Positions 1 through 64,000 of a stretch of DNA of 64,000 nucleotides are shown piece by piece. The notes beneath the pieces are model-generated. The model was not told the origin of the DNA. It searched no databases and saw only the letters and a list, made by a program, of their open reading frames with translations. The stretch spans positions 372,001 to 436,000 of the forward strand of contig JAGI01000002.1 of the NCBI GenBank assembly GCA_000526575.1, read 5' to 3'. Every line of letters begins with the position of its first letter. Within the stretch, counting starts at the first letter, position 1. This DNA is from Clostridium sp. 12(A). Lineage in GTDB: Bacteria; Bacillota; Clostridia; Lachnospirales; Lachnospiraceae. Both the position numbers and the translations under genes were made by a program.

Positions 1-76
1 AGAAATAAACACTTGTCAAGACATTAGCGTCTTGTGGGTTGAAAATGTTGGTTTAGTAGGGTTTGTAAATAGTTAG

Positions 77-110
77 AAGGCATTGGAGAATTATTATCCA
101 GTGCCTTTTA
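77..110 (+). terminator. Rho-independent terminator-like hairpin
   Basis: The arms AAGGCATTGG (77-86) and CCAGTGCCTT (98-107) pair over 10 bp with one G-T pair, and the right arm runs into a short T stretch. It would end transcription coming from left of the window, just before the split recombinase gene. Confidence 0.6.
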
Positions 111-190
111 TAGTATCTATAAATTAGTGATCAGGAAAGGAAGTAAATATTATGCAAACACAATCAATAGAAAACGCACAGAGTAATGTG

Positions 191-198
191 ATTCAATT
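191..198. repeat. IS66 target-site duplication, left copy
   Basis: ATTCAATT directly precedes the left end of the IS and is repeated exactly at 2838-2845. Eight base pairs is the usual IS66-family duplication length. Confidence 0.92.
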
Positions 199-255
199 GT
201 AAGCGCTACATAAAGAAGTGTATTGATCTTTCTGGATTTTTCACCTCTCGAAAAA

Positions 256-1851
256 TCAAATAGTACCTTTATTCAAGCCACAGGATTTTTGCATTGCTTC
301 TGACCAAGGCATCAGTTCTTCCAGGATACTATCGGGCTCATTTTTGTAGTCCAGCATCTTAGTCATAACTGTTTCCAGATAAAGACGGATGTTTAATCCA
401 TTTGCTTTGGCTGTTTCTGCAAGCGTGTAAACAATTGCACTTGCTTTGGCACCTTTTACAGTGTCATGAAAGAGGAAGTTTTTTCTTCCCATAACATATG
501 ATTTCACGGCTCTTTCAGCTGCGTTATTACTAATGGAGCATCTTCCATCAAGGAGGTAATTCTCCATATACGATTTTTGGTTTTGGGCATAGTTAATTGC
601 CTTGGCAAGCTTTGATCCGCCAAGGGCATTTATCCCATTCACCCACTTCCAGAATGCATCCAGTACAGGTCGCTCCAGTTCAAGACGCTTTTTCTGTCGC
701 TCTTCTGGTTCTAAGTCTTTCAGTTCTTTCTCTATCTGAAAGAGTTGGTTGCAGTAGGAATAGCCTGTGTAGGCTTCAGATTTTTCGGAGCATGATCCCT
801 TCTTCTTGGGAATCGCTTCGAACATATATCTTCGAAGATGTGCCCAGCACCCGCATCGGGTAATGTCACTCAAACGGTTGTATCCGCTGAAGCCGTCCGT
901 ATGGACAAACCCGTGATAATCAGCAAGGAACTTTGCTGCATGATAGCCGCCCCTTGATGGTTGATACTCGTAAAGCACAATCCGGTGCTCTTCAAATGCA
1001 CCGCTGGTGTACAACCATATGTAAGACTTTGATTCTGGAGTCTTGCCATCTTCATTCAAAACCTGGCATGTCGTCTCGTCTACATGAATGACGGACTGCC
1101 TAAGAAGATACTCATGATATCTCTCATAAACGGGTTCCAGATATTCTTCTGCGCATGTATTGAACCAGCTGGCAATGGTTCCACGATTCAGCTTGACTCC
1201 CAGCTGTGCCCAATCCTGCTCCTGACGATAAAACGGAAGATAGTTCGTACACTTCTGATACATGATGTAAGAGACCGCTGTAGCAGAAGCCATACTGTGA
1301 TTGATGAGTGGCTTTGGCACAGGTGCCTTCTCAATGGTTGAATCACCATCTTCACGGCACTGTGGACATGCATAGCTATGCTGTACGTATTGGACACGTT
1401 CCACTTTTGCTGGAGTGATATGAATCTCTTCACGAACAACTTTGGAGCCGATATCTTCCATTTTAGTATTACAGTAAGGGCAGTTACGAGAATCACCTTC
1501 CAGTAAAAGCTCAATGGTCCTTATCGGTACATTTTTTGTAAGTTCATCATGCGTAGCACGGGATTTTTTCTTCTCATGCGCTGTCACATTGATCATTTCC
1601 GGTTCGTGAACGTGTTCATCAATTCCCAACTGATCGAACAAGCTGAGTTGTCCGTCAATGTAAGGTAAGTTCGATGATTTCTCACTGGAAATACCAAAGA
1701 TTTTTCGTTTCAGTTCATTAATTGTTTCCGTGAGGTTTGCAATGGTCTGGTTTAATTGTTCCATCTGATGATCTTTTGCTTCCAGCTGTTTGAGCAGATT
1801 ACTGACCAGCAGATTCATGTTAAGATCTTCGGTTTCAACAGACTTTTTCAT
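256..1851 (-). CDS. tnpC: IS66 family transposase (TnpC, DDE type)
   Basis: A 531-residue DDE transposase that cuts and joins IS66 ends. It begins with a leucine-zipper-like coiled coil (about residues 15-55), followed by a zinc-ribbon pattern (CPYC near 125, CPQC near 163). The acidic catalytic core follows: HVDET near 258, HTDGFSGYN near 320 and the NNAAERAVK glutamate motif near 450. Length is normal for the family. Two ATGs lie close together; the second (1851) is chosen because AAGGAGG is 9 nt upstream of it and only 3 nt from the first. It is the last gene of the IS operon. Confidence 0.95.
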   Translation of the reverse strand: MKKSVETEDLNMNLLVSNLLKQLEAKDHQMEQLNQTIANLTETINELKRKIFGISSEKSSNLPYIDGQLSLFDQLGIDEHVHEPEMINVTAHEKKKSRATHDELTKNVPIRTIELLLEGDSRNCPYCNTKMEDIGSKVVREEIHITPAKVERVQYVQHSYACPQCREDGDSTIEKAPVPKPLINHSMASATAVSYIMYQKCTNYLPFYRQEQDWAQLGVKLNRGTIASWFNTCAEEYLEPVYERYHEYLLRQSVIHVDETTCQVLNEDGKTPESKSYIWLYTSGAFEEHRIVLYEYQPSRGGYHAAKFLADYHGFVHTDGFSGYNRLSDITRCGCWAHLRRYMFEAIPKKKGSCSEKSEAYTGYSYCNQLFQIEKELKDLEPEERQKKRLELERPVLDAFWKWVNGINALGGSKLAKAINYAQNQKSYMENYLLDGRCSISNNAAERAVKSYVMGRKNFLFHDTVKGAKASAIVYTLAETAKANGLNIRLYLETVMTKMLDYKNEPDSILEELMPWSEAMQKSCGLNKGTI

Positions 1852-1945
1852 GACCATGTACCTCCTTGAATGATATACTTATTATACCACAAAGGAGACC
1901 GCAAAGCCAGTAAATAAGCGGTTCTGCGTGTACTTTATCAGATGC

Positions 1946-2299
1946 TTAAAAGGGCTTTTTGGCAACGGGTTTAATTGCCTTTGGCTGCTCAATAGAAAGA
2001 CCTTCCATAAGCCAACGGAATTCCTGTCTGGTCAAATTTCTAACATCTTCTGAATTACGTGGCCACTGGAAACGGCCGGAATCTAACCGTTTATAAAGTA
2101 ACACAAAACCATCTTTGTCAAAATGCAGTGCCTTCAGTCTGTCGCATCTTTTTCCGCAGAAAAGAAAAAGGGAATTACTGAAAGGATCTAACTCATAGGT
2201 ATCCCGGACAATTGCCATAAGACCGTCTATGCTACGCCTCATATCGGTGTAGCCGGCCACAAGAAATATCTTTGCCACGCCGGAGAGATCACCTAGCAC
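1946..2299 (-). CDS. tnpB: IS66 family accessory protein TnpB
   Basis: A 117-residue protein with the hallmark IS66 Orf2 pattern: YTDMRRSIDGL near the N-terminus, then LFLFCGKRCDRLKAL and DGFVLLYKRLDSGRFQWP. It is needed with TnpA for IS66 transposition, although its biochemical role is poorly defined. It overlaps tnpA by 7 bp, suggesting translational coupling. Intact, normal length. Confidence 0.94.
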   Translation of the reverse strand: MLGDLSGVAKIFLVAGYTDMRRSIDGLMAIVRDTYELDPFSNSLFLFCGKRCDRLKALHFDKDGFVLLYKRLDSGRFQWPRNSEDVRNLTRQEFRWLMEGLSIEQPKAIKPVAKKPF

Positions 2300-2658
2300 A
2301 GTTGTCGCAACGCATTTAATGTTGCTGTAATAATGGCGGCATCTGCATTGTTACTGATAGCCAAAACAAAGCCATTGTATTCCAGATGGATTGCAATCCG
2401 ATCCGTTTGTTTTTTAGGAAGAACTGCTTTTGTTTCTTGCAGTTCGTTGTAGTGAATTGGTACAACTTCTGTTTTCTCTAGAACTTTTGGAACAGAGTCA
2501 GGAATCATAGAGGCTTTCTTCCTCAGCCGCTTTATATTGTAATAAAAAGAGCTGGTAGGTATACCATTCTGACTGCACCAGGCGTAATCAGATAAGCCGC
2601 TTACGCGGCACTGCTGGATGCAATCCATCCAGTATTCATCTTTTTGAGCTTTTGTCAT
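2293..2658 (-). CDS. tnpA: IS66 family accessory protein TnpA (helix-turn-helix)
   Basis: A 121-residue protein. The N-terminal part (WMDCIQQCRVSGLSDYAWCSQNGIP) is a helix-turn-helix of the kind found in IS66 Orf1 and probably binds the IS ends. It is the first gene of the IS operon and overlaps tnpB. Intact. Confidence 0.92.
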   Translation of the reverse strand: MTKAQKDEYWMDCIQQCRVSGLSDYAWCSQNGIPTSSFYYNIKRLRKKASMIPDSVPKVLEKTEVVPIHYNELQETKAVLPKKQTDRIAIHLEYNGFVLAISNNADAAIITATLNALRQLC

Positions 2659-2837
2659 ATTTTAAAATCCTCCAAGAAAATATGGAGTAAAATGATACAA
2701 AAGTTTGAAGTAAAATAGCAGTGAAATGCTACAACCTTTGTTGTTCAAGAACAGAACTTAGAGTGAATTACTCCAACTGTCCTTATTTTACAGCAAAAAA
2801 AGTCAATTAGCACGACGGTAGATTATGTTGCGCTTAC

Positions 2838-2845
2838 ATTCAATT
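2838..2845. repeat. IS66 target-site duplication, right copy
   Basis: Exact repeat of ATTCAATT (191-198) immediately after the right IS end. The recombinase frame continues from here. Confidence 0.92.
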
Positions 2846-3659
2846 AGAGGTAGTTAAGAAGTCAAAACAGAATCCAAAGCTGAAGACAGACGGAGCAGAA
2901 AAGCAGACTCCTAATAATAATTCTGTAGATCGTTGGGTATACCCCATTAGAGAAAAATCAGATGTTAAAAAGTGTATTGATTATTTACATGAGAAAGCAT
3001 TGTCAGCAACCAGGTTGGACACACAAAGAGCTGCATATCGTGATTGGTTTCTTTTTGTCGTTGGAATCAATGTTGGATTACGTGTGTCAGATTTGACTCG
3101 GCTTAAATGGGATAATATTTTTGAGGCTGACATGAAAACTTTTGTCGATGGAAGAAATAAAGAAGAACAGAAAACTGGTAAAATGAAATTAATCTGTCCA
3201 AACGAATATATGAAGAAAGTAGTCAAAGAGTATTTGTATTTCTCTGACGTTGAACCAAAAGCTGACAAGTACGTGTTCCTGTCTGGGAGAAAGAATAAAG
3301 ACGGGGGATATTCGCAGATTTCGGATGCAGCCGTTGAGAAAATGATTAAGGAAGTAACAGGGGCTTGTGGCATCACAGGAACCTACAACACTCATAGTCT
3401 TAGGAAAACCTATGCTTATCACAAGTATATGATGTATGTGCGGAATAATGATCCTCTCTCTCTAGTTAAGGTACAGAAGGATCTAAATCATAGGAATAGC
3501 AGCGATACGGCTAGGTATCTTGGTATTACGAGAGACGAGCAGATTAAAAGTAGTATGGAACTTGGAGAATATTGGGATTTATAATGGAATAGAGGCTTGA
3601 AGTGTGGTAAAATAGAGGAAAATAAGTAATTGCGGCAATATAGAAAGGAGGAGTTGTAC

Positions 3660-4415
3660 ATGTTGGATTTAATTGACGATATAGAAACTGCGTTGTTAAG
3701 TGACAACTTGCGATGTGCGCTAGGAATGGCTCTAACTTTGCCAGATATTTGTGGTCAAATAGAATTTCCTACTCAAAAAGATGTTGGGAAAAGATATACT
3801 GGTTGGTGTGAAAAATACTTATTTAATCAAGGCTGTCACTCTCATATTCCTTTTACTGAAAATATTCCAGATAGTGAACAAAGAGTTATTAGCCCAGAAA
3901 TTTGTTATAAATTACGATGTGCTTATTTACATTCAGGCAACTTAGAGCTTAATCAGAGAAAAGGGGATAGCTTTATTGAGTTTAGGCTTATAATATCTCA
4001 TCCGCAAGATGAGGGGATTTACGTTGAGACTGTCGTTAAAGATCAATATATGACAATAGATATTCGACATTTAACAAGAGTAATTTGTGACACTGCAAAA
4101 GAATATTATAGTAATCATAATTCAAAAGAAGATTTTCAATCAAAACATATTCGTATAATAGATGTTACAAGAGAGTCGGAGAAGGTGAGTGCCTTTCTTG
4201 AGCGTAAAAATGAAATAGACGATAGGGAAAATGCTTTACTTGATTATAATCAATTATCTAAAGGAGCAAAAAAATTACTTGAAGATATACAAAGTGGACG
4301 CAACAATGTAAGTTCATTGACTAAAGCAGGTAGAGAAATTACTCAAGAAGAAACTGATTTAATGATCCAGTACTATGAATTAATAAAAGGAGGGTTTTTA
4401 ATCTTTAAGTCCTAA
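3660..4415 (+). CDS. HEPN-like protein (putative abortive-infection/toxin type)
   Basis: A 251-residue protein. The ATG at 3660 is chosen over an in-frame upstream start because GGAGG sits at 3647-3651. Residues 80-95 read CYKLRCAYLHSGN and hold an Arg-x4-His motif (R86, H91), the form seen in HEPN ribonucleases. The preceding LTLPDICG...YTGWCEKY stretch resembles hypothetical proteins built around the same RCA-LH core (recognition from memory). HEPN domains often act as RNases in defence and toxin-antitoxin systems. It is followed after 28 nt by a coiled-coil gene with its own GGAGG site, so the two look like a cassette beside the broken recombinase. The HEPN call is tentative. Confidence 0.5.
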   Translation: MLDLIDDIETALLSDNLRCALGMALTLPDICGQIEFPTQKDVGKRYTGWCEKYLFNQGCHSHIPFTENIPDSEQRVISPEICYKLRCAYLHSGNLELNQRKGDSFIEFRLIISHPQDEGIYVETVVKDQYMTIDIRHLTRVICDTAKEYYSNHNSKEDFQSKHIRIIDVTRESEKVSAFLERKNEIDDRENALLDYNQLSKGAKKLLEDIQSGRNNVSSLTKAGREITQEETDLMIQYYELIKGGFLIFKS

Positions 4416-4443
4416 TAGATTGTATAATAATGGAGGAAATACT

Positions 4444-5091
4444 ATGGATGTGGAATCTGTCAAACAGGAAATTGCAGACCTAGTTGCTACTAAGGAATCT
4501 TTGATTGCTGATTTAGACACGCAAAAAAATACCTTGATTAATATTTTAAAGCCATTTATAAGCACTGAATTGCAGAAAATTATAGAGGAAGAAGTTAAGA
4601 AGAATCCCAGCCACACTAAATCATTGGGAATAGAAAAATTAAGTGACATGAAAAAAAGATTAAATAATTTATTGGTTTCTTCCGACTCATTAGTTAATAA
4701 AACATTTTCAGATAATCAGTTTTGGATTCATGTAAACTATAAAATTATCGAAGAAAGAGATAGTTTTGGTCAAAGATATAACAATAAAAAGACAGCAACT
4801 AATAAAATTATAGAAGGCATAAAGATTGTCTTTGGAAAAGCAGGAGAGATACTTGTAGATTATGGTTATGATAAGACTGGTTCGGATCGCACTTCTAGGT
4901 GGCAAACATCAGTTAATTCAGAAATAGTTTTTGGATCAAATCACGGCTTTTATATACCTGAACATATAGATCATGAAATAAAAAAATATTCTGAGAGTAT
5001 ATCGCCTTTACATGACACTATTGATAAATTAAATAAATTGGATAAAAAATTTAATCAGCAAGAAGCATTAGATTTATGGGAACAAGCCTAA
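4444..5091 (+). CDS. Unknown coiled-coil protein, partner of HEPN-like gene
   Basis: A 215-residue protein starting at ATG 4444 behind GGAGG. Residues 1-40 and 170-205 are Lys/Glu-rich, predicted helical and coiled-coil-like. The centre (KTGSDRTSRWQTSVNSEIVFG) looks globular. No membrane segment or signal is visible. I do not recognise the family. Its position right after the HEPN-like gene suggests a functional pair (for example antitoxin or sensor), which is inference only. Confidence 0.6.
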   Translation: MDVESVKQEIADLVATKESLIADLDTQKNTLINILKPFISTELQKIIEEEVKKNPSHTKSLGIEKLSDMKKRLNNLLVSSDSLVNKTFSDNQFWIHVNYKIIEERDSFGQRYNNKKTATNKIIEGIKIVFGKAGEILVDYGYDKTGSDRTSRWQTSVNSEIVFGSNHGFYIPEHIDHEIKKYSESISPLHDTIDKLNKLDKKFNQQEALDLWEQA

Positions 5092-5129
5092 AAATAAAAG
5101 AACTGTTTCAATGTAAAAAAGGCGATAGG

Positions 5130-5405
5130 TTATTTACTATCGTCTTTTTTTATCTCGTCATGATATTGGCTTAGCTTATTATAATAGGCAAACAATCGTT
5201 TAAGCGTTGGGTCGTCTGGAACAATAATTTCATTTGGGGTACATTCCAGTTCTTTGCACAATGCCTCCAATGTCTCTAATTTTATACTTGTAGAATCTCC
5301 ATTGTAAATTGCAGTTATTGTAGGGTATGTGACTCCGATCCGCTTCGCAAGTTCATATCTGGTCATCCCTTTTTCGGCGAGTTTCTCTTTAATATGCAGT
5401 CGCAT
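5130..5405 (-). CDS. XRE/Cro-type HTH transcriptional regulator
   Basis: A 91-residue protein. ATG at 5405 is used because GAGGTG lies 6 nt upstream. Residues 1-65 form an HTH_3/Cro domain: KEKLAEKGMTRYELAKRIGVTYPTITAIYNGD, then KLETLEALCKELECTPNEII. This is typical of small repressors of mobile elements. It is divergent from mazF across an extremely AT-rich 150-bp gap holding two copies of a TTTATATA-type motif, so it probably represses itself and the mazF promoter. Confidence 0.85.
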   Translation of the reverse strand: MRLHIKEKLAEKGMTRYELAKRIGVTYPTITAIYNGDSTSIKLETLEALCKELECTPNEIIVPDDPTLKRLFAYYNKLSQYHDEIKKDDSK

Positions 5406-5482
5406 TATATACACCTCACTTTATATATAATATAGCATATATAGATAAGAAAATAAATATAAAATATATTTACTATATATAA

Positions 5483-5511
5483 TTGACTTTATATAAAATA
5501 TATTATATAAT
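5483..5511 (+). promoter_or_regulatory. Promoter of the mazF operon with likely HTH operators
   Basis: TTGACT (5483-5488), a 17-nt spacer and TATAAT (5506-5511). The spacer contains CTTTATATAAAATATA, nearly repeated near the HTH gene start (5417-5432, CTTTATATATAATATA), so these two sites are candidate operators for the divergent HTH regulator. Confidence 0.65.
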
Positions 5512-5559
5512 GTGTATCATAGAAATTGGAAATTTAAGGAAAGGAGAATGCGGATTACT

Positions 5560-5916
5560 ATGACACAAGATTTAAAACGATACGATGTTGTACTTGTGGA
5601 TTTTGGAAAAGAAACAATTGGTTCAGAGCAGGGGGGAGTTAGACCAGCGGTTATTATTCAAAATGACATGGGCAATCTACATAGCGGTACCACCATTGTC
5701 TTTCCATTTACTACTCAACTCAAACGCCTCAATCAACCGACGCATACTCTTATTGCTAAAGGAAAGCATAAAGGGTTGGTTGAGGATTCTATGGTATTAG
5801 GTGAGGCTATTAGACAGATAGATCAGAAAAGAATACAAGAATACCTTGGCACAATAACCGACATTAATGAAAGGAACGAAATTAAGCGTGTGTATGCCGC
5901 AAATTTCGGAGAATAG
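5560..5916 (+). CDS. mazF: MazF/PemK family toxin (endoribonuclease)
   Basis: About 119 residues, the normal MazF length. It has the family core: RYDVVLVDFG, then EQGGVRPAVIIQND (substrate-binding GxxRPxVI), TIVFPFTTQ and LVEDSMVLGEAIRQIDQKRI. MazF toxins cleave mRNA at short sequence motifs. An ATG at 5548 is only 2 nt from the GGAG site, so the in-frame ATG at 5560 is preferred, though the choice is uncertain. No classical MazE is present. The divergent HTH gene or the following 93-codon gene could be the antitoxin. Confidence 0.85.
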   Translation: MTQDLKRYDVVLVDFGKETIGSEQGGVRPAVIIQNDMGNLHSGTTIVFPFTTQLKRLNQPTHTLIAKGKHKGLVEDSMVLGEAIRQIDQKRIQEYLGTITDINERNEIKRVYAANFGE

Positions 5917-5924
5917 GTGGTTAA

Positions 5925-6206
5925 ATGCATTATGTTGAAATGACCATAGAAGAAGCTAATGAATACTATAAAGGGACAAAAGGGAAAACGGTATTAGTAG
6001 CTGTACAGGATTTAGAAAAAGATGATGTAGTAGAATTTACAAAACGAAATAAAGATGAATGTGTGAATATCATAAATGAAGCTGAAACAATTGCAAGAGT
6101 ATATGATGATTTTATTAATCAATTGAGAGTTTTCACTGAAAAGCAATCAGATATAAGGAATATTGTACCACGAGGAAAATTGAGTACAATATTGTTAAAA
6201 GAATAA
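5925..6206 (+). CDS. Hypothetical protein downstream of mazF
   Basis: A 93-residue acidic protein (MTIEEANEYYKG..., then DLEKDDVVEF) starting 8 nt after mazF and so probably co-transcribed. I do not recognise it. Size and position would suit an antitoxin or accessory protein, but nothing in the sequence proves that. No start of the quality of its neighbours is seen; the upstream GGTGG is weak. Confidence 0.6.
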   Translation: MHYVEMTIEEANEYYKGTKGKTVLVAVQDLEKDDVVEFTKRNKDECVNIINEAETIARVYDDFINQLRVFTEKQSDIRNIVPRGKLSTILLKE

Positions 6207-6219
6207 TTTAGGTAAAAAA

Positions 6220-6233
6220 CAAATATATGTTCG
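6220..6233 (+). promoter_or_regulatory. LexA-like half-conserved operator, upstream copy
   Basis: CAAAT-ATAT-GTTCG matches the Gram-positive LexA (DinR) form CGAAC-N4-GTTCG at 8 of 10 defined positions. It shares its entire right half (ATATGTTCG) with a second site 38 bp downstream. Confidence 0.4.
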
Positions 6234-6251
6234 AAAAAAGTCAACTTTTAC

Positions 6252-6280
6252 TTGACTAGCACATATGTTCGATGTATAAT
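6252..6280 (+). promoter_or_regulatory. Promoter with LexA-like operator between -35 and -10
   Basis: TTGACT (6252-6257), 17-nt spacer, TATAAT (6275-6280). The spacer holds AGCAC-ATAT-GTTCG (6258-6271), 8 of 10 matches to the SOS box. A repressor there would block polymerase directly. It reads towards the hairpin region, the tRNA and the long + strand operon, so it may be the DNA-damage-inducible start of the element's early genes. Confidence 0.6.
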
Positions 6281-6316
6281 CAAAACAGTTTAGATGGCAG
6301 TTATTTCCTGACATAA

Positions 6317-6377
6317 AAATTGCAGCCTATTAAGGATCATAGGTGTTGGCGCACCTCCTCTAAACAGGCTGCAATTT
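6317..6377 (+). ncRNA. Structured leader or small RNA hairpin with UUGGCG loop
   Basis: A perfect 12-bp stem (AAATTGCAGCCT 6317-6328 with AGGCTGCAATTT 6366-6377) encloses an inner hairpin AGGTG-TTGGCG-CACCT (6341-6356). It lies about 30 nt after the predicted start of the promoter at 6252. On the minus strand the stem is followed by five T, so it could also be a reverse terminator. No known RNA family is recognised. Confidence 0.55.
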
Positions 6378-6398
6378 ACATAATTAAACACAATACAT

Positions 6399-6462
6399 AA
6401 ATTCATTTTTGGCGAAATGAATTTAAGAGATATAGCAGAAAGCTATACTTGATTTTATTTTA
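6399..6462 (+). other. Two further hairpins in the leader; second may terminate
   Basis: AAATTCATTT-TTGGCG-AAATGAATTT (6399-6424) is a perfect 10-bp stem with the same loop as the hairpin before it. TATAGC-AGAAA-GCTATA (6431-6447) is followed by a T-rich run (6452-6460), so it may be a weak terminator. The remainder of 6463-6550 shows no gene. Confidence 0.5.
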
Positions 6463-6550
6463 CATAATTTATTAGTAATAGTCAAGTATTTTCATATAAT
6501 CAGCGTTTCTGCTAAATGTATCCAATTAGAAAAAGAGAATTATATATTAT

Positions 6551-6622
6551 ACCTCATTAGCCAAGTGGTAAGGCACAGGATTTTGACTCCTGGACTCACT
6601 GGTTCGATGCCAGTATGAGGTG
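6551..6622 (+). tRNA. tRNA-Gln (anticodon UUG)
   Basis: Full cloverleaf: acceptor ACCTCAT/ATGAGGT (7 bp), D arm GCC...GGC, anticodon stem CAGGA/TCCTG with loop TTTTGAC (anticodon TTG at 6583-6585), T arm ACTGG-TTCGATG-CCAGT. CCA is not encoded. It lies inside the element between the leader hairpins and the first large gene, as in phages that carry tRNAs to match codon use. It reads CAA/CAG and is not a stop-codon suppressor. Confidence 0.92.
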
Positions 6623-6695
6623 GTATTTTGGTCGGCAAAAAATGCAAGACCTTAGTTAAAGTCGCTCATCAACAGAAATATAGGGAGGATTTTAA

Positions 6696-8738
6696 GTGGA
6701 AGAAGAGCAAAAACAGCAAATTTTAGAAACGTATGCTTCCAATGATATGGCAAAGCTACGTAAGATATCGTATCCATTATTTATAAAATTTGGAGGAATA
6801 TCTGAAAAGGATCACGATGATTTTTATAGTAAAGCCAACATGGAATTGTGGAAGGCAACTGAAGTCTTTGATGAAGAAAATGGAGTACCTTTTGAGGCAT
6901 ATCTATTAGGATGTCTTAAAAGAAAGTTTATGACGGAAATGACGGGCTTAAATAGAGAAAAACGTAAAGCAGACAGGATAGCTTCATCTCTAGATACTCC
7001 TATAGGGGAGGAAGGAATAACTTTAGGGGATCTATTAGCATCTGATTTTGATTTAGAATTATCCACTATTGACAAAATGGAACTCTCAACCTCCGAAAAC
7101 ACAAATAAATATCTGGAATTACTCACAACAAGACAAAGGCAAATTGCAGAAATGATAATGGAGGGTTATAAACCACTAGAAATCAAAGAAAAATTGGGAC
7201 TTACAGAGAATCAATACATAAGTAATTTAAAAGATATGAAGACATTTGAAAAGGCTACAATATTAAAACAAAATAATTTTGTTCAAATCGAGGAGGAAAT
7301 ATCAATGAACGATAGCTTCACACAGACACTAGAGAAAAGTAAATCAAACCGGCTGAGCATATCATCTATTATGAAGAAAATAGATAATCGCACAATCAGA
7401 TTTGATCATCCTCTTCAAAGAGCATCTGAGCAATGGAGTCCAGCCATGAAGGGAAATTTAATATCAGATATTTTGCAAGGAAATCCAATACCTCCCCTCG
7501 TTTTTGCAGAACAGATTATCAATGGTTTGGCAATGATTTGGGATTTAGATGGTAAACAGCGGTGCACAAATGCTCATTCGTTTATTAATGGTAATTATAA
7601 AATCTCCAAGAACATCAGGCGGTGGAATATAATTTACCAAGCTCAAATCGTAAATGATGGTAGACCGGTGCTAGATGAGAGTGGCTTTCCTACGAGTGAA
7701 AAGAGAGAATTTGATATAAGGGGTAAACGGTTTACTGACTTACCGGAAGAATTGCAGGACAAGTTTAATGAATATAACTTTGAAATTGTGCAGTATTTAA
7801 ACTGTTCAAGTGAGGATATTGCTTATCATATCGCGCGCTATAACGAAGGCAAGCCCATGTCGGCTTCTCAGAAGGGTATCACAAGGCTTGGTGAAGAGTT
7901 TGCTTCCATAGTAAAGAGTATATCAGGTATGCCGTTCTTTAAAGATCTTGGTGGATATAAGGTTTCAGAAGGTAATAACGGAACTGTAAATCGTGTGGTT
8001 ATTGAATCTGTAATGGCAGCTAATTTCTTAGAAGATTGGAAAAAGAAGCAGGAAGATATGTGTGAGTATATGAAGGAAAATGCTACCACTGAATGCTTTG
8101 AAGATTTTGAAGATATGGTCGGTAGAATAACAAATGTTGGAACTGAAGATGTTTTCAATATGTTTGACTCCAAGGATTCCTTTATCTATTTTGGATTATT
8201 CGCACGATTTGTAAATTCTGGATTAAATGACGAGAAGTTTATAGAATTTATGGCTGAGTTCTCTCAGTCCTTACATAGCAAAGAAGTTGATGGCGTGACC
8301 TTTGATGATCTTAATGGTAAATCCACTAAAGATAAGAATGTTGTCATTAGTAAGATTAATCATTTGGAAAAGTTAATGAATGATTATTTGCATATAGAAG
8401 CAAAAGATATCAATACTACTGTTGAAGCTTTGTCAGTAATCGATTTTGTTAGAGATAACATAAACTCCGAAGTATTAGAAGAAGATATAGATGATTATTA
8501 CGATATGCTAGACAGCTACAAGCTGGACAAGAAGTCTGCATTGCTAAGTTGGAAAAATGAGCCTTCTCTTATTGCTATAATAGCCTATTCTTGTGTAAAC
8601 GATGTCAATTTAGATGATTGGATTATTGAGTACTTTAAGAAAAATGAGACATTTATGTCAGACCAGAAACAGAATTACTTACATATGTTAACTGATTATG
8701 AAGAATTCACACAGTTAATGAACAGCCATGCAGTCTAA
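6696..8738 (+). CDS. Fusion of sigma-70-like domain and DUF262-like domain
   Basis: A 680-residue protein starting at GTG. Residues 30-90 resemble sigma region 2 (ANMELWKATEVFDEENGVPFEAYLLGCLKRKF is split across it). Residues 138-182 resemble a region 4 HTH (LLTTRQRQIAEMIMEGY...EIKEKLGL). From about 216 a DUF262/ParB-like domain begins: PLQRASEQWSP near 239, DILQGNPIPPLVF near 258 and WDLDGKQR near 282, the DGxQR motif of this fold. DUF262 proteins (such as GmrS) use nucleotide-dependent chemistry. A strong internal ribosome site allows a second product of the DUF262 part alone. The whole may be a regulator or an anti-host factor; its role is unknown. Confidence 0.65.
   Translation: MEEEQKQQILETYASNDMAKLRKISYPLFIKFGGISEKDHDDFYSKANMELWKATEVFDEENGVPFEAYLLGCLKRKFMTEMTGLNREKRKADRIASSLDTPIGEEGITLGDLLASDFDLELSTIDKMELSTSENTNKYLELLTTRQRQIAEMIMEGYKPLEIKEKLGLTENQYISNLKDMKTFEKATILKQNNFVQIEEEISMNDSFTQTLEKSKSNRLSISSIMKKIDNRTIRFDHPLQRASEQWSPAMKGNLISDILQGNPIPPLVFAEQIINGLAMIWDLDGKQRCTNAHSFINGNYKISKNIRRWNIIYQAQIVNDGRPVLDESGFPTSEKREFDIRGKRFTDLPEELQDKFNEYNFEIVQYLNCSSEDIAYHIARYNEGKPMSASQKGITRLGEEFASIVKSISGMPFFKDLGGYKVSEGNNGTVNRVVIESVMAANFLEDWKKKQEDMCEYMKENATTECFEDFEDMVGRITNVGTEDVFNMFDSKDSFIYFGLFARFVNSGLNDEKFIEFMAEFSQSLHSKEVDGVTFDDLNGKSTKDKNVVISKINHLEKLMNDYLHIEAKDINTTVEALSVIDFVRDNINSEVLEEDIDDYYDMLDSYKLDKKSALLSWKNEPSLIAIIAYSCVNDVNLDDWIIEYFKKNETFMSDQKQNYLHMLTDYEEFTQLMNSHAV
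7291..7307 (+). promoter_or_regulatory. Internal ribosome site and in-frame ATG inside the fusion gene
   Basis: AGGAGG (7291-7296), 8 nt, then ATG (7305-7307), in frame with codon 204 and placed exactly between the sigma-like and DUF262-like parts. This is as strong as any start in the element, so a separate 477-residue product is likely. Confidence 0.65.
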
Positions 8739-8779
8739 TAATTACATATAAGAAACGGAATTTTGTTGGAGGGTAAAAG

Positions 8780-9127
8780 ATGGCAGAGTTACAAGTAGAA
8801 GATATCAAGAACAGAGAAATAGTTTATGGTTGTGCATTTAATATTGATTTTGATAGGCATAGTTGGTATGGAGGACAGGTAGTACATAACATATGCAAAC
8901 CTGTCAAAGGTATGGTTAAAAAACCTGAATATATCTCTTCATATGGACGATTTTATCTTTTAAAAAGAGATGGGACGACTAGGCGGTCTGGGGTGGTTTC
9001 TACCGAATCAAGACATTTTGCGAGAACTTATGAAGAGAGCGTAGAGATTTACAACCAGCTCATCAGAGTTAAAATGGAAAAATTAAGAAAAATAGCAGAT
9101 GAACTTGAAAATGAATTGTTGAAATGA
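8780..9127 (+). CDS. Hypothetical protein
   Basis: A 115-residue protein with a good site (GGAGGG, 7 nt before ATG). The N-terminal half is mixed in character, with aromatic residues (HSWYGGQVVHNI, SSYGRFYLL); the last 30 residues are a charged helix. It is not recognised. It sits 41 nt after the sigma/DUF262 gene and probably in the same transcript. Confidence 0.65.
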   Translation: MAELQVEDIKNREIVYGCAFNIDFDRHSWYGGQVVHNICKPVKGMVKKPEYISSYGRFYLLKRDGTTRRSGVVSTESRHFARTYEESVEIYNQLIRVKMEKLRKIADELENELLK

Positions 9128-9158
9128 ATCTTACATGATAAATAAGAAGGAGGTAGTT

Positions 9159-9713
9159 GTGGATTTACAAGTATTATATAAAGAGTGTGTTAATTTATTA
9201 TCTTCAATAGGATATGAAACAAATGTATCAAGTATAACTTTTAACAATAGATTGAGCAGTACATATGGATTATATTATGAAGATGATTTTAGTATTGAAA
9301 TAAACGAGAAGGTGTTTAACTTAGCCAGTAAAGACCAAAACATAACCACTATAATACATGAGTTGTCCCATAACATAGATCATATGTTGAATGGGAGCAT
9401 TGATAGGTATTTAGAGGGACATGGAGAGAATTGGATGAAAATCGCTAATGACATATCAGACAAACTTGGGCTTCAAATTCAAAGATACACTCCATTTACA
9501 ATTCCAATCCATTACGATAAAAAATACCACCATACATATAAATGCAATAATTGTGAAGCAGAAAAAATGGTCATGTCTAAATTTAAAGATGAAAGCAAAG
9601 TGAGAAGTGGTAGATGTAAATATTGTAATTCAGATATAAAGTATCTTTTTAATGGACAGTATGCTATCAGTATGAAAAATGGAGAAAGAACTATACAGCT
9701 AGATAATTATTAA
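9159..9713 (+). CDS. SprT-like zinc metalloprotease domain protein
   Basis: A 184-residue protein. GTG 9159 is chosen because AAGGAGG lies 5 nt upstream; the in-frame ATG at 9135 has no ribosome site. It has the gluzincin motif HELSH (residues 67-71), a third ligand in EGHGENW near 86-92, and a C-terminal zinc ribbon (CNNC near 128, CKYC near 149), the architecture of SprT-like proteins. Family members such as SPRTN cut DNA-protein crosslinks. In a phage-like element it may clear proteins from DNA or repair crosslinks. No signal peptide, so cytoplasmic. Confidence 0.8.
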   Translation: MDLQVLYKECVNLLSSIGYETNVSSITFNNRLSSTYGLYYEDDFSIEINEKVFNLASKDQNITTIIHELSHNIDHMLNGSIDRYLEGHGENWMKIANDISDKLGLQIQRYTPFTIPIHYDKKYHHTYKCNNCEAEKMVMSKFKDESKVRSGRCKYCNSDIKYLFNGQYAISMKNGERTIQLDNY

Positions 9714-9746
9714 AATGGTTCATTCATTTGAGTATAAGGAGGAGAG

Positions 9747-10382
9747 ATGGATAAATATTTAAGTATTATTACAAATTTTGGTTGTCATGGTAGATGCCCA
9801 TATTGTGTCGTCAGAGAGAATGGGATTAAAGTTCCAGAAACGACATTATTTGGACTTGGCAATTTAAAAAGTGCCATTGAAGAAACGGGAGCAAATATTA
9901 TATCTGTTTCCGGAGGTGGAGATCCATTACATAAGTACAAGGAACATAAATATTGGTACACAGAATTGTTTGCTATGCTGAACAACATGAATGTGCCACT
10001 TGAGATGCACACTAGCTATTTAGAATCTAAGTTCCCATATGAGAAATGTAGAAGAGTGGTTTATCATTTACTGACACTCGATCAGTTAGATGAAGTCACT
10101 AAACTGGAAAAAGAGATTGTTAGGGTAGTCTATGTTATTGAAACATGGATGACTAAATCAGATATTGAGTACATTTACAACTACGTGCAAAGGAGTCGTG
10201 ATATTGATGAACTGAGTTTTAGACAGCTTGTGAATGGAAACTTTGAAGAAGAATTTCATATGCACGATTATCTTAAACGGTATCACGGTATGAAATGGCA
10301 TTACATAGAACAATGTGATTACAATGATTATTACGTTGAGGGGAAGCTATATAAGCGGTTTTCAGATATAGGTAAGGAATGA
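9747..10382 (+). CDS. Small radical SAM-like iron-sulfur protein
   Basis: A 211-residue protein. Near the N-terminus it has CHGRCPYC (C13, C17, C20), the CxxxCxxC cluster that holds the 4Fe-4S of radical SAM enzymes, followed by SGGGDPL near 53, matching the GGE-type SAM-binding motif. It is short for the family, with no C-terminal auxiliary cluster visible. The substrate cannot be told. ATG follows GGAGGAG closely. It is neither NrdG nor an obvious QueE. Confidence 0.72.
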   Translation: MDKYLSIITNFGCHGRCPYCVVRENGIKVPETTLFGLGNLKSAIEETGANIISVSGGGDPLHKYKEHKYWYTELFAMLNNMNVPLEMHTSYLESKFPYEKCRRVVYHLLTLDQLDEVTKLEKEIVRVVYVIETWMTKSDIEYIYNYVQRSRDIDELSFRQLVNGNFEEEFHMHDYLKRYHGMKWHYIEQCDYNDYYVEGKLYKRFSDIGKE

Positions 10383-10467
10383 GTCAATAGAGAAAAGGCG
10401 CATGTAATAAATGTAAACTAAAAAGCACGTAGAGCATTTAAAACAATAAGCAAAGGAGAGTGATTAT

Positions 10468-10671
10468 ATGTTAGCAGTTATTGTGATTTTGGTAGGAGTA
10501 GCTTTAGAAATTGTGAAAGCAAATGCGTGGTTTATTGTACCTGATACGGCGATTTATATTGTTTTTGGAATAGGCGTGGCTCTTGCAATTGTCTCTATCG
10601 TTAGCAGTATTATTGCTAAAAAAAGATTTAATAGTACGTCTGAGAGAGTAAATCGCTTTATGAGAAAATGA
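10468..10671 (+). CDS. Small two-helix membrane protein
   Basis: 67 residues with two hydrophobic helices (about 1-16 and 22-47) and a basic C-terminal tail (KKRFNSTSERVNRFMRK). AAAGGAGAG lies upstream of ATG. The hairpin topology resembles small phage membrane proteins, but no family is recognised. Confidence 0.65.
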   Translation: MLAVIVILVGVALEIVKANAWFIVPDTAIYIVFGIGVALAIVSIVSSIIAKKRFNSTSERVNRFMRK

Positions 10672-10719
10672 TATAAGTTTTCAAAGAAAAATTAAAATCA
10701 TATGAAGGAGAATAAGATT

Positions 10720-10770
10720 ATGGAATTTATTAAATTTAAAGAGGATTACAAAAGAGATTTGCAGAGATAA
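10720..10770 (+). CDS. Possible 16-residue peptide
   Basis: ATG 10720 has GAAGGAG 9 nt upstream and opens a 16-codon frame (MEFIKFKEDYKRDLQR) just before the large 10803 gene. It may be a leader peptide, a remnant or chance. Confidence 0.25.
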   Translation: MEFIKFKEDYKRDLQR

Positions 10771-10802
10771 GCAAGGATTCAATACATTTATTTGAGGTAA
10801 AC

Positions 10803-12773
10803 GTGGATAAAGATGAATTATGGAACACGTATCTTGATAGTTTTCCGGTTGGAACAAACAAAATTTTCAGAGAAAGAAGAGAATATGATTGCAGTTGCTG
10901 CCGTCAGTTTATCAAGAATATTGGTAATGCAGTCGTCATCAAAAATAATGAGGTTCAAACGATTTGGGAATTAAATCTCGGAGATAAAACATATCAGCCA
11001 GTATGTGATGCTTTATCGAACCTTGTTAAATCGCATATGGTAAATGACGTCTATGTAAGCAAATTTAAAAAGATTGGTACTGACTTCAACTATGAAGATA
11101 TGAATGGTAAGACACATAAATGGGATCATTTCTTCTTGGAACTCCCGGACAAGTTCTATGACGGAAGTTCTAGGTCTGAAGGTGACATTAAAGGCGGATT
11201 TAGAGATACCAGAAACGTTTTTAAGCGTTCATTAGATGAAATCTCCATGGACTCTCTAGATACAGTTTTAGAACTTATTGACTCTAATACGCTTTACAAG
11301 GGAGAAGAATGGAAAACTGCTTTGGTTGAATTCCGGAAATATAAAAAGGAATATGACAATCTGAGAACAGAAACAGAGAGAGAGTTATTTGCTTGGGAGA
11401 AGTCGGTAAAAGCGGGTATGGCAATAGGAAGAATTCGCAACCATAGTATTGGTACGCTTCTTTTAAATGTTAGTGAAGGAATGAATTTAGATTTGGCAGT
11501 TAAGAAATATGAGCAGATTGTAGCACCGTCGAATTATAAAAGACCAAAGGCTATTTTTACGAAGAAAATGCTTGAAGATGCGCAGAGGACTATTACAGAG
11601 CTTGGATATATGGAGTCTTTACAGAGAAGATTTGCAAACCTAGATGATATTACAGTAAATAACATTCTCTTTTCTAATAAAGATTCTGCAAAACGAATTG
11701 GCGGAGTTGATGATATTTTTGGAGATATGGCAAAAGATGTAGCTGTGAGTCCAAAGCGATTCTCAAGGGTTGAAGAAATTTCCGTGAAAGACTTTATTGA
11801 TAGAGTTCTCCCAACCGCGAAAGAGATTGAAACTTTTGTAGAAAATAAACACGATAAAAACTTTGTGTCTTTAATCGCTCCAATTAACCCTGAAGGCAAG
11901 ACAATGTTTAAGTGGAATAACGGAATGAGCTGGGCATATACAGGCAATATCACAGACAGCGACATGAAACAGAACGTGAAAGCGGCTGGAGGCAACGTAG
12001 ATGGAGTTCTTAGATTTTCTATCCAATGGAATGAAGATGGAAGGGATAATTGTGATTTAGATGCTCACTGTTACGAACCGAATGGTAATGAAATTTATTA
12101 TGGAAATGATAGAAAGCCGGGTATTTCTAGGCTAGGTGGTCAATTAGATGTAGATATCATAGATCCAAATGGAAAAGTTGCAGTAGAGAACGTTACTTGG
12201 GGAGATAAAAATAGAATGCAACCAGGTACATATAGATTCTTTGTAAATCAATTTTCTGGTAGTGTAAGAAATGGGTTCCGTGCTGAGATTGAGTTTAATG
12301 GAGAAATTTACACATTTAATTATGACAGATCAATGAGAAGTGGCGAGAATGTGTCTGTTGCAGACATTGTACTTAGTTCAAATGGAGAATTTACTATTAA
12401 AGAAAAATTAATTGGAAGTTCAACAATTTCAAGCAAAGTTATTTGGGGAATTAACACAAATCAGTTTGTTCCTGTTTCTGTTATCTGTTATAGTCCAAAC
12501 TATTTTGATGAACAGGAGGGAATTGGTCATCGTCATCTATTCTTAATGTTGAAAGATTGTAAAAATGGCGAAGAACCCAATGGCTACTATAATGAGTTTC
12601 TAAAGAACGAACTTGCTGAGCACAAGAGAGTCTTTGAGGCTCTAGGTGCAAAGTGCCACGTAGAAGATATGGAGGATCAGCTTTCGGGTATCGGATTTAG
12701 CATGACAAAACGTGCAGAATTAGTTGTAAAAGTTAAAGGCGCAACTGAGAGAATCATGAAGATTAAATTTTAA
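10803..12773 (+). CDS. Large protein with DUF2135/YfaP-like C-terminal domain
   Basis: A 656-residue protein starting at GTG behind GAGG. Near residues 27-33 is a CSCC cluster that could bind metal. The middle is helical and charged. Residues 400-520 read as a beta-sandwich (WNEDGRDNCDLDAHCYEP, then YYGNDRKPG, DPNGKV, PGTYRFFVNQF), matching the pattern of DUF2135-type domains (W..D.DLD.H, PGxY). Its function is unknown. The domain is common next to tellurite/stress gene clusters and on large mobile elements. No signal peptide. Confidence 0.6.
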   Translation: MDKDELWNTYLDSFPVGTNKIFRERREYDCSCCRQFIKNIGNAVVIKNNEVQTIWELNLGDKTYQPVCDALSNLVKSHMVNDVYVSKFKKIGTDFNYEDMNGKTHKWDHFFLELPDKFYDGSSRSEGDIKGGFRDTRNVFKRSLDEISMDSLDTVLELIDSNTLYKGEEWKTALVEFRKYKKEYDNLRTETERELFAWEKSVKAGMAIGRIRNHSIGTLLLNVSEGMNLDLAVKKYEQIVAPSNYKRPKAIFTKKMLEDAQRTITELGYMESLQRRFANLDDITVNNILFSNKDSAKRIGGVDDIFGDMAKDVAVSPKRFSRVEEISVKDFIDRVLPTAKEIETFVENKHDKNFVSLIAPINPEGKTMFKWNNGMSWAYTGNITDSDMKQNVKAAGGNVDGVLRFSIQWNEDGRDNCDLDAHCYEPNGNEIYYGNDRKPGISRLGGQLDVDIIDPNGKVAVENVTWGDKNRMQPGTYRFFVNQFSGSVRNGFRAEIEFNGEIYTFNYDRSMRSGENVSVADIVLSSNGEFTIKEKLIGSSTISSKVIWGINTNQFVPVSVICYSPNYFDEQEGIGHRHLFLMLKDCKNGEEPNGYYNEFLKNELAEHKRVFEALGAKCHVEDMEDQLSGIGFSMTKRAELVVKVKGATERIMKIKF

Positions 12774-12792
12774 TAAAAAGGAGAATGTGATT

Positions 12793-13179
12793 ATGAGTAA
12801 CGTAAATTTATTTGAGGTAGCAACAAAAAATAAGATGAGATTCCCATACAGAGGTAGTGTCTCGGTTGAAGATTTATGGGATCTTCCTTTAACAGCATTG
12901 GATTCTGTATTTAAAATCCTGAATGCACAGGTCAAGCAGTCAAAGGAAGAAAGTCTTCTAAGTACAAAATCTAAAGAAGATGAAGTGTTAGAAAATCAGA
13001 TAGAAATTGTAAAGTACATTGTTTCTGTAAAATTAACGGAAAAGGCAGCAAGAGAGGATGCAATAGAGAAAAAGGAAAAGAAGCAAAAAATCATGCAGAT
13101 TATGGATAATAAACAGGACGAAGCTTTACGGAATGCATCAATGGAAGATTTACAGAAGATGTTAAATGAATTAGGGTAA
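12793..13179 (+). CDS. Hypothetical protein, charged C-terminal helix
   Basis: 128 residues. ATG 12793 is chosen over GTG 12787 because AAGGAG is 9 nt upstream. The N-terminal half (NLFEVATKNKMRFPYRGSV) looks folded and may bind nucleic acid or a partner. Residues 85-125 are a Lys/Glu-rich helix. It follows the 656-residue gene by 19 nt. Family not named. Confidence 0.65.
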   Translation: MSNVNLFEVATKNKMRFPYRGSVSVEDLWDLPLTALDSVFKILNAQVKQSKEESLLSTKSKEDEVLENQIEIVKYIVSVKLTEKAAREDAIEKKEKKQKIMQIMDNKQDEALRNASMEDLQKMLNELG

Positions 13180-13185
13180 TGTGAT

Positions 13186-13207
13186 TTGGGGAGGTCAGAC
13201 TCCCCAA
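13186..13207 (+). terminator. Stem-loop after the 10.8-13.2 kb genes
   Basis: TTGGGGAG-GTCAGA-CTCCCCAA is a perfect 8-bp stem 7 nt after the stop. Only a short T run follows (GTTAATTT), so it may be a weak terminator or a 3' stabiliser. Confidence 0.5.
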
Positions 13208-13279
13208 GTTAATTTCAGAAGATGAAAGAGGGATTTTAAAGAGGAAATTTCATGTAAATTAGAATTTTAAGGAGGAAAC

Positions 13280-13462
13280 ATGAAGCGGTCGGATTTGGAA
13301 AAATGTTTAGGTGAATTAGTAGAAGTGCATTTTTTTGATGGCGAAGTTATCCAAGGTTGTCTCAGAAAAACACATGATGAGATGTTTAAGAATGACGCAA
13401 ATCTGTATATACCAATTAATAGGTATTTTGTTACTAAAATAAGAACTCTAAGGTATGCATAA
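13280..13462 (+). CDS. Small Sm-like (LSm/Hfq-type) fold protein
   Basis: 60 residues behind AAGGAGG. The pattern ELVEVHFFDGEVIQGCLRK, followed by LYIPINRYFVTKIRTLRY, fits the five-strand Sm fold (V-V---DG---G-L, then I...I..I). Sm-like proteins bind RNA or act as ring adaptors. It is too short and divergent to call Hfq. Confidence 0.55.
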   Translation: MKRSDLEKCLGELVEVHFFDGEVIQGCLRKTHDEMFKNDANLYIPINRYFVTKIRTLRYA

Positions 13463-13528
13463 GCTTTTTGTTTCGAACTTCACATGTTAAGAAGCTTAAA
13501 GTTGATTAGGATTTTACGGAGATAAAAT

Positions 13529-13714
13529 ATGATAAGTAAAGATTATGTTATCTGTCCTTTTTGCAAGAAAGACCATAGTAAGAACAAAGCAATAGGGACA
13601 AGCGGATAAATAAATCACACTGGTAGTGAGCGTTCTATCACCTGTGAGAGATGCGGAAAAGATTTTCGTTGTTCATGTGAAGTCCAGATAAAATATAAAA
13701 CAAGTAAGAATTAA
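13529..13714 (+). pseudogene. Zinc-ribbon protein gene with an in-frame TAA
   Basis: ATG 13529 starts MISKDYVICPFCKKDH..., stops at TAA 13607-13609, and the same frame continues through a second zinc pair (CERCGKDFRCSC) to a stop at 13712. The two halves together make a 61-codon CxxC...CxxC ribbon. The stop therefore probably breaks a real gene, although readthrough cannot be excluded from sequence alone. Confidence 0.6.
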
Positions 13715-13774
13715 ACTGATATTTAATGGATTATATATGTTCTCTTAAATCTGAAAATTAATTACAACGTAAAG

Positions 13775-13809
13775 AAAAATGTCCCCAAGGTTAATATGAG
13801 GACATTTTT
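13775..13809 (+). terminator. Strong Rho-independent terminator
   Basis: AAAAATGTCC (13775-13784) pairs perfectly with GGACATTTTT (13800-13809) over a 15-nt loop, and the right arm ends in T5. It works in both directions and closes the 6.7-13.7 kb transcription unit. Confidence 0.85.
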
Positions 13810-14077
13810 CAATCAAAGGTTTAACAGCCAACAAAATACTTCATTAACAACCTATTGTTATTTCCGCATTGCCATCCTGACACCTTTGTATGATGTGTCT
13901 TTTGAACACAAGATTATTATGAGCATAATCTATAAAAATATTATGGTAATAACAGTAAAAGAAATGGTAGATATTGCAACGTCGAGTTTGCTGTAAAAAG
14001 ACCATTATTCTAACATATATGTTGGAGTAATTTCCTAATTATTGGTCAGACTAATCATAAAAAACTTGGAGGTTATT
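13810..14077 (+). other. Gene-free stretch with a short palindrome
   Basis: I see no supported gene in these 268 bases; the open frame here has no ribosome site. AACATATATGTT (14012-14023) is a perfect 12-bp palindrome that could be an operator for the following operon, and GACCA (14001-14005) can pair with TGGTC (14043-14047). No consensus promoter is evident. Confidence 0.35.
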
Positions 14078-14353
14078 ATGAGCGACGTAGAGGTTTGGGA
14101 ATTATTAAATAAGATGTCAAAGGAGAATCACCGAGAGCGGATGGCAAAGACGCCAGAAAGGATAGAGTATTGTATTAAGCAGTTTGAAGATAATGGGATA
14201 GAATATAATCTACTCAATAAAGAGATAGGCCATTTTCATTGTCATAGAAAGAGCGATGGTAAGTTATATCAATTTTGGGCAGGAACAGGAAAAATCAGAG
14301 GATTAGAAAGTGTTAGAGGAATTAAGGAACTGATGAGAATTTTATTACAATGA
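14078..14353 (+). CDS. Hypothetical small protein
   Basis: 91 residues; ATG 14078 follows TTGGAGG. Basic and helical N-terminus (WELLNKMSKENHRERMAKTPER), then a compact region with FHCHRKSDGKLYQFWAGTGKI. The last part looks like a small alpha/beta fold that could bind nucleic acid. Not recognised. Confidence 0.6.
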   Translation: MSDVEVWELLNKMSKENHRERMAKTPERIEYCIKQFEDNGIEYNLLNKEIGHFHCHRKSDGKLYQFWAGTGKIRGLESVRGIKELMRILLQ

Positions 14354-14413
14354 AAATACTATCCAGAGCATAATCACGTCTTTTAATTCTTAGAAGGAAG
14401 GAGAGCGATAATC

Positions 14414-14752
14414 ATGAGTGCAAAGAAGGATTGTTCATTAAGTGATGTAAAATTATTAAGGGAATTGATTTTAGAAAACCCAGAACTTCCGTTAATTATT
14501 TTTTGTGGGGAAGATTCGTGGAGTGGAGAACATGCGTATGAACAAGTCAATGCTAGTAAAGGGGAAATTGAGAGTCTTATATTATATGGTGATACATGGT
14601 TGACAGAAGAAGACTATGCAGAAAAATTAACAGATGATTTAAGTGACGAAGAAGAATATAAAAATTTATCAGATGAAGAATATAGAGAAATGATTGACAG
14701 AAAAGTATCGGCATCAGAATTTATAAAGGCCATTGTTATATGGATTGGGTAA
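14414..14752 (+). CDS. Hypothetical acidic protein
   Basis: 112 residues, strongly acidic, with ELPLIIFCGEDSWSGEH near 27-43 and an acidic stretch (LTDDLSDEEEYKNLSDEEY) near 78-96. The ribosome site GGAAGGAGAG is clear. Acidic proteins of this kind are frequent among phage accessory genes and may mimic DNA, but there is no proof here. Confidence 0.65.
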   Translation: MSAKKDCSLSDVKLLRELILENPELPLIIFCGEDSWSGEHAYEQVNASKGEIESLILYGDTWLTEEDYAEKLTDDLSDEEEYKNLSDEEYREMIDRKVSASEFIKAIVIWIG

Positions 14753-14797
14753 TTAAATTAGTATTTTATTAGTAATAAAAATGAGAAAGGTGACAGT

Positions 14798-14914
14798 ATG
14801 GACGAAAAATTTTATCAATCAATTATATCTGGAATTCAAGAAATGGAAGCATTAAAAGATGACTATGAAAAGAAACAGGCACCTGGTGTGGTTTTGGAAG
14901 TATCAATAATATGA
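14798..14914 (+). CDS. Small ORF coupled to the next gene
   Basis: 38 codons from ATG 14798 behind AAAGGTGA. Its TGA overlaps the ATG of the next frame (ATGA). It may be a separate peptide, or the two frames may be halves of one frameshifted gene. Not recognised. Confidence 0.45.
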   Translation: MDEKFYQSIISGIQEMEALKDDYEKKQAPGVVLEVSII

Positions 14915-15081
14915 TAAACCCTATGAAACGAGCAGTTTCCAGAGGAATGTATTCTGGAAAAGTCGAAGAACTTAGAGATCTGACGGCAATCATGGTTGAA
15001 GCACAGAAGCATAATAACTCGACAACCACAACCGCTATGGGGGAGCAGATTATTTACGAGTTGCTCGTTCAGTCAAACTGA
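14911..15081 (+). CDS. Small ORF overlapping the previous one
   Basis: 56 codons (MINPMKRAVSRGMYSGKVEELRD is split here by its basic start), helical. It starts in the ATGA overlap with the frame before, so translation would be coupled. It is followed by 246 bases without a gene, which contain a stem CATTAAAA/TTTTTAATG near 15096-15118. Confidence 0.45.
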   Translation: MINPMKRAVSRGMYSGKVEELRDLTAIMVEAQKHNNSTTTTAMGEQIIYELLVQSN

Positions 15082-15327
15082 GATTTGGTTTACCATTAAA
15101 AGGTTGTTTTTAATGATGAAGTACTTCGCAACATCTTGCGATAAACACAATAAACGGAATGTGTAAAGGAGAGAATGTGAAAGTTTTAAAAGTATTTGAG
15201 AAAACTCAACTAGAAGTGGGATAAGCATTAAATTTAATTACCAGTAACAATAATTAAAGATCAGGAAACAACAAATAAATTAGTAAATGAATCCTGTCAA
15301 TGCTGATTTTAAATGAAAAGGAGAAAA

Positions 15328-15834
15328 ATGAAGAAGACGCTTATTGTAGTAGACATGCAAAATGATTTTATTGATGGCTCTTTAGGAACTATTGAAGCAC
15401 AGTCTATCGTGAAAAAAGTAAAAGATAAGATTACGGAATATCAAAATCGTGGAGATGAAATAATTTTTACAAGAGACACTCACCTTTCTAATTATTTACA
15501 TACTAATGAAGGAAAGCATCTTCCAATTGAACATTGTATTTTTGGAGAAAAGGGTTGGTTTATTGCAGATGGATTAGAAGTTCCAAACTGTAAATATGTT
15601 GATAAATCTACGTTCGGATGGTGTTTCTGGAATAACATGAAATTCGATCAGGTAGAACTAATTGGTCTATGTACTGATATTTGCGTAGTCTCTAACGCTT
15701 TAATTCTTAAAGCGTCATTCCCTAATATTGAAATTACAGTAGATGCAAGTTGCTGTGCAGGAGCCACACCGGAAACCCATAAAGCCGCATTAGAAACCAT
15801 GAAAATGTGTCAGATTAATGTGATTGGAGAATAA
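15328..15834 (+). CDS. pncA: Nicotinamidase-like isochorismatase-family hydrolase
   Basis: 168 residues. ATG 15328 is preferred: GGAG is 4 nt upstream and the protein then begins MKKTLIVVDMQNDF as in the family. It carries the catalytic Asp in VVDMQNDF, the metal-site pattern TRDTHLSNY with HLPIEHC, and the nucleophile Cys in CTDICVVSNA. Nicotinamidases convert nicotinamide to nicotinate. It is the first of four tightly packed NAD genes, which supports that substrate, but other isochorismatase-like amidases cannot be excluded. Confidence 0.75.
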   Translation: MKKTLIVVDMQNDFIDGSLGTIEAQSIVKKVKDKITEYQNRGDEIIFTRDTHLSNYLHTNEGKHLPIEHCIFGEKGWFIADGLEVPNCKYVDKSTFGWCFWNNMKFDQVELIGLCTDICVVSNALILKASFPNIEITVDASCCAGATPETHKAALETMKMCQINVIGE

Positions 15835-15835
15835 C

Positions 15836-16642
15836 ATGATAAAAATAGAAAGCTGCATTGTAGATGTTAAGAAGTTTCCAGATGGGACATTACTGTTCAA
15901 GGAGGATATTCCAATTGATTTTCGGGATTATAGGGAGGCAACTCTTGAGTGGCTTTTTGAAAACAACGAAGAATTGATTGTCCTTATTTATCTTGTAAAG
16001 CATCTAAAATCACATGGCCTGAATAGTTTATACCTTAAGATGCCATATATTCCTAATGCTAGGCAGGATAGGGTAAAAAATACAGAAGATGTATTTACAC
16101 TAAAATACTTTGTAGAGATTATTAATTATCTGGATTTTGATTCTGTAACTGTTCTTGATCCTCATTCAAACGTAAGCGAAGCTTTAATTAATAATATTAT
16201 TGTCAACTCACCAGAAAAATTAATCTCTAAAGTAATTTCAAAAATAGGTGAAGATAATTTAACAATGTTCTATCCTGACGAGGGAGCTATGAAAAGATAT
16301 TCAACATTGTTTGATATACCTTATGCTTTTGGTATTAAGAAGCGAGATTGGGAAACAGGTAAAATCAATGGATTAGACGTATCTGGAATGTTGGAGTTTA
16401 TAAAAGGAAGAAAAGTTTTAATTGTAGATGATATTTCAAGTCGTGGAGGTACTTTCTATTACAGTGCAAAGAAACTAAAAGAATTAGGCGCAAAAGAAGT
16501 CTACTTGTATGTATCTCATTGCGAAAATACTATTCTTGAAGGAGATGTATTAACTAGTGGCTTGATTGAGAAAGTATATACAACAAATAGCATTTTTACA
16601 GAAAATCATGAAAAGATAGAGGTAATGAATTATGAACAATAA
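15836..16642 (+). CDS. PRPP-synthetase-like enzyme (possible ADPR-PP synthetase)
   Basis: 268 residues, shorter than bacterial Prs (about 315). ATG 15836 is chosen (GGAG 7 nt upstream). Visible Prs features: YIPNARQDR near 78, DPHSN near 106 and the pyrophosphate loop VLIVDDISSRGGT near 195. The usual ribose-phosphate loop DTGGT reads SRGGT here, a clear divergence. In phages with the NARP1 pathway, a Prs-like enzyme (Adps) turns ADP-ribose into ADP-ribose pyrophosphate for the NAMPT-like partner. The overlap with a NAMPT-like gene fits this, but ordinary PRPP synthesis is also possible. Confidence 0.82.
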   Translation: MIKIESCIVDVKKFPDGTLLFKEDIPIDFRDYREATLEWLFENNEELIVLIYLVKHLKSHGLNSLYLKMPYIPNARQDRVKNTEDVFTLKYFVEIINYLDFDSVTVLDPHSNVSEALINNIIVNSPEKLISKVISKIGEDNLTMFYPDEGAMKRYSTLFDIPYAFGIKKRDWETGKINGLDVSGMLEFIKGRKVLIVDDISSRGGTFYYSAKKLKELGAKEVYLYVSHCENTILEGDVLTSGLIEKVYTTNSIFTENHEKIEVMNYEQ

Positions 16643-18104
16643 AATCAACCCTATGTTATTGATAGATTTCTATAAGGCAGTTCATAGTGATATGATTAAC
16701 CCCAAGATGACCAAATCAGTGTCATATTATACTCCAAGAATGAGCAGAGTAGATAGGTGGGATAAAGTAGTAATGTTTGGACTGCAAATGTTTTGCAAAA
16801 CATGGCTTGTTGATTATTTTAATGATAATTTCTTCTATCTAAACAGGGAAGAAGTTATATCTGAATATGAAAGAGTATTGGACGCTTCTCTCGGTAAAGG
16901 AATTTACGATTCAATTAAAATTAGAGAGATACATAAGTTAGGGTATTTACCTATCGAAATTGTTGCTTTACCAGAAGGAACATTGGTGCCAATTCATGTT
17001 CCAATGTTCGGAATAACTAATACTCATCCGGGCTTTGCATGGCTTCCACAAGCCTTAGAGAGCTTGATTTCAGCTGAGATGTGGTATCCGCAAATTACTG
17101 CTACTGTTGGCAAGACGTACCGAGATATTGTCAATAAGTATTATAGTCTGACTTGTGATGATAATATTCCAAGGGCAAAAGCATTGGGAGCATTTGATTT
17201 TAGAGGTGATATGTGTGTAGATGCTGCATTAAAAGCTGGTGCAGGTTGGTGCATGTCATTCTTAAATACGGCTACAGTTCCTGTCATTCCATATTTAGAG
17301 GATATGTTTAATTGCGATTGCACGAGTGAACCTGTCGCATTTGGGTCAGTTAGTACAGAACATTTTGTGATGTGTAGTAACTATGCGATTGACGGTGATG
17401 AAATTACGTTCCTAAAGCGGTTACTAACAGAGTTGTATCCACATACTAGTTTTTCTTGTGTTCTTGATAGTTATGATTACTGGAATGTGATAGATAATAT
17501 ACTTCCACAATTATATGATGAAATTATGGATCATGATGGTTGTATGATGATGCGCGGAGATTCTGGTGATTGTGTTGATGTAGTTACAAAAACGGTATTT
17601 AAACTTTGGAATCTGTTTGGAGGGACTTTAAACAAAAAAGGATATAAAGTGCTTGATCCTCATGTCAAAGCAATTTATGGGGATAGCATTACGATTCAGA
17701 GGTGCGAAGAAATATATAAGATTCTTATGGAGAATGGATTTGCTTGTAGCAATGTGGTTTTAGGAGTAGGATCTTTCTCTATGCACTGCATTGAAGAAAA
17801 TAATATATTAAAACCTTTTACAAGAGACACGTTTAGTTCATGTATTAAAGCTTGTTATGCAGAGGTAGACGGTAAGTGCTATCCAGTGTTTAAAGACCCG
17901 AAAGATGGCGGATTTAAAAAAAGTCAAAAAGGAATATGCCATGTACATTTAAATGAAGATGGAGAATTAGTGTATAAGGATGAATATACAACTGAAAGTA
18001 TCCCAGAAGGTAATTTATTGCAGACAGTCTTTAAAGATGGCGAACTTATTAAAGAGTATTCACTTAAAGAAATTCGAGATATTTTGAATGGAGGAAAATT
18101 TTAA
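16632..18104 (+). CDS. NAMPT-like transferase (NadV, or Namat of a NARP1 pathway)
   Basis: 490 residues, full NAMPT length. Matches run throughout: NPMLLIDFYKAVHSDM at the start, FDFRGDMCVDAALKAGAG near 190, MMRGDSGDCVDVVTK near 301 (the PDSG-type loop), KAIYGDSIT near 345, and the end block VLGVGSFSMHCIEEN through VFKDPKDGG. NAMPT joins nicotinamide to PRPP to give NMN. The phage enzyme Namat looks the same but uses ADP-ribose pyrophosphate and makes NAD+ directly. It overlaps the Prs-like gene by 11 bp and abuts nadE (TAATG), so all are co-translated. Confidence 0.88.
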   Translation: MNNKINPMLLIDFYKAVHSDMINPKMTKSVSYYTPRMSRVDRWDKVVMFGLQMFCKTWLVDYFNDNFFYLNREEVISEYERVLDASLGKGIYDSIKIREIHKLGYLPIEIVALPEGTLVPIHVPMFGITNTHPGFAWLPQALESLISAEMWYPQITATVGKTYRDIVNKYYSLTCDDNIPRAKALGAFDFRGDMCVDAALKAGAGWCMSFLNTATVPVIPYLEDMFNCDCTSEPVAFGSVSTEHFVMCSNYAIDGDEITFLKRLLTELYPHTSFSCVLDSYDYWNVIDNILPQLYDEIMDHDGCMMMRGDSGDCVDVVTKTVFKLWNLFGGTLNKKGYKVLDPHVKAIYGDSITIQRCEEIYKILMENGFACSNVVLGVGSFSMHCIEENNILKPFTRDTFSSCIKACYAEVDGKCYPVFKDPKDGGFKKSQKGICHVHLNEDGELVYKDEYTTESIPEGNLLQTVFKDGELIKEYSLKEIRDILNGGKF

Positions 18105-18841
18105 TGTTTGATGCAAAGAAAATAAAAAATGAGATAGTAGAGTGGATTAAAAAGTTCTTTGAAAAGAATGGCAATGGCTGTAACGCTGTTGTTGGAATTT
18201 CAGGCGGTAAAGATTCAAGTGTCGTTGCTGCATTGTGCGTAGAAGCCCTTGGAAAAGAACGGGTTATTGGAGTATTAATGCCAAACGGGGAGCAGAATGA
18301 TATTGATATGGCAAAACTTCTAGTGAATACTTTAGATATTAAATACCACATTGTAAATATCCACGATGCAGTTAAGGCCATAAAATATGAAGTGAAATCT
18401 AGTCTTAATGATCATTGGAGCATACAGTCATCAACGAACTTACCAGCTAGAATTAGAATGGCTACATTATACGCAGTATCTCAAACCGTTAATGGACGTG
18501 TAGCTAATACTTGCAATCTTTCTGAAGATTGGGTCGGTTACGCAACCCGTTATGGAGATGCGGCTGGAGACTTTAGCCCATTGTCTGGATTAACAGTTTC
18601 TGAAGTAAAAGCTATTGGATATGAACTTGGTCTTCCAACTAGCCTTATTGAAAAAACTCCTAGTGATGGTCTTTGTGGTAAATCAGATGAAGATAATCTT
18701 GGTTTTACTTACGATGCTTTAGACAGATATATTCGTACAGGGGAAATTGACGATCAAGATGTAAAGGTCAGAATTGACAATATGCATTTAAAAAATAAGT
18801 TTAAATTGGAGCTTATGCCAAGTTATAAAATTATCAGTTAA
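18104..18841 (+). CDS. nadE: NH3-dependent NAD+ synthetase
   Basis: 245 residues, matching the short ammonia-dependent NadE without a glutaminase domain. PP-loop SGGKDSSV near 34-41 binds ATP; TCNLSEDWVGYATRYGDAAGDFSP near residues 145-168 (given as motif positions) and EKTPSDGLCGKSDED contain the deamido-NAD and metal contacts. It makes NAD+ from nicotinate adenine dinucleotide. Its start overlaps the NAMPT-like stop. It would complete a route from the nicotinamidase product, with the host supplying the missing NaMN steps. Confidence 0.92.
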   Translation: MFDAKKIKNEIVEWIKKFFEKNGNGCNAVVGISGGKDSSVVAALCVEALGKERVIGVLMPNGEQNDIDMAKLLVNTLDIKYHIVNIHDAVKAIKYEVKSSLNDHWSIQSSTNLPARIRMATLYAVSQTVNGRVANTCNLSEDWVGYATRYGDAAGDFSPLSGLTVSEVKAIGYELGLPTSLIEKTPSDGLCGKSDEDNLGFTYDALDRYIRTGEIDDQDVKVRIDNMHLKNKFKLELMPSYKIIS

Positions 18842-18887
18842 AACACGTCTTTCAATGGAGAATATATAAATGGAGGTGAAATGAATT

Positions 18888-19613
18888 ATGATTCAAGACG
18901 TATTAAAACTTATTGAGAAAAAAGAGAAATTGCAGATTCTGTTGGAGACTGTTGGTATTGAATTAAAAGAGGCTGCCAATAATTTAGACCTTGATGCTTT
19001 AGAAAATTGCGACTATGAAACAATGAAGGGCTTGTATAATCAAGTTCAATATTTAATTGATGATGAGAGGAGGAAAAAATTATCTAACATAATTGTTACC
19101 AAGAAGATTTTGAAGTATCCACAATTATTAAAGCCTACATATTATCCAGAAATTGACACACTAAACATTTCCAGCGATGAGAAATTAAGGCTGGACAGGG
19201 CAGCCTATATGAATACCAGATTTTACATGAATGAGGATAATCTCGATAAGCTCGAATATAAGTTGTCCATTCAAGATTTAGAACTTTTGAAGTCTATTGG
19301 TATTGTAGAAAAGAAATACAGTTTCAAATGTAAGGTTTGTGGAGATCCGTGTATCACAATTTCTGAAAGTGATTTGGAGAAGTATAAAAGAGTGTTCCAA
19401 TTGACTGAGATAGGTAGCTCTTTAACAGATGAGCAAGATAAAGAACTTGATGAATTATACGAGAATGGGGTTTATTGCATTTCGGTATGCTGTATGGATT
19501 GTGATTCTGAGTGCGAAATTACAAATCAGAGAGATTTAGATGATTATAAAGAGCATATAAAAGAAATTTACAAGGTAGAGAAAAATCCAGATTTGACATA
19601 TGAAAAACTGTAA
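18888..19613 (+). CDS. Hypothetical zinc-cluster protein
   Basis: 241 residues behind a strong GGAGGTG site. Residues 1-60 are helical. Two cysteine groups follow, CKVCGDPC near 145 and CCMDCDSEC near 204, which could form a zinc ribbon. The rest is acidic. Family not recognised. It lies between the NAD genes and the ABC transporter. The 188-base gap after it holds only short frames (one of 29 codons at 19652) that I do not support. Confidence 0.6.
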   Translation: MIQDVLKLIEKKEKLQILLETVGIELKEAANNLDLDALENCDYETMKGLYNQVQYLIDDERRKKLSNIIVTKKILKYPQLLKPTYYPEIDTLNISSDEKLRLDRAAYMNTRFYMNEDNLDKLEYKLSIQDLELLKSIGIVEKKYSFKCKVCGDPCITISESDLEKYKRVFQLTEIGSSLTDEQDKELDELYENGVYCISVCCMDCDSECEITNQRDLDDYKEHIKEIYKVEKNPDLTYEKL

Positions 19614-19801
19614 AGAAAAAGGAGAATGAATCAATATGGAGAAAAGCTCTGATGATTAACGACAATATTCAGCTAATGAAAAACATTAAGCAGATATCTT
19701 CTAGTAGTAGTAAAGCTTCTAAGAGATCAACAACAGTCTAACGTGAAATGTTTCTCTCTAGAGGGATAAAACACTAAAAAAATTGAGGAGAAAGTAGAAA
19801 A

Positions 19802-20548
19802 TTGAGAATTATTTTTAAAAGAATAGCACTTCTAATTAGCATATTGTTTATCTGGCATATTTGTTCAAAATATATGAATCCAATATTTATACCGAAACCT
19901 CGATCAGTGTTTAATAATCTGATTCTGTTGATGAAAAACGGAGAAATATTTATTGCAATAAGATATTCATTTTTACGAGTAACAATAGCAGCAACAATGT
20001 CGGCTCTCGTTGCAATTCCTATAGCTCTTCTTGTATTTAATGTAAAAGTTGCAAAGGATATCCTAGATCCAATAATTAATATAATGAGATACTTGCCTGT
20101 TACGGCATTTTATCCATTGCTGATTATGTGGTTTGGAATTGATGAAATGATGAAAATAGTCTTTTTGTTTCTTGCAACTTTTGTGTATATGATGCCATCA
20201 GTAATTTTATGTTTAAATGAAATCAACTCTGATTTAATTGATACGGGTATTACTATAGGGATGAACAAGTTTCAGACTATTTATAAAATTCAGTTACCAG
20301 CTTCATTGCCCAGCATACTAAATAGCTTCATTATGATGTATGGAATTGGATTCACTTACATAGCTGTAGCGGAAACTGTAAATGCAAAGTATGGACTTGG
20401 TTGGATCATTCAGCAGTCCTCTTCGAGAGGAAGAACAGACATGGTGTTTATGTCAATAATTGTAATCATGGCAATAAGTGTTCTATTTGATTCTATATCG
20501 AAGAGACTTGTTAAAATGATTTTTAAATGGAGGTATTTAGGTGATTGA
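19802..20548 (+). CDS. ABC transporter permease, SsuC/TauC type
   Basis: 248 residues, TTG start behind GAGGAG. About six membrane helices. The permease coupling loop is near 155-185 (EINSDLIDTGITIGMNKF...IYKIQLPASLPSILN), the EAA-type motif that docks to the ATPase. It belongs to the BPD_transp_1 family of sulfonate/taurine/NMT1 importers. It overlaps the ATPase gene by 8 bp. Probable partners are the ATPase next to it and the substrate-binding/OmpA fusion at 22448. Confidence 0.88.
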   Translation: MRIIFKRIALLISILFIWHICSKYMNPIFIPKPRSVFNNLILLMKNGEIFIAIRYSFLRVTIAATMSALVAIPIALLVFNVKVAKDILDPIINIMRYLPVTAFYPLLIMWFGIDEMMKIVFLFLATFVYMMPSVILCLNEINSDLIDTGITIGMNKFQTIYKIQLPASLPSILNSFIMMYGIGFTYIAVAETVNAKYGLGWIIQQSSSRGRTDMVFMSIIVIMAISVLFDSISKRLVKMIFKWRYLGD

Positions 20549-21152
20549 ATTAAATAATGTTTATACCGGATATAGCAGAGACAAGCCATTACTAAAAAGA
20601 TTCAATTATCGGTTTGATAACAAAGTGTATGGAATTTTGGGTGAATCTGGTTGTGGTAAAACGACCTTACTTAGAACAATCTCTGGGTTAATGAAGCCTA
20701 TAAGTGGAGAACTAGTAATTGATGGAGTATCTTGTAGCAAAGCATACAAAAACAAGGTATACATGATTCATCAAAATTATACTTCCTTTGATTGGTTAAC
20801 ATGTTTGGATAATGTGTTAATCGCAAAAAAGGTAAAAGGGAAAGTTTTGGAGAAAGATATATTAAGAGCAAAAGAAATGATTAAACAGGTTGGATTATCT
20901 GATAATGAGACAAAGTATCCCAAACAATTATCAGGTGGTCAAAGACAACGGTTGGCTCTTGCTAGAACTTTATTTATGAAACCAGAAATTATATTGATGG
21001 ATGAGCCTTTATCGGCTCTGGATCAGAAAACAAGAACAGAAATGCAGAATTTGATTATGAGAACACACAGAGAGACAAACAACACAATAATTATGGTCAC
21101 TCATAGCAAAGAGGAAGCTAAAAATGTATGTGACGTGATTATAAATTTATGA
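20541..21152 (+). CDS. ABC transporter ATP-binding protein
   Basis: 203 residues. Walker A GESGCGKTT near 33, Q-loop HQNYTSFDW, signature LSGGQRQR near 133, Walker B IILMDEPLSALD near 151 and H-switch VTHSKEEA. It is slightly short, lacking the C-terminal extension of SsuB/TauB. GTG start behind GGAGG. It energises import with the overlapping permease. Confidence 0.93.
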   Translation: MIELNNVYTGYSRDKPLLKRFNYRFDNKVYGILGESGCGKTTLLRTISGLMKPISGELVIDGVSCSKAYKNKVYMIHQNYTSFDWLTCLDNVLIAKKVKGKVLEKDILRAKEMIKQVGLSDNETKYPKQLSGGQRQRLALARTLFMKPEIILMDEPLSALDQKTRTEMQNLIMRTHRETNNTIIMVTHSKEEAKNVCDVIINL

Positions 21153-21165
21153 AGGAGGATATTAA

Positions 21166-21699
21166 ATGAGCTTGTTAAAAAAGTTGTTTATGGAGGAGAT
21201 CCCACAGGAAGAGGAGTATTGTGAATCAGGTGTCGATACATATGAAATCTCTACGGTGCCTGATGTTGAACTTGAAGAAGTAAACACAGATACCTTGATC
21301 GAGGATATCTATTTGCAGAATGAGTTGTTTGATAGAAAGAAATCTATTTTTAAGGTAGAAGAGTTAATTAATTCACTTCCTAAAGAAATGGTGACTGAAA
21401 CAAAGAAAGCAAGTGTGCTAGCGATCCTGGGAAGCTTTGGTCTTACAACAACCGATGTAGGGCTGGACGGAGAAAATAGAGTCAGTGTTTTGAATGGAGT
21501 TTTATCCAAAATCATATCAGATGGCAAGGGTGAAATCAATGATAATGAGACTGAAATTGAAACCCACAAAAAAGCAATTGCCAATTTAGAAAAAATGATA
21601 TCGGATAAACAGAATGAGATGAAAGTGTCAGAAACAAACATAAATGCAGAAATTGCAAGAATTTCGGAATTAATTAAATTTATTGGAGGAGCAGAGTAA
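21166..21699 (+). CDS. Coiled-coil protein of the transporter operon
   Basis: 177 residues, acidic, no membrane segment. Residues 1-60 look disordered (EEIPQEEEYCESGVD). A small helical domain is near 65-115, and the last 60 residues (ETEIETHKKAIANLEKM...) are a coiled coil. Strong GGAGG site. It sits between the ATPase and a membrane-anchored coiled-coil protein whose start overlaps its stop codon. Function unknown. Confidence 0.65.
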   Translation: MSLLKKLFMEEIPQEEEYCESGVDTYEISTVPDVELEEVNTDTLIEDIYLQNELFDRKKSIFKVEELINSLPKEMVTETKKASVLAILGSFGLTTTDVGLDGENRVSVLNGVLSKIISDGKGEINDNETEIETHKKAIANLEKMISDKQNEMKVSETNINAEIARISELIKFIGGAE

Positions 21700-22436
21700 T
21701 GGAGTTAACGAAACTAATTATTATTATTGCGGCTGCATTGTTTGTTCTTATACTCATTTTGTTTCCAGAGGCAAGAGTACTATTTAAGGGAATAACTAGA
21801 TTATTTATAAAGGATATGGCAACTACGCCAGAGGGGGCAGAAGCTATTTATGGTGAAAAAATTGATGAAGCCCAGGAGGCATACAATAAGTCAGATAATG
21901 CATTAAAAGTTGCATCTGGTAAATTAAGTAATGCCAAAAGAGATATGGAGGGCTTAAAGAATAAACTTGTTAAAATAGAATCTGAATGTGAAGCTCTTGT
22001 AAAATCAAGTAAGAATGAGATGGCACAGTTAAAATCAGAAGAAAGGGAAGATGTTTTATCTGACATTAAGAGATATACAGAACTCATTAAAGCGTATGAG
22101 GTTGCAACCAATACTGCAAAAGAAGCACAAGAAATGTGCGAGAGAAATCTTCGCAAGTTAAAGCGTGAAAGTAAAGAAGTAGTAGAGAATATGAAAGTTA
22201 AAAAACAGCTAAAAGAAGTCTATGACGATATGGATGAACTTAAAAACGTTTCCGCAACCGACAAGCTTCTTAGCTCCGTTAGAGATAAGAACAAGGATTT
22301 AGATGCTATTGTTGAAGGATCAAAGGTAGTCCATGACAATAAGATGTCTACTAAATTACAAAAAGCCGAGAAAGAAGCAAAGAAGCTACAAAGTGATGAT
22401 TACTTAGAAAGTTTAAAGAAAAAATATAATAAATAA
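21699..22436 (+). CDS. Membrane-anchored coiled-coil protein, PspA-like in form
   Basis: 245 residues. An N-terminal membrane helix (residues 4-22) is followed by about 200 residues of almost continuous Lys/Glu-rich coiled coil. The layout recalls PspA/IM30-type membrane-stress proteins, but PspA has no membrane anchor, so the relationship is uncertain. ATG overlaps the previous stop (TAATG). Membrane-bound partner of the ABC/OmpA system by position. Confidence 0.6.
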   Translation: MELTKLIIIIAAALFVLILILFPEARVLFKGITRLFIKDMATTPEGAEAIYGEKIDEAQEAYNKSDNALKVASGKLSNAKRDMEGLKNKLVKIESECEALVKSSKNEMAQLKSEEREDVLSDIKRYTELIKAYEVATNTAKEAQEMCERNLRKLKRESKEVVENMKVKKQLKEVYDDMDELKNVSATDKLLSSVRDKNKDLDAIVEGSKVVHDNKMSTKLQKAEKEAKKLQSDDYLESLKKKYNK

Positions 22437-22447
22437 GGAGAATTTAT

Positions 22448-24055
22448 ATGAGTGCAAGACGTTTTAGACCAACAAAGGCAGCAAAGTTTTTGTTACTTGT
22501 GGTAGTAATGGCATTAATCGGTGGAGGGATTTTCTTTGGGATTAATAGCGGATTAATTAAAACTTCGTCAGGTAAAGACAATATTGCGAGCATAGAGAAA
22601 GTAAAAAAAGAATCGGTTAATGTATCGTCTGATAAGGACGGCAATGTTATCAATACAGAAAAAAATGATAATAAGACAATCAACTTATCTCTTGATGAGT
22701 GGATCGGTTGGAAAAGTATTATTGATGCTAATGGTGGACTTTCTACTAAAGATGGATCTATCTACAGTAAACTTGGTATCAATGTAAATATCAGCATTAT
22801 TAATGACGCAACACAATCTAGCAACGCAATGGTTAGTGGAAAAATTGACGCTGCCGGTTACACCATTAACAGAACAGCATTTTTATCCAAGAAGTTTTCT
22901 GACGCTGGGATCAATGTAATTATGCCTTATGTAACTAATTTCTCAAATGGCGGAGATGGTATCATTGCAAAATCTGAGATCAAATCAGTTGGAGATTTGG
23001 TTAATGCAAAGATTGGAGTTCCACAGTTTTCAGAAGCTCATTCTCTTGTAGTATGGTTTGTTAATCAGTCTGATTTATCCGAGTCTGACAAGAGTAAGAT
23101 TATAAGCAATTTGATTTTATTTGAAACACCAGATGAAGCAGCTAAAGCATTTTTTGCGGGGCAGATTGATGTAGCAGCTACATGGGAACCGTATTTAACT
23201 CAGGCACAAAATATGTCCGGTGCACACATCTTATTCAGTACAGCTAGTTCTTCGAGTTTAATTATGGATGGAATTTTGTTCAATAAAGCATTCGCTGAGA
23301 AATATCCAGATGTGGTTTCAACTTTCATTGATGGTGCTTTACAGGCTTCAAAATTATACGACACAGACACGACAACTATTAAAACTGTTATGCCCATGTT
23401 TTCTACTGCATCTGATCAGGATATTTTAGATAACTGCATGTCTGCAAAACTAACTACATATGCAGATAATATGAATCTTCTTAATGGTACTGCTAAAACA
23501 ATCTATTCAGATATGTGCAATGTTTGGGAATCAATTGGAGAAACAGTAAATAAGGAACTGTTTGATACGGTTTTTGATAATAAGTATATCAGCAAATTAG
23601 CTGACAAGTACGATTCAGGTGACATCACATCAACAGATGCCAAGGTTGTTGTTACTGAGGAGAATAAGCAAGAGGTACTTGATACAGTTGCATTATTACA
23701 GAAATCTACCTCTGTTAACTTTATAATCAATACTGCAAAATTTATAGATTCTGCTGAAGCCACAAAGACATTGAATGATTTTATCGAGATTTCAAAAGTA
23801 CTTGATGGAACAATTATTGAGATTGCTGGAAATACAGATCCTAATCCATCATCTGATCCAGAAGATGTAGCAAATAAGATGTTGTCCCAGCAGAGAGCAG
23901 AAACTGTTAAACAGTATTTCGTTCTAAATGGTATTTCGGCGGATAGGATCATTGTCGTTGGAAACGGATCAAGTAAACCAGTCGTGGAAAACGATAGTGA
24001 AGAACATAGGGCTATGAACAGAAGAACAGATATCTCGTTCAAAAGTATCGAGTAG
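22448..24055 (+). CDS. Substrate-binding protein fused to OmpA-like domain
   Basis: 535 residues. A single N-terminal membrane helix (15-35) anchors the protein outside. Residues 75-330 are an NMT1/SsuA-type periplasmic binding protein (LDEWIGWKSIIDANGG, GKIDAAGYTINRT, AATWEPYL). Residues 415-535 are an OmpA/MotB peptidoglycan-binding domain (EIAGNTDPNP, SQQRAETVKQYFVLNGI, RIIVVGNGSSKP, NRRTDISF). The fusion would tie a solute receptor to the cell wall. It is last in the operon with the permease and ATPase. The ligand is unknown; an NAD precursor is possible given the neighbours but unproven. Confidence 0.85.
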   Translation: MSARRFRPTKAAKFLLLVVVMALIGGGIFFGINSGLIKTSSGKDNIASIEKVKKESVNVSSDKDGNVINTEKNDNKTINLSLDEWIGWKSIIDANGGLSTKDGSIYSKLGINVNISIINDATQSSNAMVSGKIDAAGYTINRTAFLSKKFSDAGINVIMPYVTNFSNGGDGIIAKSEIKSVGDLVNAKIGVPQFSEAHSLVVWFVNQSDLSESDKSKIISNLILFETPDEAAKAFFAGQIDVAATWEPYLTQAQNMSGAHILFSTASSSSLIMDGILFNKAFAEKYPDVVSTFIDGALQASKLYDTDTTTIKTVMPMFSTASDQDILDNCMSAKLTTYADNMNLLNGTAKTIYSDMCNVWESIGETVNKELFDTVFDNKYISKLADKYDSGDITSTDAKVVVTEENKQEVLDTVALLQKSTSVNFIINTAKFIDSAEATKTLNDFIEISKVLDGTIIEIAGNTDPNPSSDPEDVANKMLSQQRAETVKQYFVLNGISADRIIVVGNGSSKPVVENDSEEHRAMNRRTDISFKSIE

Positions 24056-24063
24056 GTGATGAG

Positions 24064-24150
24064 ATGATAGTATTAAATATTGGTATATTTATTTTAAGTC
24101 TGGCTTGTTGTTACTTACTAGGATATGTAGTAGGTAAACGCAAAAGGTAA
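24064..24150 (+). CDS. 28-residue single-helix membrane peptide
   Basis: ATG 24064 after GGTGATGAG opens MIVLNIGIFILSLACC..., one membrane helix ending in a basic KRKR tail. It starts 8 nt after the OmpA-fusion gene. A real small membrane protein is plausible but the ribosome site is moderate. Confidence 0.45.
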   Translation: MIVLNIGIFILSLACCYLLGYVVGKRKR

Positions 24151-24195
24151 CTTTAAGCCTTGAAATTCCTGTTTCAAAGGAGAATTATTAAGTAA

Positions 24196-24355
24196 CACCT
24201 ATCCCCTCAGTTTGGCGACTGGTGAGATAGTATAAAACACATACATAAATTACATCAACAAATCCCCAATTAACAACCTAAAACTGAATAGAGAATATCT
24301 GTACGGGTGCTTAAACAGCTCACCCTTGGGAGAGTTTGCCCATAAATAGCTGTTT
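24196..24355 (+). promoter_or_regulatory. Structured leader with competing hairpins
   Basis: The 313-base gap before the recombination genes holds two structures. A stem CTATCCCCTCAGT/ACTGGTGAGATAG (24199-24230, two mismatches) closes on loop TTGGCG. Further on, GGGTG (24305-24309) can pair with CACCC (24321-24325), while AAACAGCT (24313-24320), which lies between them, can pair with AGCTGTTT (24348-24355). The last two are mutually exclusive, as in an attenuator. No ligand or leader peptide is identified. Confidence 0.5.
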
Positions 24356-24463
24356 TACATAGTTTATATAGAGCAAATTTCATGTTATCGCCAGTGATGA
24401 GTTGGTGTTTACATAGAGAAAACAATAAAGAAAGAGGTGCTAATCATAGGAGGAGAATTTGGA

Positions 24464-24871
24464 ATTAAAATAATGAAAGTTAAATCTGATGGAGATAATG
24501 TAAGACCATACAACGGGTATGGCAACAGCCGAAATATGGTTTTATCTTTACTTGGAAATGATAATCAATGGTTGCATTTATGTGGAGATAATGATTGGGG
24601 ATATTTAGCTCTGGAAGTATTGAAGCCAATTTTACAAACAGCCATTAGTGTACAGACAGATATTATCAACAATATTAGTGACCATAATCCGGAAGTGATC
24701 TTAGTTGGAAGAAATGACTTTAGATTATTAGATATTTTACATATAGCCAGAGATGGAGAAGAAGGGATTTCTATTATCAGAGGAATCCCCGTTGTAAAAG
24801 GTGACTTTGATAATGGAGTCAAGTTTTTAGGCAAGAAAACAAAAGATGATTCAGAATTACCATTTGCATAA
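24464..24871 (+). CDS. Hypothetical protein, probable AUU start
   Basis: About 135 residues. AGGAGG (24450-24455) is followed by 8 nt and then ATT AAA ATA ATG. The first ATG (24473) is 17 nt away, so AUU at 24464 is the better-placed start. The protein has HLCGDNDWGYLALEVL and VILVGRNDFRLLDILHIARDGEEG, an alpha/beta look without a known motif. It precedes the annealing protein and is probably in that operon. Confidence 0.6.
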   Translation: MKIMKVKSDGDNVRPYNGYGNSRNMVLSLLGNDNQWLHLCGDNDWGYLALEVLKPILQTAISVQTDIINNISDHNPEVILVGRNDFRLLDILHIARDGEEGISIIRGIPVVKGDFDNGVKFLGKKTKDDSELPFA

Positions 24872-24885
24872 TAAGGAGGAAAAGA

Positions 24886-25506
24886 ATGTCAGAAAATTAT
24901 TTTAAGGAACTTTATAACGTCGATGTTAAGGAAAAAGTAAAGCAGAAAAATGGGTTGAATTATTTGTCATGGGCTGCATGTTGGGCAGAGGTGAAAAAGC
25001 TTCACCCTGATGCCACATATCGGATTTATGAAGAAGTTCTTACTTATGCTCCAGATGGATCAACACCTATGAAAACTCGTCCATGGTTTGACGATGGGAG
25101 AACAGGCTGGGTAAAGACAGGAGTTACGATCAATGGTATTGAACATATTGAGGAATTACCAGTAATGGATTTTAAAAATAGTTCCATTTCGGCAGATAAT
25201 ATTAAGTCTTCGGAAGCAAACAAAGCAATTCAGAGATCATTAACTAAGGCATGTGCGCGGCATGGGTTGGGATTGTACATATATGAAGGTGAAGATCTCC
25301 CAGAAGAGAGCAAGGAATTAGAAAAACTTAGAACTGAATGCTATAAATTGGTCACAGAAAGAGCTAAATTATCTGAAGCGGCAAAAAATAAAGTGGCTGA
25401 GTTCTGTAAATCCGCTGACGAAAAAGCAAACGGCGATCCTAGAATCATGGAAGACATTGAAACATTAAAGACACTTAAAACACAGCTTATGGGAATTAGA
25501 AAATAG
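24886..25506 (+). CDS. Single-strand annealing protein, Sak3/DUF1071 type
   Basis: 206 residues behind AAGGAGG. Residues 25-130 carry the DUF1071 (Rad52-superfamily) pattern: NGLNYLSWAACWAEVKKLHP is the core start, then TGWVKTGVTINGIEH, ELPVMDFKN and AIQRSLTKACARHGLGLYIY. The family anneals complementary single strands in phage recombination. A helical tail follows. Its neighbour is an SSB-like gene, the usual pairing. Confidence 0.85.
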   Translation: MSENYFKELYNVDVKEKVKQKNGLNYLSWAACWAEVKKLHPDATYRIYEEVLTYAPDGSTPMKTRPWFDDGRTGWVKTGVTINGIEHIEELPVMDFKNSSISADNIKSSEANKAIQRSLTKACARHGLGLYIYEGEDLPEESKELEKLRTECYKLVTERAKLSEAAKNKVAEFCKSADEKANGDPRIMEDIETLKTLKTQLMGIRK

Positions 25507-25520
25507 GAGGAGATTGACAT

Positions 25521-25931
25521 ATGGGATTCAGAAGTGGCGCGTATTCAAAAATTTGGAGCATCGAAAAAGGCAAGGGTAACTATTATGTGGCAGACATGTC
25601 AACCAGCAAAAAAATGAAAGATAGAGACGGCAACGAGATTCAGGAGAACGGCAAAGCAAAATATGAAACAGATTGGTCAAATAAATTTGTACGTCTTGTG
25701 GGGACGGCGGCAAAACAAGCTGAGTCATTAAAGTCTGGAGATTCGGTTAAGATTGAATCTTGTGAAGTGACAAGTAAATATGACAAAGACAAGGGAAAGG
25801 AATTTGTAAATTATGTGATTTATGCGTTCGATAACAGCCAGAATAATTCTTCAAATTCAACTCCAGCAAGCGGAAATGGATTTATGAATATTCCAGATGG
25901 CGTAGAAGATGAGGGACTTCCATTTAACTAG
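25521..25931 (+). CDS. ssb: Single-stranded DNA-binding protein (phage SSB-like)
   Basis: 136 residues: an OB-fold-like part (residues 5-105, with NYYVADMSTSKKMKDRDGN and WSNKFVRLVGTAA), a low-complexity linker and an acidic, hydrophobic tip EDEGLPFN at the very end, like the tail by which SSB recruits replication proteins. It lies between the annealing protein and the helicase genes. Too divergent for a firm family, but context and tail agree. Confidence 0.72.
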   Translation: MGFRSGAYSKIWSIEKGKGNYYVADMSTSKKMKDRDGNEIQENGKAKYETDWSNKFVRLVGTAAKQAESLKSGDSVKIESCEVTSKYDKDKGKEFVNYVIYAFDNSQNNSSNSTPASGNGFMNIPDGVEDEGLPFN

Positions 25932-25942
25932 GAAAGGAAAAC

Positions 25943-26149
25943 ATGGACAATTTAAAATGTGGAGATAGGGTCGAGGTATTTCAAAACTCAGAAAGAATTA
26001 AACGCCTTAGCTATTTGAATAAGACGGGGATAGCTACTGGTAAACGCAAGGCAAATGATTTTGAGGTAGTTTTTGATGATGGACAGAATAGCTATGTTTA
26101 CATCGAGGATTTAAAGATCGTATCTGGACGCAATACCCAAGTTCAATAG
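25943..26149 (+). CDS. Small hypothetical protein, SH3-like
   Basis: 68 residues behind GGAAAGG. The pattern CGDRVEVFQNSE...TGIATGKRKANDFEVVFDDGQNSYVYIEDL is typical of a small beta-barrel (KOW/SH3-like). It lies in the replication operon; its role is unknown. Confidence 0.6.
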   Translation: MDNLKCGDRVEVFQNSERIKRLSYLNKTGIATGKRKANDFEVVFDDGQNSYVYIEDLKIVSGRNTQVQ

Positions 26150-26160
26150 AGGTGTAATTT

Positions 26161-26649
26161 ATGTCAGATAAAACATATAAGTGTGCATTTAAGCATTGCA
26201 AGCATGAGTCCTGCGAAATACCGCAGGACAAAGCTATTAAAGTTGGGAATAGATACATGCATTCAGATTGTGCCAAGACTAGTAAAAACATTACAGAGAT
26301 AAGAGATTTCTATTATGAAAATATCAGTAAAACAGTTGTCATGAAACAGTTGGTGAGTGTTATTAACAATCTCTTATTTACAAAAGATATTGATTCTGAA
26401 TATTTGTTGTTTGCACTGACTCATTCTGTATCTGCAAAAATACCTGTAAAAAGTCCTTATGGGCTTCATTATTTAATAGATAATCAGAGAATTAAGGATT
26501 TGTTTAAGAAGAAAAAAGCTACGGAAATCGCAAACGAGATAAAGAAAGATGCTAATTCTGCTGAGATGGAGCCAGTTAAGTCCATTGGATTTAATTATAG
26601 TTCATCTAACAATGTTGGATTTGGAGGTATTTTGAAGGGAGGGAATTAG
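26161..26649 (+). CDS. Zinc-finger protein before the helicase, possible loader
   Basis: 162 residues. N-terminal Cys/His cluster (KCAFKHCKHESCEIP, HSDCAK) then helices (TVVMKQLVSVINNLLFTKD) and a disordered Gly/Ser-rich end. It overlaps the DnaB gene start by one base. Position suggests a helicase loader or replication initiator, which is inference; no ATPase motif is present. Confidence 0.6.
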   Translation: MSDKTYKCAFKHCKHESCEIPQDKAIKVGNRYMHSDCAKTSKNITEIRDFYYENISKTVVMKQLVSVINNLLFTKDIDSEYLLFALTHSVSAKIPVKSPYGLHYLIDNQRIKDLFKKKKATEIANEIKKDANSAEMEPVKSIGFNYSSSNNVGFGGILKGGN

Positions 26650-27995
26650 TGGATTTAAGCGAAATTTCTGACTATAAAGCAGAAGCCGGTGTGATATCGA
26701 CCTTAGTGTATCACCCGGAATTTATTTTACATAGTAACTATCTACATGAAAAGTATTTTTACAACGTTGATAACGCCTGTATTTATTGGGCAATTAATGA
26801 GCTTTTTGCAAAAAAGATAACAAACATAACGGCCTTGAATATTGAACAGATGCTTGATTCTAATAAGGCTGTAAGAAAAAAAGTCCAGGAGTACAATTTG
26901 CCAAGTATCCAAGAGTACATTGACCTTTGTTTTAACACAAAGAGAGATAGTGTTGAGGAATATCTTCTTCTTGTCAATCGTGTGGTTGAACTGGCATTTA
27001 AACGTTCTTTTTATAAGAAAGCAAGCGATTGGCAAAGAATGTGCCTCAGTGAAGAGATTCATCTAAACGACATGAGCAACGCTGTCTATAAAGAACTAAA
27101 TGAACTAACAACAAGTTTTGTGACCGATGGAGAGATTACAACTTTTGGTTCAAAGATTAAGGATATTTGGCAGAAGATAAAAGAAAAGAAGGAACGTGGG
27201 GAATCATATGGATTACCTTCATTTTTTTCAAGTATAAATGAATTTTTTACTTATGAGGAAACTGAATTAGTTGTAATAGAAGCAAGGATGAAAAAGGGTA
27301 AGAGCTGGTTGGCGATGATTGAAGCGTTGCACAAGGCCATGAACGGAGTCCCTACCTTTGTCCAGGATAGTGAGATGAGCGACGAGAACTGGTACGTAAG
27401 GGTCTTGTCTTACTTAAGTGGTATATCAGTCTATCGGATTAAGAATTCTATTTTAACAGAGGAAGAAGAATTAAAGGTAGAAGAAACCAACAACTATATT
27501 GAGTCACTACCTTTGTTTCATAATTTTGATCCATATATTACAAAAGAGAAATTTTACTCTATTTGCGCACAAAAGAAAAGTGAGATGGATTTGAAATTTG
27601 TTGTATGGGACTATATCAAGTGCGATGATTCTATTCTTAATTCTGCCGAAAGAAGTGCATATATGGCAGGTATTACAAACTGGTTAAAAAACATTATTGC
27701 TGGTGATTTGAAAATGTCCGTTTTAGCATTCTGCCAATTAAGTCGTCAAAACGAGGTTGCAGAATCAGATGGTATAGAAAAATATTGTTCAGTAGCTTGT
27801 AAATGGGAAGAAAAAACGAATGAAGAGTTGGTTGCTGATGGCAAAGAATGTGGAACCCATAAGTTTACAGTCAAATTAAATAGACTAGGAAAGCCACATT
27901 CGGGGAGTGGAGATTATATTGATATGATGTTTACCTCCGAAAAAGTCGGAATTAGAGAGGCCAAACAACACACTGAAAGCACACCATTTAGTTAG
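26649..27995 (+). CDS. dnaB: Replicative DNA helicase, DnaB-like
   Basis: 448 residues, normal DnaB length. N-terminal helical domain (DYKAEAGVISTLVYHPEF near 8-25, typical AE..VL..L pattern). RecA-like motor with Walker A EARMKKGKSWLAM near 212, Walker B LKFVVWDYIKCDD near 313 and the H3-like LAFCQLSRQNEV near 359. It unwinds the fork 5' to 3'. GTG start behind GGAGGG. The primase follows directly. Confidence 0.9.
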   Translation: MDLSEISDYKAEAGVISTLVYHPEFILHSNYLHEKYFYNVDNACIYWAINELFAKKITNITALNIEQMLDSNKAVRKKVQEYNLPSIQEYIDLCFNTKRDSVEEYLLLVNRVVELAFKRSFYKKASDWQRMCLSEEIHLNDMSNAVYKELNELTTSFVTDGEITTFGSKIKDIWQKIKEKKERGESYGLPSFFSSINEFFTYEETELVVIEARMKKGKSWLAMIEALHKAMNGVPTFVQDSEMSDENWYVRVLSYLSGISVYRIKNSILTEEEELKVEETNNYIESLPLFHNFDPYITKEKFYSICAQKKSEMDLKFVVWDYIKCDDSILNSAERSAYMAGITNWLKNIIAGDLKMSVLAFCQLSRQNEVAESDGIEKYCSVACKWEEKTNEELVADGKECGTHKFTVKLNRLGKPHSGSGDYIDMMFTSEKVGIREAKQHTESTPFS

Positions 27996-28007
27996 GAGGT
28001 GAATCTT

Positions 28008-29024
28008 GTGGCTCTATATGATGATGACATGCTAGAAGAAATTAATAGCAACGTTGATCTGCTTGATTATATTGGATCTACGATGGAGTTAAAACAACGA
28101 GGTAAAGATTATTTTGGACATTGTTCTCTACATATAGACCGCACCTCTTCATTTTCCGTTACACCATCTAAGAATAAGTTCTTTTGTTTTAGTTGTGGAG
28201 CAGGTGGCGGAATTATTCAATACCTTATTCTTTATGAGAAATTAGGTTATGATGAGGCAATTAAAAAAGCTTCTCGTTTGGCTGATGTAGATCTAAAGGC
28301 TATGTGTCAGTCGGAAACAGTTAAATTGAATAAAGTCATACGAAAGTTTCATAACAACAATCCAAGTGAATCATCTACTCGCGAGATTTTAAGTTCCAAA
28401 GAATTACTTAAATATAAAGATGTTGAAATTCCTGAGTGGGTAGAAGAGGGGATATCTCCTAGTGTTTTAAAGATATTTGGAATTAGACTTGATAACCGGG
28501 GGAATAGAATCGTATATCCTGTTTATGACATGGTAGGCAATCTGATTAATATTAAAGGAAGAACCCTATGTAAAGAGTTTAAGTTTTTTGGCATTCAGAA
28601 GTACATAAATTATTATCCAGTTGGAGTGGTGGATTATTTTCAAGGTATGAACATTACCTTGCAATACATTAAGGCATCTGGAGAAATAAAGATCTTTGAA
28701 AGCATAAAGAGCGTTATGAAACTTTTTACATGGGGAATTAAGGATAGTGCTTCTGCTGAAAAACACACTCTAACGCTGGAGCAAATAAAAATTCTGATAT
28801 CAACGCAAGAAATCAAGAGTGTGGTGTTTTGTTATGATTCTGATGTTTCTTATCAGGAACGAAAAGTTAAAGAGAATATTGATTTATTGAAGCGCTTTGT
28901 AAACGTGTATGTGATTATTGATAAAAAAAATCTACTCGGAGGAGTGGAAGGGAAAAATTCCCCCGTAGATTTGGGAAAAGAAGTTTGGGAATCGTTATAT
29001 CAAACAAGAGTAAAAATCAAATAA
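28008..29024 (+). CDS. dnaG: DNA primase, DnaG-like
   Basis: 338 residues, much shorter than cellular DnaG (about 600), as in phages. GTG 28008 is chosen: AGGAGG is 8 nt upstream, while the upstream GTG lies inside the ribosome site. Zinc domain of CHC2 type near 38-68 (HCSLHIDRTSSFSV, KFFCFSCGAGGG). A TOPRIM-like segment VVFCYDSDVSY near 272 carries the acidic pair. It makes RNA primers for the element's own polymerase. Confidence 0.85.
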   Translation: MALYDDDMLEEINSNVDLLDYIGSTMELKQRGKDYFGHCSLHIDRTSSFSVTPSKNKFFCFSCGAGGGIIQYLILYEKLGYDEAIKKASRLADVDLKAMCQSETVKLNKVIRKFHNNNPSESSTREILSSKELLKYKDVEIPEWVEEGISPSVLKIFGIRLDNRGNRIVYPVYDMVGNLINIKGRTLCKEFKFFGIQKYINYYPVGVVDYFQGMNITLQYIKASGEIKIFESIKSVMKLFTWGIKDSASAEKHTLTLEQIKILISTQEIKSVVFCYDSDVSYQERKVKENIDLLKRFVNVYVIIDKKNLLGGVEGKNSPVDLGKEVWESLYQTRVKIK

Positions 29025-29036
29025 AGGAGGATATGA

Positions 29037-29849
29037 TTGGGAGAATATAAAAAACAGATAGATGAAATGGAGTTTTCATTTAGTCGCTGCAACTCATTTG
29101 AAGGTTGTAAATATGAATGGTATCTAAATTATCTACTCAAAGATGAAAATGGTAAACGTGTTTATGATAATGAGCAGAATTTCTATGCTGCATTTGGATC
29201 ATTTTGTCACGCTATTTTAGAACGGATTTTTACTGAAGAGATGAATGTTGAAAATTCAGTTGATTATTACAAGGTTAATTTTGAAGAAGAAGTTCAATGT
29301 TATGATGTCCCGGAGTCGACTAGAGAGAAGTATTTCTATTTGGGATTAGATTACTTCGCTACTCTCGATTTAACTTGGTTAGATGAATATGAAGTGCTAG
29401 GTGTGGAAAAAAAGTGTGAATTCACCATTAATGGTCGCCGTTTTATTGGTTACATAGACCTTTTACTAAGGCATAAGAAATCTAAAGAGATTATTGTGAT
29501 TGATCATAAATCTAGCGAGTATCCACTAGGTAAAAAAGGACAGGTATTAAAAAAGAAGCTTTTAGATTATGAGAGATATAAAATTCAGCTTTACATGTAT
29601 TGTGAACAAGTATTTAAAGAATATGGAGTCTACCCATCTAAAATAGTTTGGAACTACTTTAAAGACAAGAAATGGTTGGAACTTCCATTTATATATGATG
29701 AATTCAAAGATGCAAAGGAGTGGGCGATAAAAATAATTGATTCAATGTATCTGGAAGAAAATTTTGTGCCATCGATGGATTATTTCTACTGCAATAATTT
29801 ATGCGGTTTTAGAAACTCCTGCGATTATAAGTTAATGGGAGGCGAATAA
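29037..29849 (+). CDS. RecB/Cas4-like PD-(D/E)XK nuclease
   Basis: 270 residues, TTG start behind AAGGAGG. Nuclease core: GSFCHAILERIF near 56 (motif I His), GYIDLLLRHKKSKEI near 138, IVIDHKSSE near 152 (D...DxK) and KIQLYMYCE near 181 (QxxxY). A Cys near residue 21 (FEGCKYEW) together with CNNLCGFRNSC at the end gives the four-cysteine arrangement of iron-sulfur nucleases (AddB/Cas4). No cas1/cas2 is nearby, so it probably processes ends in replication or recombination. Confidence 0.82.
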   Translation: MGEYKKQIDEMEFSFSRCNSFEGCKYEWYLNYLLKDENGKRVYDNEQNFYAAFGSFCHAILERIFTEEMNVENSVDYYKVNFEEEVQCYDVPESTREKYFYLGLDYFATLDLTWLDEYEVLGVEKKCEFTINGRRFIGYIDLLLRHKKSKEIIVIDHKSSEYPLGKKGQVLKKKLLDYERYKIQLYMYCEQVFKEYGVYPSKIVWNYFKDKKWLELPFIYDEFKDAKEWAIKIIDSMYLEENFVPSMDYFYCNNLCGFRNSCDYKLMGGE

Positions 29850-32800
29850 TTGTCTTTACTAGAGGATTCGAAAAAGGCTGCTTCAAGACTGAATTTTAGC
29901 TTCCCATATAATATAGAAACTTGGCTCAATGATATGAATATGCTCATGGAAAATTATCACAAGCATACTACATGGTCTGATTTAATTCAGATTGATTCGG
30001 CTACTGATATTCATGAGTTTATGGAACATTCTAATTCATATGGCTGCCAATGCTACTTTTCGGGCGAGCATGGTTATCCTGGAGAATGGCTATATGTATA
30101 TGACGTATGCAAAAATTCTCAAGATGCTGATTATCGTAAGAAGCATAAGTTATCAAAAGAAATTAAGTTTAGATACTCTGCGGAAGTGTATTGGGTAAAA
30201 GACATAAATGAAGTGATTCGCGAGGAGCATGTTGATAAAAAAGGCAAATCTCAGGTAAGAGAGAAAAGAGATAAAACTAATTGCCACATGGTAATTGTTG
30301 CTCGTACTTATCAAGCAATGAGGAAGCTGAATTACATAATAACGTGTGCTCATAACGAAGGTTTCTATTCAAAACCAAGAATTGATTTAAATATGTTATT
30401 TGAACTTGATAAAGATGATGTTTACATTACTTCTGCGTGTATTGCAGGTTGGAAATACGAAAATGCTGAAGATATTTGGTTAAAGATATGGGAGCATTTT
30501 GGAAACAACTTCTTTCTTGAATACCAAACTCATAATACTATGGCTCAAAAGTTATTAAATGATAGAATCTACAAAATGTCTCAAAAATACGGTATACAGA
30601 CCATTGTCGGGCTTGATACCCATTATATAAATGAAGAGGATAGAATAAAAAGAGAAAATCTTCTCCAGAGAAAAGGCCTACATTATGACGATGAAAATGG
30701 CTGGTATATGGACTTTCCTACAGGCAAGAAAACATATGAAAGATTAGTTGAACAGGCAGTTTTACCCTCAGAAGAAATCATTTATTCGATGATGAATACA
30801 CATGTTTTCATTGATGGGTGCGAAGAACTCACATACAAGACAAATTTTAAAATACCTATAGCTCCCATGTACGAACAATATGACTACAATGAACGGGTTA
30901 AAATACTTAAAGGTATTTTATATGAAAAATATAGAGAAGAAGATTTAGATCATAGAACCAAGGATAGAGAAGAAGGCATGCTGTATGAACATGGGGAAAT
31001 TGAAGCAAGCGGGACTACCGATTACTTTTTAACTAACTTTGAGTTAGTAAAGTTGGCTGTTAATAAGCACCGCGGACAGCTAACTACTACCTCAAGAGGA
31101 AGCGCTAGTTCATATTATTCGAGTAAATTACTAGGGTTTACTACCATGGATAGGTTTGAGTCAGAAGTTCCTATATATCCAGAGCGTTTTATTACAAAGG
31201 ATAGGATTTTATCTTCTCACCAGATGCCTGATATAGATTTTAATGTTTCAAATCAGGAACCATTTGTTCTAGCAGGGAGAGAGTTGGTTGGAGAACATGG
31301 TTGCTATCCCCTATTGGCAGTTGGCAAATTAGGAGAAAAGTCAGGATTCAAACTGTATGCGGATATAAAAGGACTTGAGCCAAGTGTCGCAAATGAGATC
31401 ACTTCTTCTATTGACCAGTATAATGAAGCACTGAAACAGGTTGATGACGAAGAGGATAAAAAGGATATCCATATAGAGGATTATATAACAAATAAAGAGC
31501 ATTTAAAAATATTTAATGATAGTAAGCCATATCAAGGTATTATTGAACAGGCCAAAGTTCATGCTTGTGGATTCTTCTTGTTTAATGGGAACGTCGAAGA
31601 AAAAGATGTTATTGGATATGGAGATATTCGCTATGAGATTGGATTGATAAGATGCCATTCTGAAAGCACTGGAAAATCCACGGTTGTTGCCAATATCGAG
31701 GGAGGATTGCTTGATTCTTATGGTTATGTAAAAGATGATTTTCTTATTGTAGATGTCGTAGGGATCATTCATAAGCTATACGAAAGCATTGATATGAAAG
31801 TTCCTACCGTTGCCGAACTAAGAAAAATGGTATCTGGCGATGAAAAAGTTTGGAAACTGTATGAGATGGGAGCCACATGTTGCCTTAATCAGTGCGAGAA
31901 ACCAAGTACCACAAAAAAGGTTATGAAATTCAAGCCGAAGAATATCAAAGAGTTGGCTGCCTTTATTGCAGGTATTCGCCCAGGTTTCAAATCTCTAATT
32001 GATGGATTCTTGAATAGGATTGACTACAGTAATGGAGAAAAAGCTATTGATAAACTCTTGGCGGATTGCTTCCACTACATGTTGTATCAGGAAGCGGTAA
32101 TGAAAATTTTCTCCTATCTAGGTATCCCTATGAAAGATAGCTACGATACAATCAAAAAGATAAGTAAAAAGAAGTTAAAAGGCGAAGCTCTTGCAAAGGT
32201 AGAGTCTAGTCTAAAAGAACATTGGTTGCAAAATATCGGCAATTTAGATAACTTTGAACCAGTATATAAGGTCATCAAAGACAGCGCTAGATATAGTTTT
32301 AATGCTCCTCATGCTCTAGCAATGGCAAATGATTCTCTCTATGAAGCATGGCCGAAAGCCCATTATCTTTCCAAATTCTATGAGGTGACGTTAAACCATT
32401 ATCAGGATAAAGGAGATAAAAATAAGGTTGCTGCACTAACAAAAGAAGCAATGACGATGTTCGGCTACACGATGGGAACCTATGAGTACGGGAAAGACAA
32501 TACTAAATTCACTATCGATGATGAAAACAAGATCATTTATCCCAATCTATCTAGCGTTAAGGGGATTGGAGAAAAAGCCGTTCGTGCCATTATGGATATA
32601 TATGAACAAGGAATTGATGATTTTGTTGAAATCTATACGTCCATTAAAGGTACGAATATCAATTCATCGGTGTTTAAGGATTTGGTGAAGATAGGATATT
32701 TTAGGAAGTTTGGCTCTATAAAGAAACTTCTTACAATCACTGGAATTGTAGATTACTGGAGAGGAAGCCAAGGAACCGGAAGAAAGACTGTTAAAAAAGC

Positions 32801-33311
32801 AGAAATCCCAGATCTTCACATAGCTGAAGAGATTGTAAAAAAATATGCGACAGATAAATTGGCATCTGGAAAGACCAGTGATTCACAGTATAGCAATTTA
32901 GACTGGATTGGATTGTGTAAGGAATTATCTTACCATGTTGAGAATGATGAGTTTGGAGTAATTCAGCTTGTGAAATTTCAATATGAAGTATTAGGATATG
33001 TTGACTATGTTGACGATTCTCTTGATTGGAGGTATGTGGTAATCACTGATATCAATACAACATATTCGCCTAAATTCAATGCTTATAGCATAGGTAAAGG
33101 CAAGACAACAGAGATGAAAATACATAAGTCCATCAATAAACGAGACAAGGCAATTAAGATGAGCTTTAATGAGATACCGGTTCAAGATGGAGATATAATT
33201 TACATAAAGGATGTAAAAAAACAGCCAAAGAAACAAAAAGTGAATGATGAGTGGCAAATAGTCCCCGATGTTTACGAGTGGTGGATTAAAGATTATATAA
33301 AAATGGCATAG
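29850..33311 (+). CDS. dnaE: DNA polymerase III alpha subunit, DnaE-like
   Basis: 1153 residues, C-family polymerase. PHP domain start NYHKHTTWSDL (HxH) near 35; palm motifs TTSRGSASSYYSSKLLG near 412 and MPDIDFNV near 458, keeping the Asp pair of the catalytic PDID motif although the usual third Asp is Asn. Finger and (HhH)2 parts follow (NAPHALAMANDSLYEAWP; SSVKGIGEKAV near 895), ending in an OB-like part. It copies the element's DNA, probably independently of the host polymerase. TTG start one base after the nuclease gene. Confidence 0.92.
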   Translation: MSLLEDSKKAASRLNFSFPYNIETWLNDMNMLMENYHKHTTWSDLIQIDSATDIHEFMEHSNSYGCQCYFSGEHGYPGEWLYVYDVCKNSQDADYRKKHKLSKEIKFRYSAEVYWVKDINEVIREEHVDKKGKSQVREKRDKTNCHMVIVARTYQAMRKLNYIITCAHNEGFYSKPRIDLNMLFELDKDDVYITSACIAGWKYENAEDIWLKIWEHFGNNFFLEYQTHNTMAQKLLNDRIYKMSQKYGIQTIVGLDTHYINEEDRIKRENLLQRKGLHYDDENGWYMDFPTGKKTYERLVEQAVLPSEEIIYSMMNTHVFIDGCEELTYKTNFKIPIAPMYEQYDYNERVKILKGILYEKYREEDLDHRTKDREEGMLYEHGEIEASGTTDYFLTNFELVKLAVNKHRGQLTTTSRGSASSYYSSKLLGFTTMDRFESEVPIYPERFITKDRILSSHQMPDIDFNVSNQEPFVLAGRELVGEHGCYPLLAVGKLGEKSGFKLYADIKGLEPSVANEITSSIDQYNEALKQVDDEEDKKDIHIEDYITNKEHLKIFNDSKPYQGIIEQAKVHACGFFLFNGNVEEKDVIGYGDIRYEIGLIRCHSESTGKSTVVANIEGGLLDSYGYVKDDFLIVDVVGIIHKLYESIDMKVPTVAELRKMVSGDEKVWKLYEMGATCCLNQCEKPSTTKKVMKFKPKNIKELAAFIAGIRPGFKSLIDGFLNRIDYSNGEKAIDKLLADCFHYMLYQEAVMKIFSYLGIPMKDSYDTIKKISKKKLKGEALAKVESSLKEHWLQNIGNLDNFEPVYKVIKDSARYSFNAPHALAMANDSLYEAWPKAHYLSKFYEVTLNHYQDKGDKNKVAALTKEAMTMFGYTMGTYEYGKDNTKFTIDDENKIIYPNLSSVKGIGEKAVRAIMDIYEQGIDDFVEIYTSIKGTNINSSVFKDLVKIGYFRKFGSIKKLLTITGIVDYWRGSQGTGRKTVKKAEIPDLHIAEEIVKKYATDKLASGKTSDSQYSNLDWIGLCKELSYHVENDEFGVIQLVKFQYEVLGYVDYVDDSLDWRYVVITDINTTYSPKFNAYSIGKGKTTEMKIHKSINKRDKAIKMSFNEIPVQDGDIIYIKDVKKQPKKQKVNDEWQIVPDVYEWWIKDYIKMA

Positions 33312-33312
33312 G

Positions 33313-33861
33313 ATGGTGAAACACATTAAGAATTATTACACGGATAAGAAATATAAGGAACTTTTATCTCACATGGTCATACTCTGTGACACGAAAGAAA
33401 AGAGCAATGAAAATATAATCGAATATTTTGATGGAAATGGTATTGCTTATAAAAAGCGTTCTCTTAAAACAGGCGATTATTCAATTATGGTAGAGGCTTG
33501 CCCGGAGTTGGGTTTTCTTGTAGACACGTATTTTACCGATGAATTGGTGATAGAGCGTAAAAATGGATTAAAGGAACTAGCTGGTAATTTGTCGAATAAT
33601 CAAGATGATGACCGATTTATGAAGGAATTAAACAGAATGATTAATGTCTCAAACGTTTATCTTGTGGTAGAAAACGATAGACTGGACGATATCATGGAAC
33701 ACAATTACGATTCCAAATATAATGAAGATTCGTTTTTGAGAACGTTACTAACATGGCAAAAGCGGAGCAATTTCTATCTGAATTTTGTTAATCGTGAAAA
33801 CATGGGAAAATTCATTTATGAGATTTGCAAAAACTGTTTAGATAATAGCATTTTAAAATAG
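33313..33861 (+). CDS. ERCC4-type structure-specific nuclease
   Basis: 182 residues. ERCC4/Mus81-type core: VILCDTKEKSNENI near 22, LKTGDYSIMV near 52 (GDY), LVIERKNGLKELAGN near 77 (the ERK motif), then DRFMKELNRM. Such enzymes cut branched DNA in recombination or stalled forks. It overlaps nothing but follows the polymerase by one base, so it is in the same operon. Confidence 0.85.
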   Translation: MVKHIKNYYTDKKYKELLSHMVILCDTKEKSNENIIEYFDGNGIAYKKRSLKTGDYSIMVEACPELGFLVDTYFTDELVIERKNGLKELAGNLSNNQDDDRFMKELNRMINVSNVYLVVENDRLDDIMEHNYDSKYNEDSFLRTLLTWQKRSNFYLNFVNRENMGKFIYEICKNCLDNSILK

Positions 33862-33872
33862 GAGGATAAAAT

Positions 33873-34604
33873 TTGAAGAAAGAAATATTTGAGAAAGAAT
33901 TAGGATATATTGCAACAGAAGAAGTAAGAAAATTGGTCGAAGTTGGTTTGGAGAATTTGCCAGACTATTTCTTTTCAATGGCCGCTTCCACTACCGGAAA
34001 GTATCATCCGTCATATGCTCTTGGAGAAGGTGGGCTTGTTAGGCACACAAAAGCTGCGGCGCTAATTGCGAATTACATATGTCAGCTGGAACAGACACAG
34101 AATGAGTTTACTCAGGAAGAGCGTGATTGTATGATTGCTGGAACCATTCTACATGACGGACATAAGGAAGGAAATGGTGGAAGTAAGTTTACTGTGCATG
34201 AACACCCTCAAATTTGTGCAGAATGGATTTTAACAAATACTATCTTCGATAGCTTCAGCATGGATTATAGATATATGATTGCTGATGTTGTCGCTTCTCA
34301 TATGGGACAGTGGAATGAAAACAAACGAAGTAAGGTCGTCTTGCAGAAGCCAACGACTCCGATGCAAAAGATCGTTCATCTTTGTGATTACTTAGCATCA
34401 AGGAAAGATATCGAAATCTTATTCGATTCCAATATGGAAGCAACAAAACCAGATATCAATACGTACACCTTTGCTTTTGGTAAATATAAAGGACAGTTGA
34501 TTACGGAAGTAGCAAAGGATCATAAGGATTATTTAGAGTGGATGAGAGATAATATGACATTAAAGGAACCATTGAAATCTTTTGTTTTAGAATTGTCAAA
34601 ATGA
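33873..34604 (+). CDS. HD-domain hydrolase fused to DUF3820-like domain
   Basis: 243 residues. HD domain: GLVRHTKAAALIAN near 51, TILHDGHKEG near 94 (HD pair), then HEHPQICAEW and ADVVASHMGQW, the metal-binding set of HD phosphohydrolases. Residues 200-243 (FAFGKYKGQLITEVAKDHKDYLEWM) match the DUF3820 form found in exonuclease-associated proteins. It probably acts on nucleotides. TTG start behind GGAGG; a terminator follows. Confidence 0.82.
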   Translation: MKKEIFEKELGYIATEEVRKLVEVGLENLPDYFFSMAASTTGKYHPSYALGEGGLVRHTKAAALIANYICQLEQTQNEFTQEERDCMIAGTILHDGHKEGNGGSKFTVHEHPQICAEWILTNTIFDSFSMDYRYMIADVVASHMGQWNENKRSKVVLQKPTTPMQKIVHLCDYLASRKDIEILFDSNMEATKPDINTYTFAFGKYKGQLITEVAKDHKDYLEWMRDNMTLKEPLKSFVLELSK

Positions 34605-34633
34605 AGCCCGAATGAAAAAATGGGCTTCCGTTT
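34603..34633 (+). terminator. Terminator of the replication operon
   Basis: GAAGCCC (34603-34609) pairs with GGGCTTC (34622-34628), followed by CGTTTTAT. It overlaps the stop of the HD gene. Confidence 0.75.
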
Positions 34634-34663
34634 TATAAGCCATTAAACTTAAGGAGCAAAGAA

Positions 34664-34831
34664 ATGAATATTGGTGATGTTATTGAAGAGATGATTTATT
34701 TGAAAAGCAAATATGGAATTAGTTTTCCAGATGATAATGCAATTAATGATGCTTGTAATATATTATCAAGATTGCCAAGAAAATGTGTTGTGGCAGAGTG
34801 GATTATTACAAACTCTCAGAACGATGAGTAA
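34664..34831 (+). CDS. Small hypothetical protein
   Basis: 55 residues from ATG 34664 behind AAGGAG. Acidic and helical (MNIGDVIEEMIYLKSKYG, then DDNAINDACNILSRLPRK). It lies between the replication operon terminator and the convergent reverse transcriptase gene. Not recognised. Confidence 0.55.
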   Translation: MNIGDVIEEMIYLKSKYGISFPDDNAINDACNILSRLPRKCVVAEWIITNSQNDE

Positions 34832-34845
34832 ATAGAACAGTGGTT

Positions 34846-35835
34846 TTACTGGAAATTAGTACAATCTATATGTTTTCTGGAGGCATAAATAAGAGTGTTA
34901 ACGCCCTCAAACTTTTTAGGCTCACACTGCCTGGCAGCTATTACAAGGCCCCTAAGGCGCTTTAATGAATCAATATCTTCTGGTTTTCTTTTATAGTAAT
35001 TTAACTCATTAATTACCTTTAAGCTAAGATGATTGGGGATTCGTATTCTGCCTTCAGGTGTGATAATAGCACCGGTAACGGACTTAGGAGAACTACTTGT
35101 GTAATATTTTGTCTTGTTGCGTGATATTTTGTAATTATATTTTGAAATAATATTATAAATTATTTCTTTTTGTTTATGAGAAATTCTATTACATGAAGAA
35201 AATGTCATGTCATCGACGTATACAGACATGGTTATTCCATTGCAATCGCAGAAATATTGTATTTCATCAAACATGTTGTGATTGACAAGGTAGGATAATA
35301 TCTGGCTAGTAGGAGCTCCAGAAATTAGGTGGTTTGATGTTTTAATTCCTTTAAATTGTAGAAAGTGCTCAACAGACTGAATATCTTTTATTTTACATAG
35401 TGTTAAATCGATGGTTGTGAAGTTAGTGAAAATTTTGGCAACGTCTGGTGTCATCATCAAATCATTATTAAAAAAGTCAAAGACAGTTTCACGGGTAATG
35501 CATGGGAAAAATGATGACAAATCTATTTTAAAAAGATATTGATTATCTTTATGTATTTTCGCATTATCAATATATGATTTACCCTTTATACCAGAGAATA
35601 TATTATAAGGAACCTCAATTTTACTAAGCTCCTTTTTAATAATTCTTTGAATAAGTTTCAGAGAATACGAAGGAGCTTCAATTAAACGAGGTTTCGGTTT
35701 AGTCGCAATATACGGACTGATATTTTGAGCTATATAGTTTTGTTTTAAATAGTCTTTAGTGGGGATTTTAAGCAGTTTAATAACATAGGACTTTGATGAC
35801 TGTCTATAAAGATTTGGGTTTGTTATATATATCAT
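34846..35835 (-). CDS. Retron-type reverse transcriptase
   Basis: 329 residues; ATG 35835 behind AAGAGTG. Palm motif A FKIDLSSFF near 106, motif C SVYVDDMTF near 207 (YVDD). The two retron hallmarks are both present: NAKIH (NAxxH, region X) near 94 and SVTGAII (VTG, region Y) near 251. Fingers start with KPRLIEAP near 48. Length is normal for retron RTs. It would copy part of a neighbouring structured RNA into branched msDNA. It sits in a minus-strand cassette with its own promoter and a small membrane protein. No other maturase or group II intron part is seen. Confidence 0.9.
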   Translation of the reverse strand: MIYITNPNLYRQSSKSYVIKLLKIPTKDYLKQNYIAQNISPYIATKPKPRLIEAPSYSLKLIQRIIKKELSKIEVPYNIFSGIKGKSYIDNAKIHKDNQYLFKIDLSSFFPCITRETVFDFFNNDLMMTPDVAKIFTNFTTIDLTLCKIKDIQSVEHFLQFKGIKTSNHLISGAPTSQILSYLVNHNMFDEIQYFCDCNGITMSVYVDDMTFSSCNRISHKQKEIIYNIISKYNYKISRNKTKYYTSSSPKSVTGAIITPEGRIRIPNHLSLKVINELNYYKRKPEDIDSLKRLRGLVIAARQCEPKKFEGVNTLIYASRKHIDCTNFQ

Positions 35836-35867
35836 AAATTTCACTCTTTTCAAATAAATGCTGGTGA

Positions 35868-36062
35868 TTAGCAATCACTTGCCATGCTGATTAATAAACG
35901 GATAAATTCAGCACGAACAACGGGATTACAAATAGACGCAACCAGTGCAAAAGAAATTAAAGCTACAATGATACAGGTTAAAGACTTTCCATCAAGCGTA
36001 ATGTTGCTAAAGATATTGATATTTACAGTGACATTACTAGGTTCATCCGTTTTCCTTTTCAT
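35868..36062 (-). CDS. Small single-helix membrane protein, likely retron effector
   Basis: 64 residues; ATG 36062 follows a perfect AAGGAGGTGA. A polar N-terminus rich in Asn (NVTVNINIFSNITLDGK) is followed by one membrane helix (SLTCIIVALISFALVASIC) and a short amphipathic end. It lies 32 nt before the RT gene and in the same transcript. Known retron Ec48 uses a small membrane effector (two helices), so a membrane-disrupting effector is a reasonable guess. Not homologous to anything I recognise. Confidence 0.65.
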   Translation of the reverse strand: MKRKTDEPSNVTVNINIFSNITLDGKSLTCIIVALISFALVASICNPVVRAEFIRLLISMASDC

Positions 36063-36410
36063 AATTATCACCTCCTTGTTATTATTGGCTCCAAAATGGA
36101 GTCTCCCAATTCCATTAATAACAAAGAGATACTATAGCGTGCATCTTTTCACACCAGCACAATTTTTCTCCCAAAAAAATGAAGGAAAGCGAACATATCT
36201 CAACTACACCTGCACTGCTTAATAAAGCTTATGTATCCAGTACATGATGCTTCGCCGTGCTACCTCACTATTCTTGGTGTTCTAAAGGAGAATCACGACG
36301 CTCTCTGTATGCCGTGAGTGCCCCTTTTAATATTACTCCAAAACATCTGGAGTACCATTCGTCAACTATAACGAACCAAATGGGAGTAAATCTGCTATAC
36401 AACACTGGTA
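36063..36410 (-). ncRNA. Candidate retron msr-msd RNA (structured leader)
   Basis: About 340 nt between a consensus promoter and the small membrane gene, without a credible frame on the minus strand. It folds into many hairpins: TACTCCA/TGGAGTA (36334-36354), CACGAC/GCCGTG (36294-36316), CTCCA/TGGAG (36089-36101), and AT-rich stems between. CTCCCA near the 5' end (36381-36386 as TGGGAG on +) can pair with TGGGAG near the 3' end (36103-36108 as CTCCCA on +), a possible a1/a2 closure. A TAGC stretch near 36392 could hold the priming guanosine. Exact ends are unknown. Confidence 0.5.
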
Positions 36411-36416
36411 ATTACC

Positions 36417-36445
36417 ATTATATACCAAAATTTTATTGATGTCAA
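36417..36445 (-). promoter_or_regulatory. Consensus promoter of the retron cassette
   Basis: On the minus strand: TTGACA (36445-36440), 17-nt spacer, TATAAT (36422-36417), a perfect sigma-A promoter. Immediately downstream TGGTAATTACCA (36405-36416) is a 12-bp palindrome that could be an operator over the start site. Confidence 0.85.
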
Positions 36446-36531
36446 TTTTTATAACACAATTGAACAGTAGTATAACGAACAGTTTAAATTAACAAATAAA
36501 AGCCCGATATCTTCGGGTGAAAGGAGAATAA

Positions 36532-36774
36532 ATGTACATTGAAACAGTAGGAGAACTCAAGGCGTTTATTGAAAGCATGGATAATAATACTCCTTTAATT
36601 TCAAAATCAGGAAATTTTGAACTGAATGAAGAAATAGTATGTGGAGCAGATATTTCAATAAACAAATTTAGAATTGAGAGTAAAGAGTTTTTAGATGCGT
36701 TTGATTACGAAAAGTATCGTAAAGACGTGTACACACATGATATAAACGGAACTGAATGTTTAAAGATATCATGA
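36532..36774 (+). CDS. Hypothetical protein
   Basis: 80 residues, acidic, starting MYIETVGELKAFIESMDNN, a form often seen in small phage proteins with a helix followed by strands. AAAGGAGAA precedes ATG, and a CCCGA/TCGGG hairpin (36503-36517) lies just before the ribosome site. Not recognised. Confidence 0.6.
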   Translation: MYIETVGELKAFIESMDNNTPLISKSGNFELNEEIVCGADISINKFRIESKEFLDAFDYEKYRKDVYTHDINGTECLKIS

Positions 36775-36835
36775 AACGAGTATTTTATATGAAATGTGGA
36801 AGAATATATTGACAAATGGTTAAAGGAGGATTTAC

Positions 36836-37000
36836 ATGGACAACAACAGTGAGGATGATACATTTGAAAAATATCTCAGAGACATTGAAGGAATTACTCT
36901 CAACGATTTCGCAAGCAAAAGTGAATTTATACAAGAGGAAATACACAATAATTATTTACAGAATTGGACAAATAATAAGAGTAATTTAAATGGGAGGTAA
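36836..37000 (+). CDS. Small acidic hypothetical protein
   Basis: 54 residues from ATG 36836 behind AAAGGAGG. Acidic and helical, no cysteine pairs, no membrane segment. Its end (GGGAGG) supplies the ribosome site of ligA, so the two are coupled. Confidence 0.5.
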   Translation: MDNNSEDDTFEKYLRDIEGITLNDFASKSEFIQEEIHNNYLQNWTNNKSNLNGR

Positions 37001-37003
37001 TTT

Positions 37004-38941
37004 TTGGATAGAGTTAATAGAATTAAGGAACTAATTAATCAGCTTAACATGGCATCTATTGCTTATTATAAAATTGATAGGCCAATCATATCAGATAAAC
37101 AATATGATGATTTGTATGATGAATTGTACAGTCTCGAAAAAGAGACTGGTTACATATTGACTGGATCTCCAACACAGAAAGTTCAAGGAGATGTTGCTGA
37201 TTATCTTGAAAAGGTTAATCATAAATACCCAATGCTTTCTTCCAATAAGACAAAGGATCTAGATATTGTTCTTAAATTCATTGGCGGTAAAATTGTAGCT
37301 CAGTCATGGAAACTTGATGGACTGACAGTGGTTGCCGAATATAGAAGGGGACTACTTTACAGAGCAGTCACTAGAGGGAATGGTATGGTAGGAGAAGATG
37401 TTACCCATACATTCAAGCACTGTGTAAATCTTCCAATCAGACTAAGAAAACCCGTAGATATAACTTTCCGTGGTGAGTGCGTGATTCCATGGGATACATT
37501 TAAGAGAATTAATTCTGAATTAGAGGAACCTTATTCGCACCCACGTAATCTTGCAGCCGGGACACTTAGGCAACTTGACGCTAATATTGCTATAGAGCGA
37601 AAATTAGAATATTACGTGTTTGATGTCGTGGACGGTTTTGATTGTGGAAATCTCATAGGGGACTACGCTTATGCTTCAGGTCTGGACATGCCGGTTGTAG
37701 AACATTGTATAGTTAGAGTTTTGGAAGAAGATTTCGATAAATTTAATCCAGAGAATTTCAGACTTCCCGTCGATGGTCTGATTTACCGCTATGATGATTC
37801 TGAATATGGAAAATCACTTGGAACCACATCACATCACCCACTTAATATGTTGGCTTTAAAATGGCAGGATCAGTTATATGAGACGACATTGACAGACATT
37901 GAGTGGAACACGTCTAAGACAGGCTTAATTAATCCCGTTGCTATTTTTGAACCCGTAGACCTTGATGGAGCTATTACCACAAGAGCAACATTACACAACG
38001 TATCTTATATAGAAGATTTGCAACTTGGAATCGGTGATTCTATTATGGTGTATCGGGCAAATATGGTAATTCCCAAAGTTCATGAAAATTTAACTAAGAG
38101 TAATACATGGAAACTTCCTGATGAATGCCCCTGTTGTGGAGGAAATGTAGAAATACACAATGAAAATGGAAGTAAGACACTCCATTGTTGTAATGATGAT
38201 TGCCAGGCAAAATTATTATCAAGACTTACTCATTATGTTAGTAAGAACGCTTTAAATATTGATGGATTTTCAGAGGCCACGATAGAAAAGTTTATGGAGT
38301 TAGGTTGGTTGTTAAGATTGTCTGATATTTATAATCTTCATAACCACAAAAATGAGATGATGGTTCTTGATGGCTTTGGAAAGAAATCGACAGAGAAATT
38401 ATTAGCTGCCATTGAAAAATCCAAGACAACAACTCTGGAAAGATATTTATATGGACTTTCTATTCCACTGATCGGCAGAACGGCCAGTAAGACTATTAGC
38501 AAATATTTTAAGGGCGATTATTCAAAATTTATTGAAGCGTTGGAAGACTACTTTGATTTTAGTCAGTTAGAGGATTTCGGGTATACCATGAACAAAAGTA
38601 TTTGGGATTGGTACAGAAAATACAGTGAAACAGAAGATGCTTACATTCCTATTTTGTTGGATTTTGATATTCCAGAGTTAGAATCTGGCGCTAACGGTAA
38701 GGCTGATTTGACTGGAAATGTGTTTGTGATTACTGGAAGCTTGGAGCGTTATTCAAATAGAAATGAGCTTGTTGCAGAGATTGAAAGTCTAGGTGGTAAG
38801 GTATCAGGAAGCGTGAGTTCCAAGACAAATTATCTTATTAATAATGACAGTTTGAGTAACTCATCAAAGAATAAAAAGGCAAAAGAACTGGATGTGCCTA
38901 TTATTATAGAAGAAGAGTTTCTACGATTAATAGAAAAATAA
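37004..38941 (+). CDS. ligA: NAD+-dependent DNA ligase
   Basis: 645 residues, near full LigA length. Ia domain at the start (YYKIDRPIISDKQYDDLYDEL spans about 24-44), adenylation site SWKLDGLTV near 108 (KxDG), RGNGMVGEDVTHT, GECVIPW, and LALKWQDQ near 286. Then an OB fold, zinc finger (CPCCGG, CCNDDC), HhH and a C-terminal BRCT (FVITGSLERYSNR). TTG start behind GGGAGG. It seals nicks and consumes NAD+, a link to the NAD genes at 15-19 kb. Confidence 0.95.
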   Translation: MDRVNRIKELINQLNMASIAYYKIDRPIISDKQYDDLYDELYSLEKETGYILTGSPTQKVQGDVADYLEKVNHKYPMLSSNKTKDLDIVLKFIGGKIVAQSWKLDGLTVVAEYRRGLLYRAVTRGNGMVGEDVTHTFKHCVNLPIRLRKPVDITFRGECVIPWDTFKRINSELEEPYSHPRNLAAGTLRQLDANIAIERKLEYYVFDVVDGFDCGNLIGDYAYASGLDMPVVEHCIVRVLEEDFDKFNPENFRLPVDGLIYRYDDSEYGKSLGTTSHHPLNMLALKWQDQLYETTLTDIEWNTSKTGLINPVAIFEPVDLDGAITTRATLHNVSYIEDLQLGIGDSIMVYRANMVIPKVHENLTKSNTWKLPDECPCCGGNVEIHNENGSKTLHCCNDDCQAKLLSRLTHYVSKNALNIDGFSEATIEKFMELGWLLRLSDIYNLHNHKNEMMVLDGFGKKSTEKLLAAIEKSKTTTLERYLYGLSIPLIGRTASKTISKYFKGDYSKFIEALEDYFDFSQLEDFGYTMNKSIWDWYRKYSETEDAYIPILLDFDIPELESGANGKADLTGNVFVITGSLERYSNRNELVAEIESLGGKVSGSVSSKTNYLINNDSLSNSSKNKKAKELDVPIIIEEEFLRLIEK

Positions 38942-38998
38942 TTGAAGCTAGGTTTGGAAGATAGATTTTATGTAAATAAACTGTAGAGGTAAAACAAT

Positions 38999-39202
38999 AT
39001 GGGAAACATATATGATTATCCAGTAAGTGAACGAAAGAAAAAATTTGAAGAATCACTAAATGAATCACCACAAGATAGCCCGATTTCAACAGAAGACATG
39101 ATCCGTGAACTAGCGATAATGAGAAAGGGATATTACAATCCTCACGATTGGGGGTTCGCTGAAGATAATGAAAAAAACAAAGCAATAAAACATGAATTTT
39201 AA
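38999..39202 (+). CDS. Small hypothetical protein, paralogue of 49866 gene
   Basis: 67 residues. The core ELAIMRKGYYNPHDWGFAED is nearly the same as ELAILRKGYYNPHSWGFAEE in the product at 49866, so the element holds two copies of this small family. Clear GAGG site. Function unknown. Confidence 0.6.
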   Translation: MGNIYDYPVSERKKKFEESLNESPQDSPISTEDMIRELAIMRKGYYNPHDWGFAEDNEKNKAIKHEF

Positions 39203-39223
39203 GTAAGAAAGGGGAGGGGATAA

Positions 39224-39442
39224 GTGATTAAAGAGTTCTTGATATTTTTAAGAATCATATGGGCCACAGACAGAGAATTATACCTCAAAAACAAACTAGC
39301 AAAGCATCGATGCAAAATGGTTGATATTCATGAAAAATACAAAGATTATGAATTTAAAATGCCAGAAACAAGATATCAGTTTGAATATTTACATAGTGGG
39401 ATAATGAGTCGATGGTACGGAGATAAAAAAGAGGAGGCCTAA
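39224..39442 (+). CDS. Small hypothetical protein
   Basis: 72 residues, GTG start behind GGGGAGGGG. Basic, with one weak hydrophobic stretch at the N-terminus (LIFLRIIWA). The end sequence GAGG serves the next gene. Not recognised. Confidence 0.5.
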   Translation: MIKEFLIFLRIIWATDRELYLKNKLAKHRCKMVDIHEKYKDYEFKMPETRYQFEYLHSGIMSRWYGDKKEEA

Positions 39443-39443
39443 A

Positions 39444-39635
39444 ATGAGTAAACCGTTAGAAGTAATAAGTGAACATGAATGTGAAGTATTAGAAAAATAT
39501 AATAACAGATTACATAAGACACATATTGCAATTCAAAAATATAGTGATGGTTCGTGGTATTGGGTTCAGTGGAATGATAAAAGCAATACTGCAAACGGAA
39601 TTGCGTATTGTCCATATTGCGGGCAGAAGTTATAG
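39444..39635 (+). CDS. Small zinc-binding protein
   Basis: 63 residues. One Cys near 12 (HECEVLE) and a C-terminal CPYCGQKL give a possible metal site; the middle is beta-rich (IQKYSDGSWYWVQW). Such CPYCGxxL ends are common in small phage proteins. Function unknown. Confidence 0.55.
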   Translation: MSKPLEVISEHECEVLEKYNNRLHKTHIAIQKYSDGSWYWVQWNDKSNTANGIAYCPYCGQKL

Positions 39636-39696
39636 ATGAAATACGAGTTTCAATCAGAAAAATAAATTGACATTAAAAAGAAAGGATAAATCAATA

Positions 39697-39739
39697 GTTC
39701 CTATAGGGTAAAGGTGCACCTACTTACGACGGTAAGCAT
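39697..39739 (+). promoter_or_regulatory. Structured leader before the RNA ligase gene
   Basis: No ribosome site lies at the normal distance from the start. AAAGG (39710-39714) is separated from it by the hairpin CTTAC-GACG-GTAAG (39723-39736), which could bring the site close to GTG 39740. GTTCC (39698-39702) and GGAAC (39741-39745) can close an outer stem over the start. Confidence 0.4.
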
Positions 39740-40642
39740 GTGGAACAGAAAAAGTATATGGATATTGAAAGACTTAAGGAGAAGTATGCCGATGGCTTTC
39801 AAGTTGGTGATCACATTGTAGTACAGGAAAAAATTGATGGAGCAAATTTCTCTTTTAGATATGATGAAGAGAAAGATTCTATTAAAGCGTTTAGTCGCAA
39901 AAGAGAATTAGAATTTGGCAATAACTTGCGAGGTGCATGGGAATGGTCGCAGAAAATAGATAATACCCTTGTTAAAAACATTCTTGGAAATGATCTGGTG
40001 TTGTTTGGTGAATGGCTAGTATCACACACAATTGTATACCCAGATTGTAGATATCAAAATGCTTATTTTTATGATGTATGGGACAGTGAGAATGGCAGAT
40101 ATTTATCACAGGTGGAAGTCTTTGATATTGTTAATAAATTAGGGTTGACTTATGTACCAGTATTCTATAATGGTGAATTTATTTCATGGGATCATTTAAG
40201 AGAATTTGTTGGTAGAACAGGCTTAGGCGGATCTCAAGGGGAAGGAATCGTTGTTAAAAACATGACAAGACTTAATGATCCAAACACAAGGCTTCCATTC
40301 TATACAAAAATTGTGGGTGATTATTTTTCAGAAAAGAAATCAATTAAAAAGTTTGATGATAGCAAATTAGAACAAAGAAGCAAAAATCAAGAATTAGTGA
40401 ACTCGGTTGTAACTGAAGCCAGAGTAAGAAAATTATTACATAAAATGGTCGATGAAGATTTAATTCCGATTAATTGGGATGAAAATAACATGGCTGCTAT
40501 CGCAAAAACTATTGGAAAAGAAGTTTATTCCGATTGCATGAAAGAAGAACCTGATACGGTTGAATTAGTTGGAAAAACATTTGGAAAACTTGCATCTGGC
40601 ACAGCGATGAAAATTGTTAAAACTATGATAAATAGTCGATAA
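39740..40642 (+). CDS. RNA ligase, Rnl2-like
   Basis: 300 residues. Nucleotidyltransferase motifs: VVQEKIDGANFSF near 28 (KxDG), SRKRELEFG near 51, LFGEWLVSH near 87, GEGIVVKN near 168 (motif IV) and FYTKIVGDYFSE near 188 (motif V). Such ligases repair cut tRNA or RNA after host defence. The start is uncertain: GTG 39740 or ATG 39758, neither with an ordinary ribosome site (see leader). No Pnkp partner is nearby. Confidence 0.87.
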   Translation: MEQKKYMDIERLKEKYADGFQVGDHIVVQEKIDGANFSFRYDEEKDSIKAFSRKRELEFGNNLRGAWEWSQKIDNTLVKNILGNDLVLFGEWLVSHTIVYPDCRYQNAYFYDVWDSENGRYLSQVEVFDIVNKLGLTYVPVFYNGEFISWDHLREFVGRTGLGGSQGEGIVVKNMTRLNDPNTRLPFYTKIVGDYFSEKKSIKKFDDSKLEQRSKNQELVNSVVTEARVRKLLHKMVDEDLIPINWDENNMAAIAKTIGKEVYSDCMKEEPDTVELVGKTFGKLASGTAMKIVKTMINSR

Positions 40643-40671
40643 TGTCTGTATTTCATAAGGAGGGGAGAATA

Positions 40672-41019
40672 ATAACAAGCAGCTACATAATAGATAAACT
40701 AACTAAAGCAAAAAGAAAATTTAAAGCTGTTGAAAATTGGAGGAGTGCAGAGTTGTTTTGCATTGGTTGTGATAAATCATTAGGTGCTCATGATTTAATA
40801 TATGAATCACACGAAAGTTTAAAATACTGTGGTGGGTGTATAAAACAACTTATAAAAGAGACTCCGATTAAACTATCAGATGGATTAACAATTTTAGAAG
40901 ACTACGGGTTAAGCGTAGTACTAAGATATGAAGAATTAAGGCAAGAAGAGACAAAGCAATGCTACTTCACATCTAAAGGAAGATTTATAAAGATTAAAAG
41001 TAAGCGTTGGTATATTTAA
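40672..41019 (+). CDS. Hypothetical zinc-binding protein, start uncertain
   Basis: 115 residues if started at ATA 40672, which is 8 nt after AGGAGG (40658-40663); 125 residues from ATG 40642, which overlaps the ligase stop (TAATG) but has no ribosome site. Cysteine pairs FCIGC and YCGGC near 38 and 64 suggest a zinc site. Not recognised. Confidence 0.6.
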   Translation: MTSSYIIDKLTKAKRKFKAVENWRSAELFCIGCDKSLGAHDLIYESHESLKYCGGCIKQLIKETPIKLSDGLTILEDYGLSVVLRYEELRQEETKQCYFTSKGRFIKIKSKRWYI

Positions 41020-41163
41020 TATAATCAACAACGATTAGCAGATCGTAAGTAAATGTAAATACCATAAAAATCAGCAAAAATTTAAAAACAGCATTGAAAC
41101 TCCGCATTTATCTGATTTGTAAGTGTCAGTAAAGAGTAATATACAATTTAAGGAGATGATTAA

Positions 41164-42120
41164 ATAGTACAAATATTAGAGCTATTTGGCGGCATAGGAT
41201 CTCCAAGGGTAGCATTAAGAAACCTTGGCGTGCCGACAAGGGCTATAGATTATGTAGAAATAGACGAGAAGGCTGTCCAGAGCTACAATGCAATGTTTGA
41301 AAATGAGCTGGCATATAAAACTCAATCTGTCGTTGGTTGGAATTTAAGACCAGATATTTTGATTCATGGCAGTCCATGTCAGCAAGTCTCAATTTGTGGT
41401 TGGATAAGTCCCGCAGGTAAGCCCAAAGGGGCAGAAGAAGGTTCTGGAACTGAATCATCTCTTATGTGGGAAACTATACGCATAATTGAACAAATGAGAG
41501 AATGGAAACCTCAAGTTGTTATTTGGGAAAATGTCAAAGGTGTCAACTTTAAAGGGATGAAGAAGAACTTTCAGAGATATTTAGATGAAATGGTTAGACT
41601 TGGTTATACAAATAGTTATAAATGTCTTGATGCAAGAGATTTTGGAATCCCGCAAGCAAGAGAAAGAGTATTTACAATATCCTGTCTAGATGGGAAAGAG
41701 TTTAAATTTAATAGGCTAAAATCTACTGCCATGAGACCTCTGAGTAGTTTTCTTCAAAAGGAAGTGTCGGATCGTTACTTGGTAACTCAACCTAGCATAT
41801 TAAAGGCTATCGGTAATTCAGGAGTTAAGAGAGCAACGGTGATCAAGGATTTTGCTTATACAATTACGGAAAGGCAAGATAGATGCCCAGCGCAAATTAT
41901 TGATTGCGGCAATGGGAAATATAGGTTTCTTACTGAGCTTGAATGCTGGAGACTATTTGGATATTCAGATGAAGATTATTACGCCGCTGAAAGAGTAAAT
42001 CCTAAAAAGAAAAAAGTAATTGTAAATAGAGCTTTATATAAACAGGCAGGAAATAGTATAGTGGTTCCTATTTTTGAAGAAATATTTAGAGTATTACTAA
42101 GAGATTACATAGAGCATTAG
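41164..42120 (+). CDS. C5-cytosine DNA methyltransferase, AUA start
   Basis: 318 residues. Motif I ELFGGIGSPRVAL near 6, motif IV HGSPCQQVS near 71 (catalytic Cys), motif VI WENVKG near 123, motif VIII QARERVF near 165, motif X GNSIVVPI near 300. The only codons between the in-frame stop (41161) and motif I are ATA, GTA, CAA, ATA and TTA; AAGGAG stands 8 nt before ATA 41164, so AUA must start it if motif I is kept. It adds 5-methylcytosine, probably to protect the element from host restriction. No matching endonuclease is seen. Confidence 0.9.
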   Translation: MVQILELFGGIGSPRVALRNLGVPTRAIDYVEIDEKAVQSYNAMFENELAYKTQSVVGWNLRPDILIHGSPCQQVSICGWISPAGKPKGAEEGSGTESSLMWETIRIIEQMREWKPQVVIWENVKGVNFKGMKKNFQRYLDEMVRLGYTNSYKCLDARDFGIPQARERVFTISCLDGKEFKFNRLKSTAMRPLSSFLQKEVSDRYLVTQPSILKAIGNSGVKRATVIKDFAYTITERQDRCPAQIIDCGNGKYRFLTELECWRLFGYSDEDYYAAERVNPKKKKVIVNRALYKQAGNSIVVPIFEEIFRVLLRDYIEH

Positions 42121-42178
42121 TATCAAATAGAGAATTTATACTAACAAGTACATGATTGCAACATGTGAAAATATAGAA

Positions 42179-42217
42179 AGGGTAGAGGTTTCTCGCGAGG
42201 CAACAGTACTGTACCCT
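42179..42217 (+). promoter_or_regulatory. Structured leader before an amino-methyltransferase
   Basis: AGGGTA (42179-42184) pairs with TACCCT (42212-42217), enclosing CTCGCGAG and CAGTACTG palindromes. It lies 9 nt before the ATG, which has no nearby ribosome site. The AGAGG inside the stem is the only candidate. AGGGTARAGGT is shared with the RNA ligase leader at 39705. Confidence 0.4.
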
Positions 42218-42226
42218 AAGTCATAA

Positions 42227-43066
42227 ATGGAAAACAATAATAGAGAGAATATAATAAAGCCAGTAAAATGTGAAATATATCGTGATTCAATGCAGAATTA
42301 CAAAAAGTATGGAATTAGACCTGCTCAGTTAATTATTGCAGATGTTCCTTATAATGTGGGAAATAACTTTTATGGTTCGAATCCTATGTGGTATAAGAAC
42401 GGAGACAGTTCAAACGGAGAAAGTAAGCTTGCGGGAAAAGCGGCTTTTAGCTCTGATTTTAATTTCAATCTTTATGAGTACTTCCACTTTTGCTCCAAAA
42501 TGTTGAAGAAGGATGATAGTAAACCTGTTCCAAGAGGAAGAAGTTCAAATAGTCCATGTATGATTGTGTTTTGTGCATTTGAACAGATTCAGACATTAAT
42601 TGATGCTGCTAAGAAACACGGGTTTGTGAATTATATACCTTTGATTTTTGTGAAAAATTATAGTCCACAGGTTTTGAAAGCAAATATGCGTGTTGTAGGG
42701 GCAACAGAATATGCCCTATTGTTCTACCGTAACAAACTTCCGAAATTTAGAAACGGATTACGGATTGATGAAAATGGTAAGAACATCCGTGGAACAGGCC
42801 GCATGGTTTTCAATTGGTTCACATGGGAGAAAGATGGGAAGAACGTTCCCAAAATTCACCCGGCGCAAAAGCCTGTAAATGTATTGAAAAAATTAATTGA
42901 AACATTTACTGATCCGGGAGATGTTGTTATTGATCCATGTTGTGGTTCCGGTGCAACTTTGAGGGCAGCTCACGAATTAGGTAGATCCGCTTATGGATTC
43001 GAGATTGACAGAAACTTCTTTACCAGAGCCAAAAATGAAATGCTTGTGTTTGGTGACGGAGAATAA
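42227..43066 (+). CDS. N4/N6 amino DNA methyltransferase (beta class)
   Basis: 279 residues. Motif IV ADVPYNVGN near 38 (catalytic DxPY type), target-recognition part in the middle, then HPAQKPVNVLKKLIE near 206 (motif X) and VIDPCCGSGATLRAA near 231 (motif I), the order of the beta class. It methylates adenine or cytosine amino groups. No partner endonuclease nearby. ATG has no ordinary ribosome site; see the leader before it. Confidence 0.87.
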   Translation: MENNNRENIIKPVKCEIYRDSMQNYKKYGIRPAQLIIADVPYNVGNNFYGSNPMWYKNGDSSNGESKLAGKAAFSSDFNFNLYEYFHFCSKMLKKDDSKPVPRGRSSNSPCMIVFCAFEQIQTLIDAAKKHGFVNYIPLIFVKNYSPQVLKANMRVVGATEYALLFYRNKLPKFRNGLRIDENGKNIRGTGRMVFNWFTWEKDGKNVPKIHPAQKPVNVLKKLIETFTDPGDVVIDPCCGSGATLRAAHELGRSAYGFEIDRNFFTRAKNEMLVFGDGE

Positions 43067-43097
43067 AAATACATAAAATTAAAGATTCAAAGACATT

Positions 43098-43124
43098 AAA
43101 AAAGAGGAATCCAAAGATTCCTCT
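43098..43124 (-). terminator. Terminator of the minus-strand peptide cassette
   Basis: AGAGGAATC-CAAA-GATTCCTCT (43103-43124) is a perfect 9-bp stem. Read on the minus strand it is followed by six T (AAAAAA at 43098-43103 on +). Confidence 0.85.
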
Positions 43125-43139
43125 GACAGCTCAATATAT

Positions 43140-43214
43140 TTAATATACGTTCGTTGTAAAAACTAAAGTGAAAAACACTGTAAGACTTAAAAAGATAATT
43201 ACCTTAATTTTCAA
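43140..43214 (-). CDS. 24-residue single-helix membrane peptide
   Basis: TTG 43214 stands 6 nt after AAGGAGG on the minus strand and opens a 24-codon frame (KIKVIIFLSLTVFFTLVFT), one hydrophobic helix with a basic start. The ribosome site itself lies in a hairpin CTCCTT-TTCT-AAGGAG (43219-43234). A perfect promoter lies about 200 nt upstream and a terminator 16 nt after. This looks like a type I toxin-style or regulatory membrane peptide. No homologue recognised. Confidence 0.6.
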   Translation of the reverse strand: MKIKVIIFLSLTVFFTLVFTTNVY

Positions 43215-43300
43215 TTTACCCTCCTTAGAAAAGGAGCTGTATGTAGTTGAAAAACTTTATGCTCGTAAATTTATAAATTTCCTACATGCTTAAAATTATT

Positions 43301-43336
43301 CGTATTTTTCGTAAATTGCGTATTTATCGTAAATTA
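43301..43336. repeat. Two tandem 18-bp repeats
   Basis: CGTATTTTTCGTAAATTG (43301-43318) and CGTATTTATCGTAAATTA (43319-43336) differ at two positions. A partial copy CGTAAATTTATAAATTT lies at 43264. They fall in the peptide leader and could be protein-binding sites or iterons. Confidence 0.7.
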
Positions 43337-43416
43337 TTATAAGTTTTCTAACTACATAGACAGCATGTAGTTAATGGTTACTAGTTAATGTTTACTATTA
43401 ATAAATAGTATCTTAT

Positions 43417-43445
43417 ATTATATTTCATATTTTTCGATTTGTCAA
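43417..43445 (-). promoter_or_regulatory. Consensus promoter of the minus-strand peptide cassette
   Basis: Minus strand TTGACA (43445-43440), 17 nt, TATAAT (43422-43417). The leader that follows contains AACTACAT/ATGTAGTT (43350-43372), the tandem repeats and the hairpin over the ribosome site. Confidence 0.85.
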
Positions 43446-43468
43446 CCTAAATAAAGGAGTGATTAATT

Positions 43469-44512
43469 ATTATAGAAACAATTTTACATACCAATAGTGG
43501 AAAAATTATAAATGGTGAAAACATAGAGTTGTTAGAAACATTAGAAATAAATTCAGTTGACAATTGTATCTCAGATTTTCCATATGATTTATCGTTTATG
43601 GGCAAGAAGTGGGACAATACTGGGAACTTCTATGATTGGAATAAGGAGAGAGCAACAAAATTAATTAAAGTGATTAAACCTGGTGGATACGTTGCAATAT
43701 TTGGGCACCCCAAAACTAATCATAGGATGAAATGTGCATTTGAAGATTCAGGATTTAAAATTGTTGAAGAAATTGATTGGATCTATCTTACTGGAATGCC
43801 TAAGAATCAGGATATAGGCAAGCTCTTTAACAAGGTTAAAATAGATGAATTAGCAAAGAAGTGGAATGGTTGGAAAACATCTGGGCTTAAACCAGCGCAC
43901 GAACCAATCACAATATTTCAGAAACCATTAGAAGGAACATATGTCCAAAATATTGAGAAACACAGCTGTGGCGGAATGAATATTGATGCGTGTAGAGTTC
44001 CTATATCAAAGGAAGACATTGATATGCTAAATGCCAAAGCGTCTAAGGTTCCAACGACTAATTATTCTGATAGAGATGACCGCATATATGGCAAATACGC
44101 AGAAGATAAGGCCATGCCTCCTAATGAATCAGGTAGGTTTCCATCAAACATTGTGGTTGACGAGTATGTGGCTGAATTTTTAAATGATCAGATAGAAGAT
44201 GGAAGCTAATATTTTACCGTCATCAAATATGAACCGAAGATTTCTCCTTCAGAAAGAAAACTTCCTAACGGTGATCGCAATCCACATGTTACACCTAAAC
44301 CAGTAGCATTAATCAAATGGTTGATTAAATTACTTACTCCGATTAACGGCGCAACCATTGATATTACCGCTGGAAGCTGTACTCATGCTGTGGCTTGTGA
44401 AGAACTCAATAAAAATGACGGTTATGGATTGAAATACATAAATGTAGAATTGATGAATACTGAAGAAGAGCCTTATTGTAGCGTTGGAGAAATGAGAGTA
44501 AAAGCAGTTTAG
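43469..44512 (+). pseudogene. DNA methyltransferase gene broken by an in-frame TAA
   Basis: An N6/N4 methyltransferase-like frame. It has SDFPYDLSFMGKKWDN near 32 (motif IV, DFPY), YVAIFGHPKT, TPKPVALIKWLI and IDITAGSCTHAVACEE near the end (motifs X and I). TAA at 44207-44209 interrupts it between residues GS and YFTVIKYEP; the frame is otherwise continuous to 44512. The start is also unusual: AAGGAG (43454-43459) is followed by ATT/ATT/ATA and no ATG, GTG or TTG until 43529. The in-frame stop makes loss of function likely. Confidence 0.75.
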
Positions 44513-44546
44513 GATGAAATGACGATTTCAAATAGTGAGTAAAGAT

Positions 44547-45146
44547 TTAAATGTTGCTTCCATTTCTGCACCAACGAACAAAATTTTCACAGTTATTAGA
44601 GAACAAATCGTAACCAGAAAGTCCTTCTTTTAAATACGCTCTGGTAACAACTTCGCAAATTTCATAAATAATCGGACTATCCGATGAGGACAAACGATAT
44701 AAAACATATCCATTTTTAAAGTTTTCGAGAGAAGTGCGGTGAATCATTATGTCGAAATCGTTTTTGGAGAAATGCATAACTTCGTCTCCGCCAAGATATA
44801 GTCCGTGATGACTGTATAAGCCCTTATTAATAAAAAGATGATCTCCTTCTGTTAATTTGGAGGAGTCAATAATTTTTGTACCTGAATACAGGTGTGAAGC
44901 GTTACCAATAGTTTCATTAATATTTTCTGCTTTATCACATAATAAGTTAACCGATTTTACAATTGGTTCAAATATTGTGTCTTCAGAAAGAAATTCGGTC
45001 ATTGACCGTGCATCATTAAGCATTTTGCGGTGTTTATCACGGCGCTGTTCTTGCTCAAATTTAGCCTGATCAACCGTAAATTCAATCGCATATTTTATGT
45101 CACCAATTTTGTCAGTAATTGCTTCAAAAATATCGTCTATGAACAT
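44547..45146 (-). CDS. LRAT-like (NlpC/P60-fold) protein
   Basis: 199 residues on the minus strand behind GGAGG. The N-terminal 90 residues are helical. Residues 100-195 match the LRAT fold: GDHLFINKGLYSHHGLYLGG (catalytic His), VMHFSK, and FSNNCENFVRWCRNG (nucleophile Cys). LRAT-like enzymes move acyl groups or act as thiol proteases. No signal peptide. It has its own promoter and opposes its neighbours, so it is probably a moron acting on the host. Confidence 0.8.
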   Translation of the reverse strand: MFIDDIFEAITDKIGDIKYAIEFTVDQAKFEQEQRRDKHRKMLNDARSMTEFLSEDTIFEPIVKSVNLLCDKAENINETIGNASHLYSGTKIIDSSKLTEGDHLFINKGLYSHHGLYLGGDEVMHFSKNDFDIMIHRTSLENFKNGYVLYRLSSSDSPIIYEICEVVTRAYLKEGLSGYDLFSNNCENFVRWCRNGSNI

Positions 45147-45177
45147 ATAGGCCTCCGTATTAGTTATTATGTTACAT

Positions 45178-45206
45178 AAGATAAACTATTATTATCGAGT
45201 TGTCAA
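45178..45206 (-). promoter_or_regulatory. Promoter of the LRAT-like gene
   Basis: Minus strand TTGACA (45206-45201), 17-nt spacer, TATCTT (45183-45178). Confidence 0.65.
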
Positions 45207-45280
45207 TATTATGAACGATATAATGCTTCAATATAACCTGCGTATTAGGCAATTAAGTAAATGAAAGAGAGGATTTATTT

Positions 45281-45433
45281 ATGGAAAGTAGAACTGTATC
45301 AGGTATAGGATTTGGTAGCGCTTTGGCGATAGTTTTATCATGGACAACATGGCACAGCATATGGTGGGCGATACTACACGGAATATTTAGTTGGTTTTAT
45401 GTTATCTACTATGCGATTAATTATATGGGATGA
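45281..45433 (+). CDS. Small aromatic membrane protein
   Basis: 50 residues from ATG 45281 (GAGAGGA upstream). Two short hydrophobic stretches rich in Trp and Tyr (TTWHSIWWAILHGIFSWFYVI). Common shape for phage-encoded small membrane proteins; not recognised. Confidence 0.55.
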   Translation: MESRTVSGIGFGSALAIVLSWTTWHSIWWAILHGIFSWFYVIYYAINYMG

Positions 45434-45465
45434 AAGTAACGATTTATTGAGAAAGGAGGTGACGA

Positions 45466-45828
45466 GTGGTGCATCCGAACAGTTTTTTTAAAGAGGCATT
45501 TTGTAAAACAGGATTAGATGTTTTTGAAATATTTGACGAAGATTTAAGATCAAAACTGCAAAGTATCCATCCTTTAAATTTTCTAAAAAGTAAAATAACA
45601 TTGCCAGTATACAAGGTTATTTTGGACTACGATACCGAAAACGACAATCATAAAACGGTTGAAAGGTATATGGTAATGGATAGTAAGCTTGAAGAAGAAT
45701 TTGCTGACATGTGGGCAGATATTTATTGCAGAGATTACAACAATAATCACACAAATAAGCAAATGAAAAATTTGAGCATTATGAACGTGGAATATATCTG
45801 TGACGCTGTGCTACCAATTGGTTGTTAA
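45466..45828 (+). CDS. Hypothetical protein
   Basis: 120 residues, GTG start with AAGGAGG 6 nt upstream. Acidic, alpha/beta (VYKVILDYDTENDN, RYMVMDSKLEEEFADMWADIY). Not recognised. After it, AACCTTTA/TAAAGGTT (45850-45870) forms a stem. Confidence 0.55.
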   Translation: MVHPNSFFKEAFCKTGLDVFEIFDEDLRSKLQSIHPLNFLKSKITLPVYKVILDYDTENDNHKTVERYMVMDSKLEEEFADMWADIYCRDYNNNHTNKQMKNLSIMNVEYICDAVLPIGC

Positions 45829-45962
45829 TGGATGTCAATCGTATTTTAAACCTTTATTTATTAAAGGTTGTCACAAGATTATAAGAATGGATCGTTGATT
45901 CTAAGTAATCGAAAAAGGGATGTGATAGTGACGTAAAAAGACACTCACTAAGTATGGCTTTA

Positions 45963-45994
45963 CCTCATAAAAAGCGAAATTGACTTTTATGAGG
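45963..45994 (+). promoter_or_regulatory. Hairpin hiding the ribosome site of the next gene
   Basis: CCTCATAAAA (45963-45972) pairs perfectly with TTTTATGAGG (45985-45994), whose GAGG is the ribosome site for TTG 46005. Translation would need the stem opened, as in a riboswitch or protein-controlled leader. The preceding 130 bases hold no gene. Confidence 0.6.
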
Positions 45995-46004
45995 AGAATA
46001 CATA

Positions 46005-47087
46005 TTGACATTAGACATTAACAAGGTTTTGGATAAATTGCCCCAGGACGAAATAATTGTAAATAACTTTATTAAGGCATGGAAAATAATAAATAACCCA
46101 GATTATGAAAAGATAGTTTGTTCTATTTCTGGAGGATCAGATAGTGATGACATGTTGGATATTTGCTATAGATGCGACATAAGTAAAAAGATTGATTATG
46201 TTTGGTTCAATACGGGTCTGGAGTATGAGGCCACTAAGGAGCACTTAAAACGCCTTGAAGCTACATACGATATAAAGATAAAAAAGATTAAGGCAATTAA
46301 ACCGATTCCAGTTTCTTGTAAGAAATATGGACAACCGTTTATTTCAAAGCGTGTAAGCAATTACATAGAAAGATTGCAAAAGCATGGATTTAAATGGGAG
46401 GATAGACCATTTGATGATTTACTCATTGAGTATTGCAAAGAAATACCTGCAAATGAAGCTATTAAAAATGGAAAGCTAAAGAAGAAAATAGCAGAATATA
46501 AAGGTAAATATTGGAGAGGGTGTTTCTCAGCTCTTAATTGGTGGTGTGGAACCACAAAATCAAAGCGTATGAGTATATACCAAAACAAGTGGCTTAAGGA
46601 GTTTTTAATATTGAATCCACCAATAGAAATAAAAATATCTGATAAATGTTGTAAAGGGGCCAAAAAGGATATTATACACAAAATTCTAAAAGAAGGAAAT
46701 TACGATCTGAACATTTTTGGCATTAGGAAAGCAGAAGGGGGAACGAGGTCTACTGCTTATAAGAACTGTTTTGATGAAAACTATGATTCTTGCGATAACT
46801 ATAGGCCATTGTTTTTTTATAAGAATGAAACAAAAACAGTATACGAAAATCATTTCAATATTTGCCACAGTGATTGTTATACAAAATATGGATTGAAGAG
46901 AACTGGTTGTGCCGGTTGCCCATTTGGTAGAGATTTTGAATTTGAGTTGGAAGTGATTCAGAAATACGAGCCAAGACTATACACAGCAGTAAATTACATA
47001 TTTGGGAAAAGTTATGAGTACACAAGAAAATATCGTGAGTTTTGCAAAACAATGAACGAGCAAGAGAAGCATAATAAGTTGAAATAA
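46005..47087 (+). CDS. PAPS-reductase-like PP-loop protein
   Basis: 360 residues. PP-loop SISGGSDSDDML near 40-51, YVWFNTGLEYEATKEHLKR near 67, and a C-terminal YGLKRTGCAGCPFGRDFEFE near 300-320, the cysteine pattern of phage PAPS-reductase/DndC-like proteins. The family activates ATP to load sulfur. In phages it sits near DNA methyltransferases, as here, and may modify DNA or tRNA. It lacks the DndD/E and DndA partners, so phosphorothioation is unproven. TTG start, controlled by the hairpin before it. Confidence 0.8.
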   Translation: MTLDINKVLDKLPQDEIIVNNFIKAWKIINNPDYEKIVCSISGGSDSDDMLDICYRCDISKKIDYVWFNTGLEYEATKEHLKRLEATYDIKIKKIKAIKPIPVSCKKYGQPFISKRVSNYIERLQKHGFKWEDRPFDDLLIEYCKEIPANEAIKNGKLKKKIAEYKGKYWRGCFSALNWWCGTTKSKRMSIYQNKWLKEFLILNPPIEIKISDKCCKGAKKDIIHKILKEGNYDLNIFGIRKAEGGTRSTAYKNCFDENYDSCDNYRPLFFYKNETKTVYENHFNICHSDCYTKYGLKRTGCAGCPFGRDFEFELEVIQKYEPRLYTAVNYIFGKSYEYTRKYREFCKTMNEQEKHNKLK

Positions 47088-47118
47088 TACTTTGATTGGC
47101 AGATTGGAGGTGTTCGTA

Positions 47119-47439
47119 CTGGAAGAGTTTTTACCGATGCTAAGTGAGTTATTAGCTGATGAATTACTAGAAAAGCATGTTGTTAACCAGTGTAGTGATA
47201 CAGCTCCACAGTATATTATTAATATGCTGAGAAGGTATCATATTACTTATGATGACAAAACCAAGGATTATTTAAAAATAGCATATCAAGTAAAGGAAAT
47301 TTATAAATGTGTAGATTGGACTGTTGATTCACGTGGCAATCATACTGAAGAAGCAATTGGTTACATGGCATTGCTTGAGGCTATATGCGGGATAAGATAT
47401 GCAAATAAGTTCCAGTGTTTGATAATGGAATTACCTTAA
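47119..47439 (+). CDS. Hypothetical protein, CUG start
   Basis: 106 residues. TGGAGG (47105-47110) is followed by 8 nt and CTG 47119 (EEFLPMLSELLADELLEKH). The upstream TTG 47092 in the same frame has no ribosome site. The protein is helical and acidic. Not recognised. Confidence 0.55.
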   Translation: MEEFLPMLSELLADELLEKHVVNQCSDTAPQYIINMLRRYHITYDDKTKDYLKIAYQVKEIYKCVDWTVDSRGNHTEEAIGYMALLEAICGIRYANKFQCLIMELP

Positions 47440-47473
47440 AACAAACCATTCAAATAGAAAAGAGGTGATTAAT

Positions 47474-47800
47474 ATATACGGAAATGTCGGTGAAAAGTGG
47501 GTTCAAATTAAAGAGTTAAAATTGGGAGCTTTAGATCTCAAAGAGATAGGAACTGAATTTACAATTAAAGATTACTATTCTGTGCCACACGGCTTTTCTT
47601 CAATTGAATATAAGGGTGTTCTGTTATTTATTCCAGATAAGATATTCGAGGAGCACTTTGTTAAGTGGAGTAAGTATAAACAGTATTATCAGTTGGGAGA
47701 TCAGATAATGATTAATGCTAACGGGAATTTAAGTACATACACCATTAAATACATAAAGGGTAACGGAAACTGTATAACACTGGATCTTAAGCATGATTAA
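47474..47800 (+). CDS. Hypothetical protein, AUA start
   Basis: 108 residues from ATA 47474, 8 nt after AGAGG. The GTG at 47465 lies inside the ribosome site. Beta-rich (IEYKGVLLFIPDKIF, GDQIMINANGNLSTYTIKYI), resembling a small barrel. Not recognised. Confidence 0.5.
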   Translation: MYGNVGEKWVQIKELKLGALDLKEIGTEFTIKDYYSVPHGFSSIEYKGVLLFIPDKIFEEHFVKWSKYKQYYQLGDQIMINANGNLSTYTIKYIKGNGNCITLDLKHD

Positions 47801-48104
47801 AGATTTAGAATCGAAGCCTGAGATGGACGGGAGTGTGGCTGTGAAAATTGAATTAGAAAACGGAAGCCCGATAGAAACCTTAAATTCAGAGGATAAACCG
47901 ATTCGTGGGAAACGAGCAAAAATAAGTCCATGGCTTTATGACTTTGAGAGTCATGGAATTAGTGACGAAAAATTAGATGAAGTATTGGAATCATTCATGG
48001 TAAAGGATTCGCCTGATTTTAAGCGTGAATATGATTGTATTTGGTGTTCGTCAAGAAAGGAAAATAGTGATGAAAATAATTTACAAGCCAAGAGGAAGGG
48101 GTAA
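47793..48104 (+). CDS. Hypothetical acidic protein
   Basis: 103 residues, ATG overlapping the previous stop by 8 bp. Acidic (ESKPEMDGSVAVKIELENG), with a late CIWC pair. The ribosome site is weak, so coupling from the previous gene is likely. It overlaps the P-loop gene start by 35 bp. Not recognised. Confidence 0.45.
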   Translation: MIKDLESKPEMDGSVAVKIELENGSPIETLNSEDKPIRGKRAKISPWLYDFESHGISDEKLDEVLESFMVKDSPDFKREYDCIWCSSRKENSDENNLQAKRKG

Positions 48105-48374
48105 AACAACCCAATTATTATATAGCAGTGACACAACGAGGATTCCTATTTTAGTAGCAACAGAAATGCAGAAGAGATTGTTGATTGATGAGGCTCAAAG
48201 ACTAGAGCTAAATATTCCACAGCCTTTATCAGTAGCAGATATCAAAACGGCGATCAAAGAGGAGGTCGAACTGAATCTTGTTATGTAGATAATGCTGAAA
48301 TGGTATTGTCGAGTCTGATTAATATGAATGTAGCAGCTTTAACATTGTCAGATGAAGAAGAGAAAGTTAAATAA
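48070..48374 (+). pseudogene. Small P-loop protein gene with a -1 frameshift
   Basis: ATG 48070 starts KIIYKPRGRGKTTQLLY, a Walker A-like GRGKTT. The frame ends at 48288, but the -1 frame then reads SCYVDNAEMVLSSLINMNV up to 48374, matching the Walker B-like end expected for such phage P-loop proteins. One base change near 48265-48283 would rejoin them. No classical slippery heptamer is seen, so mutation is more likely than programmed frameshifting. Confidence 0.5.
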
Positions 48375-48420
48375 AAATTATCGGCAAGATAAAATCAACA
48401 ATTCAAAAGGAGAATGTGAA

Positions 48421-48618
48421 ATGAGTAATAAGAACACAGAAAAACAGTTTCAAAAAACGGCAGATGATATTGTTAAAAAGGTTAGATTAGATGGTATGAG
48501 AGCTGGAGCAACGGGTATCCTTGGGGCCGTGTTGAATATGTGTAATGAAGGGAAAAGTATTACTGATATCAAATCGTTCTGTGAGAAGTCGCTAAACTTT
48601 AATGGTATGAAGCAGTAA
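48421..48618 (+). CDS. Hypothetical protein
   Basis: 65 residues; ATG 48421 is chosen because AAAAGGAGA lies upstream. Helical (QKTADDIVKKVRLDGMRAGATGILGA broken at 20). A Gly-rich helix near 26-40 could be a membrane or packing segment. Not recognised. Confidence 0.55.
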   Translation: MSNKNTEKQFQKTADDIVKKVRLDGMRAGATGILGAVLNMCNEGKSITDIKSFCEKSLNFNGMKQ

Positions 48619-48637
48619 TTTAAAAGGAGAAAATTAT

Positions 48638-48910
48638 ATGAGATATATTTCGGATGATAACAAGGTATTTGATTCAGAACAAGAATGTTTAGATCATGAA
48701 AAGGTTTTGAACGAAGAAAAATTCAAAAGAGAGAAGTTGGTAGCAGAAAAAAATAGACGCCAAGAAGAAGTAATAAAATCTTATAAAGAATTTTCTGATT
48801 TGTTAAAAAGATACTCTAATGATTATGATGAGCCTATATCTGTAAAAAACGATTTAAATGTTTTGAGTACGTTTAATAGATATTTTCCTGGAAGAATATT
48901 GTATAGATAA
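48638..48910 (+). CDS. Hypothetical protein, charged helix
   Basis: 90 residues. It opens RYISDDNKVFDSEQECLDHE, a start seen in many small phage proteins, followed by a long Lys/Glu helix (residues 25-60). AAAAGGAGA precedes ATG. Function unknown. Confidence 0.6.
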   Translation: MRYISDDNKVFDSEQECLDHEKVLNEEKFKREKLVAEKNRRQEEVIKSYKEFSDLLKRYSNDYDEPISVKNDLNVLSTFNRYFPGRILYR

Positions 48911-48960
48911 ATAAATCGGAAGTTTTATATATAAAAATCGAAAAACAAGGAGAAGATTCA

Positions 48961-49194
48961 ATGGAGAGAAAAGAATTTAATACTACAGGAGTGAACAAGG
49001 CTGGACTAAACGAAGATGTCACCGTATTTTTCGGTACAATGAGAGGGAATACTACATGGTTTGCTAAGAATATAAGGGGAGTATCATGTAAAATAACCAA
49101 AAGTAAAAAGGGCATCTTTAAATATGGGAAGGGAAAATATGGATTTGAAATTTCAGATGAGAACGTGACCGGTTATATTGGTGTAGATCTTTAG
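48961..49194 (+). CDS. Hypothetical protein
   Basis: 77 residues, basic, beta-rich (DVTVFFGTMRGNTTWFAKN, YGFEISDENVTGYIGVDL). Ribosome site AAGGAGA. Not recognised. Confidence 0.55.
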   Translation: MERKEFNTTGVNKAGLNEDVTVFFGTMRGNTTWFAKNIRGVSCKITKSKKGIFKYGKGKYGFEISDENVTGYIGVDL

Positions 49195-49280
49195 AAAATT
49201 GAAATATGCGGATACTTGGTTGTCTGAATTAATTGGAAACATTAAAACAAAATATAATGGATTAGAGGTGAACAGCTAAA

Positions 49281-49661
49281 GTGACAAATAAAGAAGCCGT
49301 TAATGCAATCAAATGTAACTATCCTCCGAGTAGTTATTCTATGCTCAGAGAGGCATTAGATATGTCAATATCATTATTAGAACAGGGGGGAAATGAAAGG
49401 TGGATTCCTGTAAATGAAAGATTGCCAGATGAACATGAGGAGGTTAGAGACATATATGATGTGGAATCATTAGCGTTAGTCGATACAGAGAACTTTTCTG
49501 CTTCTGATTTAGTATTGGTTACGGTAAAAGATAATGAAAAAGATGAACTTTTTGTTAGTGACGATGTAATCGTGAATGGAAAGTGGTCTAATTTTGGGGT
49601 AATGGATACTTTTAATGTAATTGCGTGGAAACCAATGCCAGAAGCGTATATAGGAGAATAG
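49281..49661 (+). CDS. DUF551-type protein
   Basis: 126 residues, GTG start behind GAGGTG. The frame NERWIPVNERLPDEHEE...DLVLVTVKDNE...VIAWKPMPEAY has the DUF551 signature (WIPVxERLP ... WMPLPEPY). The family is widespread in phages and its function is unknown. A shorter relative lies at 51365. Confidence 0.72.
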   Translation: MTNKEAVNAIKCNYPPSSYSMLREALDMSISLLEQGGNERWIPVNERLPDEHEEVRDIYDVESLALVDTENFSASDLVLVTVKDNEKDELFVSDDVIVNGKWSNFGVMDTFNVIAWKPMPEAYIGE

Positions 49662-49694
49662 AATAGTCACGGGATTTTATTTGGAGGAAAAAAA

Positions 49695-49841
49695 TTGATT
49701 AAAGTTATTAATATATTGACTGCAATCTTATGCCTTTTTGCATCAATCGTTTGTTTTGTTTCTGGCTATATTGGTTCAGGTATAATTAATTTTATTATTG
49801 CAGCATTGAACATGACACTCGCTATGACATTAAATAGTTAA
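49695..49841 (+). CDS. Small two-helix membrane protein
   Basis: 48 residues, TTG start behind TTGGAGG. Almost entirely hydrophobic (INILTAILCLFASIVCFV, then GSGIINFIIAALNMTLAM). Not recognised. Confidence 0.6.
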   Translation: MIKVINILTAILCLFASIVCFVSGYIGSGIINFIIAALNMTLAMTLNS

Positions 49842-49865
49842 TTATCCAATAAGTAACGCAAGAAA

Positions 49866-50054
49866 ATGTTTGAAGAAGCTTTGAATGATTTTCCGACTGA
49901 TAATGCTATTAGCATTGAATTGGCAATATTACGAAAAGGTTATTACAATCCGCACTCTTGGGGATTTGCAGAAGAAGAAAGACTTATACCTGTGGCAATG
50001 GCAGTGAAGGGTTTTTATTGTGAATTAAAGAAAGGAGTTTATGCTTGCAATTAA
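49866..50054 (+). CDS. Paralogue of the 38999 gene, N-terminus shortened
   Basis: 62 residues sharing ELAILRKGYYNPHSWGFAEE with the product at 38999, but lacking about 15 N-terminal residues of that protein and any ribosome site before ATG. It overlaps the next gene. It may be partial. Confidence 0.45.
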   Translation: MFEEALNDFPTDNAISIELAILRKGYYNPHSWGFAEEERLIPVAMAVKGFYCELKKGVYACN

Positions 50055-50518
50055 GAGAGTATTTAACAAGTAATAAAATAACTATTGAACATGATTTTAG
50101 TTCAACTACATATGGAAATCTGGAAAATGTATTGGGTAAAGAGGTGTGGATTTGTGATTACCGATGTGGTGAAGATATATTCAAGAAACCAATTAGAAGT
50201 ATTTCACCAATAAAAGTAAAAGTATTTAATGCGGAAACATCTCGAAAGAATATTTATCATTCGCCAATTTACTTTAAAGAAATTAAAGGCGATAAAATTT
50301 TGAGTTCTGAAATTGCTCCATGTGACAATACGGGTTATCGTGGACGATCTGGAGTAAGTGTTAATATATTCGAATCCGAGTCAGAGTGTCAGAGGTGTTA
50401 TGGGAATCAACTAATGAAAGCAAAAGAACAATATGATAAGGAATTTTTAAATATCAAGAGTTTGTATGATGAAAAAATTTTCTGGATTATAAGCCAAATT
50501 AAAGGAGGGAACCATTGA
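50045..50518 (+). CDS. Hypothetical protein
   Basis: 157 residues, TTG start with AAGGAG 7 nt upstream. Beta-rich middle (GKEVWICDYRCGEDIFKKP) and a long final helix (SESECQRCYGNQLMKAKEQ). Cysteines near 38 and 120-123 may bind metal. Stop overlaps the next start (TTGA). Not recognised. Confidence 0.6.
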   Translation: MQLREYLTSNKITIEHDFSSTTYGNLENVLGKEVWICDYRCGEDIFKKPIRSISPIKVKVFNAETSRKNIYHSPIYFKEIKGDKILSSEIAPCDNTGYRGRSGVSVNIFESESECQRCYGNQLMKAKEQYDKEFLNIKSLYDEKIFWIISQIKGGNH

Positions 50519-51144
50519 GTTATACAGATATTTTAGGAAGAGAACTTCACGATGGAGATATTTGTGTAGGTAAGGGAACAGGTAGGAATGTAAGGGGAAT
50601 GGACATTGGAATATGGTCAGGTAAATCAATTGCTTTCAAAGGCGGTAATAAGCGTTCCATGGGAGACGTATTCCTTGTAGCTAATCCTACAGAAGAAGAG
50701 TTGGTAATCAAAAGAGAAATTGAATTATCTCTTCAGAAGATTGAAAATGAACGACAGGAACGAGACTCTATGAATACCATTCCATTATCCAAACTTGAAG
50801 TGGGCGGAATTTACAAGTGCACAAATGGAAGTCACTACGTGTATCTTGGTAAACGGAAAGTAACGCTGAAAAATTTAAATTATCATCAGAAAAAGGAAGT
50901 TGTGCAGGAAGGTCATTGTTTTGTATTTGTCTGTGAAAGCTATACAGACGAAGCGATTAAAAAAGCTATTTTGAGTATTGGTACATATCATGGGAATCAT
51001 TCGATTGCAGTATTGAAGGGTGGTAAGAAGCTTACGGATTTTGTAAGAAAGGCTGATTTGCATTTTCCTATGGAGAACGAAGTAGAAAACCATTCTAGTT
51101 CAAGATACAGCTTCAGTTATCACTACAAATTGATTGTTGAGTAG
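50515..51144 (+). CDS. Hypothetical protein
   Basis: 209 residues, TTG start in a 4-base overlap with the previous stop, GGAGG upstream. Opening LGRELHDGDICVGKGTGRN resembles a small beta-barrel domain common in phage proteins; a second part (LEVGGIYKCTNGSHYVYLGK) repeats this style. Perhaps two barrels. Function unknown. Confidence 0.6.
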   Translation: MSYTDILGRELHDGDICVGKGTGRNVRGMDIGIWSGKSIAFKGGNKRSMGDVFLVANPTEEELVIKREIELSLQKIENERQERDSMNTIPLSKLEVGGIYKCTNGSHYVYLGKRKVTLKNLNYHQKKEVVQEGHCFVFVCESYTDEAIKKAILSIGTYHGNHSIAVLKGGKKLTDFVRKADLHFPMENEVENHSSSRYSFSYHYKLIVE

Positions 51145-51154
51145 GAGGCGATTT

Positions 51155-51340
51155 ATGAACATCGGGTATGGTAAATTTAATGATAAAGTGAGGAACCAGA
51201 TTTGCCCTATGTGCGGTAAAGACATTTATGTACATAAATATGGAAGAAATTTTGCGTGTGTAAATATTGATTGTCCTTTGGGACATGAAGCAAAAGAACT
51301 CGTGGAAAAGATAAATAAAATAATATATATGATTAATTAG
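51155..51340 (+). CDS. Small zinc-ribbon protein
   Basis: 61 residues, ATG 51155 behind AGGAGG. CPMCGKD and CVNIDCPLGH give a four-cysteine zinc ribbon. Role unknown; such proteins often bind DNA or RNA. Confidence 0.65.
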   Translation: MNIGYGKFNDKVRNQICPMCGKDIYVHKYGRNFACVNIDCPLGHEAKELVEKINKIIYMIN

Positions 51341-51364
51341 AATTGAACTTTAAAGGAGGAATAT

Positions 51365-51541
51365 ATGGAATTAATTTCAGTCAAAGATAGATTACCAACG
51401 AAAAGCAAGCCATATTTAGTGCAATTTGTGAATTATAAGCACGTGTGGTTCGAAGTAATCCACTTTCAAGCAAAGTGTAAAAAGTGGAAAAGGTTAAGTC
51501 ACTTAGTGGTTGCGTGGTGTGACTTACCAGAATCAATTTGA
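51365..51541 (+). CDS. Short DUF551-like protein
   Basis: 58 residues behind AAAGGAGG. Pattern LISVKDRLPTKSKPYLVQF ... VVAWCDLPE is a compact version of DUF551 (compare 49281). Function unknown. Confidence 0.6.
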   Translation: MELISVKDRLPTKSKPYLVQFVNYKHVWFEVIHFQAKCKKWKRLSHLVVAWCDLPESI

Positions 51542-51629
51542 ACCAATTAAGATAAATACAATGTTTCTACTTATATCATATCAAGAAAAATCCCAACAAT
51601 TTTACAATTAAATATAGGAGGCAAAAACG

Positions 51630-51830
51630 ATTAAAGGAATTATTTATGCTGAAGATTTAGCTATGGAATTATTAAAATATCCCAGGGCTTTGGTTTGTGC
51701 TGGCAAAATTGGGTCAGATTCATATAGAAATGACAGAAAAATAGAGAATGTATATTTGAGAGATGGGAATACCGTTGTCTTGAATGTAGAAAATTACGAT
51801 GACAATGGAGAATTAAAATATTACAGATAG
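51630..51830 (+). CDS. Hypothetical protein, AUU start
   Basis: 66 residues. AGGAGG (51616-51621), 8 nt, then ATT AAA GGA. Between the in-frame stop TAG (51615) and this point there is no ATG, GTG or TTG, and the first ATG (51663) has no ribosome site. The protein begins KGIIYAEDLAMELLKYPRAL, a small phage family form. Coupled to the next gene through GGAGG. Confidence 0.62.
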   Translation: MKGIIYAEDLAMELLKYPRALVCAGKIGSDSYRNDRKIENVYLRDGNTVVLNVENYDDNGELKYYR

Positions 51831-51840
51831 GAGGAAACAA

Positions 51841-52428
51841 ATGCATATTAGCAATGTAAATATTTATGGATTTGAAAATGCCATTAGAGCTAGTAAGTTT
51901 CCAATGGCGGTTAATGCGGAAGATTGTACAAAAGAATTAACGAAAACTACTACAAGATTAGGCTCCTGTAAATCAGGCACGGGTCACGATAACTTCCTTA
52001 AGGGGATAGTGGTTCAGTTTGACATGAGATTCTCTAATAAAATGTCCGTCGAACTCGAAAGATACCACTTTATTGATTTTATTTCTAGTCAATCCACAAT
52101 GCATCGAATTACAAAATTCAAGCTTAAAGAGCAATGTAACGAGTATGTGGATCAGAGAATTATTGATGTTGTTCAGGAAATGATTGATGTCTATAACGGA
52201 TTAATGGATAAGGGGACTGATTTTGCAAAGGACTTATATTTGAGGATTTTATACAATGTTCCGTCTGGGTTTGAATTAACTGCTGGTTTCACTACAAACT
52301 ATCAGCAATTAAAAACCATCTATTGGCAGCGCAAAAATCATCGTCTCCCAGAGTGGCGAGAGTTTTGTAAATGGGTAGAAACTTTGCCGAAGTTTGGAGA
52401 ATTAGTATTAGGAGGTGAAAATAATTGA
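51841..52428 (+). CDS. ThyX-like protein (distant)
   Basis: 195 residues behind AGGAGG. HDNFLKGIVVQFDM, ERYHFIDFISSQSTMHRIT near 73 and NYQQLKTIYWQRKNHRLPEW near 158 follow the order of ThyX (FAD-dependent thymidylate synthase) segments, the last resembling N-R-L-----R----Q-E. The strict ThyX RHR motif is not clear, so activity is uncertain. Its setting among nucleotide genes supports a dTMP-related role. Overlaps gmk by 4 bp. Confidence 0.5.
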   Translation: MHISNVNIYGFENAIRASKFPMAVNAEDCTKELTKTTTRLGSCKSGTGHDNFLKGIVVQFDMRFSNKMSVELERYHFIDFISSQSTMHRITKFKLKEQCNEYVDQRIIDVVQEMIDVYNGLMDKGTDFAKDLYLRILYNVPSGFELTAGFTTNYQQLKTIYWQRKNHRLPEWREFCKWVETLPKFGELVLGGENN

Positions 52429-52952
52429 TCGTAATTTTAGGAGAGAGTGCTAGTGGTAAATCTACAGTGCAGGATATCTTATGTAAGAATTATGGATATG
52501 TAAGACTAATTACGTACACAACAAGAAGTCCAAGGAAAGGCGAAGAAAACGGAGTAGATTATCATTTTATTTCAGAAGATACATTTGAAGAAATGAGCAG
52601 AAAAGGAGAGTTTTGTGAAACGGCAGAATACAATGGTTGGCACTATGCAACTGCGAAAGCTGATTGTACTAATAATAAAGTAGTCGTACTTACACCCCAC
52701 GGACTGAGGCAGATGAAAAAAATTGTTGATCTTACTCTTGATGCTTTCTATATTAATGTACCGAGAAGAGATAGACTCGTCAAAATCTTACAGCGAGGTG
52801 ACAATATTGAAGAAGCATATCGTAGATCTCTTTCTGACGTTGGTCAGTTTGATGGAATTGGTGATGAGGTTGATTTGGTGATATGCAATCCAGGTTATGA
52901 AAAGAGTCCGAAAGAAATTGCAGAGGAGATTATTAGCAGATTAAGGAGATGA
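52425..52952 (+). CDS. gmk: Guanylate kinase
   Basis: 175 residues, somewhat short. P-loop LGESASGKSTVQ near 4, TYTTRSPRKGEENGVDYHF near 28 (GMP site with R and Y), FCETAEYNGWHYAT near 55. It phosphorylates GMP/dGMP for nucleotide supply. TTG start in a 4-base overlap with the ThyX-like gene. Confidence 0.92.
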   Translation: MIVILGESASGKSTVQDILCKNYGYVRLITYTTRSPRKGEENGVDYHFISEDTFEEMSRKGEFCETAEYNGWHYATAKADCTNNKVVVLTPHGLRQMKKIVDLTLDAFYINVPRRDRLVKILQRGDNIEEAYRRSLSDVGQFDGIGDEVDLVICNPGYEKSPKEIAEEIISRLRR

Positions 52953-52983
52953 AAGATGGTTTTCAATGGAAGTGAGGTAAGGT

Positions 52984-53196
52984 ATGGTATTTGAGCAAAA
53001 TTGTTTAGCCACATATAAGGGAGAAAATAATCCCATGGGTTTTACCAAGGGACATATTTACGCAGTTATAGTTGAGCAAAAGGAACATGGCTGTGAATTA
53101 TCTGTATATCACGATACAACAATTAATCATGATTTTGTAAAAGAAAAAATCCCATATACGAACGAGAAGAGTATACAACATTTTTGGGAGTTTTAA
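52984..53196 (+). CDS. Small hypothetical protein
   Basis: 70 residues, ATG behind GAGGTAAGG. Beta-rich start (LATYKGENNPMGFTKGHIYAV is cut at 20). Resembles small phage barrels. Function unknown. Confidence 0.5.
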   Translation: MVFEQNCLATYKGENNPMGFTKGHIYAVIVEQKEHGCELSVYHDTTINHDFVKEKIPYTNEKSIQHFWEF

Positions 53197-53207
53197 GGAG
53201 GAACTGA

Positions 53208-53678
53208 ATGAAACATGTATGGCTATGTGGAGCATCTGAAAAAGTTAGTTTTGAAAATGGCAATAAATGGCGTGAAGATTGTGCTAAGTGGTTTGAAAAT
53301 AATTCTGAGTATTTTAAGGCTTGGAATCCAAACAATTATTATAATTACAATCAGCATTTGCATAAAACTGACCTTGAAATTATTAGATTCTGTGATAAGC
53401 ACGTTGAACAGGCAGACGTAATTCTTGTCAATCTGAAGGATATTAGAAAGTCGGTAGGCAGTGTGTCTGAATTGGCGTGGGGTTATTCATTGAAAAAGCC
53501 AATTGTAGGATTTATTGAAGATGATACCTTTTTAGATTTTCACAATTGTAAAAAGGTAGAAGAGGCACTAAGAAAGGAAATTCACCCGTGGGTGTACGAA
53601 TATTGTGGAAGAATTGAAGCGGGGTTTGATGCAAGGCTTGATGCTTTAGAATACATAGATAAATATTACGGAGAATAG
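53208..53678 (+). CDS. Nucleoside 2-deoxyribosyltransferase-like protein
   Basis: 156 residues behind AAGGAGG. Family features: VWLCGASE at the start (strand and Gly), CDKHVEQADVILVNLKD near 62, VGSVSELAWGYSLKKPIVGF near 83 with the Glu of the active site. Members transfer deoxyribose between bases or hydrolyse nucleotides. It lies in the nucleotide block. Confidence 0.75.
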   Translation: MKHVWLCGASEKVSFENGNKWREDCAKWFENNSEYFKAWNPNNYYNYNQHLHKTDLEIIRFCDKHVEQADVILVNLKDIRKSVGSVSELAWGYSLKKPIVGFIEDDTFLDFHNCKKVEEALRKEIHPWVYEYCGRIEAGFDARLDALEYIDKYYGE

Positions 53679-53687
53679 GAGGAGCAA

Positions 53688-54128
53688 ATGACATCAATTT
53701 TATTAGTTTGTATTGTGATGCTTCTCATGTCCAGAATTAAAGAGACTCCATCTATGCTAAATGAAAAAAGATACTACGATAAAGTACGGGAGGTCATTAA
53801 AAATAATGAGAACTTCTTAAATAAACTATCATACGAAAATGTCAAACGTATTGAGAGGTTTACTAAAATAGCAGCATATTTTTATTCGGCTGCATTGGTT
53901 TTAATTTATGCCGCCATTGGTAATTCGGCTAATTCTGCATACGTGAACTTATTATCTTTTATCCAGATATGTACGGTAGTGGCAACTATGCGGTTGAATA
54001 GAAATGTGAATCCCGTTAGTTTGTACATAGGTGATTTCCGGTTTTATAGATGGTACTTCTTATTTAATGTAGTTTTGGATTATGTGTATTATCCATTGAC
54101 GTTTGTATTGTTACTGTTGAACTACTAA
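53688..54128 (+). CDS. Membrane protein with about four helices
   Basis: 146 residues behind AGGAGG. Hydrophobic segments near 1-16, 62-80, 85-103 and 120-145, with a charged loop between the first two. No family recognised. It is placed just before nrdD. Confidence 0.6.
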   Translation: MTSILLVCIVMLLMSRIKETPSMLNEKRYYDKVREVIKNNENFLNKLSYENVKRIERFTKIAAYFYSAALVLIYAAIGNSANSAYVNLLSFIQICTVVATMRLNRNVNPVSLYIGDFRFYRWYFLFNVVLDYVYYPLTFVLLLLNY

Positions 54129-54145
54129 AAAGGAGGAGAGGGATA

Positions 54146-56338
54146 TTGTCAAAAGTATTCAAAAGGGATCGCTCAGAGGTTGATTTTGATAAGAGTAAGA
54201 TTAAGAAAGCAATTCTTAAAGCTTTTATAGATGTTGATGGGGAAGAAAGCCCTTATGCAAGAGAAAAGGCAAGAGATGTTGCTAATCATATAGAATCATT
54301 AAAAAGGGAAATGTCAGTGGAAGAAATTCAGGATATCGTTGAAGAAAAGCTGATGTCAAGCAACAGAAAAGATGTGGCTAGGACATACATTCAATATAGA
54401 CTCAAAAGAAGTCTTATTAGAGAAAGCAATACAACTGACAAGAGCATATTAGAATTAATAGATGGAAATAGTGAATATTGGAATACTGAGAATTCTAATA
54501 AGAACGCTAGATTAAATACGACAATTAGGGATTATACAGCAGGAGTTGTTAGTAAAGACTTAACTGAAAGAATTTTGCTTCCCAAGGATATCGTAGAAGC
54601 TCACAATGACGGTGTTATTCATTTTCACGATGAAGATTATTATATGCAGCGCATGCATAACTGTGATCTTGTAAATTTAGAAGATATGCTTCAAAACGGA
54701 ACAGTAATTTCTGAGACATTGATTGAGAAACCACATAGTTTTTCTACAGCATGTAATATAGCAACTCAAATTATTGCGCAGGTAGCAAGTTCTCAATACG
54801 GCGGTCAAAGTATTTCTCTTGCACACTTAGCACCATTCGTTGACATCAGTAGGAAATCTATCAGAAATGATGTGGTAAAAGAACGTACCGCAACAGGTGA
54901 AGACCTTAATGATGAAAAGATTGACAAGATTGTCAGAATGAGGCTTGCAAAAGAAATTAAGAGTGGTGTTCAAACTATTCAATATCAGATAGTGACACTA
55001 ATGACGACAAACGGCCAAGCACCATTTTTGACCTTGTTCATGTATTTGGGAGAGACTAAAAATGAACAGGAAAAGTCTGACCTTGCTTTATTAATAGAAG
55101 AGGTACTCATTCAAAGCCATCAGGGAGTAAAAAATGAAGAAGGTTCATGGATTACACCAGCATTCCCCAAAGTTATTTATGTTTTGGAAGAGGATAACAT
55201 TCATGAGCATAGCAAGTATTGGTACCTAACAAAATTAGCAGCTAAGTGTTCCGTTAAACGGCTTACGCCAGACTACATATCCGAAAAGATCATGAAAGAA
55301 ATGAAAGATGGTAATTGCTATCCTGTAATGGGGTGTAGATCCGCATTAACCGTCTGGAAAGATGAAAACGGAGATCCAAAGTTTTACGGCAGATTCAATC
55401 AGGGCGTTGTAACACTGAATCTTGTAGATTTAGCTCTGTCATCAAAAGGTGAGTTCGTTAAGTTCTGGGAATTATTCGAGGAAAGAACTGAATTATGTCA
55501 TAGAGCATTACAATGCAGACATGAAAGACTTGAAGGTACGCCATCTGACGTAGCCCCTATCTTGTGGCAACATGGAGCATTAGCAAGACTTAAAAAGGGA
55601 GAAACGATAGATAAATTGCTTCATGGTGGATATTCGACCTTGTCGCTTGGTTATGCTGGTCTATACGAATGTGTAAAATATATGACTGGACGTTCTCACA
55701 GCGACGAAGATTTAGGAGAAGACTTTGGATTATCGGTTATGAAGGCTCTAAACGATAAATGTAATCAGTGGAAATCCTTAGAAAATATTGATTATAGTTT
55801 ATATGGCACTCCGCTTGAATCAACTACATATAAGTTCTCAAAATGCCTACGGGATAGATTTGGAGTAGTTAAGGGAATCACAGATAGAAATTATATCACC
55901 AATTCTTATCATATCCCGGTGTTCGAAGAAATTGATGCGTTTGAGAAGCTTGGTAAAGAAGCAAAATTCCAAAAATGGAGTCCGGGTGGGGCAATTTCTT
56001 ATATTGAAACACCTAATCTTGATAATAATATTCCTGCCGTACTAGAAGTAATTAAATTTATATACGATAACAATGTATACGCAGAGATAAATACTAAAAG
56101 TGATCACTGCCAAGCTTGTGGATATGACAAAGAAATCAAGTTAATTGATGAAGAAGGTAAATTAATCTGGGAATGCCCAAATTGTAAGAATAGAGATGTT
56201 AGAACTATGGATATCACTAGAAGAACTTGCGGATATAAGGGTACTGCGAGGAATGGTTGGAATCAGGGTAGACTGGGAGACATTCATGACAGAGTTATGC
56301 ACTTAGATGATATAGAATTAGAAGGAAGTGATTCTTGA
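54146..56338 (+). CDS. nrdD: Anaerobic ribonucleoside-triphosphate reductase
   Basis: 730 residues, full length. ATP-cone at the start (FKRDRSEVDFDKSKIKKAI, about 4-22). Catalytic part with HNDGVIHFHDEDYY near 147, FNQGVVTLNLVDLAL near 412. C-terminal zinc ribbon (CQACGYD ... CPNC near 660-683) and glycyl radical loop RRTCGYKG near 695. It makes dNTPs without oxygen, so the host is anaerobic. TTG start behind AGGAGG; coupled to nrdG. Confidence 0.96.
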   Translation: MSKVFKRDRSEVDFDKSKIKKAILKAFIDVDGEESPYAREKARDVANHIESLKREMSVEEIQDIVEEKLMSSNRKDVARTYIQYRLKRSLIRESNTTDKSILELIDGNSEYWNTENSNKNARLNTTIRDYTAGVVSKDLTERILLPKDIVEAHNDGVIHFHDEDYYMQRMHNCDLVNLEDMLQNGTVISETLIEKPHSFSTACNIATQIIAQVASSQYGGQSISLAHLAPFVDISRKSIRNDVVKERTATGEDLNDEKIDKIVRMRLAKEIKSGVQTIQYQIVTLMTTNGQAPFLTLFMYLGETKNEQEKSDLALLIEEVLIQSHQGVKNEEGSWITPAFPKVIYVLEEDNIHEHSKYWYLTKLAAKCSVKRLTPDYISEKIMKEMKDGNCYPVMGCRSALTVWKDENGDPKFYGRFNQGVVTLNLVDLALSSKGEFVKFWELFEERTELCHRALQCRHERLEGTPSDVAPILWQHGALARLKKGETIDKLLHGGYSTLSLGYAGLYECVKYMTGRSHSDEDLGEDFGLSVMKALNDKCNQWKSLENIDYSLYGTPLESTTYKFSKCLRDRFGVVKGITDRNYITNSYHIPVFEEIDAFEKLGKEAKFQKWSPGGAISYIETPNLDNNIPAVLEVIKFIYDNNVYAEINTKSDHCQACGYDKEIKLIDEEGKLIWECPNCKNRDVRTMDITRRTCGYKGTARNGWNQGRLGDIHDRVMHLDDIELEGSDS

Positions 56339-56880
56339 TGCGATATGCGAGTATTCGCTCTATGGATATCAGTAATGGAGAGGGAGTCGGAATTTCATTG
56401 TTCGTACAGGGGTGTCGCTTTCAGTGTAGAAACTGTTTTAATGAATCCACGTGGGATTTTAAAGGTGGTGAAAAGTGGACAAAAGAAAAAGAAGATGAGT
56501 TTCTAAAGTTGGCTGATAAACCATATATAAGACGAATCAGCATTCTTGGTGGAGAACCATTGACAGACGAAAACCTCTCTGGAGTACTTTCACTTATATA
56601 TAGAATACGTCACTTATACGGAGACACTAAGACTATTTGGCTTTATACGGGCTACACATGGGAAGAAATAATTGATAATCAATTTGAAGATCTTGGTAAT
56701 GGATATTCAAGATGGTCTGATAGAGCGTTAATTGTGTCTCAATGTGATATTTTGGTTGACGGCAGATTCATCGATGAACAAAAAGATTTATCGCTTAAAT
56801 GGCGTGGTAGTAAAAACCAGAGGGCAATAGACATCAAGAAGTCGTTTGAATCCCGTAGTGCCGTATTATATTGCGAATAG
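56338..56880 (+). CDS. nrdG: Anaerobic NrdD-activating enzyme (radical SAM)
   Basis: 180 residues. CRFQCRNC near 27-34 is the CxxxCxxC iron-sulfur motif, and ISILGGEPL near 68 the SAM-binding GGEP. It creates the glycyl radical in NrdD. ATG 56338 overlaps the nrdD stop (TGATG). Confidence 0.95.
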   Translation: MRYASIRSMDISNGEGVGISLFVQGCRFQCRNCFNESTWDFKGGEKWTKEKEDEFLKLADKPYIRRISILGGEPLTDENLSGVLSLIYRIRHLYGDTKTIWLYTGYTWEEIIDNQFEDLGNGYSRWSDRALIVSQCDILVDGRFIDEQKDLSLKWRGSKNQRAIDIKKSFESRSAVLYCE

Positions 56881-56929
56881 GTAATTTACTGTTTAGTACA
56901 AAAAAAGAATTAATAAGGGAGATTAAAAT

Positions 56930-57361
56930 TTGGAGAAAATTAGAATCAAATACAGCAATCAGATTTTAGAAAGAGTTAAGAAAATTAGCATGGGTGACTG
57001 GGTGGATCTACGTGCCGCCGAAACAGTTGAAATGAAAGCAGGAGAATTTAAATTAATTCCACTTGGAGTTGCTATGGAATTACCAAAAGGATACGAAGCA
57101 CATGTAGTCCCACGCAGTAGTACATTCAAGAACTTTGGTGTTATTCAGACTAACAGCATGGGAATTATTGATGAATCGTACAACGGAGATGGTGATTTCT
57201 GGTTCTTTCCTGCATATGCACTCCGAGACACCAAAATTGATATCAACGATAGAATTTGTCAATTCCGTATCGCTAAGCATCAACCAGAAACAATGTTTGA
57301 AGAAGTGGAAATTCTAGGCAATGGTGACCGTGGAGGTCATGGCTCAACTGGAACCAAATAA
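56930..57361 (+). CDS. dut: dUTP diphosphatase
   Basis: 143 residues. All five dUTPase motifs are visible: [20 protein letters not shown] near 61, [16 protein letters not shown] near 75, DRICQFRI near 104 and [12 protein letters not shown] at the end. It breaks dUTP to dUMP, keeping uracil out of DNA. TTG start behind GGGAG. Confidence 0.95.
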
Positions 57362-57370
57362 ATACCACTA

Positions 57371-57427
57371 AAAACTCTGTGTCTGCGCAAACACAGTTTA
57401 CATAGATTTAACCGGATATCGATATCC
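57371..57427 (+). other. Hairpin and 14-bp palindrome after dut
   Basis: CTGTGT-CTGCGCAA-ACACAG (57377-57396) with AAAC/GTTT beyond it could be a terminator without a good T run. GGATATCGATATCC (57414-57427) is a perfect palindrome and may be a protein site before the lytic gene. Confidence 0.45.
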
Positions 57428-57453
57428 TCTAAAACAAAATTTGGAGGAAACTT

Positions 57454-58128
57454 ATGAGAAAATTATTAACAGTAGGCACTTTATCATTATGCCTTGCACT
57501 TACCATGCCCGTGGCAACATGGGCGAATAATATAGAAGAAACCGTTGCAACGGCACAGTTTGAGAAAGAATTACCTTATGTAACCGATATGACACCGAAG
57601 TATACTATGGCTAACGTGAATATTCGAAAAGAGCCAAATACGGGTTCAGAGATTTATGGTCAGACACTGCTCAATACTACAGTTGATGTAATTATTGAGA
57701 TAGGTGGTTGGTCAATGATATATGCTGAAGATTGTGAGAATAATCGTGCTTTTATCAAATCAGAATTTTTATCGGATACGGAGATTAAATATACAGAGGA
57801 AGATTTGTATGTTATGGCTCATCTTATAGCTGGTGAAGCTCAACCGTGTGATGACGCAGAACAGAGATATGTTGCGTCTGTTGTTCTAAACAGAGTAAAG
57901 CACCCTGGATTTGCTAATTCTATTAAAGATGTAGTGTTTGAGAGGGGGCAATATGCTTGCATACCAAAGCGAACTTACTTTAGAGAACCCACCGAAAGCA
58001 ATTGGGCTAATGCTAAGTGGATATTGGAGAATGGGAGTATTTTACCCGATTACGTGATTTGGCAGTCAAAAGACAAACAAGGTAACGGAGTTTATTTGAA
58101 GACTAAATGGCATACTTATTGTTATTAA
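57454..58128 (+). CDS. Secreted SleB-type cell-wall hydrolase with SH3 domain
   Basis: 224 residues behind TTGGAGG. Signal peptide (1-25, RKLLTVGTLSLCLALTMP). SH3b-like domain near 40-98 (NVNIRKEPNTGSEIYGQTL). Hydrolase_2 domain from about 110 (LYVMAHLIAGEAQ, the glutamate of SleB near 129; QRYVASVVLNRVKHP). It cuts peptidoglycan outside the membrane. It may be an endolysin or a DNA-entry hydrolase; no holin is recognised nearby. Confidence 0.88.
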   Translation: MRKLLTVGTLSLCLALTMPVATWANNIEETVATAQFEKELPYVTDMTPKYTMANVNIRKEPNTGSEIYGQTLLNTTVDVIIEIGGWSMIYAEDCENNRAFIKSEFLSDTEIKYTEEDLYVMAHLIAGEAQPCDDAEQRYVASVVLNRVKHPGFANSIKDVVFERGQYACIPKRTYFREPTESNWANAKWILENGSILPDYVIWQSKDKQGNGVYLKTKWHTYCY

Positions 58129-58145
58129 TCAGAGGAGGGATTATT

Positions 58146-58331
58146 ATAAAATCCAAACAGGAGAAAGGATTATTGGATTTAAACAGTTTTTGTGATTATT
58201 TATCAATAAAACCCACTAAAGCAAGAGAGTTATTGCACAATCCGTACAATGGTTTTACCGTCAAAATTGGCAATAGGCTCTATGCCCATAAGGGGAAATT
58301 AGATTCATGGTTGTTAAACCAAATTCTATAG
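58146..58331 (+). CDS. xis: Excisionase-like small DNA-binding protein, AUA start
   Basis: 61 residues from ATA 58146, 7 nt after AGGAGG; the in-frame ATG at 58107 lies in the hydrolase gene without a ribosome site. It reads as a winged-helix/MerR-like excisionase: LLDLNSFCDYLSIKPTKARELLHNP, then FTVKIGNRLYAHKGKLDSWL. Directly upstream of the integrase, it probably directs excision. Confidence 0.8.
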   Translation: MKSKQEKGLLDLNSFCDYLSIKPTKARELLHNPYNGFTVKIGNRLYAHKGKLDSWLLNQIL

Positions 58332-58341
58332 TGATTATTGA

Positions 58342-58370
58342 TTGAAAATATAGGGTTATTATGGTAAAAT
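58342..58370 (+). promoter_or_regulatory. Probable integrase promoter
   Basis: TTGAAA (58342-58347), 17-nt spacer, TAAAAT (58365-58370) preceded by TATGG (extended -10). Confidence 0.5.
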
Positions 58371-58412
58371 CGAGGGTGAATGTTCTAGTAGAGACAGATC
58401 CCTCGATTTTTG
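58369..58412 (+). terminator. Terminator/attenuator between xis and integrase
   Basis: ATCGAGGG (58369-58376) pairs with CCCTCGAT (58400-58407), followed by T4. It ends the xis transcript and, lying at the start of any integrase transcript, could also attenuate it. Confidence 0.75.
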
Positions 58413-58428
58413 CCGAAAGGAGGCAGTA

Positions 58429-59571
58429 ATGGGAAAATCGATAAAAGGGAAAGAGCTTGGTAAAGGAATTTCTCAAAGAAAAGATGGTTTGTATCAAGCA
58501 AGATTTACAAATAGATTTGGTAAAAGACAGACTATTTATGGAAAAACATATACCGATATAACCCAAAAACTACGTTCAGAGCAGTATGAGGATGAAAAAC
58601 AAATCAACGTTATAAAAAAAGATGTTACGCTCGATGACTGGTATCATATATGGTTGGCGACTTGCAAGAAGAATTGCAGAAATTCGTCAAAAGAGGCTTA
58701 TGCTACTCACTATAAACGGATAAAAGAGGATTTAGGGTGGAGAAAATTAACGTCACTAAATCTGATCAATATGCAAGAAGCCATAAATAAACTAAATTCG
58801 GATAATGAACGTAGCAATACAAAGAAGATATTGGTTGACATGCTTAATAAAGCTTTAGATAGTGATTTAATTACCAAGAATGTAGCGAAACAAATTAATA
58901 CTGTAGTAACTAAAGATGTAAAAAGGGAAAAACGAGTGTTAGCAAGAGACGAAGTGGAAAAATTTATGTCTATGGCAGATGGACGATTTTATTATAATTT
59001 GTTTGTACTAGCTCTTGAAACAGGTATGCGTATTGGTGAGTTATGTGGCCTGCAATGGTCTGATGTTGACTTAAAGAACAAAACTATCAATGTACAACAT
59101 ACGCTCTGTTATTTTAGTAAAGATGGGAAATATTTATTTGAGATGCACGACACCAAGACCAGCAATGGTAAAAGAATTATTCCACTAACAACAAAAGCTG
59201 TAATGGCATTAAAGAAGCAGAAAACTCAAAAACAAGAAATAATCTTTGATAAAAAAGAAGCATTAGAGGGTTATGAAAATTTAGTGTTTGTTACAAAAAA
59301 TAATCAACCCACTCAGCTTTTTCTTATCAAAGAGAGTTTGGGTTTGATTATAAAGAATATTCAGAAAGAAGATGTTCACTTTAAACATTTTACACCGCAT
59401 ACATTCAGGCATACATTTGCTACTAGAGCTATTGAGAATGGAATGCAGCCAAAAACACTACAACACATACTTGGACATGGTACGCTGAAGATGACAATGG
59501 ACTTATACTGTCATGTGACGGAGGATACTCTATTTGCAGAGATGGAGAAAATGGAACAAAAACGTGCGTAA
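58429..59571 (+). CDS. int: Site-specific tyrosine integrase
   Basis: 380 residues behind AAAGGAGG. N-terminal arm-binding part (KGISQRKDGLYQARFTNR), core-binding domain near 65-155, catalytic domain with R201 (GMRIGELCGL), HTFRHTF near 324, LGHGTLKMT and Y360 (MDLYCH). It is the intact integrase of the element and lies at its right end. The site seems to be just upstream of pyrE. Confidence 0.95.
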   Translation: MGKSIKGKELGKGISQRKDGLYQARFTNRFGKRQTIYGKTYTDITQKLRSEQYEDEKQINVIKKDVTLDDWYHIWLATCKKNCRNSSKEAYATHYKRIKEDLGWRKLTSLNLINMQEAINKLNSDNERSNTKKILVDMLNKALDSDLITKNVAKQINTVVTKDVKREKRVLARDEVEKFMSMADGRFYYNLFVLALETGMRIGELCGLQWSDVDLKNKTINVQHTLCYFSKDGKYLFEMHDTKTSNGKRIIPLTTKAVMALKKQKTQKQEIIFDKKEALEGYENLVFVTKNNQPTQLFLIKESLGLIIKNIQKEDVHFKHFTPHTFRHTFATRAIENGMQPKTLQHILGHGTLKMTMDLYCHVTEDTLFAEMEKMEQKRA

Positions 59572-59662
59572 ATTATAAATGGTGTAAAAATGGTGTAATA
59601 GAGTAAAATCAATATAGATAGTAACACTGTAAAGCGCATAAAATAAGGAGAAAATGATAAAA
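59572..59662. other. Right junction region of the element
   Basis: Between int and pyrE. ATGGTGTAAAA and ATGGTGTAATA repeat in tandem (59579-59601). Base composition changes soon after. The attachment core probably lies here, but its partner is not in view, so the exact bases are unknown. Confidence 0.45.
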
Positions 59663-60337
59663 ATGGAACAGTATAAACAGGAATTTATAGAATTTATGGT
59701 GGACAGCAATGTTCTTAAATTCGGCGACTTTACACTGAAAAGCGGAAGAAAATCGCCATTTTTTATGAATGCAGGTTCTTATGTAACAGGAGCCCAGTTA
59801 AAAAAACTGGGAGAATATTATGCAAAGGCCATACACGAAACCTTTGGCGATGATTTTGACGTATTATTCGGGCCTGCCTATAAAGGAATTCCCTTAAGTG
59901 TTGCTACGACCATTGCCTTTCATGAACTCTATGGCAAGGAAATTAAATATTGTTCCAACCGGAAAGAAGAAAAGGATCATGGCGATACAGGAATTCTTCT
60001 TGGAAGTCCTATAAAGGATGGGGACCGTGTGGTAATTATTGAAGATGTGACCACCTCTGGTAAATCCATTGAAGAAACATTTCCTATTATTAAGGCACAG
60101 GGAGATGTAGAAATATTAGGACTTATGGTTTCCCTAAACCGAATGGAAAAAGGAAAGGGTGATAAAAGCGCCCTTGATGAAATCCAGGAAAAGTATGGAT
60201 TTAAGGCGTCAGCCATCGTTTCTATGGCAGAGGTCATCGAACATTTATACAATAGAGAATATGACGGTAAAATCATCATTGATGATGCTCTGAAAGCTGC
60301 GATTGATACTTATTATGAAATCTATGGAGTGAGATAA
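59663..60337 (+). CDS. pyrE: Orotate phosphoribosyltransferase
   Basis: About 224 residues. LKSGRKSPFFMNAG near 25, FGPAYKGIPLSV near 73, and PRPP loop VVIIEDVTTSGKS near 127. It makes OMP in pyrimidine synthesis. ATG 59663 gives the usual start (MEQYKQEF); ATG 59654 is possible but only 3 nt from GGAG. Higher GC marks it as chromosomal. Confidence 0.96.
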   Translation: MEQYKQEFIEFMVDSNVLKFGDFTLKSGRKSPFFMNAGSYVTGAQLKKLGEYYAKAIHETFGDDFDVLFGPAYKGIPLSVATTIAFHELYGKEIKYCSNRKEEKDHGDTGILLGSPIKDGDRVVIIEDVTTSGKSIEETFPIIKAQGDVEILGLMVSLNRMEKGKGDKSALDEIQEKYGFKASAIVSMAEVIEHLYNREYDGKIIIDDALKAAIDTYYEIYGVR

Positions 60338-60349
60338 GGAGAGCCTGAT

Positions 60350-60499
60350 ATGGAAAGAGTTTACAAGACTATGAGAAATGTAGGAGCGTTAAGCCTTGGA
60401 GTTGGTATTGTTGTAACTGTAATTGGCCTTGCTGCAGGAATTATATCCATCATCAATGGAGCATTTCTACTGAAAAGAAAATCTGAAATCACATTCTAA
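60350..60499 (+). CDS. Small membrane protein
   Basis: 49 residues behind AAGGAGAG. One long hydrophobic helix (LSLGVGIVVTVIGLAAGIIS) and a basic end. Chromosomal, 12 nt after pyrE and probably co-transcribed. Not recognised. Confidence 0.65.
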   Translation: MERVYKTMRNVGALSLGVGIVVTVIGLAAGIISIINGAFLLKRKSEITF

Positions 60500-60519
60500 T
60501 GTTATTAAGTTTAGAGGAA

Positions 60520-60560
60520 GCTGTAGGAAACAATAGTTTTCCAGCAGCCTTTCTCTTTTT
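60520..60560 (+). terminator. Terminator of the pyrE unit
   Basis: GCTG...GGAAA (60520-60530) pairs with TTTCC...CAGC (60538-60548), followed by a T-rich run (60551-60560). Confidence 0.75.
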
Positions 60561-60577
60561 ATAAAGATGGAGCTGTT

Positions 60578-61069
60578 ATGATTAAAAATGCGACAAAGCG
60601 GCAGAAGATGGGCTGGGTAATCTTTTTAGTATACGTAATCTTTTTGGTCTACTTTCTGTTTTTTTCTGATTATTTCGGAAGAGGAAGTCATATCCGGGAA
60701 AATTACGCCTACAACCTGGTCCCATTCAAGGAGATACGGCGTTTTATTGTTTACCGAAAAGTGGTTGGACTGGAGTCTTTTCTTCTTAATATCGTAGGAA
60801 ATATAGCAGGATTTATGCCGTTTGGTTTTTTCCTTCCTGTCATTAGCCGCAGGAGCCGCCGTTTTTTTAATACGGTACTTTTAAGCTTTCTTTTCAGCTT
60901 AAGTATTGAGACCATTCAGCTTGTGTTTAAAGTTGGCAGCTTTGATGTGGACGACATGATTTTAAACACGGCCGGAGGTATCCTCGGTTATATTCTGTAT
61001 AAGATTGTGCAGCGCATAAGAGTAAGGAGGAAAAGGCGTGAAAAAGCAGAAAAAAGTATCCTACATTAG
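60578..61069 (+). CDS. VanZ-like membrane protein
   Basis: 163 residues. VanZ pattern: membrane helix near 10-28, YNLVPFKEIRRFIV near 46, LNIVGNIAGFMPFGFFLP near 67, SIETIQLVFKVGSFDVDDMILNTAGG near 110-135 (cited as positions). Members include the teicoplanin-resistance VanZ, but most have unknown roles. A basic tail ends it. Chromosomal. Confidence 0.88.
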   Translation: MIKNATKRQKMGWVIFLVYVIFLVYFLFFSDYFGRGSHIRENYAYNLVPFKEIRRFIVYRKVVGLESFLLNIVGNIAGFMPFGFFLPVISRRSRRFFNTVLLSFLFSLSIETIQLVFKVGSFDVDDMILNTAGGILGYILYKIVQRIRVRRKRREKAEKSILH

Positions 61070-61358
61070 AAAGCCCTTTGCGAAAAAGAGCTTTCTGTCC
61101 CTGGGACTTTCTGTGGGAGCGCTGGTATTGGGAATCATTGGAATCACAAGCTCTGTAATGGCGGCAGGGCAGGCGCAGCTTAATGTTGCGGCTGTCTGCT
61201 TTTGCAGTTTGTTGATCTCTTTTTTTTCCATTGGTTACGGCGTCCTTTCCTTTTTTGAAAAGGAAAAGAAATATATACTGGCCCAGATTGGCATAGCAGT
61301 CAGTGCTGTCCTTGTCATTCTCTGGGTGGTACTCATTATAATAGGAATAAGGGGGTAG
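61038..61358 (+). CDS. Small membrane protein, three helices
   Basis: 106 residues, overlapping the previous gene by 32 bp. GTG start behind AAGGAGG. Hydrophobic segments near 20-40, 48-68 and 80-104. Resembles uncharacterised Lachnospiraceae membrane proteins; no function known. Confidence 0.7.
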   Translation: MKKQKKVSYIRKPFAKKSFLSLGLSVGALVLGIIGITSSVMAAGQAQLNVAAVCFCSLLISFFSIGYGVLSFFEKEKKYILAQIGIAVSAVLVILWVVLIIIGIRG

Positions 61359-61362
61359 TACT

Positions 61363-63447
61363 ATGGATTATCGCAAGATGTTTCAACAGGACAATGAAAC
61401 TGTGATGGAACGTTTTGAACTGTCAATGGACAGAATTAAGGAAATTGTTTTAGAAGATACGGTGAAGGAACCATATCTGGATTATTTTAAAAAGACAGCT
61501 TCATTCATTCAGATGATAGGAGAATACTATCAGTTTTTGGAAGAAGGAAAGCAAAAGGCCGCTTCCATTGAGGAGTTAAAGACCTGGAATCATAAGCTGT
61601 ATGAGGATATTTTCCCGGGAAATTATGAGCACAGCTATGCAGACCCAGCCTATGCGGCAGTCAAGCTGGGAGAAGAATATGGAAAGCTCCTTTCCTATTT
61701 GTATAAGGAAATACGGGGCGACATTATTTTTGTACACGAATACAGGCTTACAGATATCACCATCTTAAATGAAGCCTTTATAGAAATTTATAATATGTTT
61801 GAAGAAGAGGCTCCGGAGGTTTCTGCCATTAAGGAAGTTCTCTACTGGTTTGTCAGTGATTATACTGACCATACGGTTTCATATCGGATCAGGGAAAGCC
61901 TTGATCCCTCCTTATCCTATGCAGCGGATATTATTAAGGAGAATGATCTTAATGACCTTCGTTATCTCTATTACTTTGGAGATTATATTTCCGATTCGGA
62001 ACTTAAGATAGCCGCTTACTTAAATTCACTTCCAGAGGAAAAAGTCCGCCTCATGGCAGACACTTACACCGAGGGTTATCGCAAGGGATTTGAGGTCATG
62101 GGCAGGGATTTATCAAAGAAAAAATCGGTACAGATCCGTTACGAGCTTGGATTTGAACGTATGATTAAATACGCCATGGAAAATTTTGAAAAGATGGGCC
62201 TTAAAATTATTCTCTGCCGTGCAGCCGTTTGGTCTGTAAATGTAAACGTGGGACGCAGAGGCGGATTTTTTGGAACGTCTGCCAACCGGCAGTATGATTA
62301 CGATCACCGCTATGACAATGCTATCTATTTAAATAAAGCATTTAAGGACCGCAGAGCTGCTGTGATGAAGGTGGCCTATGAAACTTATAAGGACCTTGCT
62401 TCTGAGTTCGCAGGACCTGCAGTTATGGAGACCTTTGGAAAAGAAGGCTTTAAGCCAGTGAATAAAGCCGAGGCAAATATCCTTGATGCAAAGCAGGAAA
62501 AACTGGCGGCAGAGATGGCCAACGAATCTTCAAGAATCGTAAACCAGTTTGTCCGCGGAGATGAAATCAGTTTTACCATTATTGCGTTCCCTGTTCCTGA
62601 AATCGGAGAACGGTTTGAAGAGATTTTTGATGAGACCATTGCCATCAATACTCTGGATTATGAAAAGTATAAAGACCTTCAGCAGATTATCATTGATGCC
62701 CTTGACGAAGCGGAGTATGTGGAGGTGACCGGAAGCGGGGATAATAAGACTAACTTACGGGTGGCTCTTCACGCCCTTAATAACAGGGAAAAAGAAACCA
62801 ATTTTGAGAACTGTGTGGCTGATGTGAATATCCCTCTGGGAGAAGTGTTCACGTCCCCAGTGCTTGCCGGTACAGAAGGTACGCTGTTTGTAAGTACAGT
62901 ATACATTGGTGATTTTCAGTTTAAAGACCTTATGATGACCTTTGAAAACGGTATGATTAAGGATTATTCCTGTAGCAATTTTGAAGATCCAAGCCAGGGA
63001 AAAGCTTTGATAAAGCAGGTGATATTAAAGAATCACGAAACCCTTCCTATGGGAGAGTTTGCCATTGGAACCAATACCACGGCCTATAAGATGGCAAGAA
63101 AGTTTGGTATTCTGGATAAGCTTCCTATTTTAATTGTTGAGAAGATGGGACCTCATTTTGCAGTGGGAGATACGTGTTACAGCTGGTCAGAGGACAGTCC
63201 TGTGTATAATCCCAATGGAAAAGAAGTGATTGCCAGGGATAACGAAGTGTCAGAGCTTAGAAAGCTTGATTTAACAAAGGCGTATTATAGCTGTCACACG
63301 GATATTACCATTCCTTATGCAGAGCTGGATACCATTGAAACCGTAGCGAAAGATGGCAAAAGGGTTGCGATTATTAAGGACGGTAAGTTTGTGTTAGACG
63401 GAATTGAGGAGTTAAATCTTCCGTTATTAGAGGTTTCTCAGTCATAA
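61363..63447 (+). CDS. M29-type aminopeptidase
   Basis: 694 residues, longer than plain M29 enzymes (about 400) because of an N-terminal domain of about 270 residues. The C-terminal part has the family marks: VNIPLGEVFTSPVLAGTEG near 487 (metal Glu), MGEFAIGTNTTA near 565, GPHFAVGDTCYSWSED near 597 (metal His/Asp). Cytosolic metal-dependent removal of N-terminal residues. Chromosomal. Confidence 0.85.
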   Translation: MDYRKMFQQDNETVMERFELSMDRIKEIVLEDTVKEPYLDYFKKTASFIQMIGEYYQFLEEGKQKAASIEELKTWNHKLYEDIFPGNYEHSYADPAYAAVKLGEEYGKLLSYLYKEIRGDIIFVHEYRLTDITILNEAFIEIYNMFEEEAPEVSAIKEVLYWFVSDYTDHTVSYRIRESLDPSLSYAADIIKENDLNDLRYLYYFGDYISDSELKIAAYLNSLPEEKVRLMADTYTEGYRKGFEVMGRDLSKKKSVQIRYELGFERMIKYAMENFEKMGLKIILCRAAVWSVNVNVGRRGGFFGTSANRQYDYDHRYDNAIYLNKAFKDRRAAVMKVAYETYKDLASEFAGPAVMETFGKEGFKPVNKAEANILDAKQEKLAAEMANESSRIVNQFVRGDEISFTIIAFPVPEIGERFEEIFDETIAINTLDYEKYKDLQQIIIDALDEAEYVEVTGSGDNKTNLRVALHALNNREKETNFENCVADVNIPLGEVFTSPVLAGTEGTLFVSTVYIGDFQFKDLMMTFENGMIKDYSCSNFEDPSQGKALIKQVILKNHETLPMGEFAIGTNTTAYKMARKFGILDKLPILIVEKMGPHFAVGDTCYSWSEDSPVYNPNGKEVIARDNEVSELRKLDLTKAYYSCHTDITIPYAELDTIETVAKDGKRVAIIKDGKFVLDGIEELNLPLLEVSQS

Positions 63448-63575
63448 ATAATACAAACTGAACAAAAAATACAATGATTGCCAGAAAAAATGTGAAAATA
63501 CTTAAGAATTCCACTAAGATGCCGATAATGGCATAGAAGATACAAAGAAAGATGATATCTCATGGAGGGAACTAG

Positions 63576-64000
63576 ATGAAAAATTTAAAGATTGGTAAAA
63601 GAATTACAATTGCGTTTGGAATTGTTTTTGCTTTGTTTTTGATTGTTTCTTGTACTTCTTTGTATGGCTTAATAACAAATAACAGTAAATTTGTAAAGTT
63701 TTATAATAATGGTCATGAGATTACCCTGCTGGCTGCTGATATGAGACGAGATTTACAGTCTTCCGCCAAGAACGTAAGCTATGCGACCATGAGTCTTGAT
63801 ATTAATACAACGAATAAGTACATTGAGACCGCAGAAGGTGATTTTAAAAAGCTTGACGAAGGAATTCAGTATTTAAGGGAGAACTTCAAAGGGGATCAGG
63901 CTCTTGTTGATGATATTGCCAATACCTTAAAAGAGGCAGAGCCATTTAAGGAAGAGGTGTATAATCAGTCAAAGGAGAATAAAAACCGTCAGGCTTCCAA
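63576..64000 (+). CDS. Methyl-accepting chemotaxis protein, cut by window end
   Basis: ATG 63576 behind GGAGGG. The visible 141 residues have a basic start, a membrane helix (ITIAFGIVFALFLIVSCTSL) and a helical sensor region of four-helix-bundle type (MRRDLQSSAKNVSYATMS). The HAMP and signalling domains would follow beyond 64000. Confidence 0.82.
   Translation, partial: MKNLKIGKRITIAFGIVFALFLIVSCTSLYGLITNNSKFVKFYNNGHEITLLAADMRRDLQSSAKNVSYATMSLDINTTNKYIETAEGDFKKLDEGIQYLRENFKGDQALVDDIANTLKEAEPFKEEVYNQSKENKNRQAS

What the first reader, a model, noticed from the sequence alone, without database searches (positions are those of the whole stretch)
15328..18841. Four-gene NAD operon resembling an extended NARP1 (NAD+ reconstitution) system
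Seen: nicotinamidase-like, Prs-like, NAMPT-like and NadE genes overlap or abut. Known: phages with NARP1 use a Prs-like enzyme (Adps) and a NAMPT-like enzyme (Namat) to rebuild NAD+ from ADP-ribose and nicotinamide, defeating NAD-depleting defences such as Thoeris. The Prs-like loop reads SRGGT instead of DTGGT, and the protein is short, consistent with a changed substrate. Odd: the nicotinamidase would compete for nicotinamide, and NadE serves the other salvage route, so this could be a dual-route version not described for NARP1. Inference: counter-defence and supply of NAD+ to the element's own NAD+ ligase.
Basis: partly seen in the sequence, partly recalled or inferred. Interest (0 to 1): 0.76.

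Follow-up and report, generated by a model that had tools for sequence, protein, structure and literature searches.

The report
Nicotinate-based NAD+ rebuilding operon in prophage
A virus genome lying dormant in a bacterial chromosome carries four adjoining genes that look like a complete assembly line for rebuilding the cell's energy carrier NAD+ from its own breakdown pieces, by a route through the acid form of vitamin B3 that I did not find described in the papers I could search.

Summary
The four genes are real: nicotinamidase (15328-15834), Adps-like (15836-16642), Namat-like (16632-18104) and NadE (18104-18841), on one strand, overlapping or abutting, inside a large prophage. The Prs-like protein groups with tested Adps, not Prs. 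The NAMPT-like protein groups with tested Namat, not with adenylyltransferase-linked NAMPTs. So the NARP1 resemblance holds, but this is not plain NARP1. The nicotinamide-binding Asp215 of Namat is Ala here. Over 227 distinct homologues this residue and the gene neighbours split cleanly: Asp/Glu, 114 sequences, 0 with nicotinamidase and 1 with NadE in the flanks; Ala/Ser, 113 sequences, 112 with nicotinamidase and/or NadE, 92 with both. The A/S class is probably one clade, so about one evolutionary event. No NadD was found in the flanks of the 113. Best reading: a serial pathway, NAM to nicotinate (PncA), ADPR to ADPR-PP (Adps), nicotinate + ADPR-PP to NaAD (Namat-like), NaAD to NAD+ (NadE); ADPR-PP already carries the AMP half, so NadD is unnecessary. 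Many related bacterial loci carry a Nudix protein (NrtR-type in 5 of 5 checked). No enzyme was assayed; a 9-residue insertion in the adenine clamp is the main doubt.

The parts
15328..15834 (+). nicotinamidase (PncA-like), 168 aa; predicted NAM to nicotinate
   Evidence: PF00857 2.1e-24; best solved relative 1ilw/1im5, named pyrazinamidase/nicotinamidase; catalytic D, K, C and metal D, H, H (roles recalled) kept in 104-105 of 105 A/S-class relatives
15836..16642 (+). Adps-like ADP-ribose pyrophosphokinase, 268 aa; predicted ADPR + ATP to ADPR-PP
   Evidence: phrog_619 1.4e-71; 42% identical to the SPbetaL1 protein; in the Adps clade, 16 Prs outside at SH-aLRT 99
16427..16453 (+). changed pyrophosphokinase loop DDISSRGGT (DDMIDT[AG]G[TS] in 5 of 24 Prs of related genomes; the other 19, longer ones did not match my pattern)
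16632..18104 (+). Namat-like transferase, 490 aa; predicted nicotinate + ADPR-PP to NaAD
   Evidence: best PDB sequence and fold hit is Namat 9w5x/9w5w; AlphaFold2 model pLDDT 91.7; Namat side of the tree
16746..16748 (+). codon of Arg39, equivalent of clamp residue Arg40 of SPbetaL1 Namat (kept)
   Evidence: Arg in 111 of 113 A/S-class
17271..17273 (+). codon of Ala214, equivalent of Asp215 of SPbetaL1 Namat (amide-binding Asp lost)
   Evidence: role of Asp215 from PMC12774641
17352..17354 (+). codon of Ser241, equivalent of Ala242 of SPbetaL1 Namat (covaries with the Asp/Ala switch)
17790..17816 (+). nine-residue insertion in the adenine clamp motif (GSFSMHC-IEENNILKP-FTRD); within a predicted beta hairpin
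18104..18841 (+). NadE, ammonia-type NAD+ synthetase, 245 aa; predicted NaAD to NAD+
   Evidence: PF02540 8.3e-56, TIGR00552 189.8 bits against cut-off 63.65; best solved relative 2e18

Best explanation
The operon is a self-contained, deamidating relative of NARP1. Nicotinamidase turns nicotinamide (released by NAD+ breakdown) into nicotinate. The Adps-like enzyme turns ADP-ribose (the other breakdown product) plus ATP into ADPR-pyrophosphate. The Namat-like enzyme, whose nicotinamide-binding Asp has become Ala, joins nicotinate to ADPR-PP and gives nicotinic acid adenine dinucleotide (NaAD) directly. NadE amidates NaAD to NAD+. NadD is not needed because ADPR-PP already carries the AMP half. 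In the phage this would rebuild NAD+ during infection or against NAD+-depleting defences. In bacteria that carry the same genes near an NrtR-type regulator it would be an ADP-ribose-induced recycling route. Shown here: gene identity, clades, residue changes, co-occurrence, no NadD found in the flanks. Inferred: all substrates, the NaAD intermediate, direction of flux, and role.
For: Residue 215 and gene neighbours split the family: D/E 114 sequences, 0 with pncA and 1 with nadE; A/S 113, 92 with both and 112 with at least one; position 242 is Ala in all 114 and Ser in all 113. Short flanks do not explain it: 26 of 114 D/E and 19 of 113 A/S have under 2 kb on a side. Among distinct viral-contig loci of the A/S class 29 of 31 have pncA and 31 of 31 nadE. 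SPbetaL1 Namat D215A made 8.1-fold less NAD+ from NAM (PMC12774641). The equivalent Asp is reported as Ser in nicotinate-specific NAPRTs (PMC4442680, PMC10907753, passages); 2 of the 122 A/S sequences have Ser, as does L311. Adps-like proteins sit in the Adps clade that includes the tested SPbetaL1 enzyme. Clamp residues are kept in the A/S class: Arg40 in 111 and aromatic 392 in 112 of 113. A lineage sister to the window clade (L312, L313; SH-aLRT 99) combines Ala215/Ser242 with the complete insertion-free Namat clamp GSYTYQYNTRD and an Adps neighbour; L313 also has pncA. NadD: queries from phage G and from the host itself hit phage G's gene (4.7e-21 with the host query, a positive control) but nothing beside 113 A/S genes, whereas phage G has nicotinamidase, NAPRT, NadD and NadE together. 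PncA active site intact in 104-105 of 105. Nudix proteins in the flanks of 54 of 79 distinct genome contigs A/S loci, NrtR_WHD in 5 of 5 checked; NrtR of S. sobrinus is released from DNA by ADP-ribose (PMC12735969).
Against: No enzyme was assayed. The A/S class has an insertion of 9 residues in the adenine clamp in 103 of 113 and a longer one in 9; only one has none. The window lacks the Tyr396 equivalent. Donor specificity is therefore less sure than for L312/L313 or Phass-1. Adps position 67 is Asn in 104 of 110 A/S-class but Tyr in 42 of 44 of the other class and 4 of 4 Prs. A single clade for the A/S class is not rejected (p-AU 0.93, 60-row subset), so the correlation counts as about one event. 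NAPRTs are reported to use Ser, not Ala, and my own profile alignment to PncB did not place that Ser. Human NAMPT has been crystallised with nicotinic acid (titles of 6ta0, 6ta2), so Asp does not exclude nicotinate absolutely. L312 has Ala215 but no pncA or nadE in its 16 kb; L095 has neither, its contig beginning about 950 bases upstream. A wide nucleotidyltransferase motif occurs in the flanks of 3 of 113 A/S loci (L096, L110, L155), not hit by the NadD queries. The host has its own NadD, so a PRPP route could be completed by the host. HdNadV is the second-best solved relative (281 bits against 371).
Confidence: 0.62

Rival explanations
1. Ordinary NARP1 (Adps + Namat, nicotinamide straight to NAD+) with nicotinamidase and NadE as an added, separate branch that feeds host PncB/NadD: the first reader's dual route.
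For: Both core enzymes fall with NARP1 enzymes; host has NadD and a weak NAPRTase-family hit at C2:1775215 (30.3 bits).
Against: The amide-binding Asp is replaced in 113 of 113 members of the class, and none of the 114 Asp/Glu-type genes has a nicotinamidase in its flanks; D215A of the tested Namat lost 8.1-fold NAD+ output; nicotinamidase would remove the Namat substrate.
Confidence: 0.14
2. Deamidated PRPP salvage (Preiss-Handler type): the Prs-like enzyme makes PRPP, the NAMPT-like enzyme makes NaMN from nicotinate, the host NadD makes NaAD and phage NadE finishes.
For: Ala215/Ser242 suggest nicotinate; host NadD is present; the clamp insertion could have changed the donor site.
Against: The Prs-like protein is in the Adps clade with the SxGGT-type loop; Arg40 is kept in 111 and aromatic 392 in 112 of 113; no NadD found beside the 113 genes, while phage G, with a PncB-type gene, has one; L312/L313 keep the whole clamp.
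Confidence: 0.16
3. The set makes or processes another dinucleotide (for example exchange of a different pyridine acid or amide), and NAD+ is not the main product.
For: Isochorismatase-family and NadE-type enzymes can have other substrates (general knowledge); substrates are untested; the pyrophosphokinase and transferase both show class-specific changes.
Against: PncA catalytic and metal residues are conserved in 104-105 of 105; NadE scores far above its family cut-off; NrtR-type proteins near many relatives point to NAD metabolism.
Confidence: 0.08

Closest known systems
NARP1 (Adps + Namat) of Bacillus phage SPbetaL1
   Same: Adps-like and Namat-like genes adjoin; clade, fold, conserved NMN-half contacts, Arg40, Phe392 and TRD kept
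   Different: Asp215 to Ala, Ala242 to Ser, clamp insertion, and added nicotinamidase and NadE; predicted acceptor is nicotinate and predicted product NaAD
Preiss-Handler deamidated salvage (PncA-PncB-NadD-NadE), e.g. the set annotated in Bacillus phage G (L172)
   Same: nicotinamidase and NadE at the two ends of the route
   Different: NAPRT replaced by a Namat-type enzyme and NadD by an Adps-type enzyme
NAMPT + NMNAT phage salvage (NARP2, name recalled): Xanthomonas phage X1 L181, BcepSauron L296, Marchewka L298
   Same: NAMPT-family transferase
   Different: adenylyltransferase neighbour instead of Adps; transferase keeps Asp215 and lies outside the Adps-linked enzymes at 100
Gut phage Phass-1 cluster (L002)
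   Same: nicotinamidase, Adps-like, Namat-like and NadE in the same order; Ala215/Ser242
   Different: 33% identical transferase without the insertion; one further gene between transferase and NadE; place in the tree unsure

Membership tests
NARP1 | Adps rather than Prs by phylogeny | tested here: met
   16 Prs outside at 99; 23 A/S-class and 9 other Adps, SPbetaL1 among them, in a clade of 32 at 98 (60 rows; 16 of 24 Prs found were used)
NARP1 | Namat rather than NMNAT-linked NAMPT by phylogeny and nearest structure | tested here: met
   Adps-linked transferases split from three NMNAT-linked ones at 100; best PDB hits 9w5x/9w5w, then HdNadV
NARP1 | Namat clamp signature GSX(Phi)X(Phi)X(Phi)TRD (PMC12774641) | tested here: not met
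   window reads GSFSMHCIEENNILKPFTRD: ends and Arg40 kept, insertion inside
NARP1 | nicotinamide-binding Asp215 | tested here: not met
   Ala in the window; Ala/Ser in its whole class of 113
NARP1 | NAD+ formed from ADPR + ATP + nicotinamide; rescue from NADase defence | not testable with these tools
   needs enzymes and infection assays
Preiss-Handler salvage | nicotinamidase with intact active site, and NadE | tested here: met
Preiss-Handler salvage | NaMN adenylyltransferase NadD in the set | tested here: not met
   queries from phage G and host: none in the flanks of 113 A/S genes; phage G's own gene found as control; a wide motif in 3 of 113; host chromosome has NadD
Preiss-Handler salvage | PncB-type nicotinate phosphoribosyltransferase | tested here: not met
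   transferase is Namat-type
NARP2 (NAMPT + NMNAT; name recalled) | NMN adenylyltransferase partner | tested here: not met
   none among the ten window proteins scanned, 15328-24055; the X1 NadM-Nudix query had no hit in the window, and its hits elsewhere matched mostly the Nudix half

The most novel reading that the evidence does not exclude
A previously undescribed NAD+ biosynthetic route, in phages and in bacteria, that recycles both products of NAD+ hydrolysis: nicotinamide via nicotinate, and ADP-ribose via ADPR-PP, meeting at NaAD by one direct transfer that skips NadD. In bacteria it is switched on by ADP-ribose through NrtR; in phages it serves as counter-defence, with NaAD as an intermediate that NADases may not attack.
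Probability: 0.45. Interest if true: 0.86.

Novelty: new variant of a known kind. Interest (0 to 1): 0.77.

Why it matters
If true, it adds a direct nicotinate-to-NaAD step to NAD+ metabolism, explains why nicotinamidase and a NAMPT relative sit in one operon, and gives a residue-level rule (Asp/Ala at 215, Ala/Ser at 242) that predicts which phage and bacterial NAMPT-like genes use nicotinate. It would also mean that such genes, annotated in Phass-1 as nicotinamide phosphoribosyltransferase and ribose-phosphate pyrophosphokinase, are named after the wrong substrates. It is directly testable with four small enzymes.

Tried and rejected
Rejected: that the set is ordinary Prs + NadV (trees). Not supported: two independent origins of the Ala215 class. 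Phass-1 left the clade in one quick tree, but a tree with one clade held scored better (p-AU 0.93). Led nowhere: profile alignment with PncB did not place the NAPRT Ser opposite Asp215, so that statement rests on passages of two papers. Phass-1 alone as query found nothing in viral contigs. NadE of cyanophage S-SSM7, Pelagibacter phage HTVC008M, Atu_ph07 and ME3 had no Namat-like hit in the stretches read. Sigma-70-like sites around the operon were fewer than in shuffles (18 against a mean of 25.6), so no promoter is claimed. Own-genome searches for ThsB_TIR, SIR2_2 and NrtR_WHD were empty. My first NadD test used one phage query and a motif that does not match that phage's own gene; I repeated it with the host NadD and a wider motif.

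For the count of 227: 268 loci were held, with L004-L006 (window copies) and L182-L209 (own and relatives' genomes) left out beforehand; 259 had a transferase hit; L039 (short) and 31 duplicates were dropped. Flanks are about 6-7 kb at the median and often end at contig edges. Of the hits, the weak partial one in G598 was not fetched.
Full report
What is there. Four genes lie head to tail on the + strand: nicotinamidase 15328-15834, Adps-like 15836-16642, Namat-like 16632-18104, NadE 18104-18841. Each start has a Shine-Dalgarno-like sequence; the first two genes abut and the others overlap by 11 and 1 bases. The window lies at C2:372001-436000 of a 4.6 Mb genome. IMG/VR holds a 134,298-base viral contig with identical Adps and Namat genes; if colinear with the genome it spans window -76936 to 57361. 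Stretches to the left hold terminase, portal, tape-measure and tail-fibre genes. The window holds helicase, primase, polymerase, NAD+ ligase, RNA ligase and anaerobic ribonucleotide reductase, and an integrase at 58429-59571. So it is a large tailed prophage.

The Prs-like protein is Adps-like. It is 42% identical to the protein of Bacillus phage SPbetaL1, whose Adps and Namat were tested in PMC12774641 (outline, introduction, methods and results read). In a tree of 60 rows (23 A/S-class, 21 other Adps, 16 of the 24 Prs found in related genomes) the Prs fall outside at SH-aLRT 99, and A/S-class Adps and SPbetaL1 Adps share a clade of 32 rows (23 and 9) at 98. Of 110 A/S-class proteins the loop has Ser (DDxxSxGG[TS]) in 96, Ala in 10 and Cys in 1 at that place; 3 did not match my pattern. 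In the other class 22 of 44 did not match; of the 22 that did, 19 have Ser. The four Prs read in that call have DTAG/DTGG forms. One position (SPbetaL1 67) differs between the classes (Tyr 42 of 44 against Asn 104 of 110).

The NAMPT-like protein is Namat-like. Its best solved relatives are Namat 9w5x/9w5w at 371 bits, then HdNadV at 281, then human and other NAMPT chains at about 150 or less. The AlphaFold2 model from 26 aligned sequences has pLDDT 91.7, and Foldseek ranks the Namat chains first (E 2.4e-53), HdNadV next. NMNAT-linked NAMPTs of phages X1, BcepSauron and Marchewka split from all Adps-linked enzymes at 100 (specificity columns removed).

Two tested features of Namat are not met. 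Asp215, which hydrogen-bonds nicotinamide and whose mutation to Ala cut NAD+ output 8.1-fold, is Ala214 here. The clamp motif GSX(Phi)X(Phi)X(Phi)TRD is interrupted by nine residues that lie in a predicted hairpin. Arg40, aromatic 392 and TRD are kept (in the A/S class Arg in 111 and Phe or Tyr in 112 of 113). Hence I do not file the set as a NARP1 member, but say that it works like one.

The residue tracks the gene neighbours. I collected relatives from IMG/VR, GTDB genomes and phage records, searched flanks with HMMs made from window, SPbetaL1, Phass-1 and MT835544 proteins, and removed copies, leaving 227 distinct transferases. Asp or Glu at 215: 114 (108 and 6), none with nicotinamidase, one with NadE (phage X1, an NMNAT + NAMPT set). 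Ala or Ser: 113 (112 and 1), of which 92 have both genes, 13 only nicotinamidase, 7 only NadE, 1 neither (L095, whose contig begins about 950 bases upstream). Position 242 is Ala in all 114 and Ser in all 113. Flanks under 2 kb on a side occur in 26 of 114 and 19 of 113, so short contigs do not make the split. Within distinct viral-contig loci, A/S members have NadE in 31 of 31 and nicotinamidase in 29 of 31. Gene order varies (P-A-N-E is the commonest order of full quartets; A-N-macro-E-P in L003, L033, L036), so the set is kept through rearrangement. All 8 were A/S; 7 had nicotinamidase and 5 NadE; L312 had neither.

Caution on independence. The A/S transferases are probably one clade: holding 18 of them together in a 60-row tree is not rejected (p-AU 0.93). 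The split is therefore strong as a description but counts as about one event. What adds weight is the direction of the change in the light of the literature. Asp219 of human NAMPT, Asp203 of Xanthomonas NAMPT, is reported as Ser in nicotinate-specific NAPRTs (PMC4442680 and PMC10907753, passages). Against this, human NAMPT structures with nicotinic acid exist (titles), and my own alignment to PncB was not able to confirm the Ser.

A lineage that separates the two specificities. L312 and L313 are about 50% identical to the window and sister to its clade at 99. They carry Ala215 and Ser242 but the complete Namat clamp GSYTYQYNTRD without insertion, and an Adps with the loop DDLCSKGGT. L313 reads Nudix-regulator-like gene (not Pfam-tested), adps, nicotinamidase, namat; L312 lacks the nicotinamidase. 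There the donor side is that of tested Namat while the acceptor side is changed.

The missing NadD. Queries from phage G and from the host's own NadD found phage G's gene (positive control) but nothing in the flanks of the 113 A/S genes; a wide nucleotidyltransferase motif occurs in three (L096, L110, L155). Bacillus phage G has nicotinamidase, NAPRT, NadD and NadE annotated together. The quartet looks like that pathway with PncB and NadD replaced by Namat-type and Adps-type enzymes, which is what a direct nicotinate-to-NaAD transfer would require. The host genome has its own NadD, a second NadE-family gene in a 638-aa frame, two further isochorismatase-family genes and a weak NAPRTase-family hit.

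Bacterial versions. In 54 of 79 distinct genome contigs A/S loci a Nudix protein lies in the flanks, against 1 of 31 viral A/S loci and 4 of 114 D/E; all 5 checked, all from genome contigs, have the NrtR DNA-binding domain. NrtR of S. sobrinus loses its DNA in the presence of ADP-ribose (PMC12735969, passages). Flanks of L092, L111 and L147 hold chromosomal-type genes such as a LacI regulator, histidine kinase, semialdehyde dehydrogenase, a GH8 hydrolase and a UvrD-like helicase. The transferase is rare: 3 of 200 genomes of the family and 8 of 391 of the class, the window's own genome included in both and one weak partial hit in the second. In phage records nicotinamidase of this kind is rarer (11 of 50,697 records at E 1e-3) than the transferase (1935 at E 1e-5).

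What is in print. Searches (10 of 10 papers listed; 20 of 74; 19 of 19; 20 of 404; 20 of 39; 25 of 166; 15 of 17) showed, by title and start of abstract, no paper on nicotinate transfer to ADPR-PP or a nicotinamidase/NadE extension of NARP1. PMC9503650 (passages) describes phage NadV/NadM/NadR salvage and has no occurrence of nicotinamidase or NadE. PMC6593275 (passages) lists known gut B3 salvage variants. PMC13232231 (passages) describes another NARP1 extension, a RyR-domain glycosidase. The original NARP1 paper and the 2008 NrtR paper are not held, so a mention there cannot be excluded. Phass-1 (OQ749652) has nicotinamidase, ribose-phosphate pyrophosphokinase and nicotinamide phosphoribosyltransferase annotated side by side, so the gene arrangement is on record without this interpretation.

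Verdict. The finding is real and the NARP1 lead is sound. The better reading is a serial deamidating variant, predicted from sequence and not yet tested at the bench.

Noticed in passing
window 19802-24055: Downstream: ABC permease (SsuC/TauC-like), ATPase, two proteins of unknown function and an NMT1/SsuA-like binding protein fused to an OmpA domain (phrog_25518); substrate unknown, could be unrelated to NAD.
   Followed up: no
L003:9285-9908, L007, L033 and others: A macrodomain-like gene lies in the flanks of 11 of 31 distinct viral contigs A/S loci, 2 of 79 genome contigs A/S loci and 10 of 114 D/E loci, in several between the NAD genes; it could release ADP-ribose for Adps.
   Followed up: partly
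L166:3057-5246: One open frame holds radical SAM (with HemN_C), Nudix and NrtR winged-helix domains; L106 and L136 have hits of similar length.
   Followed up: no
L172:11654-17373 (Bacillus phage G): A phage annotated with nicotinamidase-family hydrolase, NAPRT, NadD and NadE, apparently a complete PRPP-type Preiss-Handler pathway.
   Followed up: partly
L090, L245, L251, L265, L280, L293: Six distinct Namat-like proteins, one from Prevotella phage Lak-B2, have Glu in place of Asp215.
   Followed up: no
window 34846-35874 (- strand): Looks like a reverse transcriptase (YVDDMTFS motif, read by eye); no family search was run.
   Followed up: no
window 256-2658 (- strand): Three frames that look like an IS66-type transposon (recalled resemblance, no search run) in the prophage region.
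   Followed up: no
window 58429-60337: Integrase ends shortly before an orotate phosphoribosyltransferase-like gene (59654-60337, by eye), which probably marks the prophage's right end.
   Followed up: partly
L111:8455-10422: This chromosomal-type quartet carries a NadE with an added CN_hydrolase domain (glutamine-type) instead of the ammonia type.
   Followed up: no
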